From Candidatus Aphodousia faecipullorum (GTDB lineage Bacteria > Pseudomonadota > Gammaproteobacteria > Burkholderiales > Burkholderiaceae_F), in assembly GCA_018714205.1 (NCBI GenBank), contig DVNR01000003.1, positions 1 through 51,407 of the forward strand: 51,407 nt of DNA, in the 5' to 3' direction. Below are positions 1-51,407 of this stretch, one piece after another. Both the position numbers and the translations under genes were made by a program. The stretch's first letter is position 1, and every line of letters starts with the position of its first letter. The notes under the pieces are model-generated. The model saw nothing but the letters and a program-made list of their open reading frames with translations, did no database searches and was not told the origin of the DNA.

Positions 1-2
1 CT

Positions 3-197
3 GACATCAATGCTGCGACCAATATAGGTCGAAAAGAACTCGGGGATGAGTGGCTGAAACAGTTACTCGAACTCGATGGGGGCGTCTTAGTGGACACGCC
101 CGCCGTTGTACGAAATCTGCATGCAGGTGCGGATAGTCGTCAATGGCTAGAATTGGGGATACGTTCCCAAGAAATCGTGCACGTAAGTGCGCGGTAG
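3..197 (+). CDS. C-terminal fragment of an unidentified protein (5' end outside window)
   Basis: Open frame from base 3 (DINAATNIGRKELGDEWLKQLLELDGG...EIVHVSAR) to TAG at 195-197; no start inside window. Confidence 0.5.
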   Translation, partial: DINAATNIGRKELGDEWLKQLLELDGGVLVDTPAVVRNLHAGADSRQWLELGIRSQEIVHVSAR

Positions 198-523
198 TTC
201 ATTTTTGCCACTGATCGCCAGTCTAATCGATCGCCGAAATGACTTTGAGTATTGCCATTGCCCGTAGCTTTGAAAGTCACATGATCATTTCCCTAGTATG
301 AGGCATACCAACAGTAGAGTCTTATTTTCTAAATGGAGTGCAAGCGCAACCTTTTGGTTACTCTTTCCTCGGTGATTTTTTTCAAATTTTTTAGAAATGA
401 TGAGTAACGATATAATGTGAGGATCGCAAAGTTGTTGTAATACTTTGCTGTGTTATCTTGTCTAAAGCACCCAGAAACGTTTCCGACATGGGAATGTTGA
501 TTAGGAAAAAGGAATTTAAAATT

Positions 524-901
524 ATGGCAGATCTCGATTCCATGAATGCTCAAATGGATGTCAACGCTTTGGTGCGTGAAGAAGTGGTAACGGATCGTAA
601 GATTGGATCCATTCGGGTACTCACTCCGATTACTGTGGATGGTATGCGTGACATGAATCGTGAAGTCATCTATTTGGGTGAAACACAGATTATGACGCAG
701 ATGGGACCGTTGCCAATTTCTTTTGAAATCAAGGCAAAGACTTTGGCTGAGGCGGTGAGCGGATATGCCGAGGCGGCAAAAGCCGGCGTTGAAGAGACGA
801 TTGCTAAGATCGAAGCGATGCGCCGTGAAGCGGCAACAAAAATTGTCACTCCTGGTGACGCTGGTTTTGCGGCAACCGCCAATAAAATTCAAATGCCTTA
901 A
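524..901 (+). CDS. conserved hypothetical protein, about 125 aa (ORF track start 458; ATG at 524 preferred)
   Basis: ATG at 524 preceded by AAAAAGGA; MADLDSMNAQMDVNALVREEVV...; stop overlaps next CDS start. Confidence 0.6.
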   Translation: MADLDSMNAQMDVNALVREEVVTDRKIGSIRVLTPITVDGMRDMNREVIYLGETQIMTQMGPLPISFEIKAKTLAEAVSGYAEAAKAGVEETIAKIEAMRREAATKIVTPGDAGFAATANKIQMP

Positions 902-1590
902 TGTCAGTGATGCCAACCGTTCAGCCTTTCACCCGCGATGATTTGAAAAACGCCAAAATCCGTCTTTTGCGAGACGGACGATCGGCCAATGCGTGCGTTA
1001 GTTGTGTGACCATTGACGGACTGGATTGGACGCTTAAAGACTTCGCCGGGCGATCTTGGTGGGTCCGGACTTTTTTGGTTCCCTTTCTTCTAGGACACGA
1101 GTATCGCATCTTGTTGCGGCTTAAAGGGATTGAAGGGATTGCAAGTGATGCCTTTATGCTTGATCGCAACGCCTTGGCGATTCGGTTTTTGCCGGGAAGG
1201 CCATTGTCGACTCTAAAGCCGGAAGAGGTAAGTAGCGACTACCTAAAGGCGATGGAGACGCTGCTGACTCAGGTGCATTCACGCGCGGTGGTGCATCTGG
1301 ACACTCGGGGAACGGGCAATTGGTTGGTCTCTCCTCAAGGGCAGCCGCTTTTGATTGATTTTCAAGCTGGGTTAAGCACCCGGCACTTGCCTCGAGGCTT
1401 GCGGCACGTCTTGGAATTGATCGATATGAGCGGCGTCTATAAGAAGTGGCGTGAATGGCATCCGGAGACATTTGGAACAGAGCGGGAAACGCTTTGGCAA
1501 GAGGCGCAAAAATGGAGATCACGCTGGAAGCTCAAGGGTTACTTCGGTCTTAAGAAAAAGGCCGGGGACAATAAATTTGGATCTCAATAG
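901..1590 (+). CDS. RIO/LPS-kinase-like small protein kinase fold
   Basis: VHLDTRGTGNWLVSPQGQPLLIDFQAGL resembles a kinase catalytic loop (HxD...N) and a DFQ metal-binding motif; stop/start overlap with upstream ORF. Confidence 0.55.
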   Translation: MSVMPTVQPFTRDDLKNAKIRLLRDGRSANACVSCVTIDGLDWTLKDFAGRSWWVRTFLVPFLLGHEYRILLRLKGIEGIASDAFMLDRNALAIRFLPGRPLSTLKPEEVSSDYLKAMETLLTQVHSRAVVHLDTRGTGNWLVSPQGQPLLIDFQAGLSTRHLPRGLRHVLELIDMSGVYKKWREWHPETFGTERETLWQEAQKWRSRWKLKGYFGLKKKAGDNKFGSQ

Positions 1591-1602
1591 ATTTCATTAA
1601 CC

Positions 1603-1630
1603 GGGCAGCCGTCTTCGACTGCCCCTTTTA
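1603..1630 (+). terminator. intrinsic terminator after kinase-like gene
   Basis: GGGCAG...CTGCCC followed by CCTTTTA. Confidence 0.5.
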
Positions 1631-1649
1631 CAACGTTTATCAACCTTTT

Positions 1650-3314
1650 ATGGCTCAATACGTTTTCACAATGAATCGCGTGGGCAAAATTGTTCCGCCC
1701 AAGCGTCAAATTCTCAAAGATATTTCTTTATCGTTTTTCCCTGGCGCCAAAATTGGAGTTTTGGGATTAAACGGTGCGGGCAAGTCGACGCTATTGAAAA
1801 TTATGGCAGGTGTCGACACTGATATCGAGGGCGAAGCACTGCCAATGCCCGGTATCAAAATCGGATATTTGCCACAGGAGCCGCAATTAAATCCCGGGCA
1901 CACGGTTCGCCAAGCTGTCGAAGAGGGGATGAGTGAACTGTTAGACGCCCAAAAGCGCCTGGACGAAGTCTATGCGGCTTATGCCGATCCCGACGCTGAC
2001 TTCGACGCACTTGCGGCTGAACAGGCAAAGCTTGAAGCGATCATCAATGCGGCGGGAACCAATGCTGAAACTCAGATGGAAATTGCGGCTGACGCGCTCC
2101 GTTTGCCGCCATGGGACGCTAAAATCGAACACCTCTCCGGTGGCGAAAAGCGTCGAGTGGCACTATGCCGGTTGCTGCTTTCACATCCGGACATGTTGTT
2201 GCTTGACGAACCGACCAATCACTTGGATGCCGAAAGTGTGGAGTGGCTTGAGCAATTCTTGCATCGCTTCCCAGGCACGGTTGTCGCCGTCACTCACGAT
2301 CGCTACTTTTTAGACAACGCCGCGGAATGGATTTTGGAATTGGATCGTGGCGAAGGGATACCATGGAAAGGCAATTACTCTTCGTGGCTTGATCAAAAAG
2401 AAAAGCGTCTGGAAATTGAAAAGCGCCAAGAAGATGCCCGCATGAAAGCGATCAAGCATGAGTTGGAATGGGTTCGCCAAAATGCCAAAGGTCGCCAAGC
2501 AAAGAGTAAGGCTCGCTTGGCTCGCTTTGAAGAAATGTCTAGTTACGAGTACCAAGCTCGCAATGAAACAAATGAAATTTTCATTCCGGTCGCAGATCGT
2601 TTAGGCAACGATGTCATCAAGTTTGAGCATGTTAGCAAAGGATTCGGTGATCGACTCCTGATTGATGATTTGAGTTTTACCATTCCGCCCGGAGCGATTG
2701 TCGGTGTCATCGGACCCAATGGCGCAGGCAAATCCACTTTGTTTAAGATGATTTTGGGCAAGGAGACGCCTGATAGCGGCTCGATTTCCATCGGAAAAAC
2801 TGTCAAGATCAGCGCTGTGGATCAAATGCGTGATTCGTTGCCAAACGATAAGACCGCATGGGAAGCCGTAAGCGATGGTCAGGACATTTTGCAGGTTGGT
2901 AAATTCTCAATGCCTTCGCGTGCGTATCTCGGACGTTTCAATTTTAAGGGAGGAGATCAACAAAAGTTGGTTGGCGCCCTCTCCGGTGGAGAACGGGGTC
3001 GTTTGCATTTGGCTAAGACACTTTTAGCCGGCGGCAATGTTCTTTTACTTGACGAGCCGTCTAACGACCTGGATGTCGAAACACTGCGCGCTTTGGAAGA
3101 TGCCCTGTTGGAATTTGCCGGCTGCGCGATGGTGACCTCGCACGATCGTTGGTTCCTCGACCGTATCGCCACCCATATTTTGGCGTTTGAAGGGGATTCA
3201 AAAGTGGTGTTTTTCGACGGAAACTACACTGAATACGAAGCGGATAAAAAACGTCGCTTAGGCGAGGAAGCCGCCAAGCCCCACCGTTTGCGTTTTAAAC
3301 CACTCAAGCGTTAA
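1650..3314 (+). CDS. ettA: ABC-F ATPase, energy-dependent translational throttle EttA
   Basis: Two Walker A (GLNGAGKST, GPNGAGKST) and two LSGGE signatures; 554 aa; strong EttA resemblance. Confidence 0.95.
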   Translation: MAQYVFTMNRVGKIVPPKRQILKDISLSFFPGAKIGVLGLNGAGKSTLLKIMAGVDTDIEGEALPMPGIKIGYLPQEPQLNPGHTVRQAVEEGMSELLDAQKRLDEVYAAYADPDADFDALAAEQAKLEAIINAAGTNAETQMEIAADALRLPPWDAKIEHLSGGEKRRVALCRLLLSHPDMLLLDEPTNHLDAESVEWLEQFLHRFPGTVVAVTHDRYFLDNAAEWILELDRGEGIPWKGNYSSWLDQKEKRLEIEKRQEDARMKAIKHELEWVRQNAKGRQAKSKARLARFEEMSSYEYQARNETNEIFIPVADRLGNDVIKFEHVSKGFGDRLLIDDLSFTIPPGAIVGVIGPNGAGKSTLFKMILGKETPDSGSISIGKTVKISAVDQMRDSLPNDKTAWEAVSDGQDILQVGKFSMPSRAYLGRFNFKGGDQQKLVGALSGGERGRLHLAKTLLAGGNVLLLDEPSNDLDVETLRALEDALLEFAGCAMVTSHDRWFLDRIATHILAFEGDSKVVFFDGNYTEYEADKKRRLGEEAAKPHRLRFKPLKR

Positions 3315-3331
3315 CGGATTGTTCTAACAAC

Positions 3332-3364
3332 AAGGGGACGAGCTTAAAAAGTTCGTCCCTTTGT
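3332..3364 (+). terminator. intrinsic terminator after ettA
   Basis: GGGACGAGCTT aaaa AGTTCGTCCC then TTTG. Confidence 0.5.
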
Positions 3365-3504
3365 GCCATCAAAGGCGGGTCTTTTTGTGCAGAGTCTCAA
3401 AAATATCCCGAAATCCAGTTTTCGATTAGACTTGAAAGGTCTTTTAGTGTGCCACTTCCTCTAGTGAGAGTGGATCTTTTGGGTTAATAATTACGGAGTT
3501 GCTC

Positions 3505-4014
3505 ATGGCCTATGTTGTACGTGAAAGTCAACCTGGTGACGCTACGTATGTTGCTGATTTACATCGGCGTCTTTACCCGGAAGAGTATGAATGGGGGCCC
3601 GCTTTCATTGCCTACGCTGAGAAAATTGCATTGGATTTTGAGTTGCGTCCTAAGAGTGATAAAGAAGCTTTGTGGATCGTAGAAGAAGTGCCTCAGGGAC
3701 AACGGGTTGGGTCCATCATGCTTTGTGCCACAGACGATCCCGAAGTGGGCCAACTCAGATTGCTTGCCGTGGAAAAGGCTCATCGCAGGCATGGTCTAGG
3801 TCGAAAACTTGTCAATGTATTGCTTGAAAAAGCTCGCGCTCTCGGATACAAAAAAATCATCCTGTGGACAGCGGCACCATTGGATTCCGCTATACGGCAA
3901 TATGAGCGTTTTGGTTTTAAAGTAGTGGAGTTGAGTGAAAACAACACGTGGCGTACAGACGGGGGAAAAGTAACAGAAATCAAAATGGAGTTGGATTTCT
4001 CAATGGGTTCGTAA
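3505..4014 (+). CDS. GNAT-family N-acetyltransferase
   Basis: LRLLAVEKAHRRHGLGRKLVNVLLEKAR acetyl-CoA binding motif; IRQYERFGFKVV. Confidence 0.8.
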   Translation: MAYVVRESQPGDATYVADLHRRLYPEEYEWGPAFIAYAEKIALDFELRPKSDKEALWIVEEVPQGQRVGSIMLCATDDPEVGQLRLLAVEKAHRRHGLGRKLVNVLLEKARALGYKKIILWTAAPLDSAIRQYERFGFKVVELSENNTWRTDGGKVTEIKMELDFSMGS

Positions 4015-4079
4015 GACCTAGTCTTAAGAACGGTGTGGAGAGCCGATTTCAGAGATTGGAACCGTCTAAAGTTAAGGTC

Positions 4080-6026
4080 ATGCTCGATAAAGTAACGCTT
4101 CAAGATCCGGCTAATGAAATTTCACTGGCTCAGATTGAACTAGTGGATGGGAAACCTTATTCTCCGATTTTTCAAGATATTTATGCAACACGAAGTGGTG
4201 CTTATGGTCAGGCGTGCGCTGTTTTTTTGGCTCAAGGAGAGATTGCGTCCCGTTGGGCTAACAAAAAAGCATTTTGTATTCTTGAAAACGGTTTCGGTCT
4301 CGGAACAAATTTTCTTGCGACGTTAAAGGCTTGGCGAGAAGACCCTAACCGACCAGAATGTTTGGATTATGTCAGTATAGAGCGCTTCCCTGCGAGCGCT
4401 GCAGAGATTGAGCGTTATGCAGCACCGGAGGTGCGTGATTACGCCAAGGAACTGGCCGCATCGTGGCCACAGCCACTACCCGGTTTCCATGTTTTGGAAT
4501 TTGATCATGGGCGAGTTCGGCTTACATTAATTTTTCATGATGCAAGAAAAATTGCGTCGGAATTGAGCTTAAATTATGACGCTTTGTTTCTTGACGGCTT
4601 TTCTCCATCGAAAAATCCCCAGATGTGGGAACCTCATCTTTTGATGTCTTTAGCTCGTTATGCAAAACCGCAAGCGACTGTGACAACATGGTGTACGGCC
4701 GGGGCGGTTAGGGCGACGCTTACTCGAGCGGGCTTTTTGCTGGAAAAGCTGGCAGGGTTCGGGGCAAAATCAGAGCGCCTGTTCGGTGTGATGAGGGCTT
4801 CAAGATCGCATGATCAAAGAGAGGCCTATAAAGGTGATGTCATTGTTATTGGCGCCGGCCTTGCTGGGAGCAACGTGGCATTTGAATTGTCTCGTCGTGG
4901 CGTTCCTGTCCGGGTAATTGATGAAGGGGCTGTGCCCGGATTTGGTGCGAGTGCGCTTGCTTGGGGGATTTTGCATCCGCACTTTAGTCGTGATGATAAC
5001 TTATTGTCACGACTGTCTCGCGAAGGATTTCTTGCAACTTGTAGACGTTTGGATGAGCTTGAGCGATCAGGGGCGGAGCTTTCGGTTCGTGATGGGTGTT
5101 TGCAAATGGCTCACACGGACGAAATTTACGCGCAATGGCAGGAGGCTGTCAGTAAATCGCTTCCGTTTAAGTTGCCTGAGAGCTATGCGCGCTTTTTAAC
5201 TGCTTCTCAAGCCAGCGAAGAGGCGGGGATTGGTTTAAAGCGGGGAGGGTGGTTTTTCCCTTATGCCGGTATGGTTCGAGTTGGCGCCTTTTGCCGAGCG
5301 TTGATTTCAGCCAGCCAAGTACCTTATCGAGGAAATACACGAGTTGAACGACTTGTGCGTCGGGCGGATAAATGGGCGCTTTATGGTCAGTTCGGAGAGT
5401 TGTTAGATGAAGCCAGCCACATTGTTTTAGCCAATGCCTGGCAGGCGCAGCGTTTGTTGCAAACCCACTATTTGACATTTGATTGCCTCCCAGGGCGCAT
5501 TACGCTCTTGAGGGATACCGATTTAGTTGGGTTAAAAATCCCAGTTAGTGGTGAAGGCTACATGACCCGAATGCCTGACGGTTTTTGCGGGGTTGGTGCC
5601 ACGTATGAATTGCCGAGAACGGGACTTTGGACAGAAAATCGAGCCCACGAAGAGAATTTATCCAAGCTGGAGAGACTACTACTGAATCAGCCTCAGGTTG
5701 TTGTCACGGGAGCTTACTGTGGGCAAAGAGCGTCAGGCTTGGGACGTTTGCCTTATGTTGGTCCGGTGTGCGACGAGTTGGCTTGGCTCAGCCGCTGGAA
5801 GAAAAATCCCTCTCAATACGATGAGGATTCATCTTTGAATTTTGAAGGACTTTGGCTTCATAGCGCTTTTGGTTCTCGTGGCGTGTCAATGACCACAAGA
5901 ACAAGTCAGATATTGGGTGCTTTGATAACCGGAAGTCCTGTGCCGGCAGAAAAATCCCTTTTAAAGGGAATAGGATCCGCTAGAGCTGTGATCCGATGGC
6001 TCAAGTCAAAGGAGAATGCCATCTAA
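4080..6026 (+). CDS. mnmC: bifunctional tRNA mnm5s2U biosynthesis protein MnmC (methyltransferase + FAD oxidoreductase)
   Basis: N-terminal SPxFxDIYATRSGAYGQACAVFL; C-terminal VIGAGLAGSNVAFELSRRG dinucleotide-binding motif; ATG at 4080 chosen because the track ORF start overlaps the GNAT gene. Confidence 0.9.
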   Translation: MLDKVTLQDPANEISLAQIELVDGKPYSPIFQDIYATRSGAYGQACAVFLAQGEIASRWANKKAFCILENGFGLGTNFLATLKAWREDPNRPECLDYVSIERFPASAAEIERYAAPEVRDYAKELAASWPQPLPGFHVLEFDHGRVRLTLIFHDARKIASELSLNYDALFLDGFSPSKNPQMWEPHLLMSLARYAKPQATVTTWCTAGAVRATLTRAGFLLEKLAGFGAKSERLFGVMRASRSHDQREAYKGDVIVIGAGLAGSNVAFELSRRGVPVRVIDEGAVPGFGASALAWGILHPHFSRDDNLLSRLSREGFLATCRRLDELERSGAELSVRDGCLQMAHTDEIYAQWQEAVSKSLPFKLPESYARFLTASQASEEAGIGLKRGGWFFPYAGMVRVGAFCRALISASQVPYRGNTRVERLVRRADKWALYGQFGELLDEASHIVLANAWQAQRLLQTHYLTFDCLPGRITLLRDTDLVGLKIPVSGEGYMTRMPDGFCGVGATYELPRTGLWTENRAHEENLSKLERLLLNQPQVVVTGAYCGQRASGLGRLPYVGPVCDELAWLSRWKKNPSQYDEDSSLNFEGLWLHSAFGSRGVSMTTRTSQILGALITGSPVPAEKSLLKGIGSARAVIRWLKSKENAI

Positions 6027-6112
6027 CAAGGATTGGCTGCTCTTAATTGAGAGACTTGTCAACGAGAAAAATTGAATCTATCAATTCTGAATCGATTCGA
6101 ACAAAAATTGAC

Positions 6113-6166
6113 GATAGCCAAGCAATTGAAGGCTACCCTGCATAAGTAAAGATGCGTTTGGCTATC
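6113..6166. other. stem-loop, 9-bp perfect arms GATAGCCAA/TTGGCTATC
   Basis: Arms at 6113-6121 and 6158-6166 in intergenic region downstream of zapA. Confidence 0.6.
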
Positions 6167-6193
6167 AGTGTGATATCAGAAAGATCAAAACTG

Positions 6194-6244
6194 AAGAGAT
6201 GTCCGATCAACCGCCTTGAGTAGGTGGTTTCAGCAACATCTCTT
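6194..6244. other. long hairpin, 9-bp outer arms AAGAGATGT/ACATCTCTT with inner AACCGCC/GGTGGTT stem
   Basis: Arms at 6194-6202 and 6236-6244; inner stem pairs with one G-U. Confidence 0.65.
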
Positions 6245-6260
6245 TATTGAAATTGTTAAA

Positions 6261-6602
6261 TCAAGAGGGCTGATTTCCTTGCGTTTCGCCTGCAAGCGTG
6301 TTGTCGCACAAGGCGATCAAAGAATCCACTTCCGACTTGGAACGGTTCATTTCCTCGACGGCCCGTTTCATTTCTTCAACAGCCTGGCGTTGCACCAAAT
6401 TTTCATAAGCGATGCGCAAGGCTGCCAGGACAGCTACCGAATCGGGTGAAAATACTTTGCCGGGTTGATGAATTTCCTGCATATGGCGCTGAACCAACTC
6501 CGCACAAGCTCGCAGGTTAGCTTCTTCTTCAGGGGCGACCGCCAAGCGGTAATCACGCCCCATGATCGTTAAAGTCAGTGTATTTCGCACAGCCATAGTC
6601 AA
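6261..6602 (-). CDS. zapA: cell division protein ZapA
   Basis: LTIMGRDYRLAVAPEEEANLRACAELVQRHM...DSVAVLAALRIAYENL typical ZapA. Confidence 0.85.
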   Translation of the reverse strand: MTMAVRNTLTLTIMGRDYRLAVAPEEEANLRACAELVQRHMQEIHQPGKVFSPDSVAVLAALRIAYENLVQRQAVEEMKRAVEEMNRSKSEVDSLIALCDNTLAGETQGNQPS

Positions 6603-6613
6603 TCACTCTCTTA

Positions 6614-6871
6614 TTAGAAAGTCATCGTCGGGGCGTCGTTGTCAACAGTTTGTTGTGTCTTTTCAATGGAACGGATAAGCGCATCAAGTCGTTCGATGGC
6701 TTCTTGCGTTTCGGCTTTTGTCAAGCCTGCGTTCTCGTCCTTTTGGGCGATGATTGCTTGCAATTCCTTGTTTTGTTCGCGAAGATCATTGACTTCCTGA
6801 ATCAGTGCGCGAACGCGATCGGCTAAAAGTTCAAGCTGTTGTTGCATCTTAGTACTATTCCTTTCGGACAA
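6614..6871 (-). CDS. short coiled-coil protein next to zapA (ZapB-like/TIGR02449-like)
   Basis: Leading QQQLELLADRVRALIQEVNDLREQNKELQ coiled coil, 85 aa, adjacent to zapA. Confidence 0.6.
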   Translation of the reverse strand: MSERNSTKMQQQLELLADRVRALIQEVNDLREQNKELQAIIAQKDENAGLTKAETQEAIERLDALIRSIEKTQQTVDNDAPTMTF

Positions 6872-7384
6872 TTAAAGAGCGTTCTGCTCCACATCTTCTT
6901 GTGCTTTCTTTTCCGAGTCGATGACCGTCATCTGAGATTCATCGCCTTGGAAAACTTCATCGTTGCCCAGAATCATCTGGTCGGCTTGGGTTTCGTTCGG
7001 CAACGGATTGAATTCGTAGCGAGAAAGACGCCCTGTTTCGTCAAAATACACTGTCAGGCGGCGTCTTTCAATATCACCGAAACGTGGGTTCATATAATAG
7101 ACATAATCCCAACGGTTTTGGTGAAACATATCCCGCAAAAGCGGCACGCCCAGCAAAAATTGCACCTGTAGCTGTGTCATGCCGATGTGCAACTGATCCA
7201 CCATTTCTTTGGTGACCAAGTTACCCTGATGCATATCGGGTCTATAGGGATTAATTAGGGACGTGATGGCTTCGGTCGGTTGGAACCAATCCGTGAACGA
7301 ATCCCATTGGGACTCGATCTGGGCACAGCCCGTCAAACAAAGAGCGGCACCCATGGAGCCGGCCAGTACACATTTTTTAATCAT
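6872..7384 (-). CDS. bamE: outer membrane assembly lipoprotein BamE (SmpA/OmlA)
   Basis: Lipobox LTGC; PYRPDMHQGNLVTKEMVDQLHIGMTQLQVQFLLGVPLL. Confidence 0.9.
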   Translation of the reverse strand: MIKKCVLAGSMGAALCLTGCAQIESQWDSFTDWFQPTEAITSLINPYRPDMHQGNLVTKEMVDQLHIGMTQLQVQFLLGVPLLRDMFHQNRWDYVYYMNPRFGDIERRRLTVYFDETGRLSRYEFNPLPNETQADQMILGNDEVFQGDESQMTVIDSEKKAQEDVEQNAL

Positions 7385-7574
7385 ACGTACATCAAAACAG
7401 TCGAAATTTTTGTGCTAGCGCATTGAAAACCCAAAAGACGCACGACACGAACCCAACTCGAACAGTCGAGCTACTTCATAACCCCGTAATGATAAACTAA
7501 TGTCAGCGCTTACGCCTAAAATTGAGTTAATTTTTTCAAATTTACGTGAATCGATATTCATTGTGGAGAACGCC

Positions 7575-8162
7575 ATGTTGACTTTCACACGTCGTCGTTC
7601 GCTCGGGACCGCTTTAGCTCTTTTATTTTCTACTGCCGTACCGGTAGCGCATGCAGATCCAGCGAATGTTCCGGTCATTTGGGACGGAAAGAAAATGTTT
7701 GAATCATTTCAAAATGAGGCAACCGGCATTTCGTCAAAGGGACCAGCGGGTCGTCCTAAAGCGTATGTCGCTTTTGACACTCAATGTCGTGACTGCTGGC
7801 ATTTGCACCGCAAGCTTGAACCCTTTCTGGATAAGATTGAGTTTGTATTTTGTCCGATTTCGTTTATGAATATTCACTCCGAGCCTCAAGCGACAACGAT
7901 TTTGATTGACAAGGACCCTCTGGCGAAACTTAACGAGCATTTTGAACATTTCAGCGACATTGATTTCCGGGGAATCCGTTACGGCAAAGTCGAAGATTTA
8001 CCTGTTGATGTTCGCGACAAAGTTTGGGTTAACACAAAACTGCACCGTCGGGCTGGTTGTCGCGCTGTTCCGTACGGCGTGTTTAAAAATTCCAAAGGTC
8101 AGTATTTGCCTTTCGATGAACGGCTGACCGTGGAGGAGTTAAAAACTCTCTTTGAACTTTGA
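7575..8162 (+). CDS. exported thioredoxin-fold protein (DsbC/DsbG-like), CRDC motif
   Basis: Signal peptide after ATG at 7575 (MLTFTRRRSLGTALALLFSTAVPVAHA); AYVAFDTQCRDCWHLHRKLEPFL. Confidence 0.65.
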   Translation: MLTFTRRRSLGTALALLFSTAVPVAHADPANVPVIWDGKKMFESFQNEATGISSKGPAGRPKAYVAFDTQCRDCWHLHRKLEPFLDKIEFVFCPISFMNIHSEPQATTILIDKDPLAKLNEHFEHFSDIDFRGIRYGKVEDLPVDVRDKVWVNTKLHRRAGCRAVPYGVFKNSKGQYLPFDERLTVEELKTLFEL

Positions 8163-8299
8163 GTTTGGCTTCGGTTGCGAAGGTTAACAAAAAAACTTGA
8201 GATCAAAGCGTTTGTTGCTTTCTCTGCATGATAATATACGAGAGACCATCTATTTGAGCTCATATTGACGTTTGTGGTTTGTGCCGTTGACGGTCAATA

Positions 8300-8782
8300 T
8301 TGGTAAAGGTGAATGAATTGAAATACGATTCGAGTGATTTGAAAAGTTTAGGACTTAAAGCGACGATTCCGCGTCTGCGCATCTTAGATATTTTCCAGAA
8401 AGCAGCCTCGGAAGGAGAGCGCCATTTGACGGCTGACCAAGTGTTTTCAATGCTTAGAGACGAGGGTGAGGATGTTGGCTTAGCCACGGTTTATCGTGTT
8501 CTGTCTCAATTTGAGGTTGCCGGTATTTTGCGGCGTCATCATTTTGAATCTGACAGCGCGACGTATGAACTTGGAGAGCCGGAACATCATGATCACTTAG
8601 TGTGTGTTCAGTGCGGCAAGGTCGAGGAGTTTGTCGATGTGGAAATCGAACGCCGCCAACAAGAAATTGCCGATCGCTATGGATTCGCCTTGGAACACCA
8701 CACGCTTTGTTTGTATGGCATTTGCAAGGAATGCAGAGAGAAAAATCAGCAGAAATCACAGCAGGCGCAAAAGCCTCTGTAA
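8300..8782 (+). CDS. fur: ferric uptake regulator Fur (non-ATG start in track)
   Basis: LGLKATIPRLRILDIFQK...HLTADQVFSMLRDEGEDVGLATVYRVLSQFEVAGI...HDHLVCVQCGKVEEF. Confidence 0.95.
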   Translation: MVKVNELKYDSSDLKSLGLKATIPRLRILDIFQKAASEGERHLTADQVFSMLRDEGEDVGLATVYRVLSQFEVAGILRRHHFESDSATYELGEPEHHDHLVCVQCGKVEEFVDVEIERRQQEIADRYGFALEHHTLCLYGICKECREKNQQKSQQAQKPL

Positions 8783-8791
8783 TTTAGACAA

Positions 8792-8818
8792 GGGTGACTT
8801 GTTGGTCACCTTTTTTTA
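8792..8818. terminator. terminator between convergent fur and recN
   Basis: GGTGAC TTGTTG GTCACC followed by T7. Confidence 0.75.
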
Positions 8819-10495
8819 GTTTTTGTAATGTTGGGCGATTTGTATCAGTTCTCTTGCGTTCTCGAGCGCTTTTTCAGTAACGTGCTCACCGCCTAACATT
8901 CTGGCAAGTTCCTGAACACGTTCAGTTTCTGCTAATGCGTTGACGCGGCTTACCGTGGTGGCATTCTCCTCTGACTTACTGATGTGAAGATGACTTTTCC
9001 CGTAGGCCGCGACTTGCGGCAAATGGGTCACGCAAAGCACCTGGCGCGTTAATGAAAGGGTTTTTAGCAGTTTTCCGACGACGTCAGCGACTGCGCCGCT
9101 GATGCCGGAGTCAACCTCGTCAAAAATTAAAGTATCCACTGGTGTGGCAGAAGAGGTGATGACCGCGATCGCCAAACTAATACGCGAAAGTTCGCCGCCG
9201 GAGGCCACTTTAGTTAGTGGTCTGGGGGTAACGCCTGTGTGGCCAGCCACGAGGAATTCACAATGTTCAAGCCCTGACGCAGAAGGATCCGTTTCTTTGA
9301 GAATCACTTCAAAAGAGCCTCCCTTCATAGATAAGGACTGCATCGCTTCAGTGACCTTCTGACCTAAATCTCTTGCGGCGTGTCGACGGAGTTGGCTAAG
9401 GCGCGTGGCGGCAGTCTTGTAGATTTGCCATGCGTTGCGTTCCTCGTGTTGTAGCGCTTCGAGATCTGAACCTTCCTGGAGGGTTTTTAACTTTTTCTCC
9501 GTTTCCTCGAGTTTTTCATACAGCGCTTCGGGAAGCACATGAAATTTACGGGCTGTATTGAAGTAAAGGGAAACTCGAGCATCGACCTCATCGAATCGAC
9601 TTTCATCGAGGTCCGTTCGATCACGGTAGCGTTCCAATTCCCTGACGGCGTCTTCGGCAATCGCCAGCGATTCATTCAGTTGTGCGGCAATTGCTCCGAG
9701 GTGTTCATCAACAGTTGCCAATGACTCGAGCGCTGAAGCGTGTTTAGACAAAATGTCAATCGCGCTCCCGTCGACTTGGGAAAGCTCCTCAGCCGCGATG
9801 TCAAGTTCTTCCAAAATATCGTGGGCATTCGCTAATCGCCGATGTTCATTATTGAGTTCTTCCCATTCATCTTTTTTGGGTGCAACCGCTGAGAGTTCCT
9901 CATATACCCATGCCAGTCGCTCTGCTTCTTCGGATAATTTTTGCGCATTAAGTTTTGCTTGTTCGAGTTGAGAGGCGGCTGTTTTCCATCGAGTAAACGT
10001 CTCTTTGACGTTATTGAGCTCTTCTCGATAGGCGCCGTACTCATCCAATAAATTAAGCTGTCCTGAAAGCTTTAGAAGTGATTGATGGGCATGCTGACCG
10101 TGAATGTCCAAAAGTCGCTCCCCTAAGCTTCGCAATTGCCCAGCGGTAACATTGATGCCGTTAATCCATGCTCGAGAGCGACCGCTTCTATCAATTGTTC
10201 GGCGCACAATGACAGTCCTTTCAATCAAATCGGCCTCATCGTCAACCAGCGCCTCGTTTTTAAGATAGTCATGGATTTTTTCGCTAACTTCAAAAATTGC
10301 GGAAATGTCCGTGGACTTCGCGCCTTCTCGAATGACTCCAATATCGGCCCGATCGCCTAACACCAACCCCAAGGCGTCTATCAAAATGGATTTGCCGGCA
10401 CCAGTTTCACCGGTTAAAACCGTCAGCCCAGGTTCAATCTCCAGCGAGAGTTGGGGCACGATGACAAAGTCTTTTAAAGAGAGGTGGGTGAGCAT
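8816..10495 (-). CDS. recN: DNA repair protein RecN
   Basis: MLTHLSLKDFVIVPQLSLEIEPGLTVLTGETGAGKSILIDALGL; SGGELSRISLAI; FDEVDSGISG. Confidence 0.95.
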   Translation of the reverse strand: MLTHLSLKDFVIVPQLSLEIEPGLTVLTGETGAGKSILIDALGLVLGDRADIGVIREGAKSTDISAIFEVSEKIHDYLKNEALVDDEADLIERTVIVRRTIDRSGRSRAWINGINVTAGQLRSLGERLLDIHGQHAHQSLLKLSGQLNLLDEYGAYREELNNVKETFTRWKTAASQLEQAKLNAQKLSEEAERLAWVYEELSAVAPKKDEWEELNNEHRRLANAHDILEELDIAAEELSQVDGSAIDILSKHASALESLATVDEHLGAIAAQLNESLAIAEDAVRELERYRDRTDLDESRFDEVDARVSLYFNTARKFHVLPEALYEKLEETEKKLKTLQEGSDLEALQHEERNAWQIYKTAATRLSQLRRHAARDLGQKVTEAMQSLSMKGGSFEVILKETDPSASGLEHCEFLVAGHTGVTPRPLTKVASGGELSRISLAIAVITSSATPVDTLIFDEVDSGISGAVADVVGKLLKTLSLTRQVLCVTHLPQVAAYGKSHLHISKSEENATTVSRVNALAETERVQELARMLGGEHVTEKALENARELIQIAQHYKN

Positions 10496-10510
10496 AGGCG
10501 AGTTGTCCGG

Positions 10511-11395
10511 TTATTGTTTTTCTTCAGCGCCCGCGCTGGGCATGGAATTCCAGTAAAGCTTTTGTTGTAGCGTCTTGTAGTGATTGTGATTGAGTGGGTG
10601 CAAAAGGACAAAGCTTTTCGGTATTGACGTAATCCGCAATACGTCATCAATTTGCATGGAAAAGAAATCTTGCATGTCACAGTACACTGCCGCTTCTTTT
10701 GCGGCGATAAGTGAAATTTCCACAGTGCAATTGCCGGGAAGCACTATGGGGCGATTCGTGAGCGTGTGCGGCGCCACAGGAACCAACACCATGGCGTTTA
10801 AAGATGGGTGCAAAATGGGGCCGCCCGCAGCCAAGGCGTAAGCCGTTGAGCCAGTCGCAGTGGCCACAATGACGCCATCAGCGCGCTGTGTCGCCATGGG
10901 GGAACCGTCGACTGAAACGTTAAACTCCACCATGGAGCCGGCGCGTCCGTGCGTGATTCCCGCATCGTTGACGGCCGTCGCGGTGAAAACACATTTTCCG
11001 CGACGTAAAACTTTCGCTTCAAGCATACCACGAGTGTCTGCTGAGTATTCCCCGTGTAAAAGGGGAGGAAGCGTTTTGTGCATGTCTTTGAGCGAAAAGT
11101 CGGTAATGAATCCAAGTCGCCCTGCATTGATCGCAATCATTGGCAGGTGGTAACACGCCATGCGACGGGCAATGCCCAGGGTGGTTCCGTCCCCTCCGAT
11201 GATGATGATCAGATCGGCTTTTTGTCCCAATGTGTTGAGATCGTAACCAACGGCCCCCGGGATGTGCTTTGCCGTACTTTCTTCTAGTAGTGCCTGAACT
11301 CCTTCCTTTTCAAGGATGGAAAGGAGCAATTGCAACGCTTCCCCCATGGGTTCGGTTCGCTTGACAAAGATGGCGGCGGTTTTAAAGTCAGTCAT
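10511..11395 (-). CDS. nadK: NAD kinase
   Basis: IIIGGDGTTLGIAR, NAGRLGFITDF, DGVIVATATGSTAYALAAGGPI; ATG near 11395 preferred over the longer ORF. Confidence 0.92.
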   Translation of the reverse strand: MTDFKTAAIFVKRTEPMGEALQLLLSILEKEGVQALLEESTAKHIPGAVGYDLNTLGQKADLIIIIGGDGTTLGIARRMACYHLPMIAINAGRLGFITDFSLKDMHKTLPPLLHGEYSADTRGMLEAKVLRRGKCVFTATAVNDAGITHGRAGSMVEFNVSVDGSPMATQRADGVIVATATGSTAYALAAGGPILHPSLNAMVLVPVAPHTLTNRPIVLPGNCTVEISLIAAKEAAVYCDMQDFFSMQIDDVLRITSIPKSFVLLHPLNHNHYKTLQQKLYWNSMPSAGAEEKQ

Positions 11396-11404
11396 GTTGA
11401 AAAC

Positions 11405-11438
11405 GAAAAAAGAGCCGAACAATACGCCTTGTTCGGCT
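11405..11438 (-). terminator. intrinsic terminator after fabI (minus strand)
   Basis: Minus strand GAGCCGAACAA...TTGTTCGGCTC followed by T6. Confidence 0.8.
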
Positions 11439-11475
11439 CCGAGAGTTATCGGTTGTTCCCCGTTATTGTATACGG

Positions 11476-12267
11476 TTAGACATCCTCTGGTGCGTTAACG
11501 GCAACACAGTGGAAACCGGAGTCCGCATGGATGACTTCTCCGGTGATGCAGGTGGAGAGATCGGACAAGAGGAAAGCGGCTAAATTACCGATTTCTTCAA
11601 TTGTCACTGTGCGACGAAGCGGAGCGGAGTCTTCCATGATGTGTAAAAGCTTCGAGAAGTTCTGAATGCCCGAAGCCGCGAGCGTTTTAACAGGACCGGC
11701 GGAAATCGCGTTGCAACGGATGCCCTTGGGGCCGACTGAGCTGGCGATGTAACGGGTGCTGGCTTCCAACGCCGCTTTCGCCAAGCCCATTGTGTTGTAG
11801 TTCGGAACAACGCGTTCTCCACCCAAATAGGTCAAGGTGACAAGCGAGCCGTTGCGTCCTTGCATTAAAGGCAGGGCAGCGCGGGCGATTGCCGGGAAAG
11901 AGTAAGCGGAGATATCCATGGCGATCTTGAATGCGTCGCGGGTGCATCCTTCCAAGAAATCGCCGGCAATTGCCTCACGTGGGGCAAAGCCGATGGAGTG
12001 AACAACGCCGTCCAAGCATCCCCAACGTTCTTTGAGTTGTTCAAAAGTATTGTTGATCTGTTCGTCGCTGCTGACATCCATTTGCAAGACAATGTCGCTG
12101 CCGAATTCTTTTGCAAAACCGGTCAAACGCTCTTTAAAGCGCTCATTGGCATAAGAAAAAGCCAATTCAGCGCCTTCACGATGACAGCATTTTGCAATGC
12201 CGTAAGCGATGGAGCGGTTACTGACAATGCCGGTAATTAAAATCTTTTTGCCTTGAAGAAAACCCAT
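11476..12267 (-). CDS. fabI: enoyl-[acyl-carrier-protein] reductase FabI
   Basis: MGFLQGKKILITGIVSNRSIAYGIAKCCHREGAELAFSY...YNTMGLAKAALEASTRYIA. Confidence 0.95.
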   Translation of the reverse strand: MGFLQGKKILITGIVSNRSIAYGIAKCCHREGAELAFSYANERFKERLTGFAKEFGSDIVLQMDVSSDEQINNTFEQLKERWGCLDGVVHSIGFAPREAIAGDFLEGCTRDAFKIAMDISAYSFPAIARAALPLMQGRNGSLVTLTYLGGERVVPNYNTMGLAKAALEASTRYIASSVGPKGIRCNAISAGPVKTLAASGIQNFSKLLHIMEDSAPLRRTVTIEEIGNLAAFLLSDLSTCITGEVIHADSGFHCVAVNAPEDV

Positions 12268-12344
12268 GTCGTCCCCTCTAATAAGAAATTATTCAACTCG
12301 CTCATTGTATCAAGGGCAGGCCTTAGAGAAAAGCCTAAAAGAGG

Positions 12345-13886
12345 CTAATGCGGAATGCGAAGCCGCTGCCCGACCGATAGCGTGTTATCCGTGAGATGAT
12401 TGGCGTCCTTAATTGCGCTGACAGTTGTGCGATGGCGATTGGCGATCGTAAAAAGCGTATCACCTGCGCGAACTCGATAAGTGGTGTCTTGCAAACGCTT
12501 TCGTGTTCGGTCGGGGACTGCCAAACGCAAGCGTTGTCCGACCAAAATGCGATTATTTTTCAAATGGTTGTCTTTACGAATGTCTGCAGTCTTGATGCCG
12601 AAACGCGCAGCAATCTTTGACAGGCTGTCTCCTTTTCGGACTCGATAAGTGATGCGACGCTTCGTTGGTAGCGGTTCGAGTTTTAGTTGAGACTCGGATT
12701 CGCTTAAGGTGATTCCTTGAGCGAGGGCAACCGGGTCGTTGTTTTTGACCAACAATGTGCTGCCGTTTTGAACTCGCCGGTTTTTCGGAATTTTATTGGC
12801 GGCTCGCAACTCTTCTTCAGTCATCCCGAAACGCTTGGCGACGGAAGAGAGTGTGTCTTTACCCTGCATCGTGTAGGTGGACCAATTCGACAGCGGCTTT
12901 CCTGTTGCCTGCCAATTAATGAGATTTGAGACGAAGGCGTCAGCTTTCGCAGCGGGAATCAGGATTGATCCTTGGTGGGCTGCGACAACGACCGGGCGGT
13001 TATAGCCGGGATTTAGTAAACGAAATTCATCTAAGTCCGTTTCTGCTAATTGAGCCGCTGTCTCTAGATCCAAATCTCGATCCTTATTGACTCGGACAAA
13101 ATAAGGTTCATTGGGGATAGCCGGTAGTTCCAGACCAAACGCTTCTGGTGTGGCAATGAGACGTTTAACTGCCAAAAGTTTGGGGACATAGCGTTTTGTT
13201 TCACGAGGTAAACGCAAATGCATGAAATCAGTGGGTTCACCGCGTTTTCGGTTGGCTTCAATGGCACGACGCACGGTGCCCTCGCCGCAATTGTAGGCGG
13301 CAAGTGCCAAATGCCAGTCATTAAATTGAGCGTAAAGCGCGTTGAGATAATCAAGCGCGGCATGAGTGCTCTCAATGATGTCTAAACGCGCGTCGCGCCA
13401 ACTGGATTGACGCAAATTGAAAATATCTCCAGTTGAAGGCAGAAACTGCCAAAGACCCGCAGCTTTCGAGCGCGAGAGCGCTTCAGGTTGAAAGGCGCTT
13501 TCGATAAAAGGCAATAGCGCAATTTCAGTGGGCATGCCTCGCCGCTGCGTTTCAGACACAATGAAGTACAGATACATCCGAGCTCGCAACGCCATGCTTT
13601 GCGTGTAGTTGAGCGCCTGGGTGTAACGACGCAATTCCGCGTCAACGACGGTTTCGGGGAGATCATTTAAAGCAAATCCCTTGCGAATGGTCTCCCAGAC
13701 GGAATCTTCAGGCATCACGACGCGAGAGCGCGCTTCGCGCAACTCGACCGCTTGTGCCAATTCGTCTTCAATGGTGATATCGCCTAAAAGATCGATATAG
13801 TCAGTTGCGGCACTAACCGATGTGACGACAAGCGCCATCGGAATAAAGCAGATAAACTTTTTTAGCATGCTCTCAAAAAGAATCAA
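12345..13886 (-). CDS. mltD: membrane-bound lytic murein transglycosylase D with three LysM-like repeats
   Basis: ESAFQPEALSRSKAAGLWQFLPSTG SLT motif; YTMQGKDTLSSVAKRFG, YRVRKGDSLSKIAARFG, YRVRAGDTLFTIANRH LysM repeats; start probably near 13868. Confidence 0.9.
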   Translation of the reverse strand: MILFESMLKKFICFIPMALVVTSVSAATDYIDLLGDITIEDELAQAVELREARSRVVMPEDSVWETIRKGFALNDLPETVVDAELRRYTQALNYTQSMALRARMYLYFIVSETQRRGMPTEIALLPFIESAFQPEALSRSKAAGLWQFLPSTGDIFNLRQSSWRDARLDIIESTHAALDYLNALYAQFNDWHLALAAYNCGEGTVRRAIEANRKRGEPTDFMHLRLPRETKRYVPKLLAVKRLIATPEAFGLELPAIPNEPYFVRVNKDRDLDLETAAQLAETDLDEFRLLNPGYNRPVVVAAHQGSILIPAAKADAFVSNLINWQATGKPLSNWSTYTMQGKDTLSSVAKRFGMTEEELRAANKIPKNRRVQNGSTLLVKNNDPVALAQGITLSESESQLKLEPLPTKRRITYRVRKGDSLSKIAARFGIKTADIRKDNHLKNNRILVGQRLRLAVPDRTRKRLQDTTYRVRAGDTLFTIANRHRTTVSAIKDANHLTDNTLSVGQRLRIPH

Positions 13887-14638
13887 ACTTGGAGCATCTC
13901 AGGGTTTTGCCCCGAGACAATAGCTCTTAGTCCGTCAGCATCAATGATGTGAACGTGTTTTTGATTCACGGCAATCAAATTGTCGTGACCGAATCGAGAG
14001 AGAACGCGGCTAACCGTTTCGAGTTTAAGTCCCAGGTAAGAGCCGATTTCCGCGCGAGTCATTCGAAGGACAAACTCTGTGCGGGAATAACCGCGAGATT
14101 CGAAACGTTGAGCCAAGCTTAAGAGAAATGCCGCGAGCCGTTCTTCAGCGTGCATGGAGCCTAACAACAGCATCAAGCCGTGTTGGCGAACAATTTCGCG
14201 GGAGAGAATTTTCTGAAAATGAATGCTGTAATCGGGGATTTCGTTACAGGCAGCCAAAATCCGCTCATATGGAATCATACAGACTTCGGTATCTTCCAAA
14301 GCGACCACATCACATGAATACACATCATTGGCAATGCCGTCCAATCCCAGCAACTCGCCCGACATGTGAAAATTCGTGACTTGTTCCCGCCCGTCGCTGC
14401 TCATCACCGAGCTTTTTAAAAAGCCCAAACGGATTGCGTAGATGCAATCAAATTTGTCACCGGCGCGAAACAAAGGCTCTCCTCGTCGAATACGCTTGCG
14501 GGACGAGACCAAATCCTCAAGACGGTCAATGTCTTTTAAGGAGAGTCCGAGCGGTACGCAATGTTCACGAAGGTTGCAGTGTGAACAGTTCACGCGAAGC
14601 GTGGGCACTGCGTTGATCGTAGTGGGCATATTCGACAT
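13883..14638 (-). CDS. fnr: FNR-family oxygen-responsive transcriptional regulator
   Basis: N-terminal CSHCNLREHC cluster; cNMP-binding-like domain; HTH RAEIGSYLGLKLETVSRVLSRF. Confidence 0.92.
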   Translation of the reverse strand: MSNMPTTINAVPTLRVNCSHCNLREHCVPLGLSLKDIDRLEDLVSSRKRIRRGEPLFRAGDKFDCIYAIRLGFLKSSVMSSDGREQVTNFHMSGELLGLDGIANDVYSCDVVALEDTEVCMIPYERILAACNEIPDYSIHFQKILSREIVRQHGLMLLLGSMHAEERLAAFLLSLAQRFESRGYSRTEFVLRMTRAEIGSYLGLKLETVSRVLSRFGHDNLIAVNQKHVHIIDADGLRAIVSGQNPEMLQV

Positions 14639-14769
14639 GGGAAGCTAGCTTTAATTAGAAATCAATTAATTATCAAGAACCGAGTCTGTCCGTGTGTGTC
14701 GCTCTGTCTTTCAGTTTCTGGTAATAATTGCAAGGCAGAATACAATACGATTAACCAGCCGTCGGATCA

Positions 14770-14783
14770 TTGATATTTATCAA
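14770..14783. promoter_or_regulatory. consensus FNR box TTGATATTTATCAA upstream of hemN
   Basis: Exact TTGAT-N4-ATCAA in fnr-hemN divergent intergenic region. Confidence 0.8.
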
Positions 14784-14844
14784 ATAATCAACGGTGAAAT
14801 GATAACAGAACTTTAATCTAAATCAATAAAAGACATTTAATAAA

Positions 14845-16242
14845 ATGCTAACGATTGACCCAAACACCACAGGCGTGGAATTGCCATCCTTAGAGCTGTT
14901 GCAAAAATTTGATGTGCCTGCTCCGCGTTATACCTCCTATCCGACGGCAGACCGTTTTCAGAAAACGTTTACAGCGGCCGACTATGAGAAGGCTCTTAAA
15001 GAACGCGAAGCCGAAAAACCGCTAAGCCTTTATGTTCATATTCCTTTTTGCAATGACATTTGTTTTTACTGCGGCTGCAACAAGCAAGTCACTCGTGATC
15101 ACAGCAAAAGTGGCGAATACTTGGATGTGCTTGGACGAGAAATTGAATTGGTCAAGGAGCGCATTACTGGCAATACCACGGTCAGTCAATTGCATTTTGG
15201 AGGGGGATCGCCAACCTTCTTAAATAACGATGAAATTGAACGGGTGATGGCATTGATCACAGAACATTTCCCGTTGCAAGAGGGGGGAGAGTTTTCAATG
15301 GAGGTGGATCCACGAACCTGTCCTCCTGAAAAGGTTCAAACGTTGGCGAAAGTTGGCTTAAATCGCATGAGTTGCGGGGTGCAGGATTTTAACCCCGACG
15401 TTCAAAAGGCGGTCAATCGCATCCAACCTTTTGAAATGACGCGCGACACCATGCTGGCGGCTCGTGAAGCAGGTTTCCATTCGATCAACATGGATTTGAT
15501 TTACGGTTTGCCCAAACAAACTCGCAAGAGCTTTGAAAAAACGCTTGATCAAGTTTTGGAGCTATCTCCGGACCGTATTGCCCTTTATCACTATGCGCAT
15601 TTACCGCATATTTTTCCGCCTCAGCGCCGAATTCTCGATGCGGATTTGCCTTCGACGGTTGAGAAGGTTCACATCATGATGGATGCGATTACCCGATTGA
15701 CGCAAAATGGTTACCGTTACATTGGAATGGACCATTTCGCGAAGGTCACAGACGAGTTGGCCATTGCGCAAAAAGAAGGAAAGTTACAACGCAATTTCCA
15801 AGGTTATTCCACTCGTCCTGACTGTGATATGGTTGCTTTGGGCGTTTCAGCAATCAGTAATATCCATCATTGTTACGCTTGCAATCCACGAGATCTTCCG
15901 AGCTATTACGAAGCCATCCGCGAAGGGCGCTTAGCGACGAACCGCGGTTACAAGCTGTCAGAAGAGGACCAGTTGCGTCATGCGGTGATCATGACGATTA
16001 TGTGTCAATTTAAACTTGAGAAAGCGGAGATAGAGTCTCGCTTTGGCATTCATTTTGATGAGACGTTTGCCTATGAGCTTCGCAAGCTACGCAATTATGA
16101 AAAGGTTGGCTTGGTTGAGTTGACGCCTGAAGCGATTGTTGTCAGTCCGAAAGGCAAGATTTTTGTGCGGGCCGTCGCTATGCAATTTGACCGCTATCTT
16201 CGAGAGTCGGATCGAGCCGGTGGGTATTCAAAAATCGCTTAA
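14845..16242 (+). CDS. hemN: oxygen-independent coproporphyrinogen III oxidase HemN (radical SAM)
   Basis: RYTSYPTADRF, YVHIPFCNDICFYCGCNK, LHFGGGSPTFL. Confidence 0.95.
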   Translation: MLTIDPNTTGVELPSLELLQKFDVPAPRYTSYPTADRFQKTFTAADYEKALKEREAEKPLSLYVHIPFCNDICFYCGCNKQVTRDHSKSGEYLDVLGREIELVKERITGNTTVSQLHFGGGSPTFLNNDEIERVMALITEHFPLQEGGEFSMEVDPRTCPPEKVQTLAKVGLNRMSCGVQDFNPDVQKAVNRIQPFEMTRDTMLAAREAGFHSINMDLIYGLPKQTRKSFEKTLDQVLELSPDRIALYHYAHLPHIFPPQRRILDADLPSTVEKVHIMMDAITRLTQNGYRYIGMDHFAKVTDELAIAQKEGKLQRNFQGYSTRPDCDMVALGVSAISNIHHCYACNPRDLPSYYEAIREGRLATNRGYKLSEEDQLRHAVIMTIMCQFKLEKAEIESRFGIHFDETFAYELRKLRNYEKVGLVELTPEAIVVSPKGKIFVRAVAMQFDRYLRESDRAGGYSKIA

Positions 16243-16253
16243 TGATTTCTTTT

Positions 16254-16283
16254 GATTGACGCGGGTTTTCGCCCGCGTCAATC
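16254..16283. terminator. bidirectional terminator between hemN and GNAT gene
   Basis: GATTGACGCGGG ttttcg CCCGCGTCAATC. Confidence 0.7.
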
Positions 16284-16884
16284 ATTCAAAAAAGACCTTG
16301 GGATAAACAATATCGCCTTTCATGTCGTCGAGACTGTTGGGTTGTAACGCTATTGCGAGACAACAGTCCATGTGATCGGGAAACGGCATCATGATGCCAA
16401 ACTCTGAGGCTCTTACATAGCCAAAGCGGCTGTAGTATCCCGGGTTGCCTAAGACGACAATTCCCTTGTAATTTAAGCGAGTTGCTTCGCGGTGAGCTGC
16501 GTTGACGAGTGCGCTGCCGATACCCTGTTTTTGCCAGGCTGGTGAAACCGAGAGTGGAGCCAGAGCAAGCAGTTTTCCTATTCGTTTATTAGAGACAACT
16601 TGCACTTCAGATAAAAGCACATGACCGACAATTTCTCTGTTTATCGATTCGGCGACTAGTGAAAGTTCTGGGATAAATTGGGGAAGCTTCCTCAATTTAT
16701 TCACTAGCTCGTGTTCGCTCTGATCGCTTTCTTTGACGTTAGAAAACGCTTCTTGGATTACTTTCTGAGTTTTGAGAATGTCTGAGGCGGTTTCTTGTCG
16801 TATAAAAATCGTGTCGTTATTCAAAAAAATCTCCTGGAAATATAAGACTAACGAGATTGTTGTCGGAAAGCGTATCCTTGTCAA
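16282..16884 (-). CDS. GNAT-family N-acetyltransferase (true start may be downstream of ORF start)
   Basis: LLALAPLSVSPAWQKQGIGSALVNAAHREATRLNYKGIVVLGNPGYYSRFGY. Confidence 0.8.
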   Translation of the reverse strand: MTRIRFPTTISLVLYFQEIFLNNDTIFIRQETASDILKTQKVIQEAFSNVKESDQSEHELVNKLRKLPQFIPELSLVAESINREIVGHVLLSEVQVVSNKRIGKLLALAPLSVSPAWQKQGIGSALVNAAHREATRLNYKGIVVLGNPGYYSRFGYVRASEFGIMMPFPDHMDCCLAIALQPNSLDDMKGDIVYPKVFFE

Positions 16885-16887
16885 ACA

Positions 16888-16920
16888 AAAACGCCCCCGA
16901 GGAATCCCCTGGGAGCGTTT
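16888..16920 (-). terminator. terminator after DcuC-like gene 1 (minus strand)
   Basis: Minus strand ACGCTCCCAGGGGATTCCTCGGGGGCGTTTTTG. Confidence 0.6.
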
Positions 16921-16953
16921 GAATTAAAACTCTTAAGATCTATTGTCTAAATC

Positions 16954-18219
16954 TTAGAAGACGATGTAGGTAGCGATCAAACCGATTACAGCAACCGGAG
17001 CAGAACGCTTAACAATGTCCATCGGGTTCACACCTGCCAAACCAGCGACCAAAATCACACCGCCGGCCAACGGGGAAGCGGTACGGCCCAAACCGCCGGT
17101 GAAGGCAGCAAGCATACCCAAGTTGTGAATTTCCATACCGAAGGATTCAGCGTGCGGAGTCACGGCTTCGTTAAAGGCGAAAGCCGCAGCGTCACCGGAA
17201 CCGGTCATCACACCCATGATGAACGGACCAAATGCGCCACCGATCTTGGCCCATTCGTTGGAGTTTTGTAAGAATTCAACCAAGAGGTCAATAACACCAG
17301 CGGCGCGCAAGCCAGCAGCGAACACACCGGCGGCAATGATGATACCGAGAATCTTAGCGTAGCCACTGCCCATGCCTTCAAAGAACTTCGTCGTGCAATC
17401 TGCCGGGCTCGTACGAGTAACGGCTAAAGCATAGATAGCACCAACCAACATAGCGGTTGCCACAGAGATCTTGAAATTGAAGTAAAGCGTGCAAACAAGC
17501 AACAAACCGATCGGAACCAACGGAGCGATAGCGTAAGCGAGGTTGATCTTATCCGGCAAGTTAGATGCCATTTTTTGTTCGGCTGGCGTGCCGTTCTTGT
17601 CGGGACGCGTGTAATCTTTGTATACAAGGCAGATCACTGTCGTAGCAACAATCAACGTTGCGACAACAACAAGAACTTGCATAGAAACGGAACCGATCAA
17701 GTCCATCACATCCATGTTGGCCAACTTAGCAACGAAGACGTCATGAGAAACGCCCGGGTTAAAGAAGGCGGGGAACACGGAGGCAACCAATGCTGCGGCT
17801 GCAATAGCGGGCTTGAAGCCGGCGCGAACCAAAATCGGAATCAACGTCGGACCGACGGCAGCACAAAGACCTGCCGTAGACGGAATAGCCACAGAGCAGA
17901 AGCCGGCAACACACATACTGGCGGGCAACAAGAAAATGCCCATACTGCGCAACGGCTTGAGCAACAAGGCGACCAATTGGACGTCGCACTTCGTAAGCGA
18001 AATCACACCGGCAAAACCCATTGCCGAGCAGATGGCGATGATCAAGTTTGCGTTGGTCATCGACTTATCAAACTGTTGGAAGGCCATCATCGGTTCCAAA
18101 GAAGCGAATGCCATGACCAAACCGGCAGTGATAAGCACCATACGTGTTTCATAACGTTTAATAAGCGCCCAGACCGTCACGCAGACGACCACGAGGCTTA
18201 CGATGAGCGTATAAGACAT
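16954..18219 (-). CDS. DcuC-family anaerobic C4-dicarboxylate-type transporter, paralog 1 (divergent)
   Basis: 421 aa, multi-TM; KRYETRMVLITAGLVMAFASLEPM, ICSAMGFAGVISLTKCDVQLV, GSGDAAAFAFNEAVTPHAESFGM shared with three other paralogs. Confidence 0.8.
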   Translation of the reverse strand: MSYTLIVSLVVVCVTVWALIKRYETRMVLITAGLVMAFASLEPMMAFQQFDKSMTNANLIIAICSAMGFAGVISLTKCDVQLVALLLKPLRSMGIFLLPASMCVAGFCSVAIPSTAGLCAAVGPTLIPILVRAGFKPAIAAAALVASVFPAFFNPGVSHDVFVAKLANMDVMDLIGSVSMQVLVVVATLIVATTVICLVYKDYTRPDKNGTPAEQKMASNLPDKINLAYAIAPLVPIGLLLVCTLYFNFKISVATAMLVGAIYALAVTRTSPADCTTKFFEGMGSGYAKILGIIIAAGVFAAGLRAAGVIDLLVEFLQNSNEWAKIGGAFGPFIMGVMTGSGDAAAFAFNEAVTPHAESFGMEIHNLGMLAAFTGGLGRTASPLAGGVILVAGLAGVNPMDIVKRSAPVAVIGLIATYIVF

Positions 18220-18514
18220 GTTTTGTGCTCCTTGCGGGAAGAAAACAATTTGAAATATTCAGTCACAATTGGACCGATACCCCGCTATCTTAATCCGTTC
18301 AAATCTTTTCTTTGGGGATTTTTAGGGAAATATCCAAGTCAGATATCAGATAGCATTGACATTTTAGGATCATCAATGTTCACATTTCTTAGACTAATTA
18401 CTTAGAAACACAGCATTTTCCTGCTTTGTCCCAGGTAAATAAAAGGTAATTCGTAGAAAAAAGAAGTTTCCATTTATATAATCAGGTTGCTTTTTTGTTT
18501 TCTGGACGCAATCG

Positions 18515-19312
18515 ATGGATCGACTCTTATCTGATGACCCCAACCCTTTGCGATCGGCTTTGCCCGGCATGGCCAGTCGGGTTCCGCTTTTTGAACAAGT
18601 CAAGCGTTCGATTATCGCAAAAATTCAAGATGGCACTTGGCGCCATGATGATCAGTTGCCTAATGAAATCGAGATGGCCCAGCTTTTTCACGTGAGCCAA
18701 GGGACCATGCGTCGAGCCCTGAGAGAGTTAGTCAATGAGGGATTATTGGTTAGAAAACAGGGCAAAGGGACCTATGTCAGTAGTTACGAAGGCAGCTTTG
18801 ATTATTTCTACCATAAATTCATTCCCGTCCGACCAGATGATCCGGACAAACAGTGGAAAACAACGACAAAGCTCACGCTTTATGAAGTAATCCCTCCATC
18901 TCATCGCACGATGCTTTTGATGGGTATTGAAGATCCAACAGAAAAAGTCATTCACATTCGTCGCCTTCATTATGCTTGCTTGGATGAAGGGCATTTGCAA
19001 AGCGTGGATTCGTTTGATGAGCTTTTTTTGCGCCGTCGCTTTTTTCCCACTTTAACTGAAGAAATTTTCAGAGGTCAAAAGGCGAGCCTGTATCATTTTT
19101 ATCAAAAGGTCTGCGACGTGACGATCTTACATGTGCGCGATATTCAGAAGGCCACATTTTTAAATGCTTATCAGGCAAAGCTAGCCAATGTGCCGGTGCC
19201 TTACCCTGCTATTATTCAACAGCGTCAAACATTCGATATCAATAATAATTTAGTGGAATTGCGCTTTTTGACGACTGTGACTGATCGCTGTCACTTCGAA
19301 TACCAATATTAA
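18515..19312 (+). CDS. GntR-family regulator with UTRA-like effector domain (regulator 1)
   Basis: VPLFEQVKRSIIAKIQDGTWRHDDQLPNEIEMAQLFHVSQGTMRRALRELVNEGLLVRKQGKGTYV wHTH; C-terminal ...VELRFLTTVTDRCHFEYQY. Confidence 0.9.
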   Translation: MDRLLSDDPNPLRSALPGMASRVPLFEQVKRSIIAKIQDGTWRHDDQLPNEIEMAQLFHVSQGTMRRALRELVNEGLLVRKQGKGTYVSSYEGSFDYFYHKFIPVRPDDPDKQWKTTTKLTLYEVIPPSHRTMLLMGIEDPTEKVIHIRRLHYACLDEGHLQSVDSFDELFLRRRFFPTLTEEIFRGQKASLYHFYQKVCDVTILHVRDIQKATFLNAYQAKLANVPVPYPAIIQQRQTFDINNNLVELRFLTTVTDRCHFEYQY

Positions 19313-19316
19313 AAAA

Positions 19317-19341
19317 AGCCTGTCGAAAAGCTCGACAGGCT
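19317..19341 (-). terminator. terminator after M20 hydrolase 1 (minus strand)
   Basis: AGCCTGTCGA aaagc TCGACAGGCT, T-run on minus strand. Confidence 0.75.
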
Positions 19342-19390
19342 AAACGGGGAATTCCCTTAAGATGGACCAAAAGTTCCTTTTGCTTGAGAA

Positions 19391-20680
19391 TTATGCCTTG
19401 TTCGTCTTCTCCAAGAAGCGAGTGAACATTTCAAAAGCTTCGGGCATACTTTCACTGTCTTGAATTTCAAAGTCGCCTTTGTGATGGCCGTGTTCGTTGC
19501 AACCGAAAAGGAAGAACCCGGCCTTACCACCGTGAGAAAGCACTTTACGGACAAGCCATGTGCAGTCTTCTGATCCCGAAATCTTGACGTCTGGGTAAAC
19601 CTTCGTGATGAAAGGAATTTCGTGAGCAATGGTTTCCAGTGTTTCAATAACTTCAGGCGTTGTTTGAAGCGTCGTTGCGGCCCCAACTTTCTCAAATTGG
19701 TATTGAACGTCATAGGCTTCAGCATTACCTTTAACGATGCGTTCAACATAATCGGTCATGTATTGGTTAACTTCTTCAGTTTGACCGCGCACTTCAATTT
19801 GCATCTTCGCATGAACAGGAACAACATTGCGACCTTCGCCAGCTACTAAGCGGCCAATGGAAATTCGAGTATCGCCTTGGCTGTTACGCGGGATACCGGC
19901 AAGCATCGTGGCCGTTGAGCAAGCCGCTAACAATGCGCTGCGACCTTTTTCTGGATTGGCGCCAGCGTGAGCGGCTTTGCCGGTGAAGGTGATGTCAATT
20001 TTGCTGGTAGCCAAGAATCCTTGACGGCAGAGTCCGATTTCATGCAACCGAATGCCGCTACCAATATGGCAACAAATAATATAGTTCACGTCATCAAGCA
20101 AGCCGCTTTCAGACATTGGAAGACCGCCGCGAGTACCTTCTTCAGCCGGTTGGAATAAGAGCTTGATCGTTCCGCAAAGTTCGTCTTTATGGTCAACGAT
20201 CCAGTGAGCGACGCCTAAGCCAACTGACGTGTGAGCGTCATGCCCGCAAGCGTGCATGAGACCGGCGCGTTCCGAGCAGTAGCCTCCGGCATTGGATTCG
20301 TGTTTCGGATCATTGGTTTCTTGAACGAGCACGCAGTCCATGTCGTGGCGGAACATGGTCACAGGGCCCGGTCGACCGGTATTCCAAACGGCGACACAGC
20401 CTGTGTAGCCCTCGGTTTCAGCCAAGAACTCTTCAGATACACCATGTTCACGGGCGCGTTGCATCGCTTCTTCAACGAGTTTGGGGTCGCGACCCATGAC
20501 GAATTTCGGATTAATGGCTTTTGTGCCCATCACGACATCAAACCCGAGTTCGCGAAGACGCTTGACGACGATATTCATCGTTTCAAATTCCGTCCAGCCT
20601 TCTTCAGGGCGCTTGTGAATGGTGCGACGGAACTGCACCATTTCCTGAGTGTATTGTTCATTCATTTTTAATTCCTCCAT
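19391..20680 (-). CDS. M20 amidohydrolase, AbgA (p-aminobenzoyl-glutamate hydrolase subunit A)-like, paralog 1
   Basis: WTEFET, INPKFVMGRDPK, GRPGPVTMF, MHACGHDAHTSVG, IKLLFQPAEEGTRG, SGSEDCTWL; resembles E. coli AbgA throughout. Confidence 0.85.
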   Translation of the reverse strand: MEELKMNEQYTQEMVQFRRTIHKRPEEGWTEFETMNIVVKRLRELGFDVVMGTKAINPKFVMGRDPKLVEEAMQRAREHGVSEEFLAETEGYTGCVAVWNTGRPGPVTMFRHDMDCVLVQETNDPKHESNAGGYCSERAGLMHACGHDAHTSVGLGVAHWIVDHKDELCGTIKLLFQPAEEGTRGGLPMSESGLLDDVNYIICCHIGSGIRLHEIGLCRQGFLATSKIDITFTGKAAHAGANPEKGRSALLAACSTATMLAGIPRNSQGDTRISIGRLVAGEGRNVVPVHAKMQIEVRGQTEEVNQYMTDYVERIVKGNAEAYDVQYQFEKVGAATTLQTTPEVIETLETIAHEIPFITKVYPDVKISGSEDCTWLVRKVLSHGGKAGFFLFGCNEHGHHKGDFEIQDSESMPEAFEMFTRFLEKTNKA

Positions 20681-20732
20681 GAGGGGTATAAAAAATCAGC
20701 GGGCAAGAACTGCCCCGCTGAGTAGGGAATTT

Positions 20733-21998
20733 TTAATCCAAGAAGAGGATCAGCACGAACCAAGTGATGACCATCGGAACACACGTGCGTTTCACAAGGT
20801 CAATCGGAGAAACTCGGCTCATACCGGCAATCAAAATCACGACACCGGCGATCGGACTGGTCGTACGACCTAACTGAGCGGCACACATCACGGTGTTGCC
20901 CAAATCAGAGATCGTCATGCCAAGCGCGGCGGCGTGGGGCGTTACAGCTTCGTTAAATGCAAAGGTTGCAGCGTCACCGGAACCAGTTAAAACGGCCATG
21001 GCAAACGTACCCATTGCACCACCGATACGGGCATAGTCCCCGGCGCTCTTTAATGCTTCAATCAAGGCATCAACCACACCGGTTTCGCGAAGACCACAAG
21101 CAAACACGCCAGCGGCAATGATGATACCTAAGACGTCACCATAACCCTTGCCAGCGCCGCTGAAGAACGTTTTGAACGCTTCTTGGGGGTTGACACGCGT
21201 GACAATCATCGTATAGGTCACACCGATCATCATGGCTTGGGCCACGCCCATCTTGATAGCGGGAACGTAAGTGTTGCCCAGCAACAAGATAGCCAGCGGA
21301 ACCATCGGGGCGATGGCATAGATGATGTTCACTTTTTGAATACCACCCGTGGCGTCTGTTTGAATATCGCCCATTTGACCACTGCCTTTGTGGTCTTTCA
21401 AGAAGAACTCCACGACCGTGATCAACAAGGCGCCGCAAAGCGACAAGACGGCGTAGGTTGAAGCATGCTCAATGATGAATTCCATCGGTTCAATGCCAGC
21501 CATGCCGGAAATCATCACCGGGTGTGCGCCGCCCGGGTTGAAGTTGGAACCATAGGTGCCGGCCAAAATGGCAGCGCCAGCGCCGGCTGGGGTGATGCCG
21601 GAGCGGATCATCAACGGGATCAACGTGGCGCCCACAGCAGCAGCGCAACCGGCAGCTGACGGGATGGCGGCGTTAATCACGGCTGTCAAAATCGTGCAGC
21701 ACGGGATGATCATCAAACCTAAGGTCTTCATCGGGCGGGTAAGTAATTGCACCAAATGGATATCGCACTTGGTGTAGCTCACCAAAAATGCAAAGCCCAT
21801 CGCCGAGCAGATTGATTGAATCAAATTGCCGGTGGTCATTGACTTGGCAAATTGGTTGTATGCCGCCATTGGATCTAAGGAAATCAAGCACATGAGAAGA
21901 CCGGCGATACAGAGCACCAGGCGCGTTTCATAGCGCTTGACCAATGCGACAACGGTCAATGCGATAATGACCATGGCCGCCCAGAAAGTAAGAGACAT
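20733..21998 (-). CDS. DcuC-family transporter, paralog 2
   Basis: 421 aa; MSLTFWAAMVIIALTVVALVKRYETRLVLCIAG...; near-identical motifs to 39905-41170. Confidence 0.85.
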   Translation of the reverse strand: MSLTFWAAMVIIALTVVALVKRYETRLVLCIAGLLMCLISLDPMAAYNQFAKSMTTGNLIQSICSAMGFAFLVSYTKCDIHLVQLLTRPMKTLGLMIIPCCTILTAVINAAIPSAAGCAAAVGATLIPLMIRSGITPAGAGAAILAGTYGSNFNPGGAHPVMISGMAGIEPMEFIIEHASTYAVLSLCGALLITVVEFFLKDHKGSGQMGDIQTDATGGIQKVNIIYAIAPMVPLAILLLGNTYVPAIKMGVAQAMMIGVTYTMIVTRVNPQEAFKTFFSGAGKGYGDVLGIIIAAGVFACGLRETGVVDALIEALKSAGDYARIGGAMGTFAMAVLTGSGDAATFAFNEAVTPHAAALGMTISDLGNTVMCAAQLGRTTSPIAGVVILIAGMSRVSPIDLVKRTCVPMVITWFVLILFLD

Positions 21999-22031
21999 AG
22001 CACAGACTCCTATAAGGGGTTTGAGTTAGTT

Positions 22032-23318
22032 TTATTTATGTAAGCCGTTGGTTGCTTCAATGAGCTTGACTTGCACGCTGAAACCCACCGGCATACTCTT
22101 CACATCATCCGGATCAAAGTCCGAACGGTGTTGACCGTTGTGATCGGCTCCATAGTAGAAATGAGCCGCTTTGCCTCCGTGTTGTTGCACGCGGGCCATC
22201 AAAATGGTGGCGTCTTCGCTACCGCCTTTTTCACTGTAGTAGTCAACGTGATCGGCTCCGACGACTTCGCCGGCGCACTTTTCAATGAGTTTGGCGAGTT
22301 CCGGAGTTGGGTTCATTGTGAAGGCTTCACCAACTTTGGTGATCTTGTACTCAACGTCAAACGCTTCCGCATTGGCTTTCACTGCGCGTTCAACCTGAGA
22401 GAAAATGTATTGGCACAGTTCGTTCGTGGCGCCACGGACTTCCATTTGCATGGTGGCGTGAACAGGAACGACATTGCGCATTTCGCCTGCCATGAGTTTG
22501 CCGCAGCTTACGGTTGTCAAGCCGGCTCCATGACGCGGCAAGCTGCCGATCATGACGGCAGTGTGGCAGGCGGCCATCAATGCGTTACGACCGTCTTGAG
22601 GATTGGCCACCGAGTGGGCGGGTTTGCCGGTGAAGGAAACGTCAAATTTAATGGTGGCGTTGTAACCCGGCGAAGTGACAGTGACGTAACCTAAACGCGG
22701 TGTGCAACCGATGTGGCTTGCAAATAAATTATCGACATCGTCAACGATGCCGCTTTGAGCCATGGCCATGGCGCCACGCGTGCCTTCTTCGGCCGGTTGG
22801 AATAACAGTTTGATCGTGCCGCACAGTTCATCTTTGTGATCAACGATCCAGTGGGCGATAGCCAATCCAACACCGGTGTGGCAGTCATGCCCGCAAGCAT
22901 GCATTTGACCAGGATATTCGCTAGCGAATCCCTCCTTGTTCGGGAGGTGATTGGGATCCGTTGTTTCTGGAACATACAGTGCATCAATGTCAAAGCGCAA
23001 AGCAGTCACAGGGCCGGGACGACCGGTTTTCCAAATGCCTACAGCGCCGGTGTAACCTTGCATCGCATCGATATCTTCTTGCTTAACGCCCGCTTCAAGA
23101 GCGCGCTTCACACCCAGTTTAACTTCGTCGGGATAGCGACCCATTACATAATCAGGATTGATCACAGCGGTGCCTTCGAGCACTTCAAATCCCAATTCTT
23201 TAAGGCGATTAACAATAATGCTTGTTGTCCTGAATTCGGTCCAGCCGGTTTCAGGTTTGGCGTGCAGACTACGACGGAATTTCACCATCTCGTCTGTGTA
23301 TTGATTGTTGATATCCAT
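22032..23318 (-). CDS. M20 amidohydrolase, AbgA-like, paralog 2
   Basis: WTEFRTTSIIVNRL, MHACGHDCHTGVG, LLFQPAEEGTRGAMAM, GGSEDATILMARVQQHGGKA. Confidence 0.87.
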   Translation of the reverse strand: MDINNQYTDEMVKFRRSLHAKPETGWTEFRTTSIIVNRLKELGFEVLEGTAVINPDYVMGRYPDEVKLGVKRALEAGVKQEDIDAMQGYTGAVGIWKTGRPGPVTALRFDIDALYVPETTDPNHLPNKEGFASEYPGQMHACGHDCHTGVGLAIAHWIVDHKDELCGTIKLLFQPAEEGTRGAMAMAQSGIVDDVDNLFASHIGCTPRLGYVTVTSPGYNATIKFDVSFTGKPAHSVANPQDGRNALMAACHTAVMIGSLPRHGAGLTTVSCGKLMAGEMRNVVPVHATMQMEVRGATNELCQYIFSQVERAVKANAEAFDVEYKITKVGEAFTMNPTPELAKLIEKCAGEVVGADHVDYYSEKGGSEDATILMARVQQHGGKAAHFYYGADHNGQHRSDFDPDDVKSMPVGFSVQVKLIEATNGLHK

Positions 23319-23590
23319 AGTCGATATGCTCCGAAATATCGTTTTAACCGTAACGAACAGACGGTCGGGGAACCCAGCCCGAAAACTGTCCTAATGTAAT
23401 TGGCTCAAGAAAAACCGGAAGGCAATTTCTTGCCCTCCGGAAACGACTCATGCTGCTTTTTTTAAAACAGTAGGACTTAAGTTCACACTCATTTGGGAAT
23501 GAATCTATTGAAGTCGGTTCCCAAAAGGGCACTTCTATTTTTGTTCAACACGCTTGCAATCGCCTTTAGAAGTTTTGCTATGTTGGATAT

Positions 23591-23604
23591 CAGTTAACTG
23601 ATTG
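23591..23604. promoter_or_regulatory. candidate operator CAGTTAACTGATTG
   Basis: Perfect 10-bp palindrome CAGTTAACTG in divergent AbgA-like 2 / MFS promoter region; 14 nt identical to 29019-29032. Confidence 0.6.
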
Positions 23605-23663
23605 CTTTCCCGAGTTTAATCCTCTTTATAAGATTGACCGAAGTTTTCGACTAAGAGGTTTTT

Positions 23664-24860
23664 ATGCAAGATAACAAGCGTTGGTTTTACCTGGTGCTGT
23701 TCTGGGTGGTGAATTTTTGCCTGGGCTCGTTTTATGCTTGGAGCGTTTACTCCACATGGCTTGCACAACACTACTCGGTGATCGCCGGAGCGACAGTGAC
23801 GGTGGCATCGTTAACCTATGTTTTTAGCATTGGCGCGGCCATGAATCCGATAGCTATGGTCACCGCGGGATTTCTCACTGATCGGTTGGGACCTAGACCG
23901 GTCCTTTTCGGTGGTGGATTGATCGTGACGCTTGGGTACTATCTTATGAGCATCAGCACGGATTCCAGCTTATTGCTAATCGGATACGGAATTTGTTTTG
24001 GTATGGGGTCTGGTGCTTGTGTGATTGCAACGGTGACATCTGCTGTCAAGTTATTCCCGACGATGCGAGGTTTCGCCGGTGGTTCGGTAGGTGCCATGTA
24101 CGGCTTGGGGTCCGTTTGCTTGCCGCCGACAGCCAATGCCTTGGCGCAAAACTATGGAATTACCACTACCTTGCTATTTTTTGCGGTTGCTTGTTTTGTC
24201 ATCATTATCGCCAGTGCAAGTCTGATTAAGCTCCCGGCTTCTCGCTCCGTGGCACCTAAAGCTGGCAATGAAGATCTCAATTGGTTGCAAATGGTGAAGA
24301 CCTCGCGGTTTTGGGCAATGTTTGTGCTCTTTTTAGGAGCGACGCTTTCGCCGTTGATGCTTTTTTCTCAAACAGTCACGGTTGCCCAGGTTCAGATCGG
24401 TTTAGGCATGTCTGCGGCTGTACTTTCAGTTTCCGTTTTGGCTCTAGCCAATATGGCTGCGCGCTTTTTAGCGGGGACTCTCTCGGATAAGCTAGGGCGC
24501 GCTCTAACCTTGGCATTAGCGATTGCTATGGCCGTTTTAGGCTTGTCGCTCTTGTCAATGGCTGGTCAAGGCGATGCAGCTCTTTTCTATTTGGGTTTGG
24601 TTTGTATCGGCGCGAGTTTCGGTTCAAGTGTTGGGATTTTCCCAGGATATGTAGCTGAACAGTTTGGACCGGCAAACGCTAGTATGAATTATGGTGTAAT
24701 GGCGCTCGCATTCTCCGTTTCTGGCATTATCGGCCCGAATATTATTCGTATGAGTGTTGAGGGCGGCCAATACCAAATCGCCTATTTTATCGCGATAGGT
24801 ATTAGCGCAGTTGGCCTTTTGGCGGCCTGGTACTGTAAATCATTTGAGAAGAAACATTAA
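23664..24860 (+). CDS. MFS transporter, OFA (oxalate/formate antiporter-like) family, copy 1
   Basis: CLGSFYAWSVYSTWLA; AMNPIAMVTAGFLTDRLGPRPVLFGGG; GMGSGACVIATVTSAVKLFPTMRGFAGG. Confidence 0.8.
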   Translation: MQDNKRWFYLVLFWVVNFCLGSFYAWSVYSTWLAQHYSVIAGATVTVASLTYVFSIGAAMNPIAMVTAGFLTDRLGPRPVLFGGGLIVTLGYYLMSISTDSSLLLIGYGICFGMGSGACVIATVTSAVKLFPTMRGFAGGSVGAMYGLGSVCLPPTANALAQNYGITTTLLFFAVACFVIIIASASLIKLPASRSVAPKAGNEDLNWLQMVKTSRFWAMFVLFLGATLSPLMLFSQTVTVAQVQIGLGMSAAVLSVSVLALANMAARFLAGTLSDKLGRALTLALAIAMAVLGLSLLSMAGQGDAALFYLGLVCIGASFGSSVGIFPGYVAEQFGPANASMNYGVMALAFSVSGIIGPNIIRMSVEGGQYQIAYFIAIGISAVGLLAAWYCKSFEKKH

Positions 24861-24880
24861 ATTTATCCCCCTCTGATTGA

Positions 24881-24917
24881 ACCCCGGCACTGAATCCAGT
24901 CGTCGGGGCTTTTTTTT
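24881..24917 (+). terminator. terminator after OFA MFS copy 1
   Basis: CCCCGGCACTG...CAGTCGTCGGGG C T8. Confidence 0.75.
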
Positions 24918-24982
24918 CGTGATGATGTGATCGCGTACTTTCGCTACAATGGTCGCGGGTCGTTTGCCTATAAGGAGTTGAA

Positions 24983-26176
24983 ATGTCTTCGGCAATTCGT
25001 TGTGTGCCGGGTTTAAAGTCCGGTTCTAATCAATCGTACGATGCGTTCGGTGTTGATAAAGCCAATGAGGTTAGTGCTTTTCACCGCTCGATTCCCGGTT
25101 ATGCTCCCACCGAGATGGTGTCATTGTCAGCTTTGGCTCGAGAACTCGGTGTTGAAGCGCTTTACGTTAAAGATGAAAGTTCACGCTTTGGTTTAAATGC
25201 TTTCAAGTCACTCGGCAGCTCTTATTGTGTCGCGTCACTAATTAGTGAAAAGCTTGGGATGCCCACTCGTTATGAGTCTGTGGTAAGTGCTGAGGCCAAA
25301 GAAAATGTTCAGGGGATGACACTAATAACAGCCACGGACGGCAACCATGGCCGGGGTGTGGCTTGGACAGCGAAACTATTGGGTTTGAAAAGCGTTGTAT
25401 TAATGCCGAAAGGAACGGCGCTGGAGAGACTGCAAAATATTCAGAAATTGGGAGCGGATGCAAGTATTACCGATCTTGTCTATGACGACACAGTTAAACT
25501 AGCCGCGAAGATGGCTGAAGAAAACAACTGGCTTTTGGTGCAGGACACCGCATGGGATGGTTACGAAGACATTCCATTGCGGATCATGCAGGGCTATTTG
25601 ACGATGGCACTAGAAGCGGTTGAAGCACTGCCCAAGGCGCCGACACACCTGTTTCTTCAAGCCGGCGTGGGTTCCATGGCGGCGGCAGTTGCGGCATTTT
25701 TTGTTGAATACTACGGCAAAGATTGTCCGAAGGTCATTGTTGTAGAGCCAGAGGGAGCCAATTGCTTCTATGAAACAGCTCGTGCAGCAGATGGCGGCAT
25801 TCATCCTTATGTGGGCGATATGCATTCCATCATGGCAGGTCTTTGTTGCGGGGTGCCGAGTAAGTCAGCTTGGAGCATATTGAAAGAAACCGCGGATTTC
25901 TATGTGTCAATGCCGGATTACGTTGCCGCAGACGGAATGCGTATTTTGGGGGCGCCTTTGCCAGGAGATCATCGCGTGGTATCAGGAGAAAGCGGAGCTT
26001 CCACTTTTGGTTTGACAGCAGATCTTTTAAGGGATAAACGGTATCAAACGGTTAAGGAAATGCTGGGCCTAAATGAAGCTTCTCGTGTGCTTTGTATCTC
26101 AACCGAAGGAGCCACGGACCGGGAAAACTATCGTCGAATCGTATGGGATGGTGCCTGGTCGACTTGTTCAGACTAA
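24983..26176 (+). CDS. dpaL: diaminopropionate ammonia-lyase (PLP, fold II)
   Basis: ESSRFGLNAFKSLGSSYC (PLP lysine region), TATDGNHGRGVAWTAKLLG, MPKGTALERLQNIQKLGA, QDTAWDGYEDIPLRIMQGY. Confidence 0.92.
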   Translation: MSSAIRCVPGLKSGSNQSYDAFGVDKANEVSAFHRSIPGYAPTEMVSLSALARELGVEALYVKDESSRFGLNAFKSLGSSYCVASLISEKLGMPTRYESVVSAEAKENVQGMTLITATDGNHGRGVAWTAKLLGLKSVVLMPKGTALERLQNIQKLGADASITDLVYDDTVKLAAKMAEENNWLLVQDTAWDGYEDIPLRIMQGYLTMALEAVEALPKAPTHLFLQAGVGSMAAAVAAFFVEYYGKDCPKVIVVEPEGANCFYETARAADGGIHPYVGDMHSIMAGLCCGVPSKSAWSILKETADFYVSMPDYVAADGMRILGAPLPGDHRVVSGESGASTFGLTADLLRDKRYQTVKEMLGLNEASRVLCISTEGATDRENYRRIVWDGAWSTCSD

Positions 26177-26191
26177 CTGAAGAGTGGATAA

Positions 26192-26230
26192 AGACGCCTC
26201 AAGGATCAACTCCCTGAGGCGTTATGTTCG
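26192..26230. terminator. terminator between convergent dpaL and DcuC-like 3
   Basis: ACGCCTCA...TGAGGCGT. Confidence 0.6.
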
Positions 26231-26246
26231 TTTTGAGTCCTTTATA

Positions 26247-27524
26247 TTAGAACACAAAGAGCAGGGTTAACACACCGACAATCATGCCGGGTGCTGTACG
26301 TTTCACGAGATCCAAAGGATTGGAACGGCACAAACCGGCGATGACAATCACCACACCGGCAATCGGGCTCATCGTGCGACCAAGCGCACCGGAGACATAG
26401 GCCAAGTTGCCCAGGTTCGTGATGCTCATTCCGAAACTTTCTGCGTGCGGCGTGACGGCTTCGTTAAAGGCCATCGTTGCAGCGTCACCCGAACCAACCA
26501 AAATGGCCATTAAATACGGTCCTAACACACCACCCCATTGAGCATATTCGTTGGAGGACTTCAGTCCTTCAATCATGACATCAACAAGACCGGCGGCACG
26601 AAGTCCCATGGCAAAGACACTGGCGGAAACGATGATACTGACAATATCTGCAAAGCCTTTACCACAACCGGTAAAGAAGGTGGTGGTTGCTTTGGCTGGA
26701 CTTGTGCGTGTCACAATGATGGTGTAGATCGCGCCGATTACCATGGCTTGAGCGACGCCCATCTTTAACGCCGGCACACATGTATTGCCGAGAATCAAGA
26801 GCACGAGTGGAACAAGCGGAGCCAACGCGTAAAGCAAATTGACGTGATCAATGGTTTCACCGAAATTGCCGTCACCTTCGATCTTGCCGTCGCCTTTATG
26901 GTCACGCAGGGCAAATTCCGTCACAGTGATCATGACAACGCTGATGGCCCAAAGCACCATATAAGTGGTCATATTCTGAAGAATAAATTCCATGCCAGAA
27001 ATGCCAACATAAGAGCCCACCATGTTTTGGTGCGGCGAACCAGGGTTCAAGAATGAGCCGATCGTGCCGGCTAACACGGCAGCGCCGGCGCCGGCAGGCT
27101 TGATGCCAGCGCGGATCATAATCGGGATAAGCGTCGCGCCAACGGCAGCGGCGCAGCCGGCAGCGCTTGGGATCGCCGTGTTGACGATCAATGTCACGAT
27201 TGTGCAGGCAGGAATTAAGAAAACGCCCAAATGCTTAAGAGGGGCTGCGAGCAATGTGACCAAATGCAAGTCCGCTTTCGTGTAGCTCATCAAGAAAGCG
27301 AAGCCCATGGCGGCGGTGATGGCTTGCACCAAAGTGGCGCTAGTCATCATCTTAGCGAATTGGTCAAAGGCCTGCATTGGTGCCAATGAAATCAGGCACA
27401 GGAAAATACCAGCTGACAGAAGTGTTGTACGCACCTCAAACTTTTTCAAAAGGGCAGCGATAACGGCAAAAATAGTCGCTACGGCAATCCATGCGGTTAT
27501 TGACATAATGGGTACTCCTATCAA
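26247..27524 (-). CDS. DcuC-family transporter, paralog 3
   Basis: 425 aa; same conserved segments as paralogs 1, 2 and 4. Confidence 0.84.
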   Translation of the reverse strand: MIGVPIMSITAWIAVATIFAVIAALLKKFEVRTTLLSAGIFLCLISLAPMQAFDQFAKMMTSATLVQAITAAMGFAFLMSYTKADLHLVTLLAAPLKHLGVFLIPACTIVTLIVNTAIPSAAGCAAAVGATLIPIMIRAGIKPAGAGAAVLAGTIGSFLNPGSPHQNMVGSYVGISGMEFILQNMTTYMVLWAISVVMITVTEFALRDHKGDGKIEGDGNFGETIDHVNLLYALAPLVPLVLLILGNTCVPALKMGVAQAMVIGAIYTIIVTRTSPAKATTTFFTGCGKGFADIVSIIVSASVFAMGLRAAGLVDVMIEGLKSSNEYAQWGGVLGPYLMAILVGSGDAATMAFNEAVTPHAESFGMSITNLGNLAYVSGALGRTMSPIAGVVIVIAGLCRSNPLDLVKRTAPGMIVGVLTLLFVF

Positions 27525-28930
27525 GCGCGGATGCGTTCGGGTTCAGGGGTTGCCAGGTCGATCGTGATCGTTTCATAGCCTTTGTCTTGAAGCGCTTTTT
27601 CGCCTCGTTCAGTGGTGATGAAACGAAGACTCTTACCGTAGAGCACTCCGTCTTTCATGTTGATATGGCCGTCGACGTAGGTTTCGGTTGCTGTCAATGA
27701 CTTCATGTCGACAACCGTAATGTCTGCGACAGCGCCGTCGGTGAGATGACCGCGATCAAAGAGTCGCAAGTGACGCGCCGCGTTAAGACTTGCTTTGAGA
27801 ACAAACTCAGAAAGGGTGATAGCGCCAAAACGAACCAAGCTCAACCCCATCGGAATAATGACGTTACGCGGAATGCAACCACCGTCAGTAGACATGGCGT
27901 CAACGACAAAAGTGCCATCATCGCGCTTGGCTTGCGCAAGCATCAGGCGAGATACCGCTGCATTGACGGGGAAGCAACCAACCACATTTGTGGTGCCTTT
28001 TTCTTCCCAATAACGCATGGCGTCCAATCCTTCAAGCGCTTCGGTGATATAGCCGGTGTCGTGCAGTGTTAAAAGCAAACGACGCTTAAAGGCTTCACGA
28101 ATGCCATCAGCGGACACGGGAAGACCATAAATTTCCAAGCAGGTACGCGTTACAAAGTCGAGGACATTGCCATCGGCATCGCAAGACAAATGGGTGCCGT
28201 TATAGGGGCTTAAGTAGGCTTCAGACCAAATTTTGGGATGCGATTTCAAAAGTGAAAGGGCTTCATTGGCTTCTTCATCAGCAGCCTTCACGCGACCTCG
28301 GCAGTAAGAGTTGATATGAGCAAGGTGCAATCGCATGTTGCCAGCGGTTTCAACCGCTTGGCGCATACCCAAAATGTCTGAGTGTGCTGTTGTAGAGCCG
28401 GCATGCCAAGCCACGTAGACGTCTTTTTCGTTACAGAGCTCAATGGTGGTGCGGCAAGCGTCAATCGAGAGCGGCCAGTGACCGCCGACAAGTTTCACGC
28501 CAATGGCACCGCCTTCAGTTTGAGAATTGACAAAACCTTCGATTTGGGCGCGTGAAGGCGTGTCGGTTTTCCATAATTCAGACGGTTCCATGCGATCGAC
28601 TATAGCCACATTGATGCCACTGCCCGTTTTATGACCGTCGTTGAGCAGTTCGGCTAAAGGACCTGCCATGTCTAAACAGGTTGTTATACCGGCGAGCGCA
28701 GTCATGCGGGCACCGTATGGTGAACCGTAAACAGAGCCCAAATGCATGTGCGCATCAATGATTCCCGGAAATACGTATTTACCCGTGCAGTCATCAATGG
28801 CTTTAGCGCAGCCGGTCAGCTCTTCACCCACCGCTGCAATTTTTCCGTTTTCAATGGCAACATCCATGATGCCGTTTCGATTGTTAAGCGGGTCCACCAC
28901 GTGGCCGCCCTTAAGCAATACGTCCCACAT
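27521..28930 (-). CDS. amidohydrolase-superfamily metallohydrolase (hydantoinase/dihydroorotase/deacetylase-like)
   Basis: LLKGGHVVDPLNNRNGIMDVAIENGKIAAVG, PGIIDAHMHLGS, GVKLVGGHW (candidate carbamyl-Lys), overlaps DcuC-like 3 by 4 nt. Confidence 0.85.
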   Translation of the reverse strand: MWDVLLKGGHVVDPLNNRNGIMDVAIENGKIAAVGEELTGCAKAIDDCTGKYVFPGIIDAHMHLGSVYGSPYGARMTALAGITTCLDMAGPLAELLNDGHKTGSGINVAIVDRMEPSELWKTDTPSRAQIEGFVNSQTEGGAIGVKLVGGHWPLSIDACRTTIELCNEKDVYVAWHAGSTTAHSDILGMRQAVETAGNMRLHLAHINSYCRGRVKAADEEANEALSLLKSHPKIWSEAYLSPYNGTHLSCDADGNVLDFVTRTCLEIYGLPVSADGIREAFKRRLLLTLHDTGYITEALEGLDAMRYWEEKGTTNVVGCFPVNAAVSRLMLAQAKRDDGTFVVDAMSTDGGCIPRNVIIPMGLSLVRFGAITLSEFVLKASLNAARHLRLFDRGHLTDGAVADITVVDMKSLTATETYVDGHINMKDGVLYGKSLRFITTERGEKALQDKGYETITIDLATPEPERIRA

Positions 28931-29018
28931 AATCTCTCCTTTAGTACGGCCGGCAATAGATCAGAATTCGACCGATAGCCTTAGCGTATGCTTTGATCCT
29001 TATTTCGCCAAAATAACT

Positions 29019-29032
29019 CAGTTAACTGATTG
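29019..29032. promoter_or_regulatory. candidate operator CAGTTAACTGATTG
   Basis: Palindrome in divergent amidohydrolase / CapA-like promoter region. Confidence 0.6.
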
Positions 29033-29094
29033 ACTTTCTTAGGCTTCGCTATAGTAGAGGTCAACATCAAAACACTTGATAGGGGGCTTAGGCC

Positions 29095-30387
29095 ATGAAG
29101 ACAACTTTTATCGCAACCGGTGATAGCTTCATTACACGTCACATCGGAGAGTACGGCTACGATGGTTACGAGGACGTGTGTGACCTCATCGATCGTCACG
29201 AAGTGCGTTTTGCTAATTTGGAGATGACGTTTCATAACCAAGAGGGTTACCCTGCTGCGGCAAGCGGTGGCACTTGGGCAATGACGGAACCGGAAATGCT
29301 TGATGATATGCTGGATTTCGGGTTTAACCTCTTTAACACCGCTAACAATCACACCGGTGACTATGGTCAAGGTGGCATTGCGGCGACAATCCGTCATCTA
29401 AAAGAGCGCAATATGACCTTTGCTGGCACGGGTATGACGCTTCAAGAAGCCTCTCGCCCTTGCTATTTGGAAACCCGTCAAGCGCGTGTTGCCTTAATTG
29501 GTGTGACGTCCTCCTTTGATCCCGCGGCTCGAGCTGGCGCTCAGAGTGGTGATGTTGTCGGTCGACCTGGATTAAATCCGTTGCGGTATAAAACGGTGTA
29601 TCACGTCAATGGTGAACATTTCGACATGGTCAAAGAGCTTGCCCGAGTGACATTAGTCAATTGGCCGGTTGAGCAAAAAATTGAGTGTGGGTATTTGCCG
29701 CCCTTTGAGGAAGGGTCCTTGCCATTTGGCAAACTGAACTTTGTCCGTGATGACGAGGAATTTATTGAAACGGTGCCTCATGCCGGTGATATGAACCGAA
29801 TTTTGGAAGAAATTAAAGAGGCCAAACGTCAGGCGGATGTTGTGCTCGTGAGTTTCCACGTCCATGAAATGACCGGCAAGGACACGACGCTTCCGGCGCA
29901 ATTTCATAAAACGTTCTGTCATGCTTGTATTGAGGCCGGCGCTTCTGTTGTGATCGGTCATGGACCTCATGAGCTACGGGGCATTGAGTGCTATCAAGGT
30001 GGTGTTATTTTCTACAGCCTTGGCAACTTTATTTTTGAAACGGAAACAACAGCGGTTCAACCTGCGGACGCGTTCCAAGAGCAGCGTTTGCCTATGGATA
30101 TGAAAGTCGGTGCCTACATGGACAACCGTAGTCGAAATGGCACAATCGGTTTCCCTGTGATGCCCAATATTTGGCGTGCCGTGATGGCCGGTTGGACCAT
30201 CGAAGACGGTAAAGTGACAGAAGTCACTTTATATCCGATTGATCTTGGCATGAAAATGAGTCGTGGTCAACGAGGACTTCCGCGATTGTCCGGCGATGAG
30301 GACACGTTGCGATATTTGCAAAGTCTCTCGGAACCCTTTGGCACAAAGATTGAAATCAAGGATGGGGTTGGAATGATTCATCTATAA
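29095..30387 (+). CDS. CapA-family (PGA_cap) protein, no evident signal peptide
   Basis: TFIATGDSFITRHIG, NTANNHTGDYGQGGI, VLVSFHVHE, GHGPHELRGIECYQGGVIFYSLGNFIFE. Confidence 0.82.
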   Translation: MKTTFIATGDSFITRHIGEYGYDGYEDVCDLIDRHEVRFANLEMTFHNQEGYPAAASGGTWAMTEPEMLDDMLDFGFNLFNTANNHTGDYGQGGIAATIRHLKERNMTFAGTGMTLQEASRPCYLETRQARVALIGVTSSFDPAARAGAQSGDVVGRPGLNPLRYKTVYHVNGEHFDMVKELARVTLVNWPVEQKIECGYLPPFEEGSLPFGKLNFVRDDEEFIETVPHAGDMNRILEEIKEAKRQADVVLVSFHVHEMTGKDTTLPAQFHKTFCHACIEAGASVVIGHGPHELRGIECYQGGVIFYSLGNFIFETETTAVQPADAFQEQRLPMDMKVGAYMDNRSRNGTIGFPVMPNIWRAVMAGWTIEDGKVTEVTLYPIDLGMKMSRGQRGLPRLSGDEDTLRYLQSLSEPFGTKIEIKDGVGMIHL

Positions 30388-30418
30388 CGACCATATAGGG
30401 AAAGTAATGAGACTCTTG

Positions 30419-30441
30419 GCCGCCTGCGGGCGGCTTTTTTT
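30419..30441 (+). terminator. terminator after CapA-like gene
   Basis: GCCGCC TGCG GGCGGC T7. Confidence 0.8.
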
Positions 30442-30556
30442 AGATCGGGTATGAAGTGGCGATTAAAAAGTATTTTGCGGCAGTAATGTAAACAAACGCA
30501 ATAAGACACCCTAAACAGTTAAAATTAATGAGATTCATTTTTTGTAGAAAAGTTCC

Positions 30557-31297
30557 ATGCACAGCGCCAGGCAACGTTCTTTGTTTGAAGAGGTCCAAAA
30601 TCTTATTACGGAGAAAATTCGATCCGGGGTTTGGAAGCAAGGTGACGCGATTCCAAATGAATTGGAATTAGCCGATCTTTTTGGGGTAAGTCAGGGAACA
30701 GTTCGAAGGGCTTTACATGAGCTGGAATCTCATGGTGTTTTACTCAGACGCCAAGGCAAGGGGACGTTCGTCGCTAGTTTCCGCCGTAATTTAGAAAGCC
30801 TTCGCGAACGCATTAATTGGTTTGTGCCCGATGATCCGACCGTGTTGGAGTCACACTATCGACTGGTGTTGTTTGAGCAGGTCGATGCGCCGCTGAAAGT
30901 GGCTCGTCTGATGCACTGTGACGAAACGGAAAAACTCATCCACATACGTCGTGAATTGTATTATGGCAATGGGGATGTTGTGACCGCTTTCGATGACACC
31001 TACCTAAAGGCGAAAGATTTCCCGGGACTAACCGCGGAAGTCATCAGAGACGCTCACTCAGCGAATCTATATGTTCTCTACGAGGAGCGCTATGGTTACT
31101 TTATCACGTCAATGGAAGACTTGGCGCGAGCAGTCCTTTTGAATCCTTACCAAGCAGCAAAGGCTCACGTCTCAGTTCCCTATCCGGCAATCAGTCTGCA
31201 AAGGCGAGCCTACACGTTGGAGGGTCGTTTAATTGAATTGCGTTTTATCGTGAATGTGACAGACATCCAACATATGAGACTGCGCTCGGTCGGGTAA
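30557..31297 (+). CDS. GntR-family regulator with UTRA-like domain (regulator 2)
   Basis: QGDAIPNELELADLFGVSQGTVRRALHELESHGVLLRRQGKGTFVASF; UTRA-like C-terminus. Confidence 0.9.
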   Translation: MHSARQRSLFEEVQNLITEKIRSGVWKQGDAIPNELELADLFGVSQGTVRRALHELESHGVLLRRQGKGTFVASFRRNLESLRERINWFVPDDPTVLESHYRLVLFEQVDAPLKVARLMHCDETEKLIHIRRELYYGNGDVVTAFDDTYLKAKDFPGLTAEVIRDAHSANLYVLYEERYGYFITSMEDLARAVLLNPYQAAKAHVSVPYPAISLQRRAYTLEGRLIELRFIVNVTDIQHMRLRSVG

Positions 31298-31354
31298 TGC
31301 AGACCAAGGCGCAGCCATATAAATTATCAGTGAGTTTAGGTAGAACTTTGTTAA

Positions 31355-32149
31355 TTATCGCTTGCATTGGCAATCATCGTGATCGCCTCCACAACCACAG
31401 CCGCATCCGTCCGCATGATGATGTCCGTGTTGGGATTTTTCGCAAGCGGCTCGTAAATCACCTTGAAGCTCTCCCGAAAGCAGTTGAGCGACAGCTTCAT
31501 CGGCCGATCCGCTGACACCTGCCACCAGTTCAATGCCAGCTTGGTCAAGAGCGCTCACAGCACCGTTGCCGATACCCCCGCAAATAACGCATCCGATACC
31601 GTTTTCTGTCAAAAGACCCAACATCATTCCATGACCGCGTCCCTGAGCTTGAATGAATTCAGTTTCGACAATCTGATCGTTTTGGACGGTATAAACCTTA
31701 AATTGGGCAGCCATGCCGAAGTGTTGATAGATTTGTTCGTTCTTTACAGGTACAGCAATTTTCATTTTCAGATCTCCGTGTGATTTTGTTGAAATCGAAA
31801 AACAATGCGGTTGGTGTTCCCAGCGACAATGGCCTATGCAGTTTTGCCTGAAGCTTCCGTGACAAACTTGATAATTGCCACCGTCAATGACGAGCCCCCT
31901 GCCGTTGACAACCGCATCTGCAATTTTTGTGCGGGCTTTTTCGTATATTTCGGTGACTGTTGTACGGGAAATACACATCTGTTGTGCACATTCTTCGTGG
32001 GATCGATTTTCTAAATCCACAATGCGGATGACCTCGTACTCGTCAATGAACAGTGTCACGGGTGGAAGATTGGAGCGATTTTCAGGAAGGAATGTGCGAA
32101 AACGTGGTTCCTCGCACACGCGGCGGCATCGACAAGGTCTAGGCATCAA
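31355..32149 (-). CDS. DUF134-type HTH protein fused to dinitrogenase iron-molybdenum cofactor (NifX/NifB-C) domain with His/Cys/Gly-rich tail
   Basis: PRPCRCRRVCEEPRFRTFLPEN...LIDEYEVIRIVDLENRSHEECAQQMCISRTTVTEIYEKARTKIADA; MKIAVPVKNEQIYQHFGMAAQFKVY; tail HGHHHADGCGCGCGGDHDDCQCKR. Confidence 0.85.
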   Translation of the reverse strand: MMPRPCRCRRVCEEPRFRTFLPENRSNLPPVTLFIDEYEVIRIVDLENRSHEECAQQMCISRTTVTEIYEKARTKIADAVVNGRGLVIDGGNYQVCHGSFRQNCIGHCRWEHQPHCFSISTKSHGDLKMKIAVPVKNEQIYQHFGMAAQFKVYTVQNDQIVETEFIQAQGRGHGMMLGLLTENGIGCVICGGIGNGAVSALDQAGIELVAGVSGSADEAVAQLLSGELQGDLRAACEKSQHGHHHADGCGCGCGGDHDDCQCKR

Positions 32150-32163
32150 TTTTCCTTTGTATA

Positions 32164-32175
32164 CGACATATGTCG
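32164..32175. promoter_or_regulatory. 12-bp perfect palindrome CGACATATGTCG just upstream of the DUF134 gene
   Basis: Seen directly, about 15 nt upstream of ORF start on minus strand. Confidence 0.5.
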
Positions 32176-32350
32176 GAAATTAGAATATCCCCAAATTATT
32201 CGAAAAGCAAATTTCAGTCAATGCGCTTCTTGAGTTAACTCAATTATGGCCAAGCAAGGTTAAAAATGACTAAAATAAACGAATTATTTTGCAGACTGCG
32301 CGGCTAGCCTTGACCAGGGGCGGTTTCGGGCAGAGAACTTGGAGTTTTTT

Positions 32351-34972
32351 ATGAAAACATCGCAAATTCGCGAGACCTTTCTGAAATTTTTTGAAAGCAA
32401 AGGTCATACGATTGTGCATTCGAGTCCGGTTGTTCCGGGCAACGACCCGACGCTTTTGTTTACGAACGCCGGCATGAACCAATTTAAGGACGTTTTTTTA
32501 GGTTTTGACAAACGCCCGTACACCCGAGCGACGACCGCTCAAAAATGTATCCGCGCAGGCGGTAAGCACAATGACTTGGACAACGTCGGCTATACCGCGC
32601 GCCATCACACCTTCTTTGAAATGTTGGGTAATTTCAGTTTCGGTGATTATTTCAAGCGCGATGCCATCAAAAACGCTTGGGAGCTGTTGACTCAACATTT
32701 TCATTTGCCACCCGAAAAGCTTTGGGTGACTGTTTACGCTGAGGACGATGAGGCTTACGATATTTGGAATAAAGAAGTCGGCGTGCCGGCTGAGCGGATT
32801 GTTCGCATTGGCGACAATAAAGGCGCTCGCTACATGTCGGATAACTTCTGGATGATGGGTGACACCGGCCCCTGCGGTCCCTGCTCAGAAATTTTCTATG
32901 ACCATGGCGAAAAAGTCCAAGGCGGCCCTCCGGGCAGCCCCGATGAGGATGGTGACCGCTATATTGAGATTTGGAATCTGGTGTTCATGCAGTTTAATCG
33001 CGATGAACACGGTGTCATGCACAAATTGCCGAAGCCCTCAGTGGATACCGGTATGGGTTTGGAACGTATTGCGGCGGTGCTTCAACACGTTCATAGCAAC
33101 TACGATATTGACCTTTTCAAGAACCTTTTGGCTGCCGTGAAGAGTGCGGTGGAAGCCGCCGGCGCTCAAAACGTTGATCCGGCGAGCCCCTCCTTGAAGG
33201 TGATTGCCGACCACATTCGTGCCTGCACTTTCTCCGTGGCTGACGGCATTGTGCCGGGTAACGAAGGTCGCGCTTATGTATTGCGTCGCATTTGTCGTCG
33301 CGCGATTCGTCATGGGTATAAGCTCGGTGCGAGAAAGCCCTTCTTTGCCAATTTGGTTGATGCCGTGGTGAAGGAAATGGGTGATGCCTATCCTGAAATT
33401 CGCAATCCGAAGATCAAAGGCGTGATCGCTAAGGAAGAGGGTCGTTTTGCTCAAACCTTGGCGCAAGGCATGCAAATTTTGGAAGACGCCATTGCTCAAA
33501 CCAAAGGTTCAGTGCTTTCGGGCGATGTGGCCTTCAAGCTTCACGATACCTACGGTTTCCCTGTTGATTTGACGGCTGACGTTTGCCGCGAACGCAATAT
33601 GACAGTCGACATGGCTGGATTCGATGCGGCGATGCAAAATCAGCGCGACATGGCTCGCGCCAACGCGAAGTTTAAGATGGCGGCTGGTCTTGACTATGCC
33701 GGCGCTGACACCGTGTTTACCGGTTATACGAGCTATGCGGAAAAAGGAGCCAAGGTTTTAGCGCTCTATAAAGACGGTGATAAGGTCGATGAAGCTTTCG
33801 CCGGTGACGATTGCGTGATTGTTTTGGATAAAACACCGTTTTATGGCGAAAGCGGTGGTCAGGTGGGTGACACCGGCACCATGAAAAATGACACGACCAT
33901 GATTCGTGTCATTGACACGCAAAAGGTGAAAGCTACCGTTTGGGGGCATCACGCTCACGTCGAAGAAGGCTCCGTGAAGGTTGGCGATGTGTTTGATGTC
34001 GCAATTGACAGTGATCGCCGTGAGGCCATCCGCCGCAACCACTCTGCCGCGCACTTGTTGCAATACGGCTTGCGGGAAGTGTTAGGTGAGCACGTTTTGC
34101 AACGGGGTTCCTGGGTTGGACCGGATGTGGCTCGTTTTGACTTCACGCATGGCGAAGCAATGACTGCCGAGCAAATTCATGAAGTGGAGCAAATTGTCAA
34201 CCGCTGTGTGTTGGCAAACACGGAGGTGATCACGAGTGTGATGCCGATCGAAGAAGCGAAAAAATCCGGCGCTCTGATGCTTTTCGGTGAAAAGTATGGC
34301 GATACGGTTCGCATGCTTCAAATCGGACCGTCGAAGGAATTGTGCGGTGGTACTCACATTGCGCGCACCGGCGACATTGGTTCCTTTAAGATTTTGAGTG
34401 AATCCGGCATTGCGGCTGGCATTCGTCGTGTGGAGATGACCACCGGTATGAACGTGGTGGAATTGACCCACAGACAGGAAACCGCTTTGAAGCAAACGGC
34501 TGCAGCCTTAAAGAGTCCGGTGGATCTCGTGGTCGATAAGGCCCATGCGACCTTTGAGACCGTCAAGAGCCTCGAAAAAGAAATTGTTCGTCTGAAGGGA
34601 AAAATGGCTGCTATGTCGGCCGCAAACCTTGCCGCTTCCGCTAAAAACGTCAATGGCATGAAGCTTGTCGTTTCGAAGGTTGAAGGGGTTGATGCCAAGA
34701 GCCTGCGCTCAATGGCTGAAAGTTTGCGCGACAAATTGGGTGATGCTGTGGTGGTGCTGGCCGTGGTGAACGACGGCAAGGCACAATTGGCCGCCGGTGT
34801 GTCTAAGAGCTTGAATGCTCGAGTGAAAGCCGGGGAGGTGGTCTCCTACGTTGCTCAACAGATGGGTGGAAAAGGTGGCGGTAAACCTGATTTAGCCATG
34901 GCCGGCGCGCCCGATGTCGCCAAGCTTGACGTGGCGTTAGCCGGTGTCGAAACGTTTTTGCAGACAAAGTAG
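32351..34972 (+). CDS. alaS: alanyl-tRNA synthetase
   Basis: [68 protein letters not shown]. Confidence 0.97.
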
Positions 34973-34977
34973 ACGCC

Positions 34978-35205
34978 ATGCAGTTCGATCGTCAGATTGA
35001 TACACGGGGCACCAAGTGCCCCATGCCGGTCTTAAAAACGAAAAGAGCCCTTGCGACAATGCAGCAAGGTGAGGTTCTTTGTGTTTTAGCCACTGACCCC
35101 GCCAGCATGGGAGATCTGGTTCAGTTTGCGAAACAAACCGGTCACCAGATTCTTACCCAAGAAGAAAAAGACGGTGTGTACATTCATTACCTAAAGCACA
35201 AGTGA
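34978..35205 (+). CDS. TusA-family sulfurtransferase
   Basis: DTRGTKCPMPVLKTKRAL (CPxP motif), 75 aa, directly after alaS. Confidence 0.85.
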   Translation: MQFDRQIDTRGTKCPMPVLKTKRALATMQQGEVLCVLATDPASMGDLVQFAKQTGHQILTQEEKDGVYIHYLKHK

Positions 35206-35216
35206 TGGCTTTGAAG

Positions 35217-35250
35217 AGGCATCGATTCGCGGATCGGTGCTTTTTCTTTA
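35217..35250 (+). terminator. terminator after TusA-like gene
   Basis: GCATCGAT tcgcg GATCGGTGC T5. Confidence 0.65.
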
Positions 35251-35335
35251 TGGAGCTTTCAAGATAAGTGGCGAATTGTTTGTTCTTAGATAGTGGAATT
35301 AGTGTCTTAATTTAACGTCGTGCTAAAAACGAATT

Positions 35336-35364
35336 TTGACAAATATTAGAGGTTGATATATAGT
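35336..35364 (+). promoter_or_regulatory. strong sigma70-like promoter TTGACA-17-TATAGT
   Basis: -35 at 35336-35341, -10 at 35359-35364, 17-nt spacer. Confidence 0.7.
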
Positions 35365-35376
35365 TCGATATCGAAC
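35363..35376. promoter_or_regulatory. palindrome GTTCGATATCGAAC, operator copy 1
   Basis: Perfect 14-bp inverted repeat overlapping the -10/TSS region. Confidence 0.65.
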
Positions 35377-35580
35377 AATTAAGGAAACTTATAAACTTGT
35401 TATTTCAAACGCGGTTCGTTTACGAGAAATTTTTAGGTAGGTTCGCCGAGGTTCGAAACCCGCGTTTGATGCAATTCCAGGTAATCTGGAACGTTTTTTG
35501 AATTGTCAATTTTCAGAAAATGAAATTCAGCAGATGGATCGAGTGTTGCACTAAGCAGCCCCAATCACTGACTGAATGAA

Positions 35581-35605
35581 CCGCTCTCAGGTAGAGCGGT
35601 TTTAA
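35581..35605 (+). terminator. intrinsic terminator-like hairpin in cupin leader
   Basis: CCGCTCT caggt AGAGCGG TTTTA. Confidence 0.6.
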
Positions 35606-35616
35606 CAATATAAATA

Positions 35617-35630
35617 GTTCGATATCGAAC
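35617..35630. promoter_or_regulatory. palindrome GTTCGATATCGAAC, operator copy 2, adjoining cupin Shine-Dalgarno
   Basis: Same 14-mer; immediately before AAAGGAG. Confidence 0.65.
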
Positions 35631-35642
35631 AAAGGAGAAAAA

Positions 35643-36026
35643 ATGTCTAACGTTCAATTTGCCCACGTGGATTTCAATGCGCCCAGAACAGAGTTGCACG
35701 ATTTGCTAAATTTGACTGGCGCCGAAGTCTCCATCAACCGGTTGCCAGCCGGTGTGAGTGTTCCTTTTGTCCATGCTCATACTGAGAACGAGGAACTTTA
35801 TGTGGTTTTGGATGGCTCTGGAGTGGTTTTTGTCGATGGAGTGGAAAAGGCGATTGCAAAAGGAGATTGCTTCCGTATCGCTCCGGAAGGTCAACGCTGC
35901 TTGAAGGCCTCTGAGCAATCGCCATTGACTTATCTTTGCCTGCAGACGAAGGTCGGTAGTCTGTCGCATTTCACGATGACTGACGCGGTGGTTCGAGAGG
36001 ATTTCACGAAGCCGTCTTGGCTTTAA
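35643..36026 (+). CDS. cupin-domain protein
   Basis: GVSVPFVHAHTENEELYVVLDGSGVVFVDGVEKAIAKGDCFRIAPEGQRCLKA. Confidence 0.88.
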   Translation: MSNVQFAHVDFNAPRTELHDLLNLTGAEVSINRLPAGVSVPFVHAHTENEELYVVLDGSGVVFVDGVEKAIAKGDCFRIAPEGQRCLKASEQSPLTYLCLQTKVGSLSHFTMTDAVVREDFTKPSWL

Positions 36027-36037
36027 TTCGGTTGGTG

Positions 36038-36062
36038 GTGGCTATTCATTTTTTGAATAGCC
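36038..36062. terminator. hairpin between convergent cupin and MerR genes
   Basis: GGCTATTCA ttttt TGAATAGCC. Confidence 0.6.
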
Positions 36063-36063
36063 A

Positions 36064-36423
36064 TCATCTAATATCTTGTTTTTGTGTAAGTTTTTTGTGA
36101 ATTTGTCGAAGGTACTTTTCTGCCCTATCGAGAGATTCCCGTTGCTTTTGCAATTCAGACAAGTAATTTTCAACATTTTGCAGTAGCCATTCGCTTCCCA
36201 ATTGTGGGTTGTCCATAAACTGTATCACACGGACGATGCATTCCAATTTCATTCCGTTAGAACGACATGCCATAATGAGTTGCAATCGTTTAAGATCGGA
36301 AGACGTGTAAATTCGTTGGCCTCCCAAATTGCGGGCTATGCTTTTCAATAAACCCTTAGATTCGTAAAAACGAATGGTTCCAATAGGACAACCTGTTATT
36401 TGAGAAAGTTCGCCGATACGCAT
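36064..36423 (-). CDS. MerR-family transcriptional regulator
   Basis: MRIGELSQITGCPIGTIRFYESKGLLKSIARNLGGQRIYTSSDLKRLQLI. Confidence 0.88.
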   Translation of the reverse strand: MRIGELSQITGCPIGTIRFYESKGLLKSIARNLGGQRIYTSSDLKRLQLIMACRSNGMKLECIVRVIQFMDNPQLGSEWLLQNVENYLSELQKQRESLDRAEKYLRQIHKKLTQKQDIR

Positions 36424-36438
36424 CTGTATTTCCTATAA

Positions 36439-36451
36439 ACCGATTATCGGT
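36439..36451. promoter_or_regulatory. palindrome ACCGATTATCGGT upstream of merR-like gene
   Basis: Perfect dyad in 5' region of the minus-strand gene. Confidence 0.45.
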
Positions 36452-36468
36452 CAAGACTGTTGATCGAA

Positions 36469-36498
36469 AAAAGGAGGAATAGCTCCACTATTCCTCCA
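36469..36498 (-). terminator. terminator after P-type ATPase
   Basis: GGAGGAATAG ctcca CTATTCCTCC with T-run on minus strand. Confidence 0.75.
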
Positions 36499-36512
36499 AG
36501 TTTGGATCAAGG

Positions 36513-38399
36513 TTACAAGTTTTTAACAAAAAGTGCTCTGATGGCGTTCAATATGGCCAGAATCATCACTCCAACGTCTGCAAAAATAGCCATCCACATA
36601 TTCGCCAGACCTAAAGCGCCCAGAATCAAACAGGCGACTTTAATGCCGATCGCAAACCAAATGTTTTCTTTGACAATGGCCAGGCACTTGCGGGAAATCT
36701 TGATGCCTTTGGCAATTTTTATCGGATCATCGTCCATTAAGACCACGTCAGCGGCTTCAATGGCGGCGTCCGAACCCATCGCACCCATGGCGATGCCGAT
36801 ATCTGCTCGAGATAGGACTGGAGCGTCGTTGATGCCATCACCGACAAATGCAAGCTTTCCATGCGATGGATTTTGAGCGATCAACTCTTCAACAATGCGA
36901 ACTTTGTCTGAGGGCATCAATTCGCTTCTAACTTCGTCAATGCCGAGTTCCTTAGCGACTCGCTCTGCTACCATTTTGCTATCGCCTGTGAGCATCACGG
37001 TCTTTTTCACTCCGGCCTTTTTTACAGCCTCAATTGCCTCTTTCGCATGTGCTTTGATTCGATCAGCAATAACGATATGGCCACTGTACTCACCATTTAT
37101 GGCCACGTGAACGATGGTTCCAACACTGTGACAGGCAAGGGGTTTTACATGAAGGCGATTCATCAATTTTTCGTTACCAGCGGCAATTTGTAATTCATCA
37201 ATTTGAGCAATGACACCCTCTCCGCCAATTTCCTGAATGTCTTTAATTCGTTGACGATTCAGTGGCAAACCATAAGCCTTTTGTAAACTTTTGCTGATGG
37301 GGTGAGAAGAGGCGCTTTCAGCAAGGGCCGCCAATTCCAGCAATTTCTTTTCTTGGATTTTGTTGTGGTGAATGCCAACCACTTCAAAAACCCCTTCCGT
37401 TAAAGTGCCTGTTTTATCGAAAACCAAGACTTTAGTTTGCGATAAATTCTCCAAGTAGTTTGAACCCTTGACCAAAATACCTTGGTTGCTGGCTCCGCCG
37501 ATGCCAGCAAAAAAACTGAGCGGAATACTGATCACAAGCGCGCAAGGACAACTAATGACTAAAAATACAAGGGCGCGGTAAATCCAGTCATCCCATTGAG
37601 CATCAATGCCCATTCCAAATAAGCGGACCAAAGGAGGGATGATAGCCAAGGCCAACGCGCTGAAAAAGACAATCGGTGTATAGACTCGGGCAAAGCGGGT
37701 AATAAACGCTTCGGAGCGAGATTTGCGCGAACTCGCATTTTCGACTAATTCAAGTATCTGGGAAACTGTGGAATCACCGAAGAGTTTCGTGGTTTTAATT
37801 TTCAGCAACCCGGATAAATTGATGCAACCGCTTGTGATTTCATCATTGACACCGATTGGACGTGGAAGGCTTTCGCCGGTGAGCGCGCTGGTATTAAGGT
37901 TAGATTGGCCTTCAATAACGATGCCGTCCAATGGAACTTTTTCGCCGGGTTGAACGACAATCGTATCGCCCACCTTAATTTCGTCAGGGTCAACTTTAAC
38001 CAGCTTCCCATCTCTTTCTATATTGGCATAATCGGGTCGAATATCCATTAATTGGCTGATGTTTTTACGGCTTTTCCCTACTGCATAACCTTGAAACCAT
38101 TCGCCGATTTGGTAAAAAAGCATGACAGCCACAGCTTCCGTGTAATCACCGGTATTGTCATATAAAGCGATAGCGATAGCGCCTAATGTGGCGACTGTCA
38201 TCAGGAAGTTTTCGTCAAAAATTCGGCCGTTGGAAATACCTTTGGCGGCTTTAAGCAAAATGTCGTAACCGACGATGAGATAGGGAATTAAAAACAACCC
38301 GAGGCGTAAATAGCCCGTCACAGGCGATACAACCAGCGCGATTAAAAGCGCAGACGCAACGATGATGCGCAGGAGCATCGATTTTTGTTTCGCCTTCAT
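36513..38399 (-). CDS. P1B-type heavy-metal translocating ATPase (Cd/Zn/Pb type), no N-terminal HMA domain
   Basis: SCPCALVISIP, DKTGTLTEG, SSHPISKSL, GDGINDAPVL. Confidence 0.93.
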   Translation of the reverse strand: MKAKQKSMLLRIIVASALLIALVVSPVTGYLRLGLFLIPYLIVGYDILLKAAKGISNGRIFDENFLMTVATLGAIAIALYDNTGDYTEAVAVMLFYQIGEWFQGYAVGKSRKNISQLMDIRPDYANIERDGKLVKVDPDEIKVGDTIVVQPGEKVPLDGIVIEGQSNLNTSALTGESLPRPIGVNDEITSGCINLSGLLKIKTTKLFGDSTVSQILELVENASSRKSRSEAFITRFARVYTPIVFFSALALAIIPPLVRLFGMGIDAQWDDWIYRALVFLVISCPCALVISIPLSFFAGIGGASNQGILVKGSNYLENLSQTKVLVFDKTGTLTEGVFEVVGIHHNKIQEKKLLELAALAESASSHPISKSLQKAYGLPLNRQRIKDIQEIGGEGVIAQIDELQIAAGNEKLMNRLHVKPLACHSVGTIVHVAINGEYSGHIVIADRIKAHAKEAIEAVKKAGVKKTVMLTGDSKMVAERVAKELGIDEVRSELMPSDKVRIVEELIAQNPSHGKLAFVGDGINDAPVLSRADIGIAMGAMGSDAAIEAADVVLMDDDPIKIAKGIKISRKCLAIVKENIWFAIGIKVACLILGALGLANMWMAIFADVGVMILAILNAIRALFVKNL

Positions 38400-38418
38400 T
38401 ATTTTTATCCTTTTTATT

Positions 38419-38436
38419 ATTAAGTAACCATTTAAT
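38419..38436. promoter_or_regulatory. ArsR-type operator copy 1, ATTAAGTAACCATTTAAT, upstream of ATPase
   Basis: Matches ATTAAA-N6-TTTAAT with one mismatch. Confidence 0.55.
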
Positions 38437-38449
38437 TGTTGGATCTTAA

Positions 38450-38475
38450 AAAAGCACCACGCGTGATGGTGCTTT
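38450..38475 (-). terminator. terminator after HMA protein gene
   Basis: AGCACCA tcacgcg TGGTGCT T-run on minus strand. Confidence 0.7.
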
Positions 38476-38488
38476 GTGTGATGAGGGA

Positions 38489-38707
38489 CTAAAGCGAAAT
38501 TTCGCAGTCCGGCTCGACTTTTTTACATTCGGACAAAACCGTCTTCATGACTGATTTGACATCTACGCCATCTTCAAAGGTGACAATCATTTTTTGCGTC
38601 ATAAAGTTAACAGTAACTGAGGCTACGCCAGCAACCTTTGAGGCGGCTTGTTCCATTAATTGAGCGCAATTGGCGCAATCGACTTCAATTTCGAATGTTT
38701 TTTTCAT
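38489..38707 (-). CDS. stand-alone heavy-metal-associated (HMA) domain protein
   Basis: FEIEVDCANCAQLMEQAASKVAGVASVTVNFMTQKMIVTFEDG. Confidence 0.85.
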   Translation of the reverse strand: MKKTFEIEVDCANCAQLMEQAASKVAGVASVTVNFMTQKMIVTFEDGVDVKSVMKTVLSECKKVEPDCEISL

Positions 38708-38729
38708 GATAGGCTCCTTAGATTTATCA

Positions 38730-38747
38730 ATTAAACAATCATTTAAT
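38730..38747. promoter_or_regulatory. ArsR-type operator copy 2, ATTAAACAATCATTTAAT
   Basis: ATTAAA-N6-TTTAAT; inverted 21-bp match (1 mismatch) to copy 3. Confidence 0.65.
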
Positions 38748-38788
38748 CTATAAATGGAAATATAATCGCAATGTTAAAAGATGTCAAG

Positions 38789-38806
38789 ATTAAATAATTG
38801 TTTAAT
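38789..38806. promoter_or_regulatory. ArsR-type operator copy 3, ATTAAATAATTGTTTAAT
   Basis: ATTAAA-N6-TTTAAT immediately upstream of arsR-like ATG at 38809. Confidence 0.65.
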
Positions 38807-38808
38807 TT

Positions 38809-39168
38809 ATGAGCTCAGACTTTCATTTTCCCCATCAGCATGGTCATCATGATGAAATGGCAGAGGTTCTACCGAATACCGAGCGATTTGACGCGGTCGC
38901 CAATGTTTTTAAGCAGTTAAGTGATCCCGTGCGTTGCAGAATTTTTTTACTGTTATGTCACTCTGAAGAATGCGTGATTAATGTAGCTGCCTTCATGGAA
39001 ATGAGCAGTCCGGCGGTTGCACATCATTTGCGGTTATTAAAATTCGCCGGTTTAGTCCAGAGCCGTCGAGAGGGGAAAGAAGTATTTTATCGCGCGGCCG
39101 ATTCCGAGTTGGCCCAAGCTTTGCACCATATGATTGAAAAGGTCATGCATCTATCGTGTGCAAAATAG
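38809..39168 (+). CDS. ArsR/SmtB-family metalloregulator
   Basis: DAVANVFKQLSDPVRCRIFLLLCHSEECVINVAAFMEMSSPAVAHHLRLLKFAGLVQSRREGKEVFYRA. Confidence 0.92.
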   Translation: MSSDFHFPHQHGHHDEMAEVLPNTERFDAVANVFKQLSDPVRCRIFLLLCHSEECVINVAAFMEMSSPAVAHHLRLLKFAGLVQSRREGKEVFYRAADSELAQALHHMIEKVMHLSCAK

Positions 39169-39242
39169 TTCCCAACCGCTCTTGAAGCGGCAGTAACTAG
39201 AAATCTTATTCTTCTTTATGTGATGCATTTTTAAAGGAGAAT

Positions 39243-39422
39243 ATGACAATGTTATTTAAGTTAATTCGTAACACCACGTCCATTGTGACTTTTGCAGGAA
39301 AACGCCTTCTAATTGGCCCGATGGCACCTATCCCATTATTCCTGACGCATTGCAATTTTGATTATTTGACGAAACGGTCATGCAATGCCTACCCCAATGC
39401 TGAAGAAGCAGTTTTGGCATGA
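39243..39422 (+). CDS. 59-aa small ORF downstream of arsR-like gene
   Basis: ATG after AAAGGAGAAT; MTMLFKLIRNTTSIVTFAGKRLLIGPMAPIPLFLTHCNFDYLTKRSCNAYPNAEEAVLA; below length cut-off of supplied track. Confidence 0.45.
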   Translation: MTMLFKLIRNTTSIVTFAGKRLLIGPMAPIPLFLTHCNFDYLTKRSCNAYPNAEEAVLA

Positions 39423-39710
39423 AAAAGGGGTTCCCATGATGTTAGAGCTCTGACTGAAAAAGAAACTGTAAATTTGCGGGCTCGAGAAAAAAGGTTGTAA
39501 CACTCCTTTCAGAAAATCCATGTTACACGATGGTCAAGCTTTCCGAAAAAAAACGGGGCATGAATCTAAAAAATCATTATCCCATTGAAAAAATAAAAGA
39601 AATGAACCCAACTGAAAGAGTTGGCTCGGACAAAAAAGACTGCTGGAAAGTGTTTTGTTGATGCGTTGCTGAGAAGTCAGGGGACTTTAAATAGAGTCTT
39701 CCCCGGGCTA

Positions 39711-39746
39711 ATCCAAATTGTGTTTCAAAATTTGGATCTTTTTCTT
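39711..39746 (+). terminator. intrinsic terminator after small-ORF region
   Basis: ATCCAAATT...AATTTGGAT CTTTTTC. Confidence 0.7.
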
Positions 39747-39904
39747 GCGAGTTAGTTGAAATGATCTAATAGGAGTCAACTGAAAATACAGATAACTAAA
39801 TGGGACTTTTCCTTCAAAAGGACAACTCTTTGAACGCAAACCCTAGTGAGTTGGGGATTTATTGCTTTCTACAATAAGTCGAAATTTCTTACTAGGGAGC
39901 CAAT

Positions 39905-41170
39905 ATGTCTTTAACATTTTGGGCAGCGATCTTTATTGTTTTATTAGCATTGGTTGCGCTATTGAAGCGGTATGAAACTCGCTTAGTTCTGTGTTTGTCG
40001 GGTCTGGCAATGTGTATTGTTGCCATGGATCCAATGGCGGCTTACAACCAGTTTGCCAAGTCAATGACAACTGGTAACCTGATTCAATCAATTTGCTCTG
40101 CCATGGGTTTTGCATTTTTGGTGGGTTACACTAAATGCGATATTCATTTGGTTCAATTACTAACTCGTCCTGTTAAATCACTGGGTCTTTTCCTCATTCC
40201 ATGCAGTGCGCTTTTGACAACAATTGTCAATGCGGCAATCCCGTCGGCTGCTGGCTGTGCTGCCGCCGTCGGAGCAACGCTCATTCCTTTAATGATTCGT
40301 TCTGGTATCAGTCCCGCAGGTGCAGCCGCAGCTGTTTTAATCGGGACTTATGGTTCGAACTTTAACCCTGGTGGTGCACACCCAGTGATGATTTCTGGTA
40401 TGGCAGGCATTGATCCGATGCAATATACTATTGATTATTCGATAACTTATGCAACGGTCTCTTTGGTTGGGATCATCATGATCACAGTGGTGGAATTTAT
40501 TCTCAAAGACTACCGGAAGACGAATCCTAACGAAGCTGTGAAACTTGATATCAAGTCTGTTGCTGTAGAAAAGGTCAATGTTTTGTTTGCCATCGCTCCG
40601 TTGGTGCCTCTTGTGATTTTGCTCCTAGGAAATACCTACGTTCCCGCTATCCGCATGGGAGTGGCTCAAGCTATGTTGATTGGTGTCACTTACACAATGC
40701 TTGTGACGCGGGTCAATCCTCAGAAAGCGTTTTCAGAATTTTTCACCGGAGCTGGCAAAGGGTACGGGAATGTGCTCGGCATCATTATTGCGGCAGGTGT
40801 TTTTGCGTGTGGTCTTCGCGAAACTGGAGTAGTAGGCGCTTTGATTGAAGCTCTCAAGCATGCTAATGAATATGCTCGTGTTGGCGGTGCCTCTGGGACT
40901 TTTTTAATGGCAGTTCTTACCGGTTCCGCTGACGCTGCAATTTTTGCCTTTAATGAGGCTGTAACTCCGCACGCAGCAGAATTCGGCATGACAATCACCG
41001 ATTTGGGCAACGTTGTATCCACTGCAGGACAATTGGGGCGCACGATGAGCCCGATTGCAGGTGTTGTCATTTTGCTGGCAGGGATGGCCCAGGTTTCTCC
41101 GATGGATCTGGTCAAACGAACCGCTGTGCCAATGATCACGGCCTGGTTGGTGTTGATTCTCTTTTTCTAG
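39905..41170 (+). CDS. DcuC-family transporter, paralog 4
   Basis: 421 aa; MSLTFWAAIFIVLLALVALLKRYETRLVLCLSG, very close to paralog 2. Confidence 0.85.
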   Translation: MSLTFWAAIFIVLLALVALLKRYETRLVLCLSGLAMCIVAMDPMAAYNQFAKSMTTGNLIQSICSAMGFAFLVGYTKCDIHLVQLLTRPVKSLGLFLIPCSALLTTIVNAAIPSAAGCAAAVGATLIPLMIRSGISPAGAAAAVLIGTYGSNFNPGGAHPVMISGMAGIDPMQYTIDYSITYATVSLVGIIMITVVEFILKDYRKTNPNEAVKLDIKSVAVEKVNVLFAIAPLVPLVILLLGNTYVPAIRMGVAQAMLIGVTYTMLVTRVNPQKAFSEFFTGAGKGYGNVLGIIIAAGVFACGLRETGVVGALIEALKHANEYARVGGASGTFLMAVLTGSADAAIFAFNEAVTPHAAEFGMTITDLGNVVSTAGQLGRTMSPIAGVVILLAGMAQVSPMDLVKRTAVPMITAWLVLILFF

Positions 41171-41222
41171 TTATTAGCAGGCTTGATAGGTTTTCTCTGT
41201 AAGTTGTGAGAGAGTAGATACT

Positions 41223-42497
41223 ATGCAAAATTCATATATTGAAGAAATGATACAAGACCGTCGATGTCTACATCGTCGCCCAGAATTGGGATGGACAGAA
41301 TTTGAAACAACAGCACTCATTGTTAAGCGACTTCGTAGGCTCGGTTTTCAGGTTCTTTTGGGTACGCATTATCTGAACCCTAAATTCATTATGGGGCGAG
41401 ATGAGTCTGCGGTAGAACAGGCGATGCAGAGGGCTTTAGAAAACGGTGTAGACGAGGCGTTTCTTAATGAAACGGAACGATATACGGGATGTGTCGGTAT
41501 TTACAAAACTGGTCGTCCAGGTCCTGTGACGGCATTCCGGTTTGATATTGATGCGCTTCCCATTGAGGAAACTGATGCTGCGGATCATGAAGCTAATCTT
41601 GCTGGGTATCGCTCCGAGCGCAAAGGTTTGATGCATGCTTGCGGCCATGACGGCCATACGGCAGTTGGACTGGCGGTGGCCCACTGGATAAGCGATCGGC
41701 GGGATAATCTTTGTGGCACCATTAAGCTCATTTTCCAGCCAGCCGAGGAAGGCACCCGAGGCGCTCTACCTATTGCAGAAAGCGGCATTTTGGACGACGT
41801 TGATTTTATGATCGGCTCGCATATTGGGAATTGTTGCCGTTTGGGTGAAGTGGGCATTTGTTTGGGGGGATCCTTAGCAACAACAAAACTTGATGTGAAC
41901 TTTACGGGATTGGCAGCGCATGCCGGACTAGCGCCGGAAAAGGGTAGGAACGCTTTGTTTGCTGCCTGCAATGCAGCAACAACTTTGGCAGGGATTCCCC
42001 GTAATAGCCAAGGCAGTACAAGAATTTCCGTCGGGAAACTCGTCGCTGGTGAAAGTCGTAATGTCATCCCTGTTCATGCCTATATGCAGGTAGAGGTGCG
42101 TGGGGAGACAGAGGAGGTCAACGATTACATGACCGAAAACGTCAAACGCATCTCCACCAATATTGCCAAAGCTTATGACGTGAAATGTGATTGCCAAATA
42201 GTAGGGCGCGCTACCACTCTGTTGTCGACTCAAAAGGCATGTGCTGTGCTTGAGAAAGTCGCCAAAAATCTCGATGGAGTATCTAGCGTCAGGAATATTG
42301 AAAAGGTGGCCGGTTCAGAAGACTGTACTTGGTTGATTCGCAAAGTGGTTAAGCACGGAGGCGAAGGGGCTATGTTCTTGTTTGGATGCAATCACAATGG
42401 TCATCACCGTAGTGATTTTTCGATACAGGATAGAGAAAGTTTACCCATTGGATTTGGAATGTTTACCGGATTTTTAAGTGAGGTCAACATGAAATAA
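41223..42497 (+). CDS. M20 amidohydrolase, AbgA-like, paralog 3
   Basis: LGWTEFETTALIVKRLRRLGFQV, MHACGHDGHTAVGLAVAH, LIFQPAEEGTRGALPIAESG, AGSEDCTWLIRK. Confidence 0.87.
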   Translation: MQNSYIEEMIQDRRCLHRRPELGWTEFETTALIVKRLRRLGFQVLLGTHYLNPKFIMGRDESAVEQAMQRALENGVDEAFLNETERYTGCVGIYKTGRPGPVTAFRFDIDALPIEETDAADHEANLAGYRSERKGLMHACGHDGHTAVGLAVAHWISDRRDNLCGTIKLIFQPAEEGTRGALPIAESGILDDVDFMIGSHIGNCCRLGEVGICLGGSLATTKLDVNFTGLAAHAGLAPEKGRNALFAACNAATTLAGIPRNSQGSTRISVGKLVAGESRNVIPVHAYMQVEVRGETEEVNDYMTENVKRISTNIAKAYDVKCDCQIVGRATTLLSTQKACAVLEKVAKNLDGVSSVRNIEKVAGSEDCTWLIRKVVKHGGEGAMFLFGCNHNGHHRSDFSIQDRESLPIGFGMFTGFLSEVNMK

Positions 42498-42647
42498 TGG
42501 AATGATATTAAGTTTGGGAAGAAATAAAGAATTAGGTGCCAAGAAATCCTGTGGTCAAACATGAGAGGAATTGGCACTTTTAATTTATTAAAGAATTCAT
42601 TCAGTATTCTTTTGGCTCGCTAAATCTCTGATTAGGGATCAACCTCA

Positions 42648-42661
42648 AACGGTTAACTGTT
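42648..42661. promoter_or_regulatory. candidate operator AACGGTTAACTGTT upstream of GntR regulator 3
   Basis: Shares GTTAACTG core with sites at 23591 and 29019. Confidence 0.5.
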
Positions 42662-42736
42662 ATTGAAAATTCTTATTTGTTTTCTGTATAACTCGGCAGT
42701 TTCGATGATTTGTTCAAAATTTAAAGGAGCTTGACG

Positions 42737-43528
42737 ATGCCTTTGGATTCTCCTTACGACAATTCCGTTGAATCTCTGATTTCTTTTACCCCTAAAGCAA
42801 CGCGTTACGCCCAAGTTAAAAGGGAAATAATTGATCATATTCAAAAGGAAATATGGCCGTACGGTTACAAATTACCAAGCGAAATTCAATTGGCTCAAAT
42901 TTTTAAAGTGAGTCAGGGGACAATGCGTAGGGCATTGCGCGATCTCGTTCAGGAAGGATTCTTGATTCGGCATCAGGGACGAGGAACTTTTGTAAATAGT
43001 TATAGCGCAAATTTCGATCTCTTCTACAAAAAGTTTGTTCCTATCAGAGCAGATGATCCGAACAAGACTTGGAAGACAGTGACTCGAATGACTTTATTTG
43101 AGGTCATTCCGATAAATCTCCAGATTGCTTCTTTGATGCAAACTAACGATCTAACCGAAAAAATCATTCATATTCGGAGACTGCATTACGCAAAATTGGA
43201 CGATCAGAATATTCGTAGGGTTGATGTGTTCGGTGAACTTTTCCTAAGACAACTTTTCTTTCCTACACTCACTGAAACGGTCTTCCGTGGTCAAAAGAAC
43301 AGCTTGTACGCTTTTTATCAGAATACTTTGGGTGTAACCATCATGCATTCCAGAGATATTATTAAAGCCGTGTTTTTAACTCAAGAGCAAGCGCGCCTTG
43401 CTCATGTGAGCTATCCTTACCCCGGATTGGCGTTGCAGCGCCAATCTTATGACATCAACAATAATATCGTGGAACTGCGCTACCAAGTTTGTCTGACTGA
43501 TCGATGTCATTTAGAGTGCCTTAACTAA
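42737..43528 (+). CDS. GntR-family regulator with UTRA-like domain (regulator 3)
   Basis: YGYKLPSEIQLAQIFKVSQGTMRRALRDLVQEGFLIRHQGRGTFVNSY; closest to regulator 1. Track start is 42731; ATG at 42737 (MPLDSPYDN) after AAAGGAGCTTGACG preferred. Confidence 0.9.
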   Translation: MPLDSPYDNSVESLISFTPKATRYAQVKREIIDHIQKEIWPYGYKLPSEIQLAQIFKVSQGTMRRALRDLVQEGFLIRHQGRGTFVNSYSANFDLFYKKFVPIRADDPNKTWKTVTRMTLFEVIPINLQIASLMQTNDLTEKIIHIRRLHYAKLDDQNIRRVDVFGELFLRQLFFPTLTETVFRGQKNSLYAFYQNTLGVTIMHSRDIIKAVFLTQEQARLAHVSYPYPGLALQRQSYDINNNIVELRYQVCLTDRCHLECLN

Positions 43529-44371
43529 AAGCCTTTTAAAATTTTGGTACTATCGTTGGCATGGTTTTAGGGGACGGTTTAGGCGTGCCAGTGCGACTTT
43601 GTGAAATAGTTAGGGAACGCCTAGGTTGGATTGATACTTTTATTGTAAAAGTCCTTCAAACAATAGAGTCGCTTGCTATTACAAAGTGGTGTGTTGTACG
43701 GCTGATTCAGCCCAAGCCTTTGCCGTTTTGAAGGAGGACTATAGGGCGGTTCTATCGGTTAAGGTTTGAACAGATTGGCTCATTCAGTGGGTCATTCCCA
43801 TGAGCGGCTTTGAAATCAGTCTGTTGACCTCGAGTTTTAAGCCGGCCTTTTTGCTCATGGCGAGGATTGACCTTTTGGTTTCTGTAAGCAGTCACCAAAA
43901 GCCCAATTAGTAGTTAAGAAATAAAACTTGATTTTGAAATAATTAAAATTAACGACCCTCTGGACACCGATTCTCAGAGGAATGTTGTGTGTAGTTTTTT
44001 GACGCTTGCTTTGTTCTGCTTTGTAGGCCGAAGAACCCGAACAAATAACATTGCCAACCGTCAGTGAACCCCAATCAGGCATAGCCGCTCTAACTCTGTG
44101 GTAAGCGGTTTAATAGACGCTGTTCATATCAAGACGATAGTCATGTCACATTGCTATAGAATTGAAAAACGCCTTACGAGGCGAGTGATAAACTCTCTTG
44201 AGATTAAAATCGCAAAACACTATGAAGGATTTTCCTCCTTGCCACACATGTTGAAGGCGTATCGCATGCGATGGTAACCCGCCATTCGTTACGAGAGTTT
44301 GCGAAGGATAAAAAGTTAAATCAACTGTATGTTCCAGATGATGGCGTGACGCTGACGTTTTAATTCGCAAA

Positions 44372-44401
44372 AGGCTACCGACTTTTGCTGTTCGGTAGCC
44401 T
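44372..44401 (-). terminator. terminator after BPSS1780-like gene
   Basis: AGGCTACCGA...TCGGTAGCCT, TTTT on minus strand. Confidence 0.65.
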
Positions 44402-44419
44402 ACTTTGGTCAAGAGGTTT

Positions 44420-45283
44420 TCAATCAACAGCAATATCGCCGTAAATATCGGCCCACATCGGCCAGATGGTGCTGTAGGTGATGGCAGTCAATACAAAGGC
44501 GATTGGGGTCATGATATAGATTGCGTAATCGGAAATTCCAAGTGCCGAAGCCAAGAAAATCGTCCCGAAAGAGCAAAGCATGGTGATGACTCCTAACAAA
44601 ATAAGGAGCACCAAAATCGCCAGCCAATTTCGAAGACATCCAAAAAAAGAATAGAAAATAGCCTTCCCAAGGGTCATGTTCTTCCAGGCGACAAGAGCCG
44701 GGGCAAACCAGGTCGCCATTTGACCGGCGGTGTAACATAGGAGAGTGATGATTGCCGCAGTCCAGGGGAAATGATCCAACACGGATTGCCAAACGATCTC
44801 ACCGTTGCTGACTTGCCACTGACTCATTTCATCCATGGCGGTCAACAGGTAGATGTAATTGGCCACTAGCAAGAATGCTGCGTAGACCAAACCGATTCTG
44901 AAAAGTCGATAGCGCATCGGTCGGTCTTTAAAAAGTCGAACGATGACACCATAATCGGGTTCGCGCCCGTCGTAAGCGTCTTTTGTTCCTTGAATGATCA
45001 ACAAGGTGCCAAATGGCATGAACAGCGCTGCGAGAACCAGTCCGATAAACGGCAATGTGCCCAAAATCGACATGGTGAAAACGTAAAAAATACAAATGCT
45101 CACCATGCCAAAAGGGGCTTGGCGAATGGCCTGAAGCCCCTGACGGATCCATTTAATCGGGGAAGAAAAGGAGGCAATGTGTCCCTGCATCTCAGAATCC
45201 GAAGTTAATGAATTTTGGAGTTCCCAGTGTATCTTTGCTGTGACCGGGAGCCGAGCTTGCCGGATACTCGGAACGGTTTTCAA
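44420..45283 (-). CDS. BPSS1780-like multi-pass membrane protein (start likely MQGHIAS, downstream of ORF start)
   Basis: Several TM segments; WIRQGLQAIRQAPFGMVSICIFYVFTMSILGTLPFIGLVLAALFMPFGTLLI. Confidence 0.65.
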   Translation of the reverse strand: MKTVPSIRQARLPVTAKIHWELQNSLTSDSEMQGHIASFSSPIKWIRQGLQAIRQAPFGMVSICIFYVFTMSILGTLPFIGLVLAALFMPFGTLLIIQGTKDAYDGREPDYGVIVRLFKDRPMRYRLFRIGLVYAAFLLVANYIYLLTAMDEMSQWQVSNGEIVWQSVLDHFPWTAAIITLLCYTAGQMATWFAPALVAWKNMTLGKAIFYSFFGCLRNWLAILVLLILLGVITMLCSFGTIFLASALGISDYAIYIMTPIAFVLTAITYSTIWPMWADIYGDIAVD

Positions 45284-45662
45284 CAGAATAAGGTACTCGA
45301 GTCGAACCGGGTGTCACAACGTATTCGGTAATACGGTTATTTTGATCGCGGACTGTCTCAATTTGAGTGCGCGAACCCACGGGCTTCTCAGCGCGACCTT
45401 CTTCGCGGTCCTTGCGAGCCTTGGCATAGTCGGCTTCTGACGGCGCGAGGTCAGGGTTTGCTGCATAGCGATTACTTTCTCTAGCCAATTTGTCGTAACC
45501 GCTTGGAGCCCGCTTGGGCTTTTGAGCATTGTTATATGCAGCCTCGGCGGCTTGCTCTGAAATTTGAGGCGGCTGCATGCTGCCGTTACTTTGTGCTGAA
45601 GCAACGCCGGCTTGAGCCAGCGCTAGGCTCAGGAGGGAAAGTAAAAATAAACTTTTGCGCAT
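45192..45662 (-). CDS. exported DUF2782-like protein upstream of polA
   Basis: Signal peptide MRKSLFLLSLLSLALAQAGVASA; RTQIETVRDQNNRITEYVVTPGSTRVPYSVENR. Confidence 0.65.
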   Translation of the reverse strand: MRKSLFLLSLLSLALAQAGVASAQSNGSMQPPQISEQAAEAAYNNAQKPKRAPSGYDKLARESNRYAANPDLAPSEADYAKARKDREEGRAEKPVGSRTQIETVRDQNNRITEYVVTPGSTRVPYSVENRSEYPASSAPGHSKDTLGTPKFINFGF

Positions 45663-45855
45663 AATAAAACTCGCTTCGTTTTTGTTGCCCTTAACTTTTA
45701 TTATAGGGGGCAGAAGTGAACGATTCTACCGAAAGATTCAAAGCGTTGAGCGCTGAAATTGAAAATAGGTATGACATTTTTCGTTGTGCTGAAAAAGATC
45801 ATGCCAAAAGTCTATTTTGTCTTAAGAAATTTGCTATTGTTTCGGACCTGATCAA

Positions 45856-48627
45856 GTGACGGACGATATGGAAATGAAAACAGCCCTTTTAGTTGACGGA
45901 TCCAATTATCTTTACAGAGCCTATCATGGCTTACCAGATTTAAGGACGAGCGCTGGAGAACCGACAGGCGCCATCAAGGGTTTCGCAAACATGCTTCACA
46001 TGATTCGCGAGATGGTGAAACCGGATTTCGCGGCCTGTATTTTTGACGCGCACGGTAAAACATTTCGTGATGATATTTACGCAGACTATAAGGCCAATCG
46101 TCCGCCGATGCCTGAGGATTTGGCAAGCCAAGTTGAACCGATTCATGAAATGATTAAAGCCCTGGGATGGCCGCTATTGCAGGTGCCAGGCATTGAAGCC
46201 GATGATGTCATTGGAACACTTGCCGCACAAGCTCAAGCAGCTGGCATCAAGGTTTTTATTGCCACAGGCGATAAAGACATGAGTCAATTGGTCAATGACC
46301 AAGTTGTCATCATCAACACCATGACGCGGCAGGTACTGGATCCGGAAGGCGTTAAGGCGAAGTATGGGGTGAGTCCCGATCGCATCATTGATTACCTCTC
46401 ATTGATGGGGGATGCGGTTGACAATGTTCCGGGAATTTATAAGTGTGGACCGAAAACTGCGGCCAAGTGGATTAACGATTTCGGCTCTTTAGAAGAAGTG
46501 ATTGCTCACGCCGCCGAAGTCAAAGGAAAGGCGGGGGAGTATTTGCGCGAAGGCCTGCCTTTTTTACCAACGGCTCGAGCGCTTGTGACGATTAAAACCG
46601 ATGCCGATTTGTCCTCCTTTGTATCTGGTGGTATTTCCTCTCTGAGTTTCGTTGAGGAGGACCGGGCTTTTTTGCAAAAATTTTATTCCCGTTGGGAAAT
46701 GCAACAAAGTAAGAAAAAGGTCGATCGGGAGAGCAAAGAGAAAAAGAAGATCCAAAAAACGCAAGAGCCATCGGATACTTTGGATTTGTTCGCATCCATT
46801 GCTCAGGAGGATACGACGACGGCTCCACAAAAACTGACAACTGATAAAGTTGTCATTGTGACCAATGAGACTATCGAGGAGTTGTCAACCGAACTTAATC
46901 GAACTGACTCGCCGGTTGCGTTCGAAATTTTCGCGGACAAAACCGATGGAATGCACGCCGTTGCGGTCGGTATCGGGCTGCAAATTGCGAAGACGTCGTA
47001 TTACTTGCCGTTGGCGCACCAGGCAGGACCGAATATCTCAATCGACGCTTTAAAAGCATGGTTTTACAGCGATAACATGAAAGTCACTTGCGAGGCAAAA
47101 TTCGCACGTCATGCGCTCATGAACGCGAATTTTTCGCTTTCTGCCAAAACGCAGGACATCACGTTACTCAGTTACGTGTTGGAAGCCCATATGAAGCATG
47201 ATGTTGCCAATCTCGCCTTGCGTTGGCTAAAGGCGGATGTGGCAAGCCACGAAGACTTTTTAGGCAAAGGGGTGAAGGCGCGTAAGGCAAGCGAGGCAAC
47301 GGTTGAAGAAGCTGCCGCCTTCATGGCTCAAAGGACAAAGGCCATTGCCGATTTGTATGATGCGCTCTCCACGCGCGTCAACTCCGATGAAGGGTTAAAG
47401 GCGATCTATGAAACGATTGAATTGCCCACGCAAAACGTTCTTTTCAAGATGGAGAGAAACGGTGTTTTAATTGATTCTTTGCGCTTGAGTGCGCAAAGTG
47501 ACGCGTTGGGTGATGAAATTGTTCTGATTGAGGAACAATGCCGAAGTATGGTCGGTCACGATTTTAACTTGGCAAGTCCTAAGCAACTCTCACATGTTTT
47601 ATTCGAAGAGCTTCAATTGCCGGTGCCACCGAAGACCAAAAAGACTGCCACTGGCGGTTACAGCACCGGTGAAGAGGTGTTGCAACAATTGGCGCTTGAT
47701 TATCCGTTGCCGAAAGCCATCTTGGAATTTCGTCGTTTAAGCAAGCTCAAAAGCACATACACGGACAAACTGCCGATGATGGTTTTTGGCAAAACGGGAC
47801 GGGTGCACACGACTTTCGGGCAAACAACCGCTGTGACGGGACGTTTAGCTTCAAGTGATCCAAACTTGCAAAACATTCCGGTTCGCACCAAAGAAGGCCG
47901 TCAGGTGCGTGAAGCATTTGTAGCGGAATCCGGTAAACAAATCATCTCGGCGGACTACTCGCAAATTGAACTTCGCATCATGGCGCATTTATCAGGTGAT
48001 GAGGGACTATTAAAGGCGTTTCATGACGGTTTGGACATTCACCGCGCGACGGCCGCGGAAGTGTTCGGGGTGACTGTGGACTCAGTCACGCCAGATCAAC
48101 GCCGGATGGCCAAAGTGATTAATTTCGGCCTTATTTACGGGATGAGTGCTTTTGGACTGGCTTCTAACCTGGGAATCGAGCCTCAGGCCGCGAAAGTTTA
48201 TATCGATCGGTACTTCGCTCGTTATCCGAAAGTCAAGGCCTATATGGATGAGACGCGGGCGCTTGCTCACCGTCAGGGCTATGTTCAAACTGCCTTCGGT
48301 CGCAGATTGTGGCTGCCCGACATACAAAGTTCCCGCGCCCAAGTCCGTGCCGCGGCCGAAAGGGCAGCCATTAACGCGCCGATGCAAGGGACAGCGGCCG
48401 ACTTGATTAAGAAAGCCATGATCGCTGTTCAGGCCTGGCTTGAAGCCGAGAAGCTAAAGAGTCTTCTGGTTCTTCAAGTGCACGACGAATTGGTGCTGGA
48501 GGTTCCTGACGATGAGGTTAGCCGTGTCAAAGAAAGGTTGCCTCAATTAATGCAAGCCGTGGCAACGTTGAAGGTTCCGCTTTTAGCAGAGGTCGGTGTA
48601 GGGGAAAGTTGGGAGTCCGCTCATTAA
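45856..48627 (+). CDS. polA: DNA polymerase I
   Basis: LLVDGSNYLYRAYHGLPDLRTSAGEPTGAIKGF; SADYSQIELRIMAHLSGD; RRMAKVINFGLIYGMSAFGL; LQVHDELVLEVP. Confidence 0.97.
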   Translation: MTDDMEMKTALLVDGSNYLYRAYHGLPDLRTSAGEPTGAIKGFANMLHMIREMVKPDFAACIFDAHGKTFRDDIYADYKANRPPMPEDLASQVEPIHEMIKALGWPLLQVPGIEADDVIGTLAAQAQAAGIKVFIATGDKDMSQLVNDQVVIINTMTRQVLDPEGVKAKYGVSPDRIIDYLSLMGDAVDNVPGIYKCGPKTAAKWINDFGSLEEVIAHAAEVKGKAGEYLREGLPFLPTARALVTIKTDADLSSFVSGGISSLSFVEEDRAFLQKFYSRWEMQQSKKKVDRESKEKKKIQKTQEPSDTLDLFASIAQEDTTTAPQKLTTDKVVIVTNETIEELSTELNRTDSPVAFEIFADKTDGMHAVAVGIGLQIAKTSYYLPLAHQAGPNISIDALKAWFYSDNMKVTCEAKFARHALMNANFSLSAKTQDITLLSYVLEAHMKHDVANLALRWLKADVASHEDFLGKGVKARKASEATVEEAAAFMAQRTKAIADLYDALSTRVNSDEGLKAIYETIELPTQNVLFKMERNGVLIDSLRLSAQSDALGDEIVLIEEQCRSMVGHDFNLASPKQLSHVLFEELQLPVPPKTKKTATGGYSTGEEVLQQLALDYPLPKAILEFRRLSKLKSTYTDKLPMMVFGKTGRVHTTFGQTTAVTGRLASSDPNLQNIPVRTKEGRQVREAFVAESGKQIISADYSQIELRIMAHLSGDEGLLKAFHDGLDIHRATAAEVFGVTVDSVTPDQRRMAKVINFGLIYGMSAFGLASNLGIEPQAAKVYIDRYFARYPKVKAYMDETRALAHRQGYVQTAFGRRLWLPDIQSSRAQVRAAAERAAINAPMQGTAADLIKKAMIAVQAWLEAEKLKSLLVLQVHDELVLEVPDDEVSRVKERLPQLMQAVATLKVPLLAEVGVGESWESAH

Positions 48628-48647
48628 TCAGAGTGGATAGAAAAAAG

Positions 48648-48682
48648 AGGTGCGACGGCGACCGTTTGGCACCTCTTTTTTT
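48648..48682. terminator. terminator between convergent polA and META gene
   Basis: GAGGTGC...GCACCTC T7. Confidence 0.75.
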
Positions 48683-48692
48683 AGATTGGTGA

Positions 48693-49148
48693 TTACTCGC
48701 AAGCGCCGGGTTTCTCCGGTTCATACTGCACGAGCAATTCGCCTTTTTCATTCCAGAGCATCAAGCCCTGTTCATTTTGCGTGACATAACGGGTTTCTTG
48801 AAGGACTTTCAAGAGTTTTGCTTCCGTTTGCATCGCTTCCGGAGCGCACATCCGGCGAGTTACCGCCGCGTCTTTAAACGTGAGTTTTTTCCCGTCAAGT
48901 TGATATTCGGTGTTGAAAAGATTGCAGCCCAAGTTACCGGAAACACGTTTCGCATCCAAAAAGTCCATGACAGGCGGCAGATTCTCGCAGTCATTAGCCT
49001 TTGGCGCATCGGCAACAACAAGTTGCCAAGATGTTCCTTCAAGTTTTGATACGGCTTTACCTGCTAATTTGTCTTCAACACTGTTGCCAGAGCATGCGGT
49101 CAATGCCATTGCAGAAATTCCTAGTAATGTGATCAATAGTTTTTGCAT
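48693..49148 (-). CDS. META-domain (HslJ-like) lipoprotein
   Basis: Lipobox LTAC; LEGTSWQLVVADAP...PPVMDFLDAKRVSGNLGCNLFNTEYQLDGKKLTF. Confidence 0.82.
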   Translation of the reverse strand: MQKLLITLLGISAMALTACSGNSVEDKLAGKAVSKLEGTSWQLVVADAPKANDCENLPPVMDFLDAKRVSGNLGCNLFNTEYQLDGKKLTFKDAAVTRRMCAPEAMQTEAKLLKVLQETRYVTQNEQGLMLWNEKGELLVQYEPEKPGACE

Positions 49149-49209
49149 GATTGCGTTCCCAAAGCGAAAGAATCCTTGGTAATGGTACGGATTTTTCGCA
49201 TAATGTGCG

Positions 49210-49360
49210 AAAAAAAAGGCCGGGATTTCGTCCCGGCCCCAACTCTCTCTCTTCTCTTGTTCCGGAGGACCAGCTGTGCTCGTCTCTCACGCCTTTAACT
49301 TTAAACAGAGCGCGGTCGAAAAGACGTGAACAATTGCTTGAGGAAGCAACGAAATGTTTC
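49210..49360. ncRNA. candidate structured RNA element copy A, 151 nt; minus-strand reading ends in perfect intrinsic terminator
   Basis: GGCCGGGA TTTCG TCCCGGCC stem (49218-49238) with T8 on minus strand; blocks shared with 50876-51026. Confidence 0.5.
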
Positions 49361-49631
49361 TGGATGAGCCGAAAAAAAAGGTTTCTTGGAAAGAAAAAAT
49401 CGATAAAACAATCGATTATCTTTTATTCAAGATTTGATTGCCTCTAACATTTTGCAATAAATATCTTTCAATGAAGCAACTTATGGAGAGTTTGGAAGAT
49501 GTCGGGAGGTTTTGTTATTTCCAAAATGACGCTTTCGGCAGGTTGAAAGTTATGGGTACAATGAGAAGGTCCGCGCTTTGCTTTGGGCAATCCTTGTCCG
49601 TTTAATTCGTTTGCTAGGAAGGGAGTTTTCC

Positions 49632-50864
49632 ATGAAGCCACTAGTCAATGACAGCCGTCTTGATAAAAAACGCTGGATGGTTTTTTTATTGGCTTGTTTT
49701 ATTTTGGTTTGCGCCGGTGCCAATTACGCATGGAGCGTGTTTGCTCAACCGCTTGCCGAGCATTTAAATGGCGAGATTGGGGATATCGCGTTTGCTTTTA
49801 GCTTGGCAAGCTGCTGTTCACCCATTGCGATGCTGATTGCTGGTTGGGTGAGCGATCACTACGGTCCAAAGCCCATGATGATTTTAGGCGGCGTGATGAT
49901 GGGAGGGGCGTTTATCGGGTGTTCTTTTGCGACTAACGCCATCACGGTCATTGTGGTTTATGGCGCCGTGTTCGGGTTGGGCATGGGAGCCACTTTTTCC
50001 TCCACAACGGGTAATCTGCTGAAATTTTTCCCGGATCGCAGTGGTTTTGTGAGCGGCTTAGCCATGGCTGCGTATGGCGCAAGTTCCGTGATCATTCCTC
50101 CTGTGGCGGTTTTTCTCTTAAACGGTTGGGGCGTTCAGCACGCATTTTTCATGCTCGGCATAGCTTTCATTGTTATTGTGGTCACCGGTGGCGCGCTAAG
50201 TACTCGTTGTCCAGTGGGTTTCGCGCCCACGGGGTTTGTGCCGAAAAAAGCGGTTGACGGGCACATTCAGAGTTTTAGCACAACAGAAATGATGCGAACA
50301 AAGCGCTTTTGGTTCATGTGGGGGATGGGCGTGTGCGGAGCATTGGCGGGCATGATGGCGATTTCATATGCGGCGATGATTGCGCAATTTCAGATGCAGT
50401 ATCAGCCGGCGGCCTGCGCAATGGTGGTGTCCGTGGTTGCTGTCGGCAACATGAGTGGTCGTTTTATCGCTGGCGTGCTCTCTGATTATATCGGCCGTGT
50501 TCCAACACTATTTTTGGCTCAACTGTTAAATTTTCTCGGCATGTTGATTTTGTGGGATTGCGCGCCTGGTGATAATGGTTTGTTTTTGATGTCGATTGTC
50601 GCCTTGGGGCTTGCCTTCGGCGCCTACATGGGAGTCTATCCAAGTTTGACCACGGAAGAGTTTGGACCGGCTCACAATAGCGCTAACTACGGGATGATGG
50701 TTGTAGGCTTTTCCTCAACGGCCATGATTGGTCCTTACATCATGAATTTATTCTACAGTCGCTATGGGGAATTCGATCAAGCTTATATGGTGGGCATCGC
50801 TGTCACACTCTTAGGCTTTGTTTTTGGCTTTTTCTTAAAACGCGCCCTCTCGGCAAAATCGTAG
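49632..50864 (+). CDS. MFS transporter, OFA family, copy 2 (ATG at 49632 preferred over track start 49578)
   Basis: CAGANYAWSVFAQPLAEHL; LIAGWVSDHYGPKPMMILGGVMMGG; SARGYPS-type later loops; preceded by GGGAG. Confidence 0.78.
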   Translation: MKPLVNDSRLDKKRWMVFLLACFILVCAGANYAWSVFAQPLAEHLNGEIGDIAFAFSLASCCSPIAMLIAGWVSDHYGPKPMMILGGVMMGGAFIGCSFATNAITVIVVYGAVFGLGMGATFSSTTGNLLKFFPDRSGFVSGLAMAAYGASSVIIPPVAVFLLNGWGVQHAFFMLGIAFIVIVVTGGALSTRCPVGFAPTGFVPKKAVDGHIQSFSTTEMMRTKRFWFMWGMGVCGALAGMMAISYAAMIAQFQMQYQPAACAMVVSVVAVGNMSGRFIAGVLSDYIGRVPTLFLAQLLNFLGMLILWDCAPGDNGLFLMSIVALGLAFGAYMGVYPSLTTEEFGPAHNSANYGMMVVGFSSTAMIGPYIMNLFYSRYGEFDQAYMVGIAVTLLGFVFGFFLKRALSAKS

Positions 50865-50875
50865 TTTCTGAGCAG

Positions 50876-51026
50876 AAAAAAAAGCCGGGACTGCTCGATC
50901 CCGGCTTTAAACTCTCTCTCTTCCCTTGTAGGAGGACTGCTGTGCCTTCTCTCTACGTGTTTAACTTTAATGATTTGCTTGCCCAAAAGCCGTATACAAA
51001 TGCGTAGGGAGGCAACGAAATGTTTC
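50876..51026. ncRNA. candidate structured RNA element copy B, 151 nt
   Basis: AGCCGGGA...TCCCGGCT stem (50883-50906), T8 on minus strand; ACTCTCTCTCTTC, GGAGGAC, CTGTGC, TTTAACTTTAA and GCAACGAAATGTTTC shared with copy A. Confidence 0.5.
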
Positions 51027-51219
51027 CGTCGAAATGAAAAAGTGTCTTAGTCAGATGATATTTTTATAAATATCAAAAGGATATGAAAATTGGGCAAAAG
51101 TAATTCCTTACAAATTTAAAATAAAATTTGAGTCTGTTGAAGACTGGAAGAAAAATATATTGACGACAGTCTCATTTTTTGAGAAATTCAAAGAAAACTA
51201 ACTCATTTGGGAGATTGAG

Positions 51220-51407
51220 ATGGACGAGAGTAAAAGAAATCTTTTGTTAGCGTTGTTGGCGTTCGGAGCTCTCAGCATCTCTCCCGTTCGTGTTTGGGCA
51301 GGTGATGACGATGATCGTGATGATGACGATGATCGTGATGATGACGATGATCGTGATGATGACGATGATCGTGATGATGACGATGATCGTGATAATGACG
51401 ATGATCG
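51220..51407 (+). CDS. secreted Asp/Arg hexapeptide-repeat protein, truncated at window end
   Basis: ATG at 51220; MDESKRNLLLALLAFGALSISPVRVWAG then DDDDR (DDDDDR)x4 DNDDDR. Confidence 0.6.
   Translation, partial: MDESKRNLLLALLAFGALSISPVRVWAGDDDDRDDDDDRDDDDDRDDDDDRDDDDDRDNDDD
51304..51407 (+). repeat. 18-bp in-frame tandem repeat GATGATGACGATGATCGT
   Basis: About 5.8 units to the window edge. Confidence 0.9.

Follow-up and report, generated by a model that had tools for sequence, protein, structure and literature searches.

Two divergent promoter regions in the window (the whole stretch of 51,407 nucleotides analysed here, from the chicken-gut bacterium Candidatus Aphodousia faecipullorum) carry the same 14-bp sequence. 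This poses the question whether both are bound by a common regulator and, if so, by which of the three GntR-type proteins encoded in the window. The genes concerned are:

16954..18219, minus strand: DcuC1 transporter, divergent from GntR1; predicted target.
18515..19312, plus strand: GntR1, a GntR-UTRA regulator (Pfam GntR and UTRA) with recognition helix SQGTMRRA.
22032..23318, minus strand: M20 amidohydrolase M20_2 (Pfam Peptidase_M20); possible target, with a site 271 bp upstream.
23664..24860, plus strand: MFS transporter of the lactate/oxalate-formate type; predicted target operon.
24983-26176: diaminopropionate ammonia-lyase, downstream of the MFS gene in the same predicted target operon.
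26247..28930, minus strand: operon of an amidohydrolase (27521-28930) and DcuC3 (26247-27524); predicted target.
29095..30387, plus strand: CapA/PGA_cap-family protein, similar to the lasso-peptide epimerase MslH; predicted target.
30557..31297, plus strand: GntR2, a GntR-UTRA paralogue with helix SQGTVRRA, downstream of CapA.
42737..43528, plus strand: GntR3, a GntR-UTRA paralogue with helix SQGTMRRA.

GntR1, GntR2 and GntR3 all combine an N-terminal GntR winged helix with a C-terminal UTRA domain, each above both Pfam cut-offs, and are members of the HutC (UTRA) subfamily of the GntR family. For GntR3, the ATG at 42737 is favoured as start codon over a TTG at 42731. DcuC1 was assigned to the DcuC family via its similarity to the paralogues DcuC3 and DcuC4.

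The repeat, CAGTTAACTGATTG, is matched perfectly at 23591-23604 and 29019-29032, exactly where an earlier note on this DNA had placed it. The genome-wide scan proposed in that note was run as a pattern search of the whole assembly (1,813,408 bases in 84 contigs), and the 14-mer is not common: these are its only two places in 1.81 Mb, and the 10-mer CAGTTAACTG is likewise confined to them. With up to one mismatch, the 10-mer occurs 37 times per strand versus 106 times for the reversed control pattern. This lack of genome-wide enrichment would fit two chance copies or a short mobile repeat, and short exact repeats do arise in a 51-kb window. The core of the repeat is the 12-bp palindrome TCAGTTAACTGA. 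The CTTTC previously described as following each copy lies outside the motif, because its offset differs between the copies (GATTGCTTTC versus GATTGACTTTC) and it is lost in the L020 orthologue (GATTGTTTCG). The sites in the window are:

18339..18350: TCAGATATCAGA, a predicted variant operator between the divergent DcuC1 and GntR1 genes.
23583..23589, plus strand: TTGGATA, a possible accessory half-site, offset by 7 bp upstream from the left half-site TCAGTTA.
23590..23601: predicted operator TCAGTTAACTGA, between the divergent M20_2 and MFS genes; it forms the core of the 14-mer copy 23591-23604.
29018..29029: predicted operator TCAGTTAACTGA, between the amidohydrolase (minus strand) and CapA (plus strand); it forms the core of the 14-mer copy 29019-29032.
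42649..42660: ACGGTTAACTGT, a degenerate variant before GntR3.

The palindrome before the MFS gene (23590..23601) is centred 68.5 bp upstream of the start codon, and the copy at 29018..29029 is 87 bp from the amidohydrolase and 65 bp from the CapA start codon. For the region between DcuC1 and GntR1 (18220-18514), the earlier statement that it holds no copy is correct for exact copies and fails for variants, TCAGATATCAGA being present at 18339-18350. The variant previously seen before GntR3 was recovered at 42648-42665 as AACGGTTAACTGTTATTG.

A 16-bp weight matrix, with training sites exclusively from three other species, was used to scan the window and 60 shuffled windows. It ranked the site at 29018-29029 first and that at 23590-23601 second in the window (23.3 and 22.9 bits). 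The second-best score was attained at no position in the 60 shuffled windows, whose maxima had a mean of 11.1 and a highest value of 17.5. The third rank fell to 18337-18352 (17.0 bits) and the fourth to the GntR3 variant at 42647-42662 (13.9 bits). Upstream of the orthologous GntR3 in genome G006 (L091, the sole GntR3 orthologous locus available) no copy was found; there, the GntR3 and DcuC4 promoters have AAAGGTAGCTTT in common instead. As a GntR1 operator, the variant at 42649..42660 is doubtful, being the weakest member of the set and not conserved.

Phylogenetic footprinting of the divergent regions, also suggested in the earlier note, was carried out in three other Candidatus Aphodousia species (G003, G004 and G006). 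The core TCAGTTAACTGA is conserved in all three within intergenic DNA that has otherwise diverged, with sites upstream of MFS, amidohydrolase/CapA, DcuC1/GntR1 and DcuC2, although the counts of conserved sites are not fully independent because the CapA/amidohydrolase regions are partly alignable by descent. Across the four related species the conserved 12-bp palindrome reads TCAGNTANCTGA. The MFS region has the palindrome or a close variant in G006, G004 and G003. The site at 29018..29029 is exact in G003 (L020/L079) and reads TCAGTTACCTGT in G006 (L019). DcuC1 has upstream sites in four species, and its intergenic region with GntR1 carries a perfect TCAGTTAACTGA in G004 (L089:8958) and TCAGATAACAGT in G006 (L088:1686); the region directly upstream of GntR1 in G003 is without a site.

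The palindrome also follows the regulator. The exact 12-mer is present in four of nine genomes of the genus, precisely those with a GntR1 orthologue (at least 67% identity), and in none of the five others, a pattern expected by chance in 1 of 126 random labellings. A looser pattern, TCAGWTAWCNGA, has matches in three of the genomes lacking GntR1, and there never beside DcuC, M20, MFS or CapA genes. G013, G020 and G022 have exact copies of the motif as well; lying almost all within ORFs and unrelated to GntR islands, these were set aside as chance. So were three matches in the own genome: one on contig C28 within a hairpin of the form CCCTC...GAGGG, one on C37 within an ORF and one on C83 immediately after an M20 gene. 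With its completeness of 88.6%, the assembly may lack further sites or regulators.

Among 1,024 palindromes, TCAGNTANCTGA ranks first in the upstream regions of the islands, with 13 matches versus 0.32 expected. An unbiased scan of the same 1,024 palindromes in 12 islands from other genera returned TCCGNTANCGGA at the top (9 versus 0.24 expected), which differs from the Aphodousia palindrome by one base pair at unchanged architecture. Chance copies or a mobile repeat would not account for the conservation across species, the success of a matrix built from other species or this independent re-discovery, and we regard that explanation as refuted and give it practically no credence.

The architecture common to the islands of this regulator clade across genera is TC[AC]GNTANC[GT]GA. 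Islands of other genera with SQGTxRRA GntRs have sites in 9 of 9 cases; at loci with a SIGS, SIGT or SVGT GntR, the exact site was found in 0 of 5. In the tree, the SQGTxRRA island GntRs form one supported clade (98/96). A scan of genome contigs with GntR1 alone as query gave no match, and a search of the literature on operator sequences, Sutterella GntR regulons and SdhR found nothing relevant. From these sequence comparisons, we conclude that the palindrome is the predicted operator of the GntR/UTRA clade with recognition helix SQGTxRRA, and that GntR1 is its likeliest binder. The common operator of a local GntR/UTRA regulator that the earlier note had proposed thus gains support from footprinting, from co-occurrence with GntR1 and from the other genera; conservation in relatives and presence together with the regulator were both observed.

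The site is not a canonical HutC operator. The HutC-subfamily consensus is NyGTMTAKACNy (PMC4494728), and the palindrome is likewise even-centred with a central TA. However, its GT and AC lie 2 bp apart rather than 4, and the T of GT varies among the sites (GATATC and GGTAAC variants). The GT...AC half-sites, earlier described as typical of GntR operators, are thus a coincidental resemblance, because the HutC spacing GT-N4-AC is absent from the site. NagR/YvoA and DasR, the canonical GntR/HutC proteins with dre sites, have the same domain architecture as the island regulators, and YvoA is the closest solved structure to GntR1 by sequence. In NagR, Arg38 and Arg48 read G-5 and G-4 (PMC4333415). 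In contrast, the alignment places Ile and Gln at these positions of GntR1, and in the palindrome position -5 is C and position -4 is A or C, which suggests that GntR1 would not make NagR-type DNA contacts.

TrpR sites have a GTTAAC core in common with the palindrome. A regulator unrelated to GntR, such as TrpR (operator CTAGTTAACTAG), might then recognise the sites, their location in the island being a coincidence. The E. coli TrpR operator does share the GTTAAC centre, but the protein belongs to a different family, the central bases of the sites vary (GATATC, GATAAC, GGTAAC) and the occurrence of sites from genus to genus follows GntR clade membership. TrpR itself was rejected as binder despite the similar core because no Trp repressor gene (PF01371) is present in the 88.6%-complete assembly. 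We consider an unrelated regulator of this kind highly improbable.

Because they have the recognition helix in common, GntR1, GntR2 or GntR3 may be the binder at an individual site. The GntR2 gene directly follows that of CapA, its product shares the SQGTxRRA helix, and G084 encodes a GntR2-like protein (44% identity) beside CapA, an amidohydrolase and two such sites. The operator could therefore be real and yet be bound by GntR2 at CapA/amidohydrolase, with the three paralogues sharing or competing for sites. G004 argues against this: GntR1 is its sole member of the trio, yet sites occur at four places, including a CapA paralogue, in a genome without a close GntR2 or GntR3. The GntR2 locus of G006 has only a degenerate site. 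We see this division of sites as an appreciable, though minority, possibility.

Our preferred reading, which we hold to be very probably correct, is that a HutC-type GntR/UTRA regulator, most likely GntR1, has the palindrome as its operator and represses a local regulon until a ligand releases it. A GntR1 dimer would sit on each palindrome shortly before the MFS and CapA genes and block transcription; release would come when the UTRA domain takes up an amino-acid-derived substrate of the transporter and hydrolase genes. The variant site between DcuC1 and GntR1 would provide autoregulation, and GntR2 and GntR3, with the helix common to GntR1, may share in binding some of these sites. Sigma-70 promoter scans gave no good match for the MFS, CapA or GntR3 promoters; therefore we claim no promoter, and only infer repression. 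GntR1 could instead activate from the same operator, just upstream of the -35 region. The palindromes are centred about 69-72 bp before the MFS and CapA start codons, which by eye fits such a position, and dual regulators occur in the GntR family. Among characterised HutC-type regulators, however, most are repressors, and the sites at L133 and L134 and the second site at L088 lie at other distances, making activation unlikely.

This reading gives a so far uncharacterised transporter/amidohydrolase island in gut Burkholderiales a named candidate regulator and a testable operator. The predicted regulon extends outside the window to a second CapA paralogue, CapA2, on contig C51 (site TCAGATAACCGA).

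The closest known operator is that of SdhR (TCTTATATAAGA, helix SQGTVRKA), a little-studied relative. For SdhR-type GntR/HutC regulators of betaproteobacteria, the operator TCTTATGTCTTATATAAGACATAAGA has been described (PMC4494728). Like SdhR, the island regulators are GntR-UTRA proteins with an SQGT helix and a site upstream of the regulator gene itself, and both operators are even-centred 12-bp palindromes with outer TC...GA and central TA. Unlike SdhR, the island GntRs have SQGTxRRA with TC[AC]GNTANC[GT]GA, and their neighbours in the window are DcuC, M20, MFS and amidohydrolase genes instead of sdh genes; in the tree the two are separate clades. Of the SQGTVRKA loci examined, almost every one carries TCTTATATAAGA with no more than one mismatch, whereas TCVGNTANCBGA is absent from all of them. 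At one SdhR example, L165, the regulator lies beside sdh-like ORFs, recognised by eye.

Helix type and operator bases change together in a natural series, from SQGTVRKA with TCTTATATAAGA to SQGTxRRA with TC[AC]GNTANC[GT]GA, which could help decode DNA choice by GntR/HutC proteins without the usual guanine-reading arginines. We tentatively suggest an undescribed HutC-type clade, related to SdhR via SQGT and with its own code, in which a Lys-to-Arg change in the helix accompanies a change of the inner TT to [AC]G and the paralogues GntR1 and GntR3 split operators within one island. SdhR operators also have extra half-sites at 7-bp steps. Across 28 sites, half-site similarity shows a weak peak at a 7-bp offset (z 2.7), and TTGGATA at 23583..23589 is a possible accessory half-site of this kind.

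The 14-bp repeat CAGTTAACTGATTG described in the earlier note matches exactly at both of its positions in the window and has no third copy in the whole 1.81-Mb assembly. The genome-wide scan proposed there thus leaves it unique to two intergenic sites, and the 10-mer CAGTTAACTG is likewise confined to these places. The conserved unit is a 12-bp palindrome, TCAGTTAACTGA, at 23590-23601 and 29018-29029.

23591-23604: CAGTTAACTGATTG, copy 1, M20_2/MFS divergent region; MFS gene ~60 bp downstream
29019-29032: CAGTTAACTGATTG, copy 2, amidohydrolase/CapA divergent region; CapA start ~65 bp away
42649-42660: variant ACGGTTAACTGT, upstream of GntR3

Phylogenetic footprinting, also proposed there, covered the orthologous islands of three Candidatus Aphodousia genomes (G003, G004 and G006). 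Among these relatives the palindrome or variants of it are kept as follows.

Amidohydrolase/CapA region: exact TCAGTTAACTGA in G003; TCAGTTACCTGT in G006
MFS region: exact TCAGTTAACTGA plus a second site, TCAGATATCTGA, in G006; exact TCAGTTAACTGA on contig C104 of G003, whose second MFS copy has TCAGTTAACCTA; ACAGTTAACTGA in G004
DcuC1/GntR1 region: exact TCAGTTAACTGA in G004; TCAGATAACAGT in G006; TCAGATATCAGA in the window (18339-18350)
DcuC2 upstream region: exact TCAGTTAACTGA in G003; TCAGTTATCTGA in G004

A weight matrix trained on sites from these other species alone, then run on the window, put the two reported sites in its top two places, followed by 18339 and then by the GntR3 variant. 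The first two score past all shuffles; the others lie within the largest shuffle maximum, and therefore rest on position and, for 18339, also on conservation. The absence of a copy between DcuC1 and GntR1, as initially noted, holds for exact copies but not for the variant TCAGATATCAGA. The variant before GntR3 is present, but no ACGGTTAACTGT-type site was found upstream of the orthologous GntR3 in G006. In that genome (locus L091, contig C1), GntR3 starts at 2103 and DcuC4 at 5504 on the minus strand; reading by eye, we saw the 12-mer AAAGGTAGCTTT upstream of the former and AAAGCTACCTTT, which is exactly its reverse complement, upstream of the latter. This pair keeps the GNTANC core, flanked by AAA/TTT. 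As a lead only, AAAGGTAGCTTT may be a separate, GntR3-specific putative operator.

Which regulator binds? Among nine genus genomes, exact TCAGTTAACTGA occurs only in the window's own assembly (G000), G003, G004 and G006, precisely the genomes that encode an orthologue of GntR1, 67-76% identical to the window protein; both are absent from the other five. G004 has GntR1 without a close GntR2 or GntR3, and retains sites at DcuC1/GntR1, DcuC2, MFS and the CapA paralogue. Relaxed matches in genus genomes without GntR1 never adjoin DcuC, M20, MFS or CapA genes. As the genomes are few, several incomplete and the species related, this co-occurrence is support, not proof. Together with the footprinting, it favours the suggested common operator of a local GntR/UTRA regulator, as a prediction from sequence.

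The pattern abcdNe-e'Nd'c'b'a' yields 1,024 palindromes, and hits to each were counted in island upstream regions (≤1 mismatch; P values assume independent positions). In the genus islands, TCAGNTANCTGA ranked first, with 13 hits against 0.32 expected, the two seed sites included. In 12 other-genus islands, which took no part in motif definition, the best was TCCGNTANCGGA (9 against 0.24 expected), which is TCAGNTANCTGA with one base pair changed. These sites lie in MFS/DcuC1, DcuC2/GntR and GntR upstream regions, and occur in all nine other-genus loci with the recognition helix SQGTxRRA; the exact site is absent from 5/5 loci with SIGS, SIGT or SVGT helices. Every SQGTxRRA protein falls in a single supported clade (98/96), whose two main branches match sub-clades with mostly TCCG-type and with TCAG-type sites, the latter moderately supported (88/71). 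The clade also includes one changed-helix copy, GntR2b of locus L088. In this locus the extra GntR2-like gene, at L088:9785-10558 (G006:C15), has its helix changed to SLGTVRKA and sits between the ammonia-lyase and DcuC3 genes; it lacks a window counterpart, and no operator was seen upstream.

Canonical HutC operators follow NyGTMTAKACNy, with 4 bp between GT and AC (PMC4494728). The island sites do not fit, missing this spacing and varying at the T of GT, so that the half-sites cannot be called typical of GntR, as had been proposed. NagR reads two guanines with Arg38 and Arg48 (PMC4333415), which align to Ile and Gln in GntR1. By operator form the nearest relative is SdhR, listed as a HutC exception with operator TCTTATGTCTTATATAAGACATAAGA (PMC4494728). 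SdhR and the island regulators have the helix SQGT in common, and their operators have TC...GA at the ends, TA in the centre and half-sites stepped by 7 bp, the last a modest signal in island sites (z 2.7). Among loci from genome contigs, nearly all SQGTVRKA proteins have TCTTATATAAGA upstream (≤1 mismatch), and none has the island motif there; in L165, for example, such a gene precedes sdh-like ORFs. The RKA/RRA difference correlates with inner operator bases, which is suggestive only, because other residues differ between the clades too. Overlapping palindromes at 7-bp steps (L136:12648-12666, L138:8023-8041, L134:7866-7884 and L135:11643-11661; e.g. TCCGATATCAGATATCCGA) resemble the additional symmetry seen in the SdhR operator, and could permit cooperative or alternative dimer binding.

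The palindrome, a predicted operator, is conserved, has a clade-specific sequence and co-occurs with GntR1. It would be bound by a GntR1 dimer, which would repress the target genes until a UTRA-domain ligand releases it; GntR1 may autoregulate via 18339-18350. Sigma-70 scans gave no good promoter match at MFS, CapA or GntR3. The predicted targets (DcuC-type transporters, M20 amidohydrolases, MFS, diaminopropionate ammonia-lyase, amidohydrolase and CapA) point to a role in taking up and hydrolysing amino-acid derivatives, one of which is therefore the probable effector. Since a second CapA paralogue has upstream sites, TCAGATAACCGA at G000:C51:13437-13448 (L257:1501) and TCAGATAACTGA at G004:C1:74763-74774 (L260:1501), the predicted regulon extends past the window. 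Elsewhere in the window, a short remnant, RNTTSIVTFAGKRLLIGPM, at 39244-39420, between a regulator-like ORF at 38809 and DcuC4, is similar to an ORF start in G003 (L097: RSATSIVTFADKRFLIDPM) and is probably a decayed gene.

Follow-up and report, generated by a model that had tools for sequence, protein, structure and literature searches.

A putative small RNA gene conserved across the genus Aphodousia, with its own promoter and terminator and duplicated around a transporter gene

In Candidatus Aphodousia faecipullorum, two intergenic repeats on either side of a transporter gene are well supported by sequence comparison as copies of a genus-wide, previously uncatalogued small RNA (sRNA) gene that carries a conserved promoter and terminator of its own. 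Within the window, the 51,407-nucleotide stretch of contig DVNR01000003.1 analysed here, direct reading places copy 1 at 49210-49360 and copy 2 at 50876-51026, each spanning 151 nt from A8 to GCAACGAAATGTTTC; an earlier note on this DNA had given exactly these coordinates and this extent, and every block that it named is present. The repeat is real and far beyond chance. Used as a DNA query, copy 2 retrieves copy 1 as its sole match genome-wide (75% identity, E=1e-16), so that the further copies for which that note had suggested looking are not found in the 1.81 Mb draft genome (88.6% complete). The blocks that align between the copies comprise the promoter box, TAAAGTTA, the GUCCUCC region, the purine tract, and the terminator, and the regions flanking the two copies bear no similarity to each other. 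Each copy would constitute an independently transcribed minus-strand sRNA gene, with the following features and neighbours.

49346..49360, minus strand: promoter box GAAACATTTCGTTGC of copy 1, centred at about -62; exact in the genome only at both copies
51012..51026, minus strand: promoter box GAAACATTTCGTTGC of copy 2; exact in the genome only at both copies
49298..49303, minus strand: -10 element TAAAGT of copy 1, invariant in 10/10 genus copies
50964..50969, minus strand: -10 element TAAAGT of copy 2, invariant in 10/10 genus copies
49210..49291, minus strand: sRNA copy 1, putative transcript of ~82 nt, kept in 8/9 genus genomes
50876..50957, minus strand: sRNA copy 2 (type B), putative transcript of ~82 nt, held-out recovery at E=4e-9 (model R2)
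49264..49270, minus strand: anti-SD-like GUCCUCC of copy 1, invariant in 10/10, predicted in the 3' arm of hairpin 1
50931..50937, minus strand: GUCCUCC of copy 2, invariant in 10/10, predicted paired
49241..49260, minus strand: purine-rich segment ACAAGAGAAGAGAGAGAGUU of copy 1, core AGAGAGAG invariant, 5' part predicted unpaired; possible Hfq ARN site
50910..50929, minus strand: purine-rich segment of copy 2, 95% identical to that of copy 1
49210..49238, minus strand: intrinsic terminator of copy 1, read from the sequence as GGCCGGGA-CGAAA-TCCCGGCC-T8
50876..50906, minus strand: intrinsic terminator of copy 2, read from the sequence as AGCCGGGA-8 nt-TCCCGGCT-T8
48693..49148, minus strand: META-domain (HslJ-like) lipoprotein gene (Pfam PF03724, E=1e-24), constant downstream neighbour of copy 1
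49632..50864, plus strand: MFS gene of the lactate/oxalate-formate type (NCBIfam NF049980, 334.9 bits), between the copies

Searched at the DNA level, 101 related genomes yielded copies in three congeners, and a covariance model (R1) built from five sequences identified ten copies in eight of the nine genomes that make up our sample of the GTDB genus Aphodousia, including Parasutterella secunda, all at about E <= 1e-18. A second model, R2, extends from the -10 element through the terminator and was built without the window copies and both copies of G006, the closest relative of the window genome by PolA (78%); it recovered all four held-out copies (7e-22, 1e-20, 1e-10, and 4e-9). A scan of genome contigs names the carriers as Candidatus Aphodousia gallistercoris, Ca. 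Aphodousia faecigallinarum, Parasutterella secunda ET73 and An562, and further Burkholderiaceae/Sutterella MAGs. The sole genus genome without a covariance-model match (G005) has no META gene either, which means that the locus could be absent from the assembly or lost. Over 67 genomes of the family, both models return only chance-level matches outside the genus (e.g. L053), and the core DNA pattern, searched over 84,980 species, hits seven genus contigs and one Omnitrophota contig; this last, a single match in MAG L038 (3155-3214), is probably chance. Conservation of the stem and blocks in related genomes, for which the earlier note had proposed a covariance-model check, is thus borne out across the genus.

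On the minus strand, the promoter box GAAAYATTTnGTTGC is followed by a loosely kept CTTTT-rich stretch, TAAAGTTA, hairpin 1, AACAAGAGAAGAGAGAGUU, and the terminator. The box, a gap of ~42 nt, and TAAAGT are present in every genus copy, and over the genus together with nine aligned loci of a sister genus both elements are invariant or nearly so at a spacing of 41-43 nt. Elsewhere in the window's own genome, matches to the box with two mismatches are about as numerous as those to a reversed control. We infer a transcript start ~7 nt after TAAAGT; a regulator bound at the activator-type box, ~62 bp before that start, would switch the sRNA on, and initiation from the -10 element would yield an ~82-nt transcript composed of hairpin 1, a purine-rich single strand, and the intrinsic terminator. 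Since a divergent gene lies upstream of copy 1, the RNA is not simply a 3' UTR product.

The structural evidence is strongest for the terminator, whose stems and T8 tracts stand on the minus strand of both copies as previously described. Its pairing holds in 100% of the cells across the ten copies, with 5/8 pairs changed on both sides, and the co-changing pairs define the stem types GGCCGGG, GGCUAGGG, and GGCCAGGG; covariation over the whole structure is 0.242 versus 0.112 when shuffled (0/500), and the fold of sRNA copy 1 has z = -3.56. Hairpin 1, CGUGAGAGACAAGC-AGA-GCUGGUCCUCCGG, is predicted in nearly every copy; most of its pairs are invariant and none changes in a compensatory manner among the ten copies, so its support is that of folding energy. 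The 3' arm of this hairpin contains GUCCUCC, with a predicted unpaired probability of about 0-0.2 at most positions and close to zero in the majority of type A copies, and the CCTCC-rich segments that had been described as exposed are therefore present but predicted to be paired. The most accessible part of the RNA in the predicted folds is instead the 5' part of the purine tract that follows GUCCUCC. The copies share no conserved reading frame. A small protein initiated at a GTG (VRDKQSWSSGTREER...) could be read in several type A copies, but its frame is shifted by indels in G007 and in the type A copy of G006, and no GTG, ATG, or TTG start was found at that position in G001, the type B copy of G006, or copy 2, which makes such a gene very improbable. 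The element thus combines its own promoter and terminator with non-coding character and conservation beyond its flanks, which on sequence evidence are the general marks of a trans-acting intergenic sRNA.

The genomic address of the element is also constant. One copy lies directly upstream of the META gene on the same strand in 8/8 carrier genomes, and META adjoins polA in 7/8 loci, polA not being found in the stretch fetched from G007. The far-side neighbour normally resembles a DMT-type transporter, an assignment that is based on a match to NCBIfam TIGR00950 below the model cut-off in G006 and G002 and on position and appearance in the other genomes. This arrangement could also be that of a 5' leader, in which the terminator would act as an attenuator controlling read-through into META, and in G001 a gap of only ~20 nt between terminator and META start would hardly accommodate a promoter for META alone, which counts against a freestanding sRNA and makes a dual role possible there. 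A cis-acting leader should always have its regulated gene downstream on the same strand, however, and neither copy 2 nor the type B copy of G006 has a co-directional downstream gene, both running into the 3' end of the opposite-strand MFS gene. With no gene for the second copy to lead, no anti-terminator competing with the terminator stem evident in the folds, and META located ~1.4 kb from the sRNA in the sister-genus genome G052, we regard the leader reading as unlikely.

The MFS gene separates two copies only in the window genome and in G006, where the order is DMT transporter, sRNA-B, MFS gene (opposite strand), sRNA-A, and META; the DMT gene is seen in G006, the window ending before it. 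The window's type A copy scores 0.84-0.87 to most single copies of other species, and the two type B copies score 0.81 to each other versus 0.76 and 0.67 to their type A partners. Although only ~95 nt are compared, these values are suggestive of a single duplication event that preceded the divergence of the two species, the MFS gene lying between the resulting copies, as the simplest history: the sRNA gene would be ancestral at the DMT-transporter/META/polA locus and would have given rise to siblings A and B in the lineage of the window. On this history the MFS gene is a late neighbour and not a partner of the sRNA, and of the previously suggested link between element and transporter there remains the flanking arrangement in two genomes, secondary to a single copy without the MFS gene in 6/8. 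Two direct copies around an accessory gene might also suggest a mobile or recombination repeat (MITE/REP-like) that carries a terminator and spreads by transposition, a reading already disfavoured and to our minds hardly credible given that each genome has the element at one fixed locus, that no scattered copies were found, and that promoter and core are conserved across species. As a duplicated sRNA gene, the sibling pair in one lineage can be compared with its single-copy relatives.

When the stretches upstream of META were read in further genera of the family, sister genus g16 showed a promoter built in the same way at the corresponding position, with for example GAAACATTTCGTTGC in G102 and GACACATCTTGTTGC in others, followed after 41-43 nt by a near-invariant TAAAGT (in L085 the spacing was read directly from the sequence, the scripted finder having taken an earlier match). 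The RNA body that follows is different: its hairpin varies in sequence, and after it come a single-stranded UCUCCUUUGGUU that is invariant and a terminator, with UUCUCCUUUGG as an unpaired anti-SD seed. A third model, R3, built from nine of the ten g16 genomes searched, finds exactly one copy per genome in 10/10. In L085-L093 and L143, an additional box of the GTTTCAG type separates the first box of the sister-genus sRNA from its -10 element; a Cra/LacI-like identity for this additional box is too weak to claim. R3 matches in genus g10 (L144 and L145) look like plain terminators, with neither seed nor box, and sub-threshold Rfam matches of sister-genus loci to the L20 leader and RsaE were judged chance. 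We tentatively entertain, while considering it somewhat less probable than not, a locus of Sutterellaceae-type gut bacteria that keeps its promoter, regulator site, and genomic position from genus to genus, its RNA body and seed having been exchanged or rewritten (UUCUCCUUUGG versus GUCCUCC plus purine tract), and that was later duplicated around a transporter gene. If true, the control signal would have been conserved while the target set was re-coded; a promoter and locus outlasting the RNA sequence would be unusual, with a bearing on sRNA evolution and on the difficulty of tracing sRNAs between genera.

Among known RNAs, no Rfam family reaches its gathering cut-off anywhere in the window, RF02278 included, or at any of these loci at family cut-offs; the Rfam check suggested by the earlier note therefore came back empty, and the papers searched yielded no sRNA work on this group. 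RF02278, the Betaproteobacteria toxic sRNA family of double-hairpin RNAs that comprises ncS03/05/27/62 (the bdhR1 family) of Burkholderia and S17 of Bordetella, is among the best, sub-threshold matches for four Aphodousia copies, with 21.7 (copy 2), 21.1, 18.4, and 16.2 (copy 1) bits against a gathering score of 50. The Burkholderia members occur as three to five homologues per genome, with CU-rich unpaired segments predicted to cover ribosome-binding sites (RBSs), and overexpression of ncS27 leads to slower growth (PMC5688073); the related S17 of Bordetella pertussis is Hfq-dependent and represses via RBS-complementary sites (PMC11722255). Like these RNAs, the window RNA is short, has a hairpin and an intrinsic terminator as 3' hairpin in equal order, carries a CU-rich UCUCC/CCUCC segment, and exists as sibling copies. 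Unlike them, it lacks UGUCUCCUCCACC and a CU-rich hairpin loop, and in place of seeds exposed at the 5' end and in the loop of hairpin 1 it has a single GUCCUCC that is predicted to lie in a stem. The promoters also differ: many RF02278 loci have a TTGCAnTGCAC-like motif upstream, and a search for the promoter box upstream of RF02278 loci gave no convincing match. Because the score falls short and the CU-rich segment is not predicted to be exposed, we do not file the window RNA as a member.

The sister-genus RNA resembles this family: R3 returns 20/27 RF02278 loci at the RF02278 position with individually weak (E 0.009-2) but consistent matches, and the g16 sRNA and RF02278 have in common the stretch CUCCUUUGGU(U)GGAUU plus terminator. 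RF02278 is widespread in the order (138/200 genomes at E <= 0.01) and above cut-off in only 2/67 genomes of this family. A further parallel is offered by NmsRA and NmsRB of Neisseria meningitidis, likewise adjacent betaproteobacterial sibling sRNAs (~70% identical) with anti-SD segments, whose anti-SD action was shown by mutagenesis (PMC5362039). Their sequence and locus are their own, and they have three stem-loops and two exposed anti-SDs. In class and layout, the window RNA resembles the RF02278, S17, and NmsR RNAs.

By analogy with these RNAs and with the sister-genus seed UUCUCCUUUGG, we infer an anti-SD mode of action. Our best reading, which we hold to be probable, is a freestanding trans-acting sRNA that pairs GUCCUCC with RBSs, probably assisted by Hfq, and lowers translation as related betaproteobacterial sRNAs do; an hfq gene is present (103 bits). 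The proposal of a two-copy trans-acting anti-SD sRNA family thereby survives in its first half, the two-copy minus-strand sRNA being backed by genus-wide conservation, the promoter, compensatory changes in the terminator, and held-out recovery, and is weakened in its second by the predicted pairing of GUCCUCC and by a target scan without clear enrichment. GGAGGAC-N(2-10)-ATG sites number 10 versus 7 in a reversed control, and only two precede ordinary-looking host genes (an aldehyde dehydrogenase and nusB, judged by eye from translations); with no clear enrichment, no target is claimed. Alternatively, the sRNA could act in trans through its unpaired purine-rich stretch as the seed, with pyrimidine-rich RNAs or other sRNAs as partners and GUCCUCC in a purely structural role. 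The predicted accessibility of this stretch and the invariance of AGAGAGAG speak for such a seed, which we nevertheless find rather unlikely, as GUCCUCC is invariant though its pairing partner partly varies, and the sister-genus and RF02278 RNAs use CU-rich seeds. The locus is a testable sRNA gene in the cultured strains Parasutterella secunda ET73 and An562.

The window holds several other features. A second lactate/oxalate-formate-like MFS gene at 23664-24857 (+; NF049980, 270.7 bits, below the cut-off of 320) is presumably the first such gene implied where the earlier note spoke of a second. Three DcuC-type C4-dicarboxylate transporter genes (16957-18219, 26250-27524, and 39905-41167) have M20-type amidohydrolase genes nearby (19394-20680, 22035-23318, and 41223-42494), and 29095-30384 (+) encodes a product resembling the lasso-peptide epimerase MslH at a score well below cut-off (236.7 versus 700 bits). 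Finally, the contig end truncates an extremely acidic and probably secreted repeat protein, of which the start is present at 51220-51407 (+); a signal-like N-terminus is followed by DDDDRDDDD repeats, and the DNA has 18-nt tandem units.
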